36,826 nucleotides of DNA from an uncultured Clostridia bacterium. GTDB lineage: Bacteria; Bacillota; Clostridia; TANB77; CAG-465. The position numbers were made by a program, and so were the translations under genes. The stretch covers positions 1 to 36,826 of the forward strand of contig CALXAR010000010.1 in assembly GCA_944386345.1 (NCBI GenBank). Reading direction: 5' to 3'. Below the pieces are notes generated by a model. That model did no database searches. It was given only the letters and a program-made list of their open reading frames with translations, and was not told where the DNA came from. Below, one piece after another: positions 1 to 36,826 of this stretch; within the stretch, counting starts at the first letter, position 1; each line of letters starts with the position of its first letter.

Positions 1-1729
1 TACTTGTTGTATACTCCTCACCTTCATCATATGTTGCTGGTATCTCTTGTTGTAATACTTCTCCTGTTATCTCATCTACATGCTTTACTATTACTTTTGA
101 CTGTTTTATATACTTATATGTTACTTCTTGAACATTATCTGGTGACATCTGTCCAGATGTATTTCCTTCAACTTCTACAAATCTATATCCATCAAAATTC
201 TTTTGCTCTGTAGTATAATCATCATATTCATATCCATTTAAGATTTGTGGAGTAATTATATTTTCATTGTTTTTAATGTCAATATAATTTACTTTAACTT
301 GAGCTGGCTCTTTATAATATGTTGTTGTAACTGTACTACTATTAGCATTTGTAGTTTGACCGCCTCTAACTATTGTTGCCTTAGCTGTATTTTCCATAAC
401 ATAGGAATGATTTTCACTGTCATAATTCCAGCCACTTCCTGTAGTACTGTCTGATTTAAGCACTTCATCATCAAATTCCACAGTAATCTGCCAATGATAT
501 GTATTACTATAAAATCCGCTATCATTTGTATTATTAGCAACTGCAGTTAATACATTTTCATTATTAGTAATAGTAAAATTATTAGTTACATCGTTTCCAG
601 CATGATCATATACTTTTGATGATATGTATTTAATATTATCTGGCAAAGTATCAGTAAGCGCAAAACTTGAATAATAATATGATGCACTCTCTAAAGGTAC
701 ATATTCATAAATATCATAATAAAATACCTCGTCTTTTGATATAGTATTATTCTGAACATTATTTTCATTATCATCTGTTACACTCTTAGTTGGGACTGAT
801 ATTTCATATGGTCCAAACGCTTGACCATTAAAAAATCCCCATCCTCCGCCAATAGCAGATGGATTATTATTTTGAAAAGCTGTTGCACAATTATTATTAT
901 TACTAATCATTCCAGAAGGATTAGCAGCTGGTCTATACCCAACAAAATTTGGCTTACTATAGGCATCTCCTTCACTTCCATACCATATGTAGAAGCTATT
1001 TGTATTATTTAGCTCTAATCTTGCAACACTATCTAATCCATTATTTGAATATTGGTTACTTGCAAAAAACCAATCCATATCATCTTGATTTTTATAATAT
1101 ACTATACTATCGTTTCTAGTCTGAACTTTATTTATAGAACCAGAAAGTGCTTTAAATGCAAAATACTGATTAGCATCAATATCTCCTATACTCAAAGACA
1201 TATTAATATTAATTGGATTCATATCTTTGTCCAATAGCTCATACTTTACTCCATAACCAGTAGTTACAAATCCAAATCCAATAGCCCCTATTTCATAATT
1301 AAAATCTGGTATAATAACTGGATATATTTTTTGACCATTTACAACAATATTTTCCCAATCAAATGTACATTTTACATTTATAGTTTGACCATTATATACT
1401 CCAACATTATATAAATAGCATCCAATATTTCCTGATAAGCTATCATCAGTTGGTCGTATCATATGTTTTAGACGATTAGTCCCACTCTGGTATCTTAAAA
1501 TTTTTCCATCATATCCCCAAAACTCAATGTCTGTCTTATCAGTTAATTGAAATGAAAAAGAATATGTTGAATCTGTAAGTACTCCATCACTTACAGTCTC
1601 AAACTTATCTCCATAAATGCCACTAGCATCCTTTAAAGGAATTCCGTCGGCTGCTTTTACTAAGTTTAAATTAAAAATTATCATAAATAAAGATAACAGC
1701 ATTATCTTAAATATTTTATTTTTTTTCAT
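1..1729 (-). CDS. Secreted surface protein with MucBP-like repeats (3' end outside window)
   Basis: An open frame of 576 codons runs off the left edge without a stop. It starts at ATG 1729, preceded by a GGAGG ribosome site about six bases upstream. Residues 1-26 form a signal peptide (lysines, hydrophobic core, cleavage after VKA). Residues 27 to about 470 are Asn/Tyr-rich and beta-like, resembling the adhesive head of Gram-positive surface proteins. From about residue 477 comes a MucBP-like repeat (KVNYID...GYRFVEVEG...VTYKYIK), and a second begins near 543 (KVIVKHVDEITGEVL) and is cut by the edge. Such proteins usually end in an LPxTG sortase signal, which would lie outside the window. It has its own promoter and follows the guaA terminator. 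Role inferred: cell-wall adhesin, possibly handled by the sortases at 24-26 kb. The architecture is clear; the ligand is unknown. Confidence 0.8.
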   Translation of the reverse strand, partial: MKKNKIFKIMLLSLFMIIFNLNLVKAADGIPLKDASGIYGDKFETVSDGVLTDSTYSFSFQLTDKTDIEFWGYDGKILRYQSGTNRLKHMIRPTDDSLSGNIGCYLYNVGVYNGQTINVKCTFDWENIVVNGQKIYPVIIPDFNYEIGAIGFGFVTTGYGVKYELLDKDMNPININMSLSIGDIDANQYFAFKALSGSINKVQTRNDSIVYYKNQDDMDWFFASNQYSNNGLDSVARLELNNTNSFYIWYGSEGDAYSKPNFVGYRPAANPSGMISNNNNCATAFQNNNPSAIGGGWGFFNGQAFGPYEISVPTKSVTDDNENNVQNNTISKDEVFYYDIYEYVPLESASYYYSSFALTDTLPDNIKYISSKVYDHAGNDVTNNFTITNNENVLTAVANNTNDSGFYSNTYHWQITVEFDDEVLKSDSTTGSGWNYDSENHSYVMENTAKATIVRGGQTTNANSSTVTTTYYKEPAQVKVNYIDIKNNENIITPQILNGYEYDDYTTEQKNFDGYRFVEVEGNTSGQMSPDNVQEVTYKYIKQSKVIVKHVDEITGEVLQQEIPATYDEGEEYTTS

Positions 1730-1763
1730 ATATCCCTCCATTGCTCTCTTTTTTACAAAACAT

Positions 1764-1792
1764 ATTTTATCATAATATGTAGTTTTTTTCTT
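1764..1792 (-). promoter_or_regulatory. Probable promoter of the MucBP surface protein
   Basis: On the minus strand an extended -10 (TGATAAAAT, hexamer at 1764-1769) lies about 35 bases upstream of the ATG. An A-rich block (AAGAAAAAAACT, 1781-1792) sits 11 bases further upstream, in the place of a -35. It loosely resembles (9 of 12) the box found at the two pilin promoters, but A-richness alone could give this. Confidence 0.4.
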
Positions 1793-1940
1793 TTATTTAT
1801 TACTTTTGTAATATTTTTTTTATTTTTTTATTACAAAACTTTATCACTCATCTGATTGTGTGAACATTATAGCTTATAGATATATGTTTGTAAATAGAAT
1901 TTTATTGATTTCTGGGTATTTTCGTCGCATTATTAGACAC

Positions 1941-1985
1941 AAAAAAAGCCCTAAATTTTAAACTTTTTGTTTAATATTTAAGGCT
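1941..1985 (-). terminator. Rho-independent terminator of guaBA
   Basis: A 17-bp imperfect stem (AGCC-TAAAT arms at 1947-1963 and 1969-1985, five-base loop) is followed on the minus strand by a run of seven T. It lies about 20 bases after the guaA stop. Confidence 0.9.
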
Positions 1986-2007
1986 AAATAATATTAATAT
2001 CTACTTT

Positions 2008-3543
2008 TTATTCCCACTCTATTGTTGCAGGAGGTTTAGAAGTAATGTCATATACAACCCTATTTACATGTTTTACTTCATTAACAATCCTTTGTGATAT
2101 TTTTTCTAATATATCATATGGAATCTTTGCAAACTTTGCAGTCATAAAGTCATCAGTAATAACTGCTCTTAAGGCAATTAAATAATCATATGTCCTCTCA
2201 TCACCCATAACACCTACAGAACGTGTATCTGTCAATACAGCAAAATACTGACTAAGTTCTTTTTCCATATTATTTTTAGCAATTTCCTCTCTAAATATAT
2301 AATCTGCTTCTTTTAGAATGTCTAATTTTTCTTTTGTTATATTACCTATTATTCTAATTGCAAGTCCTGGTCCTGGGAAAGGCTGCCTATTTACCAAATA
2401 ATCTGGCAATCCTAACTCTTTTCCTACATTTCTAACCTCATCTTTAAATAAGTCTCTTAAAGGCTCTATAATTTCCTTAAAATCTACATAGTCTGGTAGT
2501 CCTCCAACATTATGGTGAGACTTTATTACTGAGCTTTTTCCAAGTCCACTTTCAATAACATCAGGATATATTGTTCCTTGTACTAAATAATCTACAGCTC
2601 CTATTTTCTTAGCTTCTTCTTCAAATACTCTAATAAACTCTTCTCCAATTATTTTCCTCTTTTTCTCTGGAGAGGTTATACCATCAAGTTTTTCTAAAAA
2701 CCTTTGTCTTGCATCCACTTTTACAAAATTAACATCAAATTTTTGAGTAAAGATCTCTTCTACTTCTTCAACCTCATTTTTTCTAAGAAGACCATGATCA
2801 ACAAATATACAAGTTAAATTTCTACCTATAGCTTTAGATAATAGTACTGCTGCAACTGAAGAGTCAACCCCTCCAGACAAAGCACATAAAGCTTTCTTTT
2901 CTCCTATTTTCTCCTTCAAATTTTTAATTGCATTTTGGGCAAATATGTCCATTTTCCAAGTAGGTTTACATCCACATATATCTATTACAAAATTTTTAAT
3001 TATCCTAAAGCCATTTTCAGTATGATTGACCTCTGGATGAAACTGAACGGCATAAAAATTCTTTTCTTCATTTTCCATTGCAGCTATTTTACATGTTTGA
3101 GTAGATGCAATTCTTTTAAATCCATCTGGAAGCTCATCTACATAATCAGTATGACTCATTAGACATACATTAGTTTCATCTAACCCGTTAAATAGTTTTG
3201 AACTATTATCTATTGTAACTTCCATCTGTCCATATTCACGTTTATTTGCCTTTTTAACTCTTCCTTTTAATTCGTATGCCATATACTGCATACCATAGCA
3301 AATTCCAAGAATAGGTATATTAAGTTTAAAAACTTCATCTATACATTTAGGAGCATCATCCGAATATATACTTGATGGTCCTCCAGTAAAAATTATTCCT
3401 CTTGGTTTCTTCTCTTTTATTTTATCAATTGAAATATCATTTGGAACAACTTCACAAAATACATTTTGCTCACGTACTCTTCTTGCTATTAACTGATTAT
3501 ATTGTCCCCCAAAATCTATTATTAATATCTCTTCTTTATTCAT
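2008..3543 (-). CDS. guaA: GMP synthase (glutamine-hydrolysing)
   Basis: Converts XMP to GMP with ATP and glutamine, the last step of guanylate synthesis in the cytosol. The 511-residue protein is the full usual length. The N-terminal class I glutamine amidotransferase has its nucleophile Cys82 in GICYGMQ and His169/Glu171 in FHPEV. The ATP-pyrophosphatase domain carries the PP-loop SGGVDSS at about 223-229. The C-terminal dimerisation domain ends in the typical KPPATIEWE. The ATG has an AGGAG site upstream. It starts nine bases after the guaB stop, so both purine genes form one operon, with no riboswitch seen in front. Confidence 0.98.
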
Positions 3544-3552
3544 TGCTATCTC

Positions 3553-5049
3553 CTATTCTATATCTTTAGTGATTACATCATGAGCTCCACCCTCACGAAT
3601 ACTAACAGCAGATACTATAGTTAGTCTTGCATTTTTATGTAGCTCTTCAATTGAAATTGAACCACAGTTGCACATTGTAGATTTTATTTTTTCTAGAGTA
3701 ATACTTAAGTTATCTTTAAGCTTTCCAGCATATGGTATATATGAATCAACACCTTCTTCAAAAACAAGATTTGTTTTGTTTCCTCCCATATCATATCTTT
3801 GCCAATTTCTTGCTCTATTTGAGCCTTCTCCCCAATATTCTTTATAGAAACTTCCATTTTTCTTAATTACTCTTGTTGGGCTCTCATCAAATCTTGCAAA
3901 GTATCTTCCCATCATAACAAAATCTGCTCCAAGTGCAAGTGCAAGAGTTATATGATAATCATGTACTATACCTCCATCTGAGCAAACAGGTATATATATT
4001 CCAGTTTCCTCATAATATTTATCTCTTTCTGCTACTACATCTATTAAAGCACTAGCTTGTCCTCTTCCAATTCCTTTAGTCTCACGCGTAATACAAATTG
4101 AGCCTCCGCCAACACCGACTTTAATAAAATCAGCACCAGCCTCAGCTAAATATCTAAATCCTTGTGCATCAACAACATTTCCTGCTCCAATTTTTACTTC
4201 ATCACCATATTTTTTCCTTACAAAATCTATAGTCTTTTTTTGCCATACAGAATATCCATCAGATGAATCTATACATAAAATATCAACTCCAGCATCAACT
4301 AAAGCTGGTATTCTCTCTTCATAATCTCTAGTATTAATTCCTGCTCCTACAACATATCTTTTTTCTTCATCTAGTAATGAATTAGAATTATTTTTTCTAT
4401 CTTCATAATCTTTTCTAAATACTAGGAATTTAAGATTACCATTCTTATCTAAAATTGGTAAACAGCTAATTTTTTCTTCCCATATTTTATCGTTTGCCTC
4501 TTTAAGAGTTATTCCCTCTTGAGCATATACCAAATTTTCTTTTTTATTCATAAATTTCTCTATTTTTTCATTTAAATTATCTCTTGATAATCTATAATCT
4601 TTATCTGTTACAAGACCTAAAAACTTTCCATTTGATGTCCCATCTTGTGTTATCATTACTGTAGAATGACCTGTTTTTTCAACTAAATTCACAACGTCTC
4701 TTAAAGTAGCATCTGGTGTAACATTTGAATCACTTATTACAAAACCAGCTTTACTCTTTTTTACATTTTCAACCATCTTTGCTTGCGACTGAATAGATTG
4801 AGAGCCAAAGATAAACGCAATTCCTCCTTCTCTTGCAAGTGCAACTCCCATTTCTTCTCCAGAAACTGATTGCATAATTGCAGAAACCATAGGAATGTTC
4901 GCACATATCTTTGGCTCTTCATTTTTTTTAAATTTTACTATTGGTGTTTTTAACGATACATTTTCAGGAATACATTTTTCTGTTGTTAAATTTGGTAACA
5001 ACAAAAACTCACTGAAAGTTCTTGAAATATCTGTTAATATTTTACTCAT
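3553..5049 (-). CDS. guaB: IMP dehydrogenase, Tritrichomonas foetus-like type
   Basis: Oxidises IMP to XMP with NAD+, the committed step to GMP. The start is set at ATG 5049 because a GAAGGAGG site lies directly in front. The open frame extends 28 codons further upstream, but that part overlaps the promoter. The product has 498 residues: a TIM barrel interrupted by a CBS-type insert at about 102-220. The active-site loop [20 protein letters not shown] places the catalytic Cys at 319, and the mobile flap has Arg418-Tyr419. From memory, these residues and numbers match the protozoan T. foetus enzyme rather than the usual bacterial GVGPGSICTTR form. The C terminus ([18 protein letters not shown]) is also of that type. 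First gene of guaBA. Confidence 0.96.
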
Positions 5050-5082
5050 TTCTATCCTCCTTCTATAAATTATGTAGTTGTT

Positions 5083-5111
5083 ATTATATATTGTTTTTAA
5101 TACTTTGGCAA
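5083..5111 (-). promoter_or_regulatory. Sigma-A promoter of guaBA
   Basis: Minus-strand TTGCCA (5106-5111), a 17-base spacer and TATAAT (5083-5088). The predicted transcript starts about 27 bases before the guaB ATG. This supports ATG 5049 over the upstream in-frame start, which would begin upstream of the promoter itself. Confidence 0.8.
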
Positions 5112-5121
5112 TAGTTTTTGC

Positions 5122-5142
5122 AAAAAAACGCAAATAATTTGC
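5122..5142 (-). terminator. Terminator of the ftsY-to-lipase operon
   Basis: A short perfect palindrome, GCAAATTATTTGC (5130-5142), is followed on the minus strand by seven T. It stands 15 bases after the lipase stop and just upstream of the guaBA -35. A T run on the other side would also let it work on the plus strand, but no plus-strand gene ends here. Confidence 0.7.
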
Positions 5143-5156
5143 TTTTTTATATATGA

Positions 5157-6032
5157 CTACTTTAAATATTTAGATATATATTCCTTAGTCTTTCTATATC
5201 CTAAGTTTACCATATAATCTATTTTAGACATATCAAGAAGAGAAACATTTCTACTTTCTATATCTATTTTATAGTCTGCTTGATTAATCTCATCACTATT
5301 TATACCATGTGACATTATATCTATTGCTTTTACACTTGTTTCTACAATATTATTTGGCACCTTGTTATTATCTATTTTTTCAAAATAGACCACCATTAAC
5401 TTCTCATTATTTTGTTTTAATTTGTTTAATATACTAACAGGGCTATTTACTTTAAGTCCTCCATCTACTAATAAATGTTTTTTTATTTGCTTTGGTTCAA
5501 AAACACCTGGAAAAGCAGTACTAGCTCTTATTATATCAGATAATCTACCACCTAAAATATAGCTTGGATTATCTTTAAAAGACGTTGTATTTTCTCTATT
5601 TAATACATCAATTCTTTTAGATAAATAATATACTATTTCTCCATTTACTATATCTACAGCTGGTATTGCAATTGGTATTAGGCATCCCGTAATATCAATT
5701 ATCCCTTTTTTTGAGGTAAAATAATTTACTATGTATTCTATGTTTTTTCCCTTCGCTAAAGACTTTAACTTTACTTTTCCTGTAAAAATAGTTCCAAGCA
5801 TTTTAAAAGGAATCATGCGATTATAGTCAGTTATACAACTGCAATATTTTTTAAATATATAATATATTTCTCTTGGAGTGTACCCACAAGCATATAATGC
5901 TGCTACAATACTTCCACTACTAGTTCCAGAAATTGCAGATATCTTAATCTTTTCCTCTTCTAACGCTATTAAAGCTCCTATGTGTGCGGCTCCTTTTACA
6001 CCACCACCGCTTAATGCAATACCTATTTGCAA
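5157..6032 (-). CDS. Patatin-like phospholipase / esterase
   Basis: A 291-residue member of the bacterial patatin family (RssA/YlbK-like serine hydrolases with a Ser-Asp dyad). The oxyanion motif [13 protein letters not shown] is at about 9-21, the nucleophile Ser38 lies in GTSSG, and the catalytic Asp190 lies in [10 protein letters not shown]. There is no signal peptide or clear membrane segment, so the enzyme is cytosolic or loosely membrane-bound. The start is TTG at 6032, chosen because AGGAGG lies nine bases upstream and no better in-frame start exists. It is the last gene of the ftsY operon, 42 bases after ruvC. The substrate cannot be read from sequence. Confidence 0.9.
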
Positions 6033-6074
6033 AAAAATACACCTCCTATTTCTAGTTAGTGTATTTTATGCTTT

Positions 6075-6716
6075 TTATTTAACTTTTGTTATCATACTAG
6101 CCTTTTCTTTTTCAATAGCACGTTTTATCATAGCATCTCTTCTTTTTTTATTTTCTTTGTCTAGTTTTTCTGCTTCTTCATATACTACTTGAAGTCTAGT
6201 CTTTTCTCCTTTTTTGCTTTTATCTGTACCAGTAAATTCTGTATACATATTATATTGTATATGGCAAATAGCAAGAGCTAATGCATCTGCAGTATCATCT
6301 AATTTAGGCATATTCTCAAGCTTCAAATATTTTTTTAACATCTCCATAACTTGATGTTTTGTTGCTCTTCCATATCCGGCAATTACTTGTTTTGCCTGAA
6401 TTGGAGTATACTCATATATATCAATATTATTTTTAGATAAAGTATTTAAAATTACTCCTCTTGCTTGTGCTACTTTTATAGCAGTCCTAATATTTGTATT
6501 AAAATATAGGTCTTCAATAGAAGCTGCATCAATATTTTTATATCTTTTAATAATAGTCTCCAAATCTTGTTCTATTTTGTTAAGTCTTTTAGGAAAATAG
6601 CTATTTTCTGGAGTTGTAATACATCCATATTCTATTACTTTATACTTATTGTTATTAAAACTAATAATTCCATAGCCTATTCTTCCAAAGCCAGGATCAA
6701 TACCAAGTATTACCAT
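6075..6716 (-). CDS. ruvC: Holliday junction resolvase RuvC with C-terminal extension
   Basis: Endonuclease that resolves four-way recombination junctions. The conserved acidic residues are present: Asp7 in GIDPG, Glu69 in SIEDLYF, and Asp141/Asp144 in LDDTADALA. The catalytic fold ends near residue 160, the normal family length. Another 50 or so residues follow, rich in Lys and Glu and predicted helical (about 162-213), which is unusual. The ATG has AGGAGG in front. ruvAB, often adjacent in other bacteria, are not in this window. The gene lies 15 bases downstream of an unknown membrane protein gene in the ftsY operon. Confidence 0.95.
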   Translation of the reverse strand: MVILGIDPGFGRIGYGIISFNNNKYKVIEYGCITTPENSYFPKRLNKIEQDLETIIKRYKNIDAASIEDLYFNTNIRTAIKVAQARGVILNTLSKNNIDIYEYTPIQAKQVIAGYGRATKHQVMEMLKKYLKLENMPKLDDTADALALAICHIQYNMYTEFTGTDKSKKGEKTRLQVVYEEAEKLDKENKKRRDAMIKRAIEKEKASMITKVK

Positions 6717-6731
6717 ATTTCCTCCTATTGT

Positions 6732-7256
6732 TTAAATCAGCATTATCATCTCTAAAAAGTCAATTATATATATAACAATTGCTTGAATAATTAATATAGC
6801 AGTTAATGAAGAATAACTCTTTTTAAAGACGCTCTTTTCCTCATCTGATATCTTCTTATTTATTTTAAATAATACTCTAAACACTATATACCAAACGAGC
6901 ATGTTCAATATCAAGTATCTTTCTACAACTAAAATTTTAGATTCTCCTTCAATATCATTAATAACAAGTCCATTTTTGTACATTTCATCAATATTTTTTT
7001 TAGTACTAATAAAATGATTTAAAGAAAATATAATTGTAAATATTATACAACCAACAATACAAATCAATTTTAAATACTTTATTTTTGATTTTAAATTTAT
7101 TAATAACTCCTTTTCCGACTCACTTAAATTTTTATAATTTTTTCTTACTTTTAAATAAATTATTAGTAAAGAAAAAATTAATAATGCTATACCAATTATT
7201 TCAAGCACTAACAAATCGTTTGACTCTTTAGTATATTCCAAAATTGTATCAGTCAT
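6732..7256 (-). CDS. Unrecognised four-helix membrane protein
   Basis: I do not recognise a family. The 174-residue protein has four hydrophobic segments at about 16-38, 62-84, 110-130 and 150-172. A charged cytoplasmic-looking stretch (40-60, KVRKNYKNLSESEKEL) and a polar loop (85-108) lie between them. There is no signal peptide and no catalytic motif. The ATG at 7256 has AGGAGG about eight bases upstream. It sits in the middle of the ftsY-murB-yvcK operon with short gaps on both sides (19 and 15 bases), so it is expressed with cell-envelope and DNA repair genes. Confidence 0.75.
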   Translation of the reverse strand: MTDTILEYTKESNDLLVLEIIGIALLIFSLLIIYLKVRKNYKNLSESEKELLINLKSKIKYLKLICIVGCIIFTIIFSLNHFISTKKNIDEMYKNGLVINDIEGESKILVVERYLILNMLVWYIVFRVLFKINKKISDEEKSVFKKSYSSLTAILIIQAIVIYIIDFLEMIMLI

Positions 7257-7275
7257 ATATAAACCTCCTATGTTT

Positions 7276-9093
7276 TTACATAAACATATGGTATAGTCTT
7301 ACCATCTCTGCATTTGTAAGAACATCATAGCTCATCGAATCTATTGATATACCCTTTTCATTATATATCTTTTTCGTACCACCATTAACATACTTTCCAA
7401 CATCTTGTAATAATTCCTTTACCAAATTAAAAGAAATTTTTTGTGATGCTCTAGTAATTCCTGTAAGTCTTAAATTTGCCTTAATAAAATGTGACATATA
7501 TTTAGGATAAATCATACCATTATACTCTGGTGAGTATTTTGATACACTTCTTAGTCCATATGGTGTATATAATTCTTTAAAAACAGAGTCTAATAATTTG
7601 TTTGGTATCTCATCTTTTACACATGGAAAAGATAAACTTAGGGTATAAAGCATCTCAACATTTGCAAAATGCTCTTCATCTCTTAAATCTCTTTTCATAA
7701 TATTTTTTTCGCTTATCCAAAATTCACGTTTTATTAAATCAGTAAAAAATGTCTCTTGTATCTCCATTTGCTTATCAGTATCACCAATCCATGTTAAAAT
7801 GTTTAAATATACTTTTATAGCATTTAGCATTAAAGAAGTTATTTCAATTGTTTTAAAGCATGTTGCTCTATTTTCTGGTTCAATAAAATAATAAAGAATT
7901 TCTTTTATCGAATCCATATATAGCTCAATTCTGCCTTCTTTTTGCAATACTCTATTTACTGATTCAATATACCATAGTTTTAATACATTTAGTCTTTCAA
8001 TTTGATGAGACGAAAGCTCTATTTTTGACAACTCCTTAATAATCTTATATACATTAAGCACTGTCCTTTTTGCCTCTTTAATCTTCTTATAGAACAAATA
8101 TTGACCTTCTACAGAACGTGTTATATCTATTAATTCTTCGATATCTTCATCAATCTGTTTTGAAGGAAGCTCTGGAATTGTTTTTATAAATTCTTCATTA
8201 TATTGTTTTTTATATGGAAGTGTAGGAATCATTAATTCATCAAAATGTGTATTTAGTATAGATTTTGACAAATCCATAAGTTCAACAAAGTTTTCATCTA
8301 AATCAAAGGTAATATTTTTATTTCTTGCTTCAATATTATTTAGTATTGTAAGAGGATTAACATCCTCTATATTAAAATCTTTACTTGATACATAAACATA
8401 CAATTTTGTCTCTGATAATCCTTTAATATCTGCAGAAAAATGTCCACATATTATTAAATCTTCATAATATACTTCTTTCTTTATATCTTCCGTTATCATC
8501 TCATGCTTAATATCTCTTAAAACATTATTATCATTTTCCCATGCCATCTTATCAGATTTTAGCACTAAGTTTTCCTGATTTAATACACTTAATGCAACAA
8601 AAGTACCATCTTCTGTATCTCTTTGATTAAATTTTAGCATACTTGTATTTTTCATATTAAAAAAATCTCTATATGTAACTAAAGGAACAACTTTAAATTT
8701 TATATTATTTCTAGAATTATTTTTTATAGTATACTCTATACAAAGTATTCCATTATTCTCTTCAAATGCAAATCTTTTAGCAAAACTAATGTCTGCAAAA
8801 TTATATTCAAAAAGATTTTTTTCTAAATCTATATTAATTAAATAATCTCTTGTCATTAGCTCTCTAGATTTTGTATCAATTTCAATTAATTTATATGTTG
8901 TATTATCTATTTCAAATGTTTCCACAATATTTTCAAGTAATACCTTAGAATCTTTTATATACATTCCATGATATGGTTTTCTTGTTTGCAAAGTACCAGA
9001 TGTACAAAAACAAACTTTTGAATTATCAGAAAATGAATACTCTAGTTGTTTTGCTTGCTCGTAATTATTAATTTCTCTTTTGTACTTAAACAT
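7276..9093 (-). CDS. Glycogen-debranching-enzyme-like protein, probably without the GH133 active site
   Basis: A 605-residue protein whose N terminus resembles the glycogen debranching enzyme N-terminal domain (SGTLQTRKPYHGMYI, like the family's SGT...TRKYHG). It continues as a beta-rich domain to about 270. The C-terminal half is helical and includes YGLRSVS...YNGMIYP, recalling the GLR(T/S)LSP element of debranching amylo-1,6-glucosidases. The usual GH133 active-site motif (WGRDT type) is not present anywhere. It may be a binding protein or a diverged hydrolase rather than a working debrancher. It starts three bases after yvcK, with its ribosome site inside yvcK, so the two are translationally coupled. 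No other glycogen gene is nearby. Confidence 0.65.
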   Translation of the reverse strand: MFKYKREINNYEQAKQLEYSFSDNSKVCFCTSGTLQTRKPYHGMYIKDSKVLLENIVETFEIDNTTYKLIEIDTKSRELMTRDYLINIDLEKNLFEYNFADISFAKRFAFEENNGILCIEYTIKNNSRNNIKFKVVPLVTYRDFFNMKNTSMLKFNQRDTEDGTFVALSVLNQENLVLKSDKMAWENDNNVLRDIKHEMITEDIKKEVYYEDLIICGHFSADIKGLSETKLYVYVSSKDFNIEDVNPLTILNNIEARNKNITFDLDENFVELMDLSKSILNTHFDELMIPTLPYKKQYNEEFIKTIPELPSKQIDEDIEELIDITRSVEGQYLFYKKIKEAKRTVLNVYKIIKELSKIELSSHQIERLNVLKLWYIESVNRVLQKEGRIELYMDSIKEILYYFIEPENRATCFKTIEITSLMLNAIKVYLNILTWIGDTDKQMEIQETFFTDLIKREFWISEKNIMKRDLRDEEHFANVEMLYTLSLSFPCVKDEIPNKLLDSVFKELYTPYGLRSVSKYSPEYNGMIYPKYMSHFIKANLRLTGITRASQKISFNLVKELLQDVGKYVNGGTKKIYNEKGISIDSMSYDVLTNAEMVRLYHMFM

Positions 9094-9096
9094 TAA

Positions 9097-10593
9097 TTAT
9101 TTCTCCTTTGAGATCTCCTCTTTTATTTTATTAATTGTTGCCTGAGACTTCTCGCTTGTTTTTACCTTTTTTTCTTTTTTCTCTTTCTTTTTTGGAGACT
9201 CATCTTTTAGTTTTTCTGCCTTATTTTGAGCTCTCTTTCTCTTTATTTCTTGTATTTTAGTCTTTATTACCCTTTTATTTGTTAGCATTTGCTCTTTTTT
9301 CATATGCTTCCTTTTCATTGAAACTATATTCAAATCTCCAATAGATTTTGTTAATGATAATGTCATTATTATTTCTGCAAGTCTATCAGCATCATGTATT
9401 AATGCATTCTTTGCTGTTAAAACAAAGTCTTCTTGAATTACACAGATTGCTCTATTTTGAATATTTTCTAAGTCTATTTTTACAGCTGTAGAGTCTTCTT
9501 GATTAAAGTCTTTAATCATTTCTGGTGTAATCTCTCCATTATTTACTATTGCATAATCTAATACATGCTTTCCTAAATATCTTTCAATCTCATTTATATA
9601 TCTTGCAAGTGTATATCCTTCTGTTTGTCCTGGTTGATTCATAATATTTGCAACATATACTTTCTTTGCTTTTGATTTTACAATTGCTTTTGTAACTTCA
9701 TCAAAAAGCAGATTAGAGCAAATTGATGTATATAATGAACCTGGTCCTAAAACAATTATATTTGCTTTTTTAATTGCATCTATAACTTCAGGTACTACCT
9801 TTAGGCTTCCATCTTTTAAAAATATTTGCTTTATAGATGATCTTGTTTCTCTTACTCTTTCACTAATATTTTCTTTTCCAACAACTACTTCTCCATTCTC
9901 AAGACCTGCACATAAAATCAAATCATCAGTTGTTACAGGATAAATATCTCCTTGCACTTGAAATATATCTGAAAGCTTGTCTATTGCCTTAGGAAAGCTT
10001 CCTGTTATATCTGTCAAGGCATTAATTACTAAATTTCCTATAGATATTCCTTCTCCATTTTCTGTTTTATATGTAAGTAGTTTAGAGAAATCTGATTCAA
10101 ATGTTGAAAGAGCAGATACACATTTTCTAATATCACCTGGTGTAACTCTTTCTTCTTTTGACATTGCTGAAGTTAAAGTATAATCATCCGCTGATACGTT
10201 AACAACAGCAGTAATATTTGAAGTATATTCTTTAAGTCCCTTTAATAGATTTGGTAATCCAGACCCTCCACCAATAACAACAACTCTTGGTCCTTTTTTT
10301 AGTCTTGGATCTCCATAAAGCAATTGTCTTATACGAATATTTTTATTTCTTCTAGAAATATTTTTAAGTGATACCAATAATATATTTCGTTGTGCTAAAA
10401 TAAACGAAAAAATTATTCCAAATATAGATAGAGTAATAAGTAATACATAAGCAATTAGCATAGTAGGTGTTAAATCACTTGTTCTACCTAGACTTATTCC
10501 ACAAAATATAAGTAATAATATTGAAACAAGTAGTGTAAAAATATATCTCTTAACTCTGGAACCTGGTTTTAGCCATTCGATTAAATCTCTCAT
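9097..10593 (-). CDS. yvcK: YvcK/CofD-family protein (gluconeogenesis factor), membrane-anchored form
   Basis: YvcK proteins bind nucleotide sugars such as UDP-GlcNAc and link central carbon metabolism to cell-wall synthesis and shape. The 498 residues comprise two membrane segments (about 17-36 and 45-66), a YvcK core from about 100 (VVVIGGGSGLPNLLKGL...TPGDIRKCV...LGPGSLYTS...NIMNQPGQTEGYT) to about 420, and a Lys-rich tail of about 70 residues. The membrane anchor is usual in clostridia. The expected ADDGGSSGRLR-type motif is replaced by SADDYTLTSAMSKEERV, so the glycine-rich loop is lost. It lies one base downstream of murB. The usual neighbours rapZ and whiA are absent here. Confidence 0.9.
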   Translation of the reverse strand: MRDLIEWLKPGSRVKRYIFTLLVSILLLIFCGISLGRTSDLTPTMLIAYVLLITLSIFGIIFSFILAQRNILLVSLKNISRRNKNIRIRQLLYGDPRLKKGPRVVVIGGGSGLPNLLKGLKEYTSNITAVVNVSADDYTLTSAMSKEERVTPGDIRKCVSALSTFESDFSKLLTYKTENGEGISIGNLVINALTDITGSFPKAIDKLSDIFQVQGDIYPVTTDDLILCAGLENGEVVVGKENISERVRETRSSIKQIFLKDGSLKVVPEVIDAIKKANIIVLGPGSLYTSICSNLLFDEVTKAIVKSKAKKVYVANIMNQPGQTEGYTLARYINEIERYLGKHVLDYAIVNNGEITPEMIKDFNQEDSTAVKIDLENIQNRAICVIQEDFVLTAKNALIHDADRLAEIIMTLSLTKSIGDLNIVSMKRKHMKKEQMLTNKRVIKTKIQEIKRKRAQNKAEKLKDESPKKKEKKEKKVKTSEKSQATINKIKEEISKEK

Positions 10594-10594
10594 A

Positions 10595-11503
10595 TTAATT
10601 TCCTCCTAAAATAACAACCTCTTCTTGAAGTCTAACGCCAAATTTTTCATATACATTATTTTTTACGTAATCAATTAAATCAAGAACATCTTTGCAAGTT
10701 GCATTACCTGTATTAATAATAAAGCCTGAATGCTTTGTTGAGACTTGAGCTCCACCAATACTATACCCTTTAAGCCCACAATCATCAACAAGTTTACCAA
10801 CAAAATAACCTTCCGGTCTTTTAAATACACTGCCAAAATTAGGATATTCTATAGGTTGTTTTTCCTTTCTAGAATTCATATTTGTTTCCATCTTTGAGCT
10901 AATTTCTTCAATATCTCCTTTTTCAAGTTTAAATACAGCATAAACAACTATATACTCTGGATGCTCAACAAACATGCTATGACGATAAGAAAACTGAGCC
11001 TCATTTCCTGATATTTCAGTTAATTCACTTTTTTCATTCAAATATCCAATTTTATCAACGATATTTACCATTTCACCGCCATATGCTCCAGCATTCATTC
11101 TAATTCCTCCGCCAATACTTCCAGGAATCCCACATGCAAATTCTAAACCACTTAATGAATTCTGTTTAGCAATTTGTGCAAGCTTTGGTACTGAGCATCC
11201 AGCTTCAGCTTTAATATAGTCTCCATTAACCTCAACATTTGAGAACTTATTTGTTAGCTTTACTATTAAAGCATGAATTCCCTCATCTTTTACTAGTAAA
11301 TTGCTACCATTTCCAATAACATAGTATTTTATGTTATTTTCTTTTGCATATTTTAGTACTTTTTGAATTTCCTCTATACTAGTTGGCTCTACTAAGCAAT
11401 CACATGGTCCACCAACTTTTGTTGTAGTATGATTTTTCATTGGCTCATTATATTTTATATTAGACTTATCTAATATTTTCTCTAACCCACTATAAACGTT
11501 CAT
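10595..11503 (-). CDS. murB: UDP-N-acetylenolpyruvoylglucosamine reductase
   Basis: Reduces UDP-GlcNAc-enolpyruvate to UDP-MurNAc with NADPH and FAD, an early cytosolic step of peptidoglycan synthesis. The protein has 302 residues, typical of the short type II form. FAD-binding motifs are TTKVGGP at the N terminus, VIGNGSNLL, and GIPGSIGG followed by MNAGAYGGE. The catalytic Ser lies in GSVFKRP, and the C-terminal GLKGYSIGGAQVS...GFIIN block is intact. The ATG is preceded by GAGG. It lies between ftsY and yvcK with gaps of 11 and 1 bases. The murB-yvcK link matches the common clostridial order murB-rapZ-yvcK-whiA with rapZ missing. Confidence 0.97.
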   Translation of the reverse strand: MNVYSGLEKILDKSNIKYNEPMKNHTTTKVGGPCDCLVEPTSIEEIQKVLKYAKENNIKYYVIGNGSNLLVKDEGIHALIVKLTNKFSNVEVNGDYIKAEAGCSVPKLAQIAKQNSLSGLEFACGIPGSIGGGIRMNAGAYGGEMVNIVDKIGYLNEKSELTEISGNEAQFSYRHSMFVEHPEYIVVYAVFKLEKGDIEEISSKMETNMNSRKEKQPIEYPNFGSVFKRPEGYFVGKLVDDCGLKGYSIGGAQVSTKHSGFIINTGNATCKDVLDLIDYVKNNVYEKFGVRLQEEVVILGGN

Positions 11504-11514
11504 AACAACCTCCT

Positions 11515-12426
11515 CTATATTATAGCTTCAACAAAAGACTTAGCATCAAATCTTTCAATGTCGTCTATTGTCTCACCTACACCTATATATTTTACTGGTA
11601 TTTTTAACTCATCTACTATACTAAATACCACACCACCTTTTGATGTAGAATCTAGTTTAGTCAAGAAAATACCACTTACATCTGTTTTCTCTAAAAATAG
11701 TTTTGCTTGAATTGCACCGTTTTGTCCTGTAGTTGCATCAAGCACCATTATAGTCTCTTTATAAACATCATCAGATATATTCTTATCTATAATTTTTTTC
11801 ATTTTTTCTAGCTCATCCATTAAGTTCTTTTTGTTATGAAGTCTTCCAGCAGTATCACAAATTAACACATCGTAATTTTCTTCATTAAATTTTTTAGTTG
11901 CATCATATATTACTGATGAAGGATCTTGCATCTCTTTACCAGTACATATATCAACATTATTTCTTTGTGCCCATACTTCAAGCTGTTCTATAGCTCCAGC
12001 TCTAAAAGTATCAGCTGCTGCAAGTAACACTTTTTTGCCAGCTTTTGTATAGAGCTTAGTAAGCTTACCTATTGATGTTGTCTTTCCTACTCCATTTACT
12101 CCAACAACAAGTATTACTTGTCTTTTATCTAAATTTATACTATCAACATTATTTATATTATCAGATAAAAGGATATCTGTCATTTCTTTTCTTAATAGTG
12201 TCTTTATTGCATTTTCATCTTTTTCAACTTGTTTTTTTAAATCTTCTCTAAGTTTTGTACAAATTTTTGTGCTTGTCTCATAACCTACATCAGATAAAAT
12301 AAGAGTTTCCTCTATTTCATCTATTATCTCATCTATATCTTTCTTATCTGCAAAAATATTACTCATTTTTACATCTAAAGCTTCTTTTGTCTTTTTTAAA
12401 TTCTCTTTTAATTTGCTAAAAAACAT
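11515..12426 (-). CDS. ftsY: Signal recognition particle receptor FtsY
   Basis: GTPase that docks SRP-ribosome complexes at the membrane for co-translational insertion. The 303 residues contain the N domain (about 1-90) and the G domain: P-loop GVNGVGKTTS, DTFRAGA, DTAGR, TKLD and the terminal GVGETIDDIERF. The acidic A domain of proteobacterial FtsY is absent, as in many Gram-positives. ATG 12426 is preferred to ATG 12432 because GGAGG stands six bases before the former but touches the latter. It is the first gene of a seven-gene operon with a promoter at 12459-12486. Confidence 0.97.
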   Translation of the reverse strand: MFFSKLKENLKKTKEALDVKMSNIFADKKDIDEIIDEIEETLILSDVGYETSTKICTKLREDLKKQVEKDENAIKTLLRKEMTDILLSDNINNVDSINLDKRQVILVVGVNGVGKTTSIGKLTKLYTKAGKKVLLAAADTFRAGAIEQLEVWAQRNNVDICTGKEMQDPSSVIYDATKKFNEENYDVLICDTAGRLHNKKNLMDELEKMKKIIDKNISDDVYKETIMVLDATTGQNGAIQAKLFLEKTDVSGIFLTKLDSTSKGGVVFSIVDELKIPVKYIGVGETIDDIERFDAKSFVEAII

Positions 12427-12458
12427 ATTCATCCTCCAATATACACTAATTCATATTA

Positions 12459-12486
12459 ATTATATCATATAATGGTAATATTTCAA
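12459..12486 (-). promoter_or_regulatory. Sigma-A promoter of the ftsY operon
   Basis: Minus-strand TTGAAA (12481-12486), a 16-base spacer and TATAAT (12459-12464), about 33 bases before the ftsY ATG and just after the preceding terminator. Confidence 0.7.
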
Positions 12487-12507
12487 TACACATAACTTTT
12501 ATGAAAC

Positions 12508-12539
12508 AAAAAAAAACATCGTTAAAAAATAACGATGTT
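12508..12539 (-). terminator. Terminator of the membrane-protein gene at 12556
   Basis: A perfect 10-bp stem (AACATCGTTA, arms 12515-12524 and 12530-12539) with a five-base loop is followed on the minus strand by a long T run. It separates the upstream single-gene unit from the ftsY operon. Confidence 0.9.
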
Positions 12540-12555
12540 TTTAATATTATATCTC

Positions 12556-13209
12556 TTAGGCTGACTTTTTCTTGCGTCTAAATGGATTTTTAAGTCCTTC
12601 GCTTGCTGTTGGTAAAACTCCGATACCTAAGACTAATAACAAGATTGAACCTATTCCTGCAAGACATGCATTTCTCATGTATTCACTATTTAAGTTAAAG
12701 TTCCAGCTCTTTAATCCATGTTGTCTAGTTAAGTTTTGTTGATAATACAAAATCTCTTTAACTACTCTTGCATCATTGTCTATACCTTTCTTTTCCTTAT
12801 CTACTACATCTTTTGCTGTATCATTAATATTTGTAGTAATATACATAGTATCTGTATCAGCAAAGTATGTATAAACTACATAAGGTTGATTCCTGTACAC
12901 ATTTTTTACAATATTACCTACAGTCTTATCAATGTAGCTATCAGTAATTTCAAAAGTTGTTAATTGATAATCTAAAACAATGGCAATCTTATTATCTTTT
13001 GATGCTTTACTTATTGCATTTCTTGCATAAGTCTTGTCTGGATCTGACATAGATCCACTCAAATCTTGTATATATTCTGCGTCCTTTTGTAATGGCAAGT
13101 TTGGAATAACTATTGTGTTAAATAGATTCCACAATAAACCCCCCGCTAAAATGATTAACCCTATTCCTACGATTAATCTACTAATAAATTTATATGGATT
13201 TGGTCCCAT
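12556..13209 (-). CDS. Unrecognised bitopic membrane protein with extracytoplasmic domain
   Basis: The family is not recognised. The 217 residues show a membrane helix at about 11-32, a polar domain of about 145 residues (35-180, with short Asp/Asn/Tyr-rich strands) expected outside the cell, a second helix at about 183-203, and a basic cytoplasmic tail (NPFRRKKKSA). A faint resemblance of the outer domain to TPM-type extracytoplasmic domains is too weak to rely on. The gene is monocistronic: its own terminator follows, and a consensus promoter with a leader of roughly 135 bases precedes it. AGGAGG lies before the ATG. The exact-consensus promoter suggests high, constitutive expression. Confidence 0.75.
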   Translation of the reverse strand: MGPNPYKFISRLIVGIGLIILAGGLLWNLFNTIVIPNLPLQKDAEYIQDLSGSMSDPDKTYARNAISKASKDNKIAIVLDYQLTTFEITDSYIDKTVGNIVKNVYRNQPYVVYTYFADTDTMYITTNINDTAKDVVDKEKKGIDNDARVVKEILYYQQNLTRQHGLKSWNFNLNSEYMRNACLAGIGSILLLVLGIGVLPTASEGLKNPFRRKKKSA

Positions 13210-13271
13210 ATTTTTCTTCCTCCTTTTTAATAATAATTTTTTTCTTTTGCAGAATTCCTTTTAAACGCTTT

Positions 13272-13288
13272 TTACATAAAAGCCTCCC
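13272..13288 (-). other. Start-stop mini-ORF (ATG TAA) in the leader of the 12556 gene
   Basis: In the predicted leader of the membrane-protein gene, GGGAGG (13283-13288) is followed after five bases by ATG (13275-13277) and directly by TAA (13272-13274). A ribosome could initiate and terminate at once. Function unknown; it may occur by chance. Confidence 0.35.
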
Positions 13289-13353
13289 TTCTTATTCTTT
13301 TCATTATGCAATTCATTAGACGTTTGCATTTAAAAAAACTAAACTGCGATTTA

Positions 13354-13382
13354 ATTATAGCACCGTTTTATTTTTATGTCAA
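13354..13382 (-). promoter_or_regulatory. Exact consensus sigma-A promoter of the 12556 gene
   Basis: Minus-strand TTGACA (13377-13382), a 17-base spacer and TATAAT (13354-13359): both hexamers and the spacing are perfect. The predicted leader is about 135 bases. Confidence 0.85.
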
Positions 13383-13466
13383 GTTTTTTCTTACTTTTTG
13401 TTATTATTTCATCAAACAATAACAATTTAAATTTTAAAGCATAAAATACAGTATGGTGGTGAAAAT

Positions 13467-14456
13467 ATGAGTATAATTGTGCAAAAATACGGTGGAAGTT
13501 CAGTAGCAGATAAAGAGAAACTTGAATTAGTTTGTAACAAAATAATAGAAGAAAAAGATATAGGAAATGATGTAGTAGTCATAGTATCAGCCCAAGGAAA
13601 AACAACTAATAACCTTATATCTAAAGCTAAAGAATATGCATGTAACGAAAATAGTATACCCAAAAAAGATTTAGATTTCTTGCTATCAACTGGAGAAATG
13701 CAAACTGCAGCGCTACTTTCAATAATGCTTAATTCAAGAGGATATAGTAGTGTATGCCTTACTGGTTCTCAGGCAGGAATAATTACAGACTCTAACTTTG
13801 GAAATGCTAAAATACTAGATATTTTAACAGAAAATATATTATCATACATACAAGAAAGTAGAATTGTAATAGTAACAGGATTTCAAGGAATTGATAAATT
13901 TGGAAATATTACTACACTTGGACGTGGAGGCTCTGATCTAAGTGCAGTTGCTATAGCTTGTGCACTAGGTTCAAAAAAATGTGAAATATTTAGTGATATT
14001 GACGGTATATTCTCAGCAGATCCTAAAGTAATTCCTAATTCAAAATTATTAGATAATATTTCATATGATGAGATGCTTGAAGCCTCATCAGCAGGAGCAA
14101 AAGTCTTACATAATAGATCTGTTAATTTAGCAAAAGAATATAACTTAGAAATAAATTCTAAATGTACTTTTAGCGACTCAAAAGGAAGCAGAGTTCAAAA
14201 CGAAGTAAAAGAAGATTTTGGAATTCATTTTATAACAAAAAAAGACGATGTATCCAAAATATGTATAGTTGGTCCTATGATGCTAAGTAATAAAGAAGCA
14301 ATCTCAAAAATATTTAAGATTGCAAGTGAAGAAAATATTCAAATATATATGATATCCCTTAGTGAACTTGCCATAAATATTATAGTAGACACTTCTAAGT
14401 CTCAATTTTTCATGCAAAAGCTACATGAACTACTAATTGAAAAAGGGAATAATTAA
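13467..14456 (+). CDS. lysC: Aspartate kinase, short form with a single ACT domain
   Basis: Phosphorylates aspartate, the entry to lysine, threonine, methionine and diaminopimelate synthesis. The 329 residues are shorter than the usual 400 or so. The kinase domain is intact: KYGGSSV at 7-13, STGEMQTAAL, TTLGRGGSDLSAVA, FSDIDGIFSADP and MLEASSAGAKVLHNR. After about residue 255 only one ACT-like segment follows (KICIVGPMM...MISLSELAINIIVD). It matches the second ACT of normal enzymes; the first is missing. Feedback control by lysine or threonine is therefore likely altered. Start ATG 13467 with a weak GGTGG ribosome site. It is one of three plus-strand genes here and no other lysine gene is near. 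Confidence 0.92.
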   Translation: MSIIVQKYGGSSVADKEKLELVCNKIIEEKDIGNDVVVIVSAQGKTTNNLISKAKEYACNENSIPKKDLDFLLSTGEMQTAALLSIMLNSRGYSSVCLTGSQAGIITDSNFGNAKILDILTENILSYIQESRIVIVTGFQGIDKFGNITTLGRGGSDLSAVAIACALGSKKCEIFSDIDGIFSADPKVIPNSKLLDNISYDEMLEASSAGAKVLHNRSVNLAKEYNLEINSKCTFSDSKGSRVQNEVKEDFGIHFITKKDDVSKICIVGPMMLSNKEAISKIFKIASEENIQIYMISLSELAINIIVDTSKSQFFMQKLHELLIEKGNN

Positions 14457-14470
14457 AAAATTATTCCCTT
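14443..14470. terminator. Bidirectional terminator overlapping both stop codons
   Basis: A perfect 12-bp stem (AAGGGAATAATT, arms 14443-14454 and 14459-14470) with a four-base loop has T-rich sequence on both sides. It contains the last codons of lysC (plus) and of the AI-2E family gene (minus), including most of the lysC stop and the whole minus-strand stop. Confidence 0.85.
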
Positions 14471-15588
14471 GCTTTTTCTTTATGTTTTTTTAAAGATTTT
14501 ATCTTTTTTTTATTATCTTCATCTGTATCAAAATTTATATTAAACTTATACTTAATAAATATTTTTACTAAAGCTAAAACTGGCATTGCTATAACCATTC
14601 CTATTATTCCAAATAATCTTTCAAATACAAGCATACCACATATTACTATAACTGGATGTAGTTTTACAGATTTTGCTATAATATTTGGTTGTAGTATATT
14701 TGCATCTATCATCTGAATAATAAAAGAAGCTACAAAGGTAATAATTGCAAGCACTGGTCCACCTACAGTAAAAGCATACAAAGATGTTATACAATATGAT
14801 ATTACAGCACCAATATATGGAATTAAATTTAACAATGTTATCATAATTCCAAAAATAACAGCATATTTTAACTGTAAAATCAAACATAATATTGTAGTCA
14901 TTATTCCAACTATTATACTATCTAGCAATAGCCCTCTAATATATGAGTTTAATATCTCATCCATTTCTACTAGCATTTTATACCTATTTGCATTTTTTCC
15001 ATTTTTAGATGCAAGTACAATAAAACTATTTTTTGTTCTATCCATATCTTTTACCATAAAGAAAGAAATAATTATAGCTGTAACCACACTAATTAAAAAG
15101 CTTCCTGTCTTTTGAGCCGTATCTATAGAATAATTTAGTACATTCTGTATCATATCTCCAGATAGAAAATCAATTTCTCCCAAACTAGAAGGTAATTTAT
15201 ATTCTAAATTAAATTTCTCCATTAAAAAAGAATTTACTTTACTTGCAATACTAGTGTACATAGATGGAACTTCTTTTATAAATTGAGTTAGCTCTGATAC
15301 TAATACAGGAATAATATATGACAATGCTAAAATTATTATAGCAAATATTATAATTAGCGCAATTGTTGCAGATATCCCTTTACTTAAGCCCATTTTTCTT
15401 AATCTATTAGCTAGAGGCTTTGATATCCAGCATATTATTACTCCTATATAAAAAGGTGTAAGTGCTACCAATAATTCAACAGCCTTATCAAGCAAGCCAA
15501 AAGCTTTAAGCGCTAAACATAGTAATATAAAAGCACCAACATACATGACTTTATTTAAAAATTTAAAGTCAAACTTATTTTCGTCCAT
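14461..15588 (-). CDS. AI-2E family transporter (UPF0118 permease)
   Basis: The 375-residue polytopic protein has about seven to eight membrane helices, with early ones at about 13-31, 38-55 and 70-95. A helical extracytoplasmic stretch (100-150) follows, then further helices from about 160. Family hallmarks are LLNLIPYIGAVIS and LQPNIIAKSVKLHPVIVI near the C terminus. The tail is Lys-rich and cytoplasmic. Members are variously reported as autoinducer-2 exporters or sodium/proton antiporters, so the substrate is open. AGGAGG precedes the ATG. The gene follows nrdG by 38 bases with no terminator seen and may be read with the nrd genes. Confidence 0.9.
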   Translation of the reverse strand: MDENKFDFKFLNKVMYVGAFILLCLALKAFGLLDKAVELLVALTPFYIGVIICWISKPLANRLRKMGLSKGISATIALIIIFAIIILALSYIIPVLVSELTQFIKEVPSMYTSIASKVNSFLMEKFNLEYKLPSSLGEIDFLSGDMIQNVLNYSIDTAQKTGSFLISVVTAIIISFFMVKDMDRTKNSFIVLASKNGKNANRYKMLVEMDEILNSYIRGLLLDSIIVGIMTTILCLILQLKYAVIFGIMITLLNLIPYIGAVISYCITSLYAFTVGGPVLAIITFVASFIIQMIDANILQPNIIAKSVKLHPVIVICGMLVFERLFGIIGMVIAMPVLALVKIFIKYKFNINFDTDEDNKKKIKSLKKHKEKARE

Positions 15589-15626
15589 TTTTCCTCCTAT
15601 ATTTTATATTATTATTATTTTATAAT

Positions 15627-16151
15627 TTAAAATTCATATTCTACTATTTTATTGTTTTTTAAACTTAATTTTACATCTATAGCTCTTTGATTTGAACTTC
15701 CTCTAAACAATAGATTATCATCCTTTTTACTCTCATCAAACTTTCCATCAATTAATATATCAGTTTTATCTAATAAGCTAAAGAAATCATTATCTTCATT
15801 TGCCTTTTCTAAAATTTCTTCGATAGTAAATCCTGTATATGTTATAACATCCAAATTGTCATTTAATTTAGATATAAGTTTTACTAAAGTTTTACACTGC
15901 ATAAAAGGTTCCCCTCCGCTTAAAGTAACACCTCTAAGCAATGGATTTGAGTTTATTTTTTCTGCAATAGAGTCTATATCAATATATGTACCCAAACTAA
16001 AATCATGTGTCTGAGGATTATGACAACCTTTGCAATTATGAGGACAGCCTTGCGTAAAAACTACAAATCTAATTCCTGGTCCATCAACAATAGATTCTTC
16101 TATAACTCCAGCAATCTTTAACTTGTCTTCATTATTATAATAGCACATCAT
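15627..16151 (-). CDS. nrdG: Anaerobic ribonucleotide reductase activase (radical SAM)
   Basis: A radical-SAM enzyme that installs the glycyl radical on class III ribonucleotide reductase. The 174 residues are typical. The cluster motif CPHNCKGC gives Cys36, Cys40 and Cys43; GPGIRFVVFTQG precedes it and TLSGGEPF follows. Two adjacent ATGs (16151, 16148) are possible starts and neither has a strong ribosome site. The gene overlaps the upstream 90-residue glycyl-radical-tail gene by 17 bases, which suggests translational coupling. This means the activase is made directly with the peptide it modifies. Confidence 0.95.
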   Translation of the reverse strand: MMCYYNNEDKLKIAGVIEESIVDGPGIRFVVFTQGCPHNCKGCHNPQTHDFSLGTYIDIDSIAEKINSNPLLRGVTLSGGEPFMQCKTLVKLISKLNDNLDVITYTGFTIEEILEKANEDNDFFSLLDKTDILIDGKFDESKKDDNLLFRGSSNQRAIDVKLSLKNNKIVEYEF

Positions 16152-16407
16152 GTTTTACTCTATCTTTTTCTTCCGCTCTTTTTCCATCATTAAATCTATC
16201 TAATGTTCCAACAAGATACCCTGTTATTCTTCTAATTCTTTCAAATGGCACATCATTTGCTAGTGTATAACTCAAATCTATAAAATCACCATTTACATTT
16301 AAATTTAATTCTGCAATCTCTTTACCAGGATTCTTTTCTTTAACATAATTTACATATTCATCTATTTCTTCTTGAGATATCGATTCACCTTTTGTATTAA
16401 TTACCAT
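16135..16407 (-). CDS. Stand-alone glycyl-radical tail of anaerobic ribonucleotide reductase (split NrdD subunit)
   Basis: A 90-residue protein. Its last third (RRITGYLVGTLDRFNDGK, then EKDRVKH) matches the extreme C terminus of E. coli NrdD as I remember it (RRVCGYLG...FNAGK...RRVKHL), where Gly681 in CGYLG holds the radical; here that would be Gly63. Residues 1-55 are unlike NrdD and may form a docking domain. The large NrdD at 16956-19217 ends before this motif. The ATG has GGAGGG upstream, its own promoter lies at 16435-16463, and it overlaps nrdG. Inferred role: radical-bearing subunit that completes NrdD, similar in idea to the spare-part protein GrcA/YfiD of pyruvate formate-lyase. Databases may label such ORFs simply as anaerobic ribonucleotide reductase. 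Confidence 0.75.
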   Translation of the reverse strand: MVINTKGESISQEEIDEYVNYVKEKNPGKEIAELNLNVNGDFIDLSYTLANDVPFERIRRITGYLVGTLDRFNDGKRAEEKDRVKHDVLL

Positions 16408-16434
16408 ATATTTACCCTCCTTTAATATATCTAA

Positions 16435-16463
16435 ATTATATCAATTTTTATTTATTAAATCAA
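16435..16463 (-). promoter_or_regulatory. Promoter of the NrdD-tail/nrdG unit
   Basis: Minus-strand TTGATT (16458-16463), a 17-base spacer and TATAAT (16435-16440), about 28 bases before the ATG at 16407. The hexamers and spacer are the same as in the divergent promoter at 16536-16564. Confidence 0.65.
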
Positions 16464-16535
16464 TTAAAAAATATAGATAATTTTTTATATAACACTATTC
16501 GATTCGTTTTATGTATTCTATTTTTACGTTTTTGT

Positions 16536-16564
16536 TTGATTTTTACTATACTTTATGATATAAT
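16536..16564 (+). promoter_or_regulatory. Promoter of the plus-strand gene at 16622
   Basis: TTGATT (16536-16541), 17-base spacer, TATAAT (16559-16564). A small hairpin (GTAGAT/ATCTAC, arms 16591-16596 and 16604-16609) follows just before the GGGTGG ribosome site and could influence translation. Confidence 0.6.
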
Positions 16565-16621
16565 TCAATATACTAAAATATATAGAAAGGGTAGATTAAT
16601 TATATCTACAGGGTGGAATTT

Positions 16622-16933
16622 ATGAAAAGTAAAGTAAATTCGAAATACACACTTACTTTAAAAAGTATTATTGAAGATTTAAATTACCAAATATTTTATT
16701 CTTTTTCTCGCGGAAAAAGTTGTACATTATATATAGCTCTTTTCGATTCTAATGCAAAATATGATATTTTTTTAAATGATTTACTACTATATAGCGGTAC
16801 CGAATCAATGTGTAAAAAATTATTTAATGATATAAAAAAATTACTAAAAAAAGGAAAATATAACTTAGATGGTAATTCAAAAGAATTTATAATAATAAAA
16901 TACAAAAAAGAACCAAAAGCACTAAAACTATAA
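16622..16933 (+). CDS. Small basic protein of unknown function
   Basis: Not recognised. From ATG 16622 the product has 103 residues; a GTG nine bases upstream would add three, but AGGG spacing favours the ATG. It is Lys-rich, without a signal peptide or membrane helix. The pattern suggests short strands (CTLYIALFD, KYDIFLND) and a helix (ESMCKKLFNDIKKLLKKG), so it is likely a small alpha/beta protein. It sits on the opposite strand exactly between nrdD and the NrdD-tail/nrdG unit, with its own promoter. A link to ribonucleotide reduction is only positional. Confidence 0.6.
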   Translation: MKSKVNSKYTLTLKSIIEDLNYQIFYSFSRGKSCTLYIALFDSNAKYDIFLNDLLLYSGTESMCKKLFNDIKKLLKKGKYNLDGNSKEFIIIKYKKEPKALKL

Positions 16934-16951
16934 ATATAGATTTAGTGCTTT
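16916..16951. terminator. Terminator between nrdD and the convergent small gene
   Basis: An 11-bp perfect stem (AAAGCACTAAA, arms 16916-16926 and 16941-16951) with a 14-base loop lies between the two convergent stop codons and overlaps the end of the plus-strand gene. The T tracts on both sides are short, so efficiency may be moderate. Confidence 0.6.
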
Positions 16952-16955
16952 AAAT

Positions 16956-19217
16956 TTACCTATTTACATACTTTTTATCTCTTTTTAATCTCTCAGTAAC
17001 AAAGTTTGCTTCTTCAAATTCTTTTCTTCCACAGCAAGGACACATATCTTTTATAATTCCAGTATAACCACATATTGGATCTCTATCTACAGGATGATTT
17101 ATTGAACCATATCCTATTCCAGATTCTTTCATACATCTAATTATCTGCTCAAAGGCCTCTAAGTTCTTAGTTGGGTCACCATCAAGCTCTACATAGCTTA
17201 TATGTCCACCATTTGTAAGCTCGTGATATGGAGCCTCAATTTTAATTTTATTAAATGCACTTATTTTATAATATACAGGAACATGAAAAGAATTTGTATA
17301 GTATTCTCTATCTGTTACTCCTTCAATTATACCATATCTTTTTTTATCAATTTTTACAAATCTTCCAGCAAGACCTTCTGCAGGAGTGGCAATTAATGTA
17401 AAATTAAGTCCATCTTTTTGTGACTGCTCGTTCATTCTTTCTCTCATATGAGAGATAATTTTTAATCCCAATTCTCTTGCTTCTTCACTCTCGCCATGAT
17501 GTTTACCAATTAAAGCTTTTAAACACTCTGCAAGCCCTATAAACCCTAAAGTTAAAGTACCATGCTTTAATACTTCTCTTACTTTATCCGTATTTTTTAA
17601 TTTTTCCGAGTCCAACCAAACATGTTGTCCCATTAAAAATGGATAATTATATACTCTTTTGTTTGCTTGAATTTCAAATCTTTCTTTTAATTGATCAATT
17701 ACAAGATCTATCTTCTCATCTAGCATTTCGAAAAATCTTTCTACATTTCCATGTGCTTCAATTCCAAGTCTAGGTAAATTAATTGATGTAAAGCTTAAAT
17801 TTCCTCTTCCACAAGTAACTTCTCGTGATCTGTCATATACATTTCCCATAACTCTAGTTCTGCATCCCATATATGCTACCTCAGTATTGTAATCTCCCTT
17901 TCTGTAATATTGTAAATTAAAAGGAGCATCTATAAATGAAAAGTTAGGAAATAACCTTTTTGCTGAGACTCTACAACTTAACCTAAATAAATCATAATTT
18001 GGATCTTCTTTATTATAATTAATCCCCTCTTTTACTCTAAATATTTGAATTGGAAAAATTGGAGTTTCTCCATTTCCAAGTCCAGCCTCTGTAGCAAGTA
18101 AAACTTTTTCCATAACAAGTCTTCCTTCAGGAGTTGTATCAAGTCCATAATTTATGCTACTAAATGGTACTTGAGCGCCAGCTCTAGAATGCATTGTATT
18201 TAAATTATGAATAAAACTCTCCATTGCCTGATAAGTTGCGTTTTCTACTTCTCTATCAGTATACTTAACTGCAAAATTTTGAATTTTATCTATTACTTTA
18301 TTATCTATACCATACTTAGATAAATACTTCTTTTCTATTTTTAAATATCCATTAGAATCTTTGTATGATGCAACAATGTCCTTGTCATACTTTATTGACT
18401 TTACAACATCCTCTCCTACTTTTTGTGCATCTTCAATATCAGTTAAAAGCTCAATGGCTTTTACTAAATTTTTAAGATATTCTTTTTTATATGATACCCT
18501 AACTCCTTTTGCCATAGCATATTCAAAGTTAGGAATACTTTGTCCTCCATGCTGATCATTTTGATTTGACTGAATTGCAATTGCTGCAAGAGCTGCATAG
18601 CTTCCTATACTCTGTGGTTCTCTTAAAAAACCCTCACCAGTACAAAAGCCATCCTTAAATAGCTTTATCAAGTCTATTTGGCAACAAGTTGTTGTAAGAG
18701 TTAGAAAATCTAAATCATGTATATGAATATCTCCACATTTATGAGCTTGTGAATGTATTGGATTTAACACACACAAATGATAAAAATTCTTTGCACCTTC
18801 TGAGCCATACTTTAACATAGTACCCATAGCTGTATCTGCATTTATATTTGCATTTTCTCTTTTAACATCATTATTTTTTGCATCATCAAAAGTAAGTCCT
18901 TTATATATTTTTATTATATCCGAATTTCTTTGACGAGTCTTATCTCTTTCATTCCTAAACTTTTTATATACATTTAATGTTGAAATATGACCTTCTTTTT
19001 CTAAAACTTCTTCTACAATATTTTGTATATCTTCAGATGATATTTGCTTGTTATGTTGTATTTCTTCTAACCTACTATATACTATTTTTGAAAGTTGCTC
19101 AGACCTTGAGTAGTCTTGTCCACCTATTGAATTAGCAGCCTTATATATAGATTTTGCTATTCTTTCTACATTAAAATTTACTCTTCTACCATCTCTTTTT
19201 AATACTTTTGTTATCAT
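16956..19217 (-). CDS. nrdD: Anaerobic (class III) ribonucleoside-triphosphate reductase, large chain lacking the glycyl-radical motif
   Basis: Reduces ribonucleotides to deoxyribonucleotides without oxygen. The start is ATG 19217 (AGAGGTGA in front), 12 codons inside the longest frame, giving 753 residues. An N-terminal ATP-cone covers about 1-95 and regulates activity. The barrel domain has the thiyl-radical Cys452 in YMGCRTRV and a Cys pair at 178-179. The C-terminal zinc site is PICGYTG...CPCCGR (about 714-730), with Asp where the first Cys is expected. The protein ends at VTERLKRDKKYVNR, where E. coli reads VTRRVCGYLG and continues another 30 or so residues. The radical glycine is thus absent here and appears in the 90-residue ORF 548 bases downstream. 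Not a frameshift: a whole gene lies between. Confidence 0.93.
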   Translation of the reverse strand: MITKVLKRDGRRVNFNVERIAKSIYKAANSIGGQDYSRSEQLSKIVYSRLEEIQHNKQISSEDIQNIVEEVLEKEGHISTLNVYKKFRNERDKTRQRNSDIIKIYKGLTFDDAKNNDVKRENANINADTAMGTMLKYGSEGAKNFYHLCVLNPIHSQAHKCGDIHIHDLDFLTLTTTCCQIDLIKLFKDGFCTGEGFLREPQSIGSYAALAAIAIQSNQNDQHGGQSIPNFEYAMAKGVRVSYKKEYLKNLVKAIELLTDIEDAQKVGEDVVKSIKYDKDIVASYKDSNGYLKIEKKYLSKYGIDNKVIDKIQNFAVKYTDREVENATYQAMESFIHNLNTMHSRAGAQVPFSSINYGLDTTPEGRLVMEKVLLATEAGLGNGETPIFPIQIFRVKEGINYNKEDPNYDLFRLSCRVSAKRLFPNFSFIDAPFNLQYYRKGDYNTEVAYMGCRTRVMGNVYDRSREVTCGRGNLSFTSINLPRLGIEAHGNVERFFEMLDEKIDLVIDQLKERFEIQANKRVYNYPFLMGQHVWLDSEKLKNTDKVREVLKHGTLTLGFIGLAECLKALIGKHHGESEEARELGLKIISHMRERMNEQSQKDGLNFTLIATPAEGLAGRFVKIDKKRYGIIEGVTDREYYTNSFHVPVYYKISAFNKIKIEAPYHELTNGGHISYVELDGDPTKNLEAFEQIIRCMKESGIGYGSINHPVDRDPICGYTGIIKDMCPCCGRKEFEEANFVTERLKRDKKYVNR

Positions 19218-19252
19218 ATATAATTCACCTCTTACTACTAAAACACTTTGCA

Positions 19253-19281
19253 ATTATATCATTGTATTTAAACGATTGCAA
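19253..19281 (-). promoter_or_regulatory. Promoter of nrdD
   Basis: Minus-strand TTGCAA (19276-19281), a 17-base spacer and an extended -10, TGATATAAT (hexamer 19253-19258), about 35 bases before the nrdD ATG. The repeated TTGCAA around it could form a hairpin but no clear amidase terminator is seen. Confidence 0.7.
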
Positions 19282-19291
19282 CAAATAATAT

Positions 19292-20647
19292 CTAGATATA
19301 ATGATTAACTATTGCTTCAACTATTGCATTTATATATGCCTCTTTATCATTTTTTAAATGCTCAATATCATTTATAGAATTTATAAATCCAAGTTCTAAT
19401 AAATACGCCTCTGTAGATATATTACTATCATAGTATGGATTAGAATCTAAGTTAGTATTTCTTCCATCTACATACGCATGTGTCATAATTCCACCTGTCT
19501 CTCTAATTACAAATAAATATGGAGTTTCAGTCGAAAGACTCTCATATGGCTCATATCCCAAATCATTTGCATATTCTATTGCATCTTCTATTTCACTTTC
19601 TGAGTATGTTCTTACATAAACACCATCTAGTACTTTATGCTGATTATTAGGAGAATAAGTTGTACCAACAAGGTTAACTATATTATCTGCTATATTCTTA
19701 GCAAACTCTAAGTTAGCATTATTGGATGCATATACTTCTACTCCACCTTGTGGATTATCTTTTACTGTGCTATTTAAATGAATAGATATGAACAACTTTG
19801 ATTTAACTTCATTTGGGATTACAGCCCTGCCATCTTCACCATATGATTCTATATATTCATCCTCTTCTCTTGTAAGTTTAACTTTATAGCCTAATTCCTC
19901 TAACTTATTTTTTAACTCAATAGAATATTCTAATGTATACTCTGACTCATAATTATCATCATAAATTGCTCCTGAATCACTTCCGCCATGACCTGGATCA
20001 ATTACAATATCATATACATCACTAGGAAGATTAGTATCCTCAGCTACAATATTCATATAATCAAGATTTATATCATCTTTATTATAGTTTGGAAACGTTA
20101 TATCTATTTTTAAATTTGCATTATTTTTAGTCATTGTATAGTATTCATTACCTGTGTAATCTGTTATATTTTTTATACTATAATATTTTTCATCAGTATT
20201 TTCGTTTTCAGATAAAGTTATTTTTAAAAATACAAAGTAATTTCCCTCAGTAAGCTTATCTAAATCAATACCTTCATTAATATTTTTAGATAGTTCAAAT
20301 ATTATATTTTCACTCTCTATATTAAATTCTAACTCATATGATGTTTCATTTAAATCAAGATCTCTTAATACTAAACTTACATTATTTAAAGTAAAATTCT
20401 CACCAATTATTAAATTTGATATATATCCTCCAATATTTAAATGATTTCCATAGATTGTATATTTATCTATATATGCATAAGTTTCTTTCTCTATAGTATC
20501 AAATAGAGCATTTGTCTTTTCTTCATTTATTTCTTCTTGTGTTATTGCCTGCTCTACTTGAATTATATTACTATATACTATAGCTAAAACAATCATGGCA
20601 ACAATTACTACTACAATTTTTATTATTACAATTTTTTCCAACTTCAT
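19292..20647 (-). CDS. Membrane-anchored N-acetylmuramoyl-L-alanine amidase (Amidase_3)
   Basis: Zinc amidase that cuts the stem peptide from muramic acid in peptidoglycan. The start is ATG 20647, with AGAGGTGA upstream; a start eight codons earlier has no ribosome site. The 451 residues comprise an N-terminal membrane anchor (about 7-28), a beta-rich extracellular region (to about 205) and a C-terminal Amidase_3 domain. Zinc ligands and catalytic Glu are visible: His220 in DPGHGG, Glu236, His290 in SIHLN and Glu418 in LELGFIN. An insert of about 60 residues before the last motif is longer than usual. It is the third gene of the GNAT - FAD protein - amidase operon. It could act in cell separation or wall turnover. 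Confidence 0.92.
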   Translation of the reverse strand: MKLEKIVIIKIVVVIVAMIVLAIVYSNIIQVEQAITQEEINEEKTNALFDTIEKETYAYIDKYTIYGNHLNIGGYISNLIIGENFTLNNVSLVLRDLDLNETSYELEFNIESENIIFELSKNINEGIDLDKLTEGNYFVFLKITLSENENTDEKYYSIKNITDYTGNEYYTMTKNNANLKIDITFPNYNKDDINLDYMNIVAEDTNLPSDVYDIVIDPGHGGSDSGAIYDDNYESEYTLEYSIELKNKLEELGYKVKLTREEDEYIESYGEDGRAVIPNEVKSKLFISIHLNSTVKDNPQGGVEVYASNNANLEFAKNIADNIVNLVGTTYSPNNQHKVLDGVYVRTYSESEIEDAIEYANDLGYEPYESLSTETPYLFVIRETGGIMTHAYVDGRNTNLDSNPYYDSNISTEAYLLELGFINSINDIEHLKNDKEAYINAIVEAIVNHYI

Positions 20648-20673
20648 ATATCGTTCACCTCTATTTTTCACTG

Positions 20674-22233
20674 CTACTTATGATTTAATATTTTTATCGC
20701 TACTTTTATACCATCTATAGCTGCAGTCATTATTCCACCAGCATAGCCTGCACCTTCTCCACAAGGATATAGTCCATCAATATTTGACATTAACGTATCA
20801 CTATCTCTAGTTATCTGTACCGGAGAAGAGGTTCTTGTCTCTACAGCAGTAAGGACTGCATCATTATCCATAAAGCCTTTTATCTTTTTATCAAATGCAA
20901 CTAAAGCTTCCTTTAACGCTGAATTTATGTGCTCTGGAAATAACTCATTTAGATTTGAAAAAGTATATCCAGGTTTATATGTTGGTATAACTTTTCCTAT
21001 ATGCTCAGTTTTAATATTCTTAATGTAATCTTCAACTCTTTGAATTGGAGCATAATAATTTTCTCCACCCATTACATATGCCTTCTTTTCTAATTCTTCT
21101 TGAAAATACATTCCTTTTAGAGGGTCATTTCCATTTAAATCATCAACTAAGACATTTACAAGTAATGCGCTATTTGCATTTTCGCCATCTCTACTAAACT
21201 TACTCATACCATTTGTAACTATAGTTTTCTCATCAGATGAAGACGCCATAACTTGTCCGCCAGGACACATGCAAAATGTATAACAAGTTCTTCCATTTTT
21301 AGCATGATATACAAGTTTATATTCTGCTGGTGGTAGCTTAAACTTAGTATTTTTACCATATTGTGAATTATTTATATCACTTTGAAGATGCTCAATTCTT
21401 GCTCCAACAGCAAAATTTTTCGGAATAATCTTAACTTTTCTCTCAACTAATTTTTTAAAAGTATCTCTTGCACTATGTCCTATTGCTAGTACAACTGTAT
21501 CTGTATCCAATTTACCAGTATCATAAATTATACCTTTTATTTTATCATACGTTATATCAAAATCTGTTACTTTTGTATCAAATAAAAACTTGCCACCTTT
21601 TGATATTATATACTCTCTTATATTTTTTATAATCTCTACTAAATTATCTGTACCTATATGGGGCTTTGCTATATACATTATTTCTTTAGGAGCACCAAAT
21701 CTAACAAATTCTTCTAAGACTTTTCTTGAATATATAGATGAATTTCCAGTAGTAAGCTTGCCATCAGAAAAAGTTCCAGCTCCACCTTCTCCAAATTGAA
21801 TATTTGATTTTGTATTAAGTTTGCCTGTATTAACAAAAGTATTAACATCTTCTACTCTTTTTTCAACTCTTGACCCCTGTTCAAAAATAATTGGCTTTAT
21901 ACCATTTTCTACAAGTGTAAGTGCAGCAAATAACCCTGCAGGTCCTGCACCAATTATAACGGGATTTAAATTACTCTTTCTATTTACTAAAATACTTGGA
22001 AATACTTCTTTTTCTATAAATGTTGCTCCATTTATCTTACAATCTTTTATTAGGTCAATATCTACTGAATAGTTAAAAAATATATCATTTTTATTTCTAG
22101 CATCAATTGATCTCTTATAGATATAAGCCTCTTTTACATTATTTTTTTTAATGTGATATTTTTTTAAAGCATAATCTATTACTTCGTCTTCTGTATAATT
22201 ATCTCTTATCTTTATATTACTTAATCTATACAT
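20674..22233 (-). CDS. FAD-dependent dehydrogenase of unknown substrate (COG2509-like)
   Basis: The 519-residue protein has an N-terminal domain of about 85 residues, then a Rossmann FAD-binding motif, VIIGAGPAGLFAAL, at about 93-106. Family blocks follow: FGEGGAGTFSDGKL, a Cys pair in CYTFCMCPGG, and a C-terminal flavin-contact segment GLYPCGEGAGYAGGI. This pattern matches a widespread group of uncharacterised FAD-dependent dehydrogenases. The reaction is not known to me. AGGAG precedes the ATG. Eight bases separate it from the GNAT gene and 26 from the amidase, so the three are probably co-transcribed. Confidence 0.88.
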   Translation of the reverse strand: MYRLSNIKIRDNYTEDEVIDYALKKYHIKKNNVKEAYIYKRSIDARNKNDIFFNYSVDIDLIKDCKINGATFIEKEVFPSILVNRKSNLNPVIIGAGPAGLFAALTLVENGIKPIIFEQGSRVEKRVEDVNTFVNTGKLNTKSNIQFGEGGAGTFSDGKLTTGNSSIYSRKVLEEFVRFGAPKEIMYIAKPHIGTDNLVEIIKNIREYIISKGGKFLFDTKVTDFDITYDKIKGIIYDTGKLDTDTVVLAIGHSARDTFKKLVERKVKIIPKNFAVGARIEHLQSDINNSQYGKNTKFKLPPAEYKLVYHAKNGRTCYTFCMCPGGQVMASSSDEKTIVTNGMSKFSRDGENANSALLVNVLVDDLNGNDPLKGMYFQEELEKKAYVMGGENYYAPIQRVEDYIKNIKTEHIGKVIPTYKPGYTFSNLNELFPEHINSALKEALVAFDKKIKGFMDNDAVLTAVETRTSSPVQITRDSDTLMSNIDGLYPCGEGAGYAGGIMTAAIDGIKVAIKILNHK

Positions 22234-22241
22234 ATTTTCTC

Positions 22242-22664
22242 CTATAAATACAAATTATATTTTCTACTCTCGGCCCTCTTAAATCCAACGTTTTCATAAA
22301 AAACATGTACTTCTTTTTCGCTTTCTAAGCAAGTCAAATGTATTGTTTTATATCCATTATCTTTTGCGTAATCAATAACATATTCAATTAAAATCTTTCC
22401 TAAATTGTGTCTTCTATATTCCTTTTTTACTGCCAAATTAAAAAGCTCTATTGTTGGCTGAAAAGAAAAAGTAAATAGATTAAGTTTGTACATTGTAACA
22501 GTAGCTACTATATCCTCTTTTTCTTTTAATACAATAACTTGATATGCACTACTATTTTCATCATAACTTAAATATTTATCTAGCTCTTGACTACCATCGA
22601 AGGCCTCATCAATTAGAGCCTTATATTTAGGTAAATCTTCTCTTTTTAATCTTTCTACTACCAT
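22242..22664 (-). CDS. GNAT-family N-acetyltransferase
   Basis: A 140-residue single-domain acetyltransferase. The acetyl-CoA-binding motif A is VKKEYRRHNLGKILIEYV (about 88-105), preceded by the expected beta-strand and followed by FYENVGFKRAE near the C terminus, a typical GNAT ending. The substrate cannot be told from sequence. AAGGAG lies before the ATG. It is the first gene of an operon with the FAD protein and amidase, after the pepD terminator. A TATAAT about 30 bases upstream is visible but without a good -35. Confidence 0.9.
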   Translation of the reverse strand: MVVERLKREDLPKYKALIDEAFDGSQELDKYLSYDENSSAYQVIVLKEKEDIVATVTMYKLNLFTFSFQPTIELFNLAVKKEYRRHNLGKILIEYVIDYAKDNGYKTIHLTCLESEKEVHVFYENVGFKRAESRKYNLYL

Positions 22665-22721
22665 AATAAATTCTCCTTAAACTATGAACATATTATACTA
22701 TATTTTTATGATAAAATAAAG

Positions 22722-22751
22722 AAAAAAACTTGATGATTTACACCAAGTTTT
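22722..22751 (-). terminator. Terminator overlapping the pepD stop
   Basis: The arms AAAACTTG and CAAGTTTT enclose the last codons and stop of pepD (22738-22740). On the minus strand the stem is followed by a T-rich tract. It closes the sortase-pepD unit. Confidence 0.7.
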
Positions 22752-24165
22752 TTATCATATCAAGTAATGTATTTAATAAAGTCTTGCATGATTTTAAATA
22801 TAATGTTTCATTTACAGTATGAACATCTTCTACATCAGGGCCTAAAGAGATCATGTCTAAATATGGTAATTTTTCAAAAATCATTCCACACTCCACTCCA
22901 GCATGTATTGCACATATAATAGGATTATTTCCGTTATGATTTGCTTTATATGCTTCAATATATATCTTTTCTAATTTTGAATTCTTGTTATATTTCCAAC
23001 CAGGATATGCACCATATTCACTTATTTTAAAGCCTAAAGACTTTGCGATTTCATTATTATAGTCTTTTACACTATCTTTTTTTGAGTCTATACTTGATCT
23101 TAAAGACTCTATAATTTTAATTTTACCATCTGAAATATTCACTACTCCTATATTTCCAGATGTCTCTACAAGTCCTCTAACATCCTTACTCCATTCAATA
23201 ACGTCCTGTTTAAGATTTAGTATTAATTTTAATACATCAATACTATTTTTATTTGATATTGACATAAATTTAGCTTTCTTTTTATTCTCATGAACACTAA
23301 CAAGCATTCCTGCATCTTCATCTGTAATATCTAAATTTTCAATTATATTATTCATATAATCAATAGGATTATCAGTTGCTGTTGCAAATATAACAGAAGT
23401 CCTATTTGCAATAGCATTATCTTTTGTTCCACCTTTCCACGAAATTATTTCAATATCTTTTATTTCTTTTAAAAGTCTTGCTGCCAAATAATTTGAGTTA
23501 ATTCTCCCTTTATCTATATCTACTCCAGAATGTCCACCATATAAACCGCTAATATCTAATGTAAAAGCTCGCTTCCCTAAATATTCTCTTATCTCATCTT
23601 CTCTTGTATATTCTATGCTTATGCCACCAGCACATCCAACAATTGCTGTGTTTTCCTCTTCGCCATCCAAATTTATTAGATATCTAGCTTCTATGTCTGA
23701 ATAATCAAAATCTCTTGCGCCATTCATTCCAATTTCTTCTTCAGTAGTAAATAGACATTCAATTCTAGGAAGTTTTAAATCCTCCTCATCAAGTAGTAGC
23801 ATTAAAAAGGCAACACCTATTCCATCATCTGCACCTAAAGAAGTATCCTTTGCTTTTAAAATTTCATCTTGCTCAATAATCTCTATTGGGTCTTTAGAAA
23901 AATCATGATTTGAGTCTTCTGTTTTTACACAAACCATGTCGGTATGTGCTTGGAACAATATTGTATCTTTAGATTCATATCCTAAAGATGCTTTTTTCTT
24001 TATTAGTACATTATTATGTTCATCTTTTCTATACCATAAATTTCTCTGTTTAGCAAAATCACATAAATACTCTGCTATTTTATCTTCATGCTTAGAGTTT
24101 CTGGGTACAGCTGATAATTCTTTAAAGAAATTTATTAATTTATAATACATTTTTTCTCTATCCAT
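22738..24165 (-). CDS. pepD: Aminoacyl-histidine dipeptidase (peptidase M20C, PepD)
   Basis: Cytosolic zinc dipeptidase of broad specificity (Xaa-His, beta-Ala-His). The start is ATG 24165, with GGAGG five bases upstream; an ATG four codons earlier overlaps that site. In this 475-residue numbering the metal and catalytic motifs are FQAHTDMV (His74), LGADDGIG (Asp113), TTEEEIG (Glu142/143) and INLDGEEE (Asp167), with the C-terminal CAIHAGVECG supplying the last His. The gene overlaps the upstream sortase by eight bases, so it is coupled to the pilus operon, an odd partner. It may simply ride on this transcript. Confidence 0.95.
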   Translation of the reverse strand: MDREKMYYKLINFFKELSAVPRNSKHEDKIAEYLCDFAKQRNLWYRKDEHNNVLIKKKASLGYESKDTILFQAHTDMVCVKTEDSNHDFSKDPIEIIEQDEILKAKDTSLGADDGIGVAFLMLLLDEEDLKLPRIECLFTTEEEIGMNGARDFDYSDIEARYLINLDGEEENTAIVGCAGGISIEYTREDEIREYLGKRAFTLDISGLYGGHSGVDIDKGRINSNYLAARLLKEIKDIEIISWKGGTKDNAIANRTSVIFATATDNPIDYMNNIIENLDITDEDAGMLVSVHENKKKAKFMSISNKNSIDVLKLILNLKQDVIEWSKDVRGLVETSGNIGVVNISDGKIKIIESLRSSIDSKKDSVKDYNNEIAKSLGFKISEYGAYPGWKYNKNSKLEKIYIEAYKANHNGNNPIICAIHAGVECGMIFEKLPYLDMISLGPDVEDVHTVNETLYLKSCKTLLNTLLDMIKNLV

Positions 24166-25021
24166 TATTACCTCCATCAGTATTTATCTTTATATTATTA
24201 TTTTTCTTTCTACGTTTTTTTATTCCTTTTATCACATAAACAATCAATGCAACAATTAATATAACAATTGCTATGATATATAGATAATAGTCTAATATAA
24301 ATGCCTTAACTCTATCCCAAACAGAGATATCTATTTTTTCTGGCATCTGAGTAATTTTTCCTGTTACAAGTAGTCTATGTGTGTTTATATTCTTAGGAGT
24401 ACATGTCACGAGTGTTACAAGTGTCTCATCTTCTACAATTTGAAGACTATCTGTCTCATCTGGCAAAACTACTTTAATATCAATAACTTCATAATTATTT
24501 GTATTACCTAAGTACTCTACTAAAAATTCATCTCCTACTTGTATCTCATTTAAATTATCTAATATTTTTGCTCTTGTAAGTCCACTATGTCCTGCAATCA
24601 CACTATGTGTACTAGGCTCTCCAGTAGGATAAGATGTATTCTTTAACAGAGATACACCTTTTTGTAAATTATCATTTTCAATCCCATCATATATTGGTAA
24701 TTCAACATTAATTTTAGGGATTATAAGTGTACCAATAACCTCTCCAGTATTTAAAAAATCAAAACTACTAACACTCACATCAACATTAAAGTTTTCGTCT
24801 CCAATATTTATTATTGGACTTTGATCTGATAACTCCTCATTATATTTATTTGATTTATCAAGTTCATTTTCTTTTTCTTCTTGTGACATATTATTTGATG
24901 TATTTTCATAACTATATATGGCTGTAGTTTGATTAAGGTATGATATTACTCTAATTACAAAGGGAAAAATAAATATTAAAAATCCAACTAAAAATAATAT
25001 TTTTGATATAACTTTCCTCAT
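24158..25021 (-). CDS. Class C sortase (pilin polymerase), second of a tandem pair
   Basis: Membrane transpeptidase that links LPxTG pilins to each other. The 287 residues have an N-terminal helix (about 7-29), a helical Glu/Lys-rich linker, then the sortase barrel with the triad His145 (AGHSG), Cys207 (TLVTCTP) and Arg216 (NTHRLLVTG). A C-terminal membrane helix (about 242-264) and a Lys-rich tail follow, as is usual for class C. No DP(W/F) lid motif is evident before the barrel. AAGGA lies before the ATG. It starts one base after its paralogue and ends inside the pepD start region. Substrates are probably the two LPxTG pilins nearby. Confidence 0.93.
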   Translation of the reverse strand: MRKVISKILFLVGFLIFIFPFVIRVISYLNQTTAIYSYENTSNNMSQEEKENELDKSNKYNEELSDQSPIINIGDENFNVDVSVSSFDFLNTGEVIGTLIIPKINVELPIYDGIENDNLQKGVSLLKNTSYPTGEPSTHSVIAGHSGLTRAKILDNLNEIQVGDEFLVEYLGNTNNYEVIDIKVVLPDETDSLQIVEDETLVTLVTCTPKNINTHRLLVTGKITQMPEKIDISVWDRVKAFILDYYLYIIAIVILIVALIVYVIKGIKKRRKKNNNIKINTDGGNNG

Positions 25022-25022
25022 A

Positions 25023-25895
25023 TTATTTTTCCTTCTTTCTTTTTCGTAGTTTTTGGACTATTGTTAAAAGAATTAACAATACTATAATAATTATAATAAA
25101 TATAGCCATACTTTTATTTTTCTTAATGAACTCCAAAAACAATACAAAATCATTTTCTTTAAGATTTTTTTCATTATCTAATAAATTATTATCTTCTACT
25201 ACTTGGATTGTATTATCTGTATCTTCAACTTTTTCTCCAGTTACTAGCAGTCTATGTGTATTTACAGTTTTAGGAGTACACGTTACAAGTGTTACTAAGC
25301 ACCTATTATCTTCAATTTTTAAACTACTTGTTTCGTCCGGAAGAACTACTCTTTTATCTATAACCTTATATTTTGTCATCTCTCCTAAAAAAGTTATATA
25401 AAACTCATCATCTAAATTTAGCTCATTTAGATTGTCAAAGATTTCTGCTTGCGATATACCTGTATGTCCTGCAAGTATAGCATGTGTACTTAAATTGCCA
25501 TTTGGAAGAGATGTATTTTCCATATGAGCTACACCCTTTAATAGATTATTTGATGTTACTCCTTCATATATTGGAAGCTCTAAACTAATCTTTGGTATAT
25601 TAATTACTCCAATTAGCTCTCCCAAATCTAAAAAGCTATAAGTACTTTGCTCTTCTGTAGGCTCAATATCGTTTGGGTTTATAACTTTTACTTCTGATGA
25701 ATTTTCTATATTATATTCTTCTGCCTTTTTTTGCTTATTTTCAAGAATTTCTTTATCCATAGCTTCTATCTCTTGATTATAATTAGTAATAATTTCTGTT
25801 TGACTTTTAAATGATAGAAACTTAGAATATATAGGATAAGCAATACAAAAGAAACCACATAAGTATAACATTATTTTTAATATCTTTCTTTTCAT
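25023..25895 (-). CDS. Class C sortase (pilin polymerase), first of a tandem pair
   Basis: A paralogue of the next sortase with the same layout in 290 residues: N-terminal helix (about 7-24), charged linker, barrel with His144 (LAGHTG), Cys206 (TLVTCTP) and Arg215 (NTHRLLVTG), a C-terminal helix at about 263-281 and a basic end. The sequence VLPDET between the barrel strands is shared by both, pointing to tandem duplication. AGGTG lies before the ATG. It follows the LPLTG pilin gene after a hairpin terminator, so its expression may depend on read-through. Two sortases with two pilins may mean each polymerises one, or that one anchors the fibre. Confidence 0.93.
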   Translation of the reverse strand: MKRKILKIMLYLCGFFCIAYPIYSKFLSFKSQTEIITNYNQEIEAMDKEILENKQKKAEEYNIENSSEVKVINPNDIEPTEEQSTYSFLDLGELIGVINIPKISLELPIYEGVTSNNLLKGVAHMENTSLPNGNLSTHAILAGHTGISQAEIFDNLNELNLDDEFYITFLGEMTKYKVIDKRVVLPDETSSLKIEDNRCLVTLVTCTPKTVNTHRLLVTGEKVEDTDNTIQVVEDNNLLDNEKNLKENDFVLFLEFIKKNKSMAIFIIIIIVLLILLTIVQKLRKRKKEK

Positions 25896-25921
25896 TTTAA
25901 CACCTATATAGATTATATATC

Positions 25922-25961
25922 AAAAAAAAGAGAATAACTAGTATTTAGCTAATTATTCTCT
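25922..25961 (-). terminator. Intra-operon terminator between pilin and sortases
   Basis: A nine-bp stem (AGAGAATAA/TTATTCTCT, arms 25929-25937 and 25953-25961) is followed on the minus strand by a run of eight T. It lies between the LPLTG pilin and its sortases, where partial termination would give more pilin than sortase mRNA. A TATAAT just after it might be a secondary promoter. Confidence 0.8.
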
Positions 25962-25981
25962 TAAATATTCTCTTTTAATTA

Positions 25982-27739
25982 TTAGTCTTTTACTTCTTCT
26001 TTTTTAATTGATTTTGCTACAACTATCAATCCAACACCTAGTACTGCAAATAGTACAGTTCCTATTCCACCAGTTAATGGTAGTGTTATTGGCTTTTTAT
26101 TTTCAACTTCAATTTCTGCAGTATGTGATGTTCCATTTACATTTACAGCTTGTGGTTCACTTAAAAGTGTATAAGATTTAGTCTCGCCCTCTTCTACATA
26201 TGTAGGAGCTTGTGTCTCAACTAACCAATACTCTCTAGAAGTTTCATCATCATTATATTCTAAACCATTAATCTGAGCATATCCACCAACTGTTGTAACT
26301 TCTATATCTTGTCCATCAGTTCCTTTTATAAATACACCATTTTGTGCATTCTCCTTAGTTGTTGCTATTTTAAATTTAGCACCATCTAATAATTCGTCTT
26401 CACTATTTATTTTCTTTATATTTAATCCACCAGTTACTACCTTTGATGAATCTTGTGTAGTATTTGTATCTTCTTGCTCTCCATCTGTATTTACTTTATT
26501 AGTATACTCAAGAGTAGCTGTATTTATGTTTCCATCTTCACCTAATGTAGCATTTGTCATATCAAGTTTTGCAGTATAAGTTATAACTAAAGTAGTATAA
26601 TCTTCCATTTTTGAAGTATCAAAATCTAATACAAAATTTCCTGTTTTTGTATAATCTGTATCTTGAGCTAATTCTTTTTCTGTATTTTGATCTCCAACTA
26701 AAGCTTTAACTTGAAGATTTTCAACATTTGAAAGTCCTGCTGGTAACTCATCTGTTAAAGTATATGTCTCCAAATCTTGTATAACAGTTGGTACATCTAC
26801 TGTTATTTTAAATGTTAATGTATCAGTTAAACTTGCACTTGTTAGATCTGCATATTCTCCATCTTGATTTAATACTTGTTTTACAACCTCAGGCTTTTCA
26901 TTAACAATTTCAATTTGTCCAACTTCTGCAGCTGGTGCAGCAGTATTTGTTCTAGTATCTGTTACAACAACAGTACCATCAGGTTGTACCTCAATTTCTG
27001 ATGGATATTTATTATCCATTATATACTCTTCTCCAACAACTGTTTCAACTACTCTAAATTTTGCTGGTTCACCATTGTATGTAATTGGAAGATTCTCAAG
27101 TGTAATCTTACCCTCTTCATTAGTTGTTAAAGTTAAAACTTGTCCATCTACAACGTAGTCTGACCATGCGCCCCAAGCACCATCTACAGAAGTGCTTATT
27201 TGAACTTTAAATTCAACTCCTTGCATTGGATTTACGCCATCAGTTTTTGTTACAACAGCCTCACCAGATGCAACTTTAACTTTTGGAAAAACTTCTATAT
27301 CATATACCCAACCATCACCAGTATCATTTGTCATTGGTACATCTACTAAAAATGATTCTGGTACCTCTGATGTTCCTGTAGGAACGTCTGTTACTTTTAC
27401 ATAGTATCTTCCTAAAACAAGCTCATCAAAAACTACTATTCCCTCGCTATTTGTAACAAGAGTTTCAACTGGTTGAGCAGTTTTAATATATTCCTCTGCT
27501 TGCTCTTTAGTTGTTACTGTTGTTCCAGCAACTTCGTCTACTCTATATAGTGTATATTCAACTCCTGCTAATGGTTGTGTCTCATCTAATACACCATTTT
27601 TTTGGCTTAAAGTAGTTACTGTAATTGACCCTTCTCTACTAGTATCAACTATTGTATCTGTTACTGCTAAAACAGTATTTGAAATAGTTACAACAACTAG
27701 CATTAAGATCATTGCTAAACAAATCTTATTTTTCTTCAT
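25982..27739 (-). CDS. LPxTG backbone pilin with SpaA-type and D2 isopeptide domains
   Basis: A 585-residue surface pilin. Residues 1-25 form a signal peptide. An SpaA/Cna-B-like domain (about 36-140) leads to the pilin motif WVYDIEVFPK (144-153), whose Lys153 would accept the next subunit. A second Cna-B-like domain covers about 158-280. A fimbrial D2-type domain (about 282-430) follows, then a third Cna-B domain with the E-box YWLVETQAP (504-512). The end has LPLTG (553-557), a membrane helix and a charged tail. Together the pilin motif, E-box and LPxTG define a major pilin of the SpaA type. Two class C sortases follow directly. A related pilin lies beyond the ytaF-like gene. Confidence 0.94.
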   Translation of the reverse strand: MKKNKICLAMILMLVVVTISNTVLAVTDTIVDTSREGSITVTTLSQKNGVLDETQPLAGVEYTLYRVDEVAGTTVTTKEQAEEYIKTAQPVETLVTNSEGIVVFDELVLGRYYVKVTDVPTGTSEVPESFLVDVPMTNDTGDGWVYDIEVFPKVKVASGEAVVTKTDGVNPMQGVEFKVQISTSVDGAWGAWSDYVVDGQVLTLTTNEEGKITLENLPITYNGEPAKFRVVETVVGEEYIMDNKYPSEIEVQPDGTVVVTDTRTNTAAPAAEVGQIEIVNEKPEVVKQVLNQDGEYADLTSASLTDTLTFKITVDVPTVIQDLETYTLTDELPAGLSNVENLQVKALVGDQNTEKELAQDTDYTKTGNFVLDFDTSKMEDYTTLVITYTAKLDMTNATLGEDGNINTATLEYTNKVNTDGEQEDTNTTQDSSKVVTGGLNIKKINSEDELLDGAKFKIATTKENAQNGVFIKGTDGQDIEVTTVGGYAQINGLEYNDDETSREYWLVETQAPTYVEEGETKSYTLLSEPQAVNVNGTSHTAEIEVENKKPITLPLTGGIGTVLFAVLGVGLIVVAKSIKKEEVKD

Positions 27740-27789
27740 ATACCCTTTTCTCCCCTTTTTTTCTAGATTATCTATCCAATCTCTTCTAT

Positions 27790-27818
27790 ATTATACATTA
27801 TAATATATTTTTTTACAT
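27790..27818 (-). promoter_or_regulatory. Promoter of the LPLTG pilin with shared upstream box
   Basis: Minus-strand TATAAT (27790-27795), with ATGTAAAAAAAT (27807-27818) exactly 11 bases upstream instead of a consensus -35. The identical 12-mer stands at the same distance at the other pilin gene. The leader is about 45 bases. Confidence 0.55.
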
Positions 27819-27907
27819 TAATTGTAACAAAAATTTAACATTAAATTATATTTTTTAATAGCAAAACTATTATCCATATCATTAAATATAATAAAGGAGT
27901 AAATTTA

Positions 27908-28435
27908 ATGAATATTATTTCAATAATTTTATATACAATCTCTATAAATTTAGACAATATTCCAATAGGTATATCTTTTAAATTAAAGAACAAAAAAAGC
28001 AAATTTAATGAAATTTTTAAAATATCAATATTAACAAGTTTAATTACTTTTATATCCATGATTATTGGTACAAATATATCATCTATATTACCAATAAAAT
28101 TTGCAAATCGTCTTGGTGCTTCTGTGCTTATTGCTTTTGGAATATATTTATTAATAAAAGAATATAAATCAAAAGAAATTACAAATAATACTCAAGCATC
28201 TGAAATATATGAAATTGTCCTTCTCTCTATAAATAATATATTTGCTGGTATAAGTGCAAGTATTACTGGCATAAATTATTTTTTTGCTTCAATTTTTAAC
28301 TTTATATTTAGTACCATCTTTTTATATTTAGGAACTATAATTGGTAAAAAGATAAATAGCACAAAATTAGAGCTATACTCTAATTATTTATCTGCAATTA
28401 TACTAATAATACTTGGTATTATTGAATTAAAATAA
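27908..28435 (+). CDS. YtaF/MntP-like small membrane protein
   Basis: The 175-residue protein has about six hydrophobic helices in two similar halves. The first contains ISINLDNIPIGISF, which resembles the helix with a conserved Asp in the MntP manganese exporter and in YtaF (SLDSFxVGxxYGL). The second half shows the internal repeat LLSINNIFAGISASITG. It fits YtaF, a sporulation-associated membrane protein, better than MntP, but is shorter than the 200 or so residues expected. AAGGAG lies eight bases before the ATG. It is divergent from the LPLTG pilin and convergent with the LPATG pilin, so it splits the pilus locus. Function uncertain; metal transport is only a family guess. Confidence 0.75.
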   Translation: MNIISIILYTISINLDNIPIGISFKLKNKKSKFNEIFKISILTSLITFISMIIGTNISSILPIKFANRLGASVLIAFGIYLLIKEYKSKEITNNTQASEIYEIVLLSINNIFAGISASITGINYFFASIFNFIFSTIFLYLGTIIGKKINSTKLELYSNYLSAIILIILGIIELK

Positions 28436-28471
28436 AAAACCTAGAATTAAAACTACATTCTAGGTTTTTTT
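28434..28471. terminator. Bidirectional terminator between ytaF-like gene and LPATG pilin
   Basis: A perfect 14-bp stem (arms 28434-28447 and 28457-28470, core CCTAGAAT/ATTCTAGG) with A and T runs at its base can terminate transcription in both directions. It serves the two convergent genes. Confidence 0.9.
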
Positions 28472-28483
28472 ATTCAAATTATA

Positions 28484-30304
28484 TTATTGCTCATTAGCTT
28501 TTTGCTTTTTATTTAAAACAATTGCTCCTCCCATAATAGCTATACCTGCAATAGCAAATATTGCAATACCAATTCCACCAGTTGCTGGTAGAGTTAATCC
28601 TTTTGAATTTTGGATTTGGATAGGTAAAGTATGTGTTGTTTTTCCAACTCTTACTTCTACAGGTGATTTTAATATATTATAGTATTTTGTTTCTCCATCT
28701 TCTTGATAACTTGGAGCTTGTGTTTCAACAAGCCAATATGATACATCAGTACCATTATCTGCATAAGCAAGTCCTTCTATTATAGCTTGTCCTTGAGCAT
28801 CTGTCTCTACTTCAATATCTTCTCCTGTACTATTTTTTACAAAGACTCCATTTTTAGCATTTTCTTCAGTTGTAGCTATCTTAAACTTTGCTCCAGGTAA
28901 TCTATTATCCACATTACCTTTTTCAATCTTTTCTATAGATACTGCTCCTGTATGCACTTCTGCAGAATCTGTAATAGTTGTTGTGCTTAATTCTACACCA
29001 TCTTCACTAATATTATTTGTATATTCTAGTGTTGCTGTATTTATATTTCCATCTCCACCTATTACTACATTATTTGAATCAAAAGATACATCATATGTAA
29101 CTACAATAGCTGAATACAAATATAAATTAGCACCCGCATTAAAATTAATCTCTAATCCAGTATCAGATAAAGTATATAGCTCTTCTGGAATAACTACTTT
29201 TCCTGTTGGTGTCATACCTTCAACTACTATGCTATCTCTATCTAAAACAAGACCTGTAGGAATATTATCTGTAATTTTATATGTTGACATATTAAGAACT
29301 GACATAGGGACATCTGCAGTTATACTAAATGTTACCTTATCACTCATAAATGCACTCGCACTATCAACAAAGTCTCCAGCGCTATTTTTAACTTTCTTTA
29401 TTATTTCAGGCTTCTCATTCATATATGTAACTGATGTTAGGTTATCTCCCTCAACAACATTTGTAATAAAATATTTTTTAAATTGTTCTAGTGACTGGTA
29501 ATTAGTATAAACTTTTCCATCTTCACCTACATAAAAAAATAAATCGGAAATAATGTTATTATTTATATATCTCTCAGGAGTGGAAATTTCTATTAACCTA
29601 TATATAACATCCTCTTCATAAGCGCCGCCATAATTAAAATATGCAGGTAAATTACTTAATGTAATTTTTCCTTCGCTATTTGTTGTTACAGTTAGAACAC
29701 TATCTTCACCTTCAGGAATATAATCTGTCCAAACAGATAAAGGTAAGTCATCTAAACTAAATGCTGAACTACGTTTCATTACTTGCACTTTAAATGTAAC
29801 TCCACTTAGTGGTTTACCTGCTAAATCTGTTTTAATAAGTTCAAAATTTCCATAGGCTGTTTGTATTTTAGGTTCTACTGTTATATTATAGTCTAATCCT
29901 GTACCTTGCGCATTTGTCATTGGTATATCTACCAAAAAATTCTCGTAGCTTAGCACACCATCCATATCATCTGTCACTTTTACATAATATCTACCTAATT
30001 CTAAATTATCAAATACAACTGTTCCTGTACTATCTGTTGTTTTTGATATTCCTTGAATATTATTTTCTTCTATATAATATTCACCATCTACCCTATCTTC
30101 ACATGTTTCATCCACTTTATATACTGTATATTCTATTCCTTCAAGTGGTGGATTTGTTGTTGTATCTTCATTTTGTTGCTCATGTGTAATAATTGTAAGT
30201 GAGCCTGTTGTTGGTTCTTCAGCATTTACATAATTACTACCTATACAAGCAACTAATATAAAAGCTAAAAAAATAGCTAGTACTTTACATTTTCTTAGTT
30301 TCAT
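28484..30304 (-). CDS. LPxTG pilin, paralogue of the LPLTG backbone pilin
   Basis: The 606 residues have the same domain order as the pilin at 25982: signal peptide (1-28), Cna-B-like domain (to about 135), a pilin-motif-like LDYNITVEPK with Lys146, second Cna-B domain, D2-type domain (about 298-450), third Cna-B with E-box YWLVETQAP (523-531), LPATG (572-576), membrane helix and tail. The Trp of the pilin motif is replaced by Leu and the aromatic before PK by Glu, so it may polymerise less well or with another sortase. Shared stretches such as DGNINTATLEYTN show a common origin. It has its own promoter and terminator and is transcribed apart from the sortases. Confidence 0.93.
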   Translation of the reverse strand: MKLRKCKVLAIFLAFILVACIGSNYVNAEEPTTGSLTIITHEQQNEDTTTNPPLEGIEYTVYKVDETCEDRVDGEYYIEENNIQGISKTTDSTGTVVFDNLELGRYYVKVTDDMDGVLSYENFLVDIPMTNAQGTGLDYNITVEPKIQTAYGNFELIKTDLAGKPLSGVTFKVQVMKRSSAFSLDDLPLSVWTDYIPEGEDSVLTVTTNSEGKITLSNLPAYFNYGGAYEEDVIYRLIEISTPERYINNNIISDLFFYVGEDGKVYTNYQSLEQFKKYFITNVVEGDNLTSVTYMNEKPEIIKKVKNSAGDFVDSASAFMSDKVTFSITADVPMSVLNMSTYKITDNIPTGLVLDRDSIVVEGMTPTGKVVIPEELYTLSDTGLEINFNAGANLYLYSAIVVTYDVSFDSNNVVIGGDGNINTATLEYTNNISEDGVELSTTTITDSAEVHTGAVSIEKIEKGNVDNRLPGAKFKIATTEENAKNGVFVKNSTGEDIEVETDAQGQAIIEGLAYADNGTDVSYWLVETQAPSYQEDGETKYYNILKSPVEVRVGKTTHTLPIQIQNSKGLTLPATGGIGIAIFAIAGIAIMGGAIVLNKKQKANEQ

Positions 30305-30333
30305 ATATTACCTCTCTCCTTTTTGTTATTTTT

Positions 30334-30362
30334 ATTATATCACTTACATCATTTTTTTACAT
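30334..30362 (-). promoter_or_regulatory. Promoter of the LPATG pilin with shared upstream box
   Basis: Minus-strand extended -10 TGATATAAT (hexamer 30334-30339) and ATGTAAAAAAAT (30351-30362) 11 bases further upstream, as at the other pilin promoter. The gene start has AAGGAG and GAGG in front. Confidence 0.6.
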
Positions 30363-30413
30363 TTAAATACTATATTTTTTAAATAATATTTCTTTATTTT
30401 TACAAAATTATTA

Positions 30414-30447
30414 CTAAAAAATACACCTCAGTCATCTGAGATGTATT
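30414..30447 (-). terminator. Terminator of the ABC transporter gene
   Basis: A 13-bp stem with one G-T pair (AAATACA/TGTATTT base, CTCAG core; arms about 30419-30431 and 30436-30448) and a four-base loop is followed by T on the minus strand. It stands a few bases after the transporter stop. Confidence 0.85.
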
Positions 30448-30453
30448 TATTTT

Positions 30454-33042
30454 TTACTCTGTTCTTAATGCTATAACAGGGTCTTTTTTACTTGCCATTT
30501 TAGCAGGTATAAGTCCTGATATTACTGTAAGTATCATACTTATTGCTACTAAAATTAGCGCTGGTACAATTGGTACTTGAACAAGATTTGAAATATTTGT
30601 TACAGCTTTTAGTATAGCATTTGCAGGAATTGTAAGTAGATATGTAACTCCAATTCCTATTATTCCAGCAAAGAAGCCAATTATTAATGTCTCCGCATTA
30701 AACACACGAGAAATATCCTTCTTTGATGCACCAATACTTCTTAAAATACCAATCTCCTTTGTTCTTTCAAGTACAGATATGTATGTAATAATTCCTATCA
30801 TTATTGATGATACAATAAGTGAAATTGATACGAATGCTATAAGTACATAGCTTATTACATTTATAATTGAAGTAACAGATGACATTATTATTCCAACTGT
30901 ATCAGTATAATTAATTGTATCCGCTTCATTTCCTTCTTCTTCCATTTTAGTATTATATTCATTAATAAATGTCTCTATATTCTCTTTTGCATCAAAATCT
31001 TTAGGATAAATCTTTATTGTAGATGGCTCATCTAATTTAACATATCCTATTTTATCTAAAGTAGATTCAAATGTTGCATTAGCATTTTCTGTATATGCTG
31101 CTATTACATTTGCAAGCTCTTCTTGCGATAAAGACATTAAATACATTCTTTGCTCATCACTTAACGAATTCATATCAAATGTTTTAGAAGAATTGTCATT
31201 ATTAAATTCTAGGCCTGTAAATACATTTATGTTTTCATTATTTAACTGCTCTTTAACTATTTCTGCCTCTCCTATTTTATTTATCATATGCTCTTCAAGT
31301 TCTTTGGTATAAAGTACCACTCCACTTGTTTGCGCTGCTACAGATTCTTCATCTATTTTAATTATTCCGACAATTTTTAAAGTTTCAGCATTTTCAAGCT
31401 TTCTATTTACATATTCTTCATCTTCTGATTTATCAACCCATATACTACCTTCTTTTTCAAAGTAATCTGTTTGAGGTAATATTTTAAACTCAAGATCTAG
31501 CAATTCATCATAGCTGTATGAGACTTGCTCATCCTCTTCAATCTCTTCACCATTCATTATCTTATCAATTTTTTCTTCTAACTCATCTTGATCTTTAAGT
31601 CCTAAACTATATAATGTATAATCGCTTATTTGATTATTCTTATCTACAAGCAAAACAACCTCATTATATGCTTCTGGCCATTTACCAGCAAGAAGGTCAT
31701 ATTGTGAATGAACTAAATCATCATTATCTAGTTGCTTCATAAATACATCAGTAGTAGAGATACTTGACATTATTGCACTTTGAGTATTTCCAACAGAAAA
31801 TCCTAGCTTTTCAAAAACAGGACTTGGATTTGTTCTATATGTCTTTCCATCTCTTTGTGCGTATATATTCAAGTTTAAATTATAATCATATTCAACAGCT
31901 GTTAGACTTTCTTCAATCTGCGATTTATTGTCTTCTATGTATTCTTTAAACTTTTTTAAGTTATTTTCTTCTATTTTAGATGACATAGTGCTCATTACTT
32001 CATTCATAATATTATTTGAATAAATTCTGCCTTCTTCTTGATTTTCTACTCCAGTATCATTTTGCCCCATCATAAGCTCTATCATTGCTGAAGAATCTAT
32101 AGTCTTCTCCTGAATAGATAATGGATATGAAGATAGTGTCTCTTCTTGTGTCTTATCTATATATTTTTGTACTCCATTAGATAGTGACATTATAGTTGCA
32201 ATTCCAATTATACCAATACTTCCTGCAAAAGCTGTAAGTATTGTTCTTCCCTTTTTAGTTTTTAGATTATTAACACTTAAAGATAAAGCTGTTAAAAAAC
32301 TCATAGATGTCTTTCTTGCCTTTTTAGCATGCTCTTTTGCCTCTTCAGTTTCTTTTTTTGTTGGATTATATGGATTTGTATCATCTATTATTTTGCTATC
32401 TAAAAGCTTTATAGTTCTTGATGAATACTTACTTGCCAAATCAGGATTATGTGTAACCATAATTACTAGTTTATCTTTAGATATCTCTTTTATTAAATCC
32501 ATAATCTGCACAGAGGTTGCAGTATCTAATGCTCCTGTTGGCTCATCAGCAAGAATTATATCTGGATTGTTTACTAAAGCTCTTGCAATTGCTACTCTTT
32601 GCATCTGTCCACCAGATAGCTCGTTAGGCTTTTTATGTGCATGATCTTTTAGTCCTACTTTTTCTAAAACATCTAACGCTCTTTGCTTTTTTTCTCTTTT
32701 TCCCACACCACTTAAAGTCATGCTCATCTCTACATTACTTAATACACTAATATGACCTATTAAATTATAGTTTTGAAATACAAATCCAACAGAATTATTT
32801 CTATATTGATCCCAGTCCTTATCTTTATAGTCTTTTGTTGACTTACCATTAATAATTAGATCACCAGAATCATATCTATCAAGACCGCCAATAATATTTA
32901 AAAGAGTTGTCTTTCCACTACCACTTGGACCAAGTATTGCTACAAATTCACTCTTTCTAAACTTAAGTGAAATATCATCTAGAGCAACTTGAGAAAACTC
33001 TGCTGTCTTATAACTTTTATTTATGTTTTTTAATTCTAACAT
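30454..33042 (-). CDS. Fused ABC transporter, MacB-like ATPase plus FtsX-type permease
   Basis: One 862-residue chain. The N-terminal ATPase has Walker A GPSGSGKT (38-45), Q-loop FVFQNYN, signature LSGGQMQ (142-148) and Walker B with DEPTGALD (166-173). After a Lys-rich linker the permease starts with a helix near 265-285. A large extracellular domain of about 400 residues follows (Glu/Asp-rich, 290-700), then three C-terminal helices of the FtsX/MacB type ending in PAKMASKKDPVIALRTE. Relatives act in antimicrobial peptide resistance, lipoprotein or peptide handling. No two-component system is adjacent. GGAGGT precedes the ATG. Monocistronic, between two terminators. Substrate unknown. Confidence 0.92.
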   Translation of the reverse strand: MLELKNINKSYKTAEFSQVALDDISLKFRKSEFVAILGPSGSGKTTLLNIIGGLDRYDSGDLIINGKSTKDYKDKDWDQYRNNSVGFVFQNYNLIGHISVLSNVEMSMTLSGVGKREKKQRALDVLEKVGLKDHAHKKPNELSGGQMQRVAIARALVNNPDIILADEPTGALDTATSVQIMDLIKEISKDKLVIMVTHNPDLASKYSSRTIKLLDSKIIDDTNPYNPTKKETEEAKEHAKKARKTSMSFLTALSLSVNNLKTKKGRTILTAFAGSIGIIGIATIMSLSNGVQKYIDKTQEETLSSYPLSIQEKTIDSSAMIELMMGQNDTGVENQEEGRIYSNNIMNEVMSTMSSKIEENNLKKFKEYIEDNKSQIEESLTAVEYDYNLNLNIYAQRDGKTYRTNPSPVFEKLGFSVGNTQSAIMSSISTTDVFMKQLDNDDLVHSQYDLLAGKWPEAYNEVVLLVDKNNQISDYTLYSLGLKDQDELEEKIDKIMNGEEIEEDEQVSYSYDELLDLEFKILPQTDYFEKEGSIWVDKSEDEEYVNRKLENAETLKIVGIIKIDEESVAAQTSGVVLYTKELEEHMINKIGEAEIVKEQLNNENINVFTGLEFNNDNSSKTFDMNSLSDEQRMYLMSLSQEELANVIAAYTENANATFESTLDKIGYVKLDEPSTIKIYPKDFDAKENIETFINEYNTKMEEEGNEADTINYTDTVGIIMSSVTSIINVISYVLIAFVSISLIVSSIMIGIITYISVLERTKEIGILRSIGASKKDISRVFNAETLIIGFFAGIIGIGVTYLLTIPANAILKAVTNISNLVQVPIVPALILVAISMILTVISGLIPAKMASKKDPVIALRTE

Positions 33043-33089
33043 AAATCTTTTACCTCCAAAATTCTTTTATGTCTTAATATAAATATTAA

Positions 33090-33127
33090 CATATAAAAAG
33101 AAGCAAATCAATAAAATTTGCCTCTTT
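33090..33127 (-). terminator. Terminator of the cation diffusion facilitator gene
   Basis: An imperfect stem (AAAGA-GCAAAT arms at about 33096-33108 and 33116-33127, one internal mismatch) is followed by T on the minus strand, about 20 bases after the stop. Confidence 0.75.
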
Positions 33128-33145
33128 CACATTATATTCACAATT

Positions 33146-34021
33146 TTATACATTATTACTTTTTTTAGGTTCTACATGAACTATCACACTATCTATAGCA
33201 TCAAATTTATTGGCTATATCAGCTTGTAAGTTATCTGCAATTTCATGACTTTTAAATGTGTTTAACTCTCCATCTAAATATATTGTAATAACAGCTATAT
33301 ATTTATATCCAGTTGGAATAGTATACATTTTTTCTATTCCATATACTTGAGGATAATTTTTTATATACTCAAGTATTTCTGATTTTATATTATCATCCAA
33401 AGATTTATCCATTAATACATTATAGCTTTCTATAAATATTTTTACACCTGTATAAAAAATCCAAATAGATATTCCAATTCCAACTATTCCATCAAACCAA
33501 TATAAGTTAAATCTACTTAATATTACAGAAATTGTTGTAAATGTTGTTACTATACAATCATTTCTATGATCTTTCATGCTTGATTCTATCAAAATATTAT
33601 TGTGATTTTTTAGTGCTAATTTGCAATAAAAATATAAAGAAAGCTTTACTACTATTGTAAAAATACAAACTGCTATTAGCCACCAAGAGAATTCGACTTG
33701 ATTCTTATATATTACAGAACAAATTGAATCATATAATATCTTTGCTGCTATTGCTAACATAGATAAACTAATTAGCAAAGAAAAAATATACTCTGCTTTT
33801 CCATGTCCAAAATTATGATCCTCATCTTTAGGCTCGCTTGCAATTTTATTTCCTATTGTTGTCATAGCTGAAGCAAATATATCACCTGCGCTATTTGCAG
33901 CATCCGCAATCATTGCTTGGCTTTTAGATAGAAAGCCAACAATTGCTTTTATTATTAGTAAAAAGATATTTCCTATTATTCCGAGTGCCCCAACTCTTTT
34001 AGTTATTTGAAATCTGTCCAA
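33146..34021 (-). CDS. Cation diffusion facilitator (divalent metal/H+ antiporter)
   Basis: Exports divalent cations such as Zn2+ or Mn2+. The 291 residues contain about six helices and a C-terminal cytoplasmic domain. The metal-site motifs are DAANSAGD in helix 2 (about 40-47), HNFGHGKAEY after it, and DHRNDC in helix 5. The site is thus of the D-D / D-D type seen in manganese or iron exporters rather than the H-D / H-D type of zinc exporters; this is inference. The start is TTG 34021, with AGGAG about 11 bases upstream; no closer ATG is in frame. Single gene, followed by its terminator. Confidence 0.92.
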   Translation of the reverse strand: MDRFQITKRVGALGIIGNIFLLIIKAIVGFLSKSQAMIADAANSAGDIFASAMTTIGNKIASEPKDEDHNFGHGKAEYIFSLLISLSMLAIAAKILYDSICSVIYKNQVEFSWWLIAVCIFTIVVKLSLYFYCKLALKNHNNILIESSMKDHRNDCIVTTFTTISVILSRFNLYWFDGIVGIGISIWIFYTGVKIFIESYNVLMDKSLDDNIKSEILEYIKNYPQVYGIEKMYTIPTGYKYIAVITIYLDGELNTFKSHEIADNLQADIANKFDAIDSVIVHVEPKKSNNV

Positions 34022-34097
34022 AATTTAATTCACTCCTATTTTTTAAATAACTAATATATTTTATTATTTTTTATACCAAAACGTACTAAAATAATAA

Positions 34098-34138
34098 AAT
34101 AAAAGATTGAAAATTACTATGATAGTAACTTTCAATCT
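34098..34138 (-). terminator. Terminator downstream of tRNA-Trp
   Basis: A 16-bp stem with one G-T pair (AGATTGAAA...TTACTA, arms 34104-34119 and 34123-34138) and a three-base loop is followed by a T-rich tract on the minus strand. It lies about 70 bases after the tRNA 3' end. Confidence 0.85.
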
Positions 34139-34205
34139 ATTATCTCAGTTTATCTAACTTCTATTTTTATAAGCTTAAATACTACCATTTCATTATAATA
34201 AATTA

Positions 34206-34279
34206 TGGCAGGGGCACTAGGAATCGAACCCAGCTCTGGAGTTTTGGAGACTCTTATTCTACCGATGAACTATGCCCCT
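34206..34279 (-). tRNA. tRNA-Trp (anticodon CCA)
   Basis: A cloverleaf can be folded. The seven-bp acceptor stem is AGGGGCA/TGCCCCT. The D arm is GTTC/GAAT with GG in the loop. The anticodon loop is CTCCAAA with anticodon CCA. The T arm is CTGGG/CCTAG around TTCGATT, then discriminator G and an encoded CCA end. It closely resembles the Bacillus tRNA-Trp. The outermost anticodon-stem pair is an A-C mismatch (27-43). Own promoter upstream and a terminator downstream. Confidence 0.95.
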
Positions 34280-34294
34280 AAGCTAACAACATTA

Positions 34295-34323
34295 ATTTTA
34301 ACATCTTTTTATTATATTTTCAA
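34295..34323 (-). promoter_or_regulatory. Promoter of tRNA-Trp
   Basis: Minus-strand TTGAAA (34318-34323), a 17-base spacer and TAAAAT (34295-34300), about 16 bases before the mature 5' end. It lies directly after the metallophosphoesterase stop, so the tRNA can be made independently. Confidence 0.65.
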
Positions 34324-34337
34324 GTATTTTATAAAAT

Positions 34338-35048
34338 TTATTTACTTAATTTTACAAGTTTAAACTTTGTATAATCACATCCAACCATTTTATAATCTAT
34401 ATTTCCTATTTTTCCTTCTCTTACCATGTTATGTCCATATCCATGCAAATGCCCATAAATACATATTTTTACATTATACTCTTCCATAATACTCACAAAG
34501 TTAGAGATAAAAGGTGGAAAATGTAACGCAACAATAATATCCTTCTTTTTTCCATTTTTTTCGCATTCTTGCTGAATAGTCTTACCAGCTTCTAAAGAAT
34601 TTCTAAGCCTATTTTCTTCTCTTGCAATTATTTTTTTATCTTGCTCTGCATTATTATTTTCTGTTTTTCCCCATCCTCTACTACCACAGACAATATAATC
34701 TTCAACTTCTATAGCTGTATTATGTATAATCTTAAGACTATCAAAACCTTGTTCTTTAAAAAACTTTTCCATTTTTGTCTTAGTAGCAAAATAATAATCA
34801 TGATTTCCTCTAAGTATTATTTTTTTACCAGGTAAATTATTTATATATTCAAAATCTTTTATGCTTTCACTTAAAGTCATTGCCCAAGAGATATCACCTG
34901 GTATAATTACTGTATCTTCATCATTTACGGTATTTATCCAATTTTTCTTAATTTCTTCTTCATAGTTATCCCAGACATTACCAAAAATATTCATTGGTTT
35001 ATTTACTCCAAATGATAAATGCAGATCTGATATTGCATATATAGCCAT
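34338..35048 (-). CDS. Metallophosphoesterase (COG1768-like)
   Basis: A calcineurin-type phosphoesterase of 236 residues with all metal-ligand blocks: ISDLHLS (Asp8, His10), PGDISW (Asp51), RGNHDYY (Asn81, His82), VALHFPPF, and the terminal YGHLHGYG. The GDISW and GNHDYYF wording is typical of a group of small predicted phosphohydrolases in clostridia whose substrate is not known. No signal peptide, so cytosolic. The AGGTG ribosome site overlaps the end of tsaD, eight bases upstream, so the two are translationally coupled. It is the last gene of the M50 - tsaD operon. Confidence 0.92.
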   Translation of the reverse strand: MAIYAISDLHLSFGVNKPMNIFGNVWDNYEEEIKKNWINTVNDEDTVIIPGDISWAMTLSESIKDFEYINNLPGKKIILRGNHDYYFATKTKMEKFFKEQGFDSLKIIHNTAIEVEDYIVCGSRGWGKTENNNAEQDKKIIAREENRLRNSLEAGKTIQQECEKNGKKKDIIVALHFPPFISNFVSIMEEYNVKICIYGHLHGYGHNMVREGKIGNIDYKMVGCDYTKFKLVKLSK

Positions 35049-35056
35049 TTATTCAC

Positions 35057-36058
35057 CTACTCTCCAATTTTTAAATTTGCTATTGCATTTAAATCTAATT
35101 TATCTTTTATTTCATAATACTTTCCAGATATATAATTATAATGTGCTGCACTAGCAATCATTGCAGCATTATCTGTACAATATTTTAAATCTGGCATATA
35201 GCACTCATATCTTCTCTCTTTTGCTGCTTTTTGTAATTTATCTCTTAACACTAAATTTGCTGATACGCCACCTGCTAAAACAACCTTATCTATTTTTAGG
35301 TCCTTCATTGCTCTCATACAATTACTTACAAGCTCATCTGTTACAGTTTGCTCAAATGAACATGCAAGATCTGCTCTTCTTAATTTATCCTTTTCTTTAT
35401 GTGCTATGTTTATTACTGCAGTTTTTATTCCACTAAAACTAAAATCATAATTATCAAATTTAGTCTTAGGCAAATTATATGTAAATTTGCCTTCTCTTGC
35501 AAGTTTACTTACCTCTGGTCCTCCAGGATATGGTAATCCAAGGACTCTTGCCACCTTATCAAAGGCTTCTCCTACCGCGTCATCTCTTGTTTTTCCAACT
35601 ATTTCATATTCTGTATAATCTTTAACATAAATAAGATGTGAATGTCCTCCTGAAACAACTAAAGCCATGAATGGTGGTTTTAAATCTGGATATGTTAAAT
35701 AATTAGCTGCAATATGTCCTGCAATATGATGTGTTGGAACAATAGGAATATTTAAAGCATAAGCTAAAGACTTTGCGTATGCTACCCCAACAAGAAGAGC
35801 ACCTATAAGTCCTGGTCCATATGTTACGCCAATATAATCAATATCTTTAAAGTTCAAATCTGCTTTATCTAATGCCTCTTTTACAACAAAGGCTATATTT
35901 GTTAGATGTTTTCTAGATGCAATTTCTGGAACAACACCGCCATATTTCTTATGAATTGGTATTTGTGTAGATACAACATTTGCAAGAACTTCTCTTCCAT
36001 CTTTTATTATTGCTACGGCTGTTTCATCACAACTACTCTCTATTCCTAAACAAATCAT
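35057..36058 (-). CDS. tsaD: tRNA N6-adenosine threonylcarbamoyltransferase TsaD
   Basis: Transfers the threonylcarbamoyl group to A37 of tRNAs that read ANN codons, working with TsaB, TsaE and TsaC, none of which lies here. The 333 residues are full length. Hallmarks are GIESSCDET at 5-13, the metal-binding His111 and His115 in HHIAGH, VSGGHSHL, FSFSGIKTAV, LAGGVSAN and Asp296 in CTDNAAMIA. AAGGAAAG precedes the ATG. It follows the M50 protease gene by 14 bases and overlaps the ribosome site of the phosphoesterase gene. Essential in most bacteria. Confidence 0.98.
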   Translation of the reverse strand: MICLGIESSCDETAVAIIKDGREVLANVVSTQIPIHKKYGGVVPEIASRKHLTNIAFVVKEALDKADLNFKDIDYIGVTYGPGLIGALLVGVAYAKSLAYALNIPIVPTHHIAGHIAANYLTYPDLKPPFMALVVSGGHSHLIYVKDYTEYEIVGKTRDDAVGEAFDKVARVLGLPYPGGPEVSKLAREGKFTYNLPKTKFDNYDFSFSGIKTAVINIAHKEKDKLRRADLACSFEQTVTDELVSNCMRAMKDLKIDKVVLAGGVSANLVLRDKLQKAAKERRYECYMPDLKYCTDNAAMIASAAHYNYISGKYYEIKDKLDLNAIANLKIGE

Positions 36059-36072
36059 TTTTCTTTCCTTTC

Positions 36073-36726
36073 TTATAAATTTAATATCCAGTTTAGCAAA
36101 TTTAGTATTGCATTATATGCTGGAGTTATTATATATGAGGTAATATTTGTACAAAATATAATCAATAATATAATAAAAGAATATCTCTCTAAAGTGTACA
36201 TAATACCTCTTAGACTCTGTGGCAAAAAATATGCTAATACTTTTGAACCATCAAGTGGTGGTAATGGAATTAAATTAAATATACCAAACACTATATTAAA
36301 CTCAATTGTATATAAAAACATTTGTAAAAAAATTGTACCTATACTATTTGCTACTATATTATCAAATACTCCAACCATCATTAATATTTTTAATACTAAT
36401 GTAAGTAATACAGCAAGTAGTAAATTTGATACTGGTCCTGCAAGAGCTGTAAGCATTGTGCCTTTTCTGCTGTTTTTAAAATTTCTATCGTCTACCATTA
36501 CTGGTCTACCCCAGCCCACACCACATAAAACAATACATAAAAATCCAATCGGATCAATATGCTTAAATGGATCAAGAGTAAGTCTTCCTCTTATTTTTTG
36601 TGAAATATCACCCTGTTTATATGCAACCCAAGCATGCGCAAATTCGTGTATTGATAAGGAAATCAATAGCGCTGGTAAAGTATATAAAAAAGCTATTAAT
36701 CCTTCTCTTGTAAATATATTTAACAA
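36073..36726 (-). CDS. Site-2-type intramembrane metalloprotease (M50, Rip/YwhC-like)
   Basis: The 217 residues form a compact membrane peptidase with about five to six helices. The zinc motif HEFAH gives His27, Glu28 and His31 in the first helical region, and Asp159 in NLIPLPPLDG is the third ligand. GRLTLDPFKHIDPIG and the ALAGPVSNL segment are typical of the short M50B group, which lacks a PDZ domain. The substrate is unknown. The start is TTG 36726, with AGGAG about eight bases upstream; the ATGATG between them is out of frame. It is the first gene of the operon with tsaD and the phosphoesterase. Confidence 0.93.
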   Translation of the reverse strand: MLNIFTREGLIAFLYTLPALLISLSIHEFAHAWVAYKQGDISQKIRGRLTLDPFKHIDPIGFLCIVLCGVGWGRPVMVDDRNFKNSRKGTMLTALAGPVSNLLLAVLLTLVLKILMMVGVFDNIVANSIGTIFLQMFLYTIEFNIVFGIFNLIPLPPLDGSKVLAYFLPQSLRGIMYTLERYSFIILLIIFCTNITSYIITPAYNAILNLLNWILNL

Positions 36727-36765
36727 ATCATCATCTCCTAATTTATCTAATTGAAACTATATAAT

Positions 36766-36794
36766 ATTTTACTATATATAGATGCTTTTTGCAA
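36766..36794 (-). promoter_or_regulatory. Promoter of the M50 - tsaD operon
   Basis: Minus-strand TTGCAA (36789-36794), a 17-base spacer and TAAAAT (36766-36771), about 40 bases before the TTG start. Confidence 0.6.
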
Positions 36795-36826
36795 GAAAAA
36801 AGATAGAATCAATACTGATTCTATCT
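36795..36826 (-). terminator. Terminator of a gene beyond the right edge
   Basis: A perfect 11-bp stem (AGATAGAATCA, arms 36801-36811 and 36816-36826) with a four-base loop is followed by six T on the minus strand. It shows that the next minus-strand gene upstream, outside the window, ends here and is a separate unit. Confidence 0.85.

Follow-up and report, generated by a model that had tools for sequence, protein, structure and literature searches.

How can a class III ribonucleotide reductase work when its catalytic chain ends before the radical glycine, and why does an unrelated gene lie between that chain and the small gene that carries the glycine loop? These questions are raised by a locus in the draft genome (66 contigs; G000 below) of an uncultured Clostridia bacterium, of which we analyzed a window, meaning the whole stretch of 36,826 nucleotides. 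We consider it likely that the locus encodes a two-chain class III reductase, that the small chain descends from a spare part, and that the intervening gene, here called the orphan, was inserted later.

The truncated NrdD and the predicted small glycyl-radical protein

On the minus strand, nrdD (16956–19217) codes for a truncated catalytic chain of 753 aa that matches positions 1–535 of the 562 in PF13597 (E 3.3e-192) and carries an ATP-cone (PF03477, E 6.2e-17). Its C452 aligns with the thiyl Cys416 of the P. copri NrdD 8p23; with its catalytic barrel, thiyl cysteine, ATP-cone, and an nrdG gene alongside, the chain has the traits of class III. The local alignment to P. copri NrdD stops one residue before the radical Gly711; the window chain ends in ERLKRDKKYVNR, and the radical glycine is not on the same chain. 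The numbering of Cys416 and Gly711 is that given in passages of PMC11226230, under a presumed offset of four tag residues that fits Cys416 as well. The nrdG gene (15627–16151, minus strand) encodes a radical SAM activase of 174 aa (TIGR02491, E 1.8e-44; 151.4 bits against a cut-off of 126.1) and overlaps the end of the small gene that precedes it.

This small gene (16135–16407, minus strand), also called the tail, encodes a putative stand-alone glycyl-radical protein of 90 aa, with an N-domain at residues ~1–53 and a loop at 54–88. It matches positions 532–562 of PF13597 (E 4.7e-8), so that the family model is cleanly parted between NrdD and the small protein. The predicted radical glycine, G63 (codon 16219–16221), aligns with Gly711 of the P. 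copri enzyme (profile A5), and the N-domain, of about 50 residues, lies outside the NrdD match. PF13597 (NRDD) is the only family above cut-off, with no match to PF01228 (Gly_radical) up to E 1. A structure model reached a pLDDT of 67.6 overall, about 80 in the N-domain and 44–55 in the radical loop, and no solved fold matched it at E 0.001. Weak matches of the N-domain in a 341-aa ORF were taken as chance. The first-pass annotation had spoken of two halves of NrdD. This description is apt insofar as the small piece bears the NrdD glycine loop, but, judged from a sequence that includes its own N-domain, the tail is a whole separate protein and not simply the other half. The literature searched, which covered few subscription papers and preprints, does not describe an NrdD-type glycyl-radical protein that stands alone.

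Several further observations concern these proteins and the rest of the window. In the C-terminal finger of the window NrdD (16956–17080), one Cys precedes GYTG, in place of the CxxC of P. copri NrdD; the single Cys also occurs in relatives with intact tails, and one usual zinc ligand seems to be replaced in this NrdD subfamily. The NrdD core is 40–69 residues above the usual 709 in G001, G008, G011, G017, G018, G021, G022, G023, and G027, and the alignment breaks in these over-long cores, where present, fall near positions 240–320. Some truncated NrdDs (among G016, G026, G033, and G022) end in TCCN or ECCFN or hold TCGEC, and many small proteins (L061–L092) end in CC or CxC; the window’s own proteins are without such cysteines. 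Ends of the CC, CxC, and TCCN type presumably resemble the redox cysteine tails of class I and II reductases. The nrdG gene of G001 (L077, 622–1168) appears as two overlapping frames in the assembly. Elsewhere in the window (24158–30304), the translations suggest two genes for sortase-like proteins and two for large surface proteins of the LPxTG type, likely a pilus or adhesin cluster.

The gene between nrdD and the tail

The orphan (16622–16933, plus strand) converges with nrdD and diverges from the small-protein gene, which nrdG follows. The first-pass annotation had described a small basic protein on the plus strand at this place, and the frame is indeed present, with 103 aa and a computed pI of 9.58 (or 106 aa if translation begins at the in-frame GTG, position 16613). 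Searches of Pfam, NCBIfam, PHROGs, and PADLOC gave no match up to E 1, and a fold model from the one sequence (pLDDT 53.5) was too poor for use, with no fold match at E 0.001. Kinship to the small protein was rejected (hhalign probability 0.3%).

Homologues were sought with the protein as query against 57 relatives and with a six-row profile (A2) against 36 family genomes. They were found only in G000, G007, G019, G010, G016, and G026, that is, in six of the 28 genus genomes, with E < 1e-37 to the profile, which was built from them, and with all other profile matches at 0.02 or worse. ORFs of 500–700 aa that weakly match residues 21–94 of the query are other proteins, none of them in the profile list. 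All six copies lie between nrdD and the small-protein gene, which answers in the affirmative the earlier question of whether homologues always sit beside split nrdD genes. Their open frames span 92–103 aa; in G010, a stop in the alignment falls beyond the end of its 98-residue frame. The dN/dS ratio is 0.125 for G007/G019 and 0.139 for G016/G026, and 0.31–0.72 in more distant pairs, at high synonymous divergence. The other five copies are 27–58% identical to that of the window, against 79–93% for the small protein of these genomes.

The twin divergent promoters of the first-pass annotation, with equal hexamers and spacing, were borne out. Promoter-like sites of the form TTGATT-17-TATAAT lie at 16435–16463 (minus strand, for the small-protein/nrdG unit) and 16536–16564 (plus strand, for the orphan), each with TG before the −10. 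The pattern occurs exactly twice in the 36.8-kb window against 0.11 expected, and none of 100 shuffles reached two. Both sites recur in the six orphan-bearing genomes with a constant 17-base spacing, TATAAT being kept at 12 of 12 sites and TTGATT at 11 of 12; the orphan site is exact in all six, and the sole −35 deviation is TTGAAT in G010 at the site of the small-protein/nrdG unit. As a plain promoter scan of the region yielded 38 promoter-like sites against 36.7 expected, a number not above chance, the weight rests on the exact match and its conservation. The hairpin reported beside the ribosome site of the orphan (16591–16609, plus strand; 6-bp stem, 7-nt loop) is conserved across the six genomes, with 96.7% of cells paired (one unpaired) and two of the six pairs changed on both sides, but its energy is unremarkable (z −0.57) and its covariation modest, as 44 of 500 shuffles score as high.

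Open frames, dN/dS, recurring promoters, and the 5′ UTR hairpin together make the orphan most likely a real, fast-evolving gene; in itself it is ordinary and of low interest. A strong hairpin (16916–16951; −15.3 kcal/mol, z −5.48) marks the convergent end of the orphan and nrdD and also folds at this position in the other five orphan-bearing genomes. We read it as a predicted two-way terminator; a terminator scan did not include it in its list.

NrdD is without its glycine in 17 of the 28 genus genomes, six with the orphan and 11 without. In these 11, nrdD, the small-protein gene, and nrdG are contiguous, and the gap between the first two is −1 to 59 nt, against 527–548 nt in the six. We therefore read the orphan as an insertion that parted a once contiguous operon, one of the possibilities named in the first-pass annotation. 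The split does not depend on the orphan, since 11 of the 17 split genus loci are without it and no match was seen at five others (G033, G405, G418, G419, and G410). On the NrdD tree, the orphan requires two changes (one or two over bootstraps, one in 55%), and a single orphan clade is not rejected (AU p 0.424). The contiguous operon is probably the older state, with the orphan inserted once or twice. This lineage-specific insertion probably brought a promoter for each side as well as the convergent hairpin, and its main likely effect would be that the small subunit and NrdG are transcribed independently of NrdD.

The orphan product had also been proposed to regulate or assist the reductase, in the manner of the Crp/Fnr-type gene that elsewhere diverges from the small-protein gene. 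Nothing found shows such a role. The divergent twin promoters in six genomes, the occurrence of orphan homologues at nrd loci only, and the loci L116, L130, and L123, where the small-protein gene and that of a cNMP-binding regulator diverge, fit this proposal; it is at odds with the orphan’s lack of any match to a helix-turn-helix or other family in Pfam and NCBIfam, its absence from so many split loci of the genus, and its low identity between genomes next to that of the small protein. The fold model, being unusable, lends the proposal no help. We regard regulation or assistance by the orphan as unlikely.

Occurrence and probable use of the split enzyme

The small protein is present in all 28 genus genomes, in 11 of which NrdD retains its glycine besides. 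Among the family loci outside the genus, four have a complete nrdD beside nrdG and no small gene, and that of G033 is split. Across 385 genomes of the order, only G033 and the 28 genomes of the genus gave a full-length small protein at E 1e-8, all else that matched in this sample being NrdD C-termini, and the distribution of the small protein within the order is patchy. In the genome_contigs collection, relatives occur in at least 568 stretches; the 80 analyzed further match most of the protein and include named isolates such as Ruminococcus flavefaciens. Ruminococcus is heavily represented among these 80 loci, which are not independent of one another, and for 79 of them no nrdD homologue was found in the fetched stretch (24 of the 79 stretches are shorter than 9 kb). 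Searches of 35 of these genomes detected a complete NrdD in 30, a truncated one in four (in two as the only NrdD), and none in three. The four truncated NrdDs outside the family end in ERIRRIAH, VERPKKFMV, GFERIKRIR, and ERIKRIRREQGQERE; in three of the four, the chain stops short of the glycine, inside ERI(K/R)RI or shortly past it.

Viral contigs hold the small protein as well. The best 80 of 414 IMG/VR loci all have a small stand-alone frame (L199–L278), and five of these 80 have a truncated nrdD without the glycine, the small protein, and an nrdG homologue together. The viral NrdD in those five loci is 60–62% identical to the window NrdD (L274 and L276 are near-identical). The remaining 75 are without nrdD in the fetched stretch, the viral contigs being up to 251 kb long. 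Two unannotated faecal phage records cover 86% and 98% of the small protein. It is possible that phages carry spare parts for NrdD, comparable to T4 Y06I.

On a tree of 40 NrdD cores, the tail state needs eight changes (7–8 over bootstraps), at least five of them on well-supported branches, which implies several independent changes of tail state in NrdD. These changes were not necessarily all losses, because the two loop copies are kept alike within genomes and regain by conversion is possible. Over 93 nt in the 11 two-loop genomes, the native and stand-alone loop DNA are on average 95.6% identical within a genome and 89.2% between genomes, and the own-genome copy is the closest in 8 of the 11.

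Is the split enzyme in use? A search for class I and II reductases, positive in 11 of 14 known genomes as a control, found none in the 28 genus genomes or in five others. Six genomes showed no reductase besides the split NrdD, namely G009 (96% complete), G015 (94%), G022 (88%), G033 (90%), G418, and G419, although at 88% and 90%, and in the two genomes without a figure, a reductase may have been missed; many of the genomes, that of the window included, are draft or metagenome assemblies. Of the 17 split genus genomes, the 14 that form the large split clade also have a second NrdD, which was not found in the remaining 14 genomes of the genus; the copy in G003 is in two pieces. The window genome belongs to this clade, so the split enzyme may not be essential there. 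Its second NrdD (G000:C24; L096, 3227–6661) is complete, with 730 aa and the loop RRTCGYIG, adjoins a radical SAM activase-like gene, and is divergent from a Crp-type regulator.

One could therefore suppose that the truncated NrdD has become a relic or serves as a regulatory chain, that the second, complete NrdD does the work, and that the small protein serves that enzyme or nothing. This would suit the window genome, where the second NrdD lies beside its activase-like gene, and the 13 other split genus genomes with a second NrdD, but not the six genomes without another detected reductase. Nor would a relic be expected to show dN/dS values of 0.03–0.125, as found in nine NrdD pairs (truncated chains in seven of them; window against G007, 0.068), or to keep its thiyl cysteine. 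Moreover, the loop of the second NrdD in the window genome is its own and distinct from RRITGYLVG in the small protein. We find this reading quite improbable and continue to favor a two-chain enzyme.

Relation to known spare parts and split reductases

At 79 small-protein loci, the 137 nearest long ORFs include 19 of the cNMP_binding family, 18 rubrerythrins, nine S-adenosylmethionine synthetases, and five or six of flavodiiron-type families. Rubrerythrin and flavodiiron proteins serve in oxygen defence, and NrdG uses S-adenosylmethionine as its cosubstrate. None of these families is among the 25 commonest in 108 control ORFs 3.7–4.6 kb away (of 124 such ORFs, 16 were left out), so that each occurs there at most twice. 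With this ceiling of two, one-sided Fisher tests gave p values of 0.0005 for cNMP_binding, 0.0008 for rubrerythrin, and 0.07 for S-adenosylmethionine synthetase, for loci that are related to one another. The small-protein gene is flanked by a cNMP-binding gene and a rubrerythrin in L116 and L130 (R. flavefaciens), and in L123 (Christensenellaceae) a Crp-type regulator and a flavodiiron-type protein lie beside it.

Among the closest known systems are GrcA/YfiD and T4 Y06I. Passages of Andorfer et al. 2021 (PMC8683613) name YfiD and Y06I as the only validated spare parts, both for pyruvate formate-lyase (PFL), and raise, as a speculation, the possibility of spare parts for further glycyl radical enzymes. 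Like these proteins, the one described here is small, stands alone, and joins an N-terminal extension to a copy of a glycyl-radical region, and, as with GrcA/YfiD, some copies lie beside oxygen-defence genes. The residues of PFL just before the cleavage site are needed for YfiD binding, according to a section of PMC8683613, and the truncated NrdD likewise retains the residues up to the would-be glycine. The differences from GrcA/YfiD are that the loop is of the NrdD and not the PFL type, that the N-domain, described as disordered for YfiD in PMC8683613, is modelled as folded here (pLDDT ~80), that in this genus the gene lies beside nrdD and nrdG, and that it supplies the only glycine for this NrdD in 17 of the 28 genus genomes. 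P. copri NrdD 8p23 and T4 NrdD with NrdG share the ATP-cone, barrel, thiyl cysteine, and activase gene with the window enzyme, whose radical glycine differs in being on another polypeptide. The split class II reductase NrdJa/NrdJb, as outlined in portions of PMC9669993, also pairs a catalytic chain with a C-terminal partner, but it is B12-dependent and has no glycyl radical.

Given the oxygen-defence neighbors and the PFL precedent, the simplest reading is that the small protein is a spare part for oxygen-cleaved NrdD, which would have become the sole radical carrier after loss of the glycine. The small protein would dock on the truncated NrdD, NrdG would activate its loop by radical SAM chemistry, and the glycyl radical would start ribonucleotide reduction in trans. 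A small subunit cleaved by oxygen could then be swapped for a new one. By descent, it would be a stand-alone spare part of the GrcA/YfiD kind that turned obligate once NrdD had lost its own glycine.

Phage reductases offer another comparison. Parts of PMC3653736 describe the split nrdA of Aeromonas phage Aeh1, with mobE inserted, as well as fragmented phage nrdD genes, which resemble the present locus in having reductase pieces as separate genes and, in Aeh1, an inserted gene between them. These pieces are fragments of one chain, whereas the small protein has its own domain and stands alone in many genomes. If the orphan were likewise a selfish insertion, for instance a free-standing homing endonuclease such as mobE, its place between reductase parts would follow these phage precedents. 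We give this only a slim chance, as the orphan has no endonuclease domain match in Pfam, NCBIfam, PHROGs, or PADLOC up to E 1 and lies between two genes, not within a conserved coding site. A phage origin was rejected as well, with no match in phage records and none of 60 pattern matches in viral contigs confirmed. Finally, although the window comes from one draft genome, it is very improbable that the split is an assembly error or that the pieces are rejoined by an intron, intein, or frameshift, since a like break occurs in 17 of the 28 genus genomes and elsewhere, the orphan is on the opposite strand, the small protein comes with an N-domain and a start of its own, and no Rfam intron was found at gathering score.

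The two-chain reductase that we prefer would provide a candidate spare part for the enzyme that anaerobic DNA synthesis requires, and natural genomes with only the split enzyme make the spare-part question directly testable. On balance, we lean toward the broader view that Clostridia and phages have repeatedly arrived at a two-chain class III reductase, with the oxygen-fragile glycine placed on a cheap, exchangeable subunit. NrdD would then be encoded nearly as oxygen damage would leave it, with the spare part as the normal part; the stand-alone gene is found partly with oxygen-defence genes, and the gene inserted at this locus would give the small protein and the activase a promoter of their own. 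If true, a repair part has turned into an obligate subunit, several times over.
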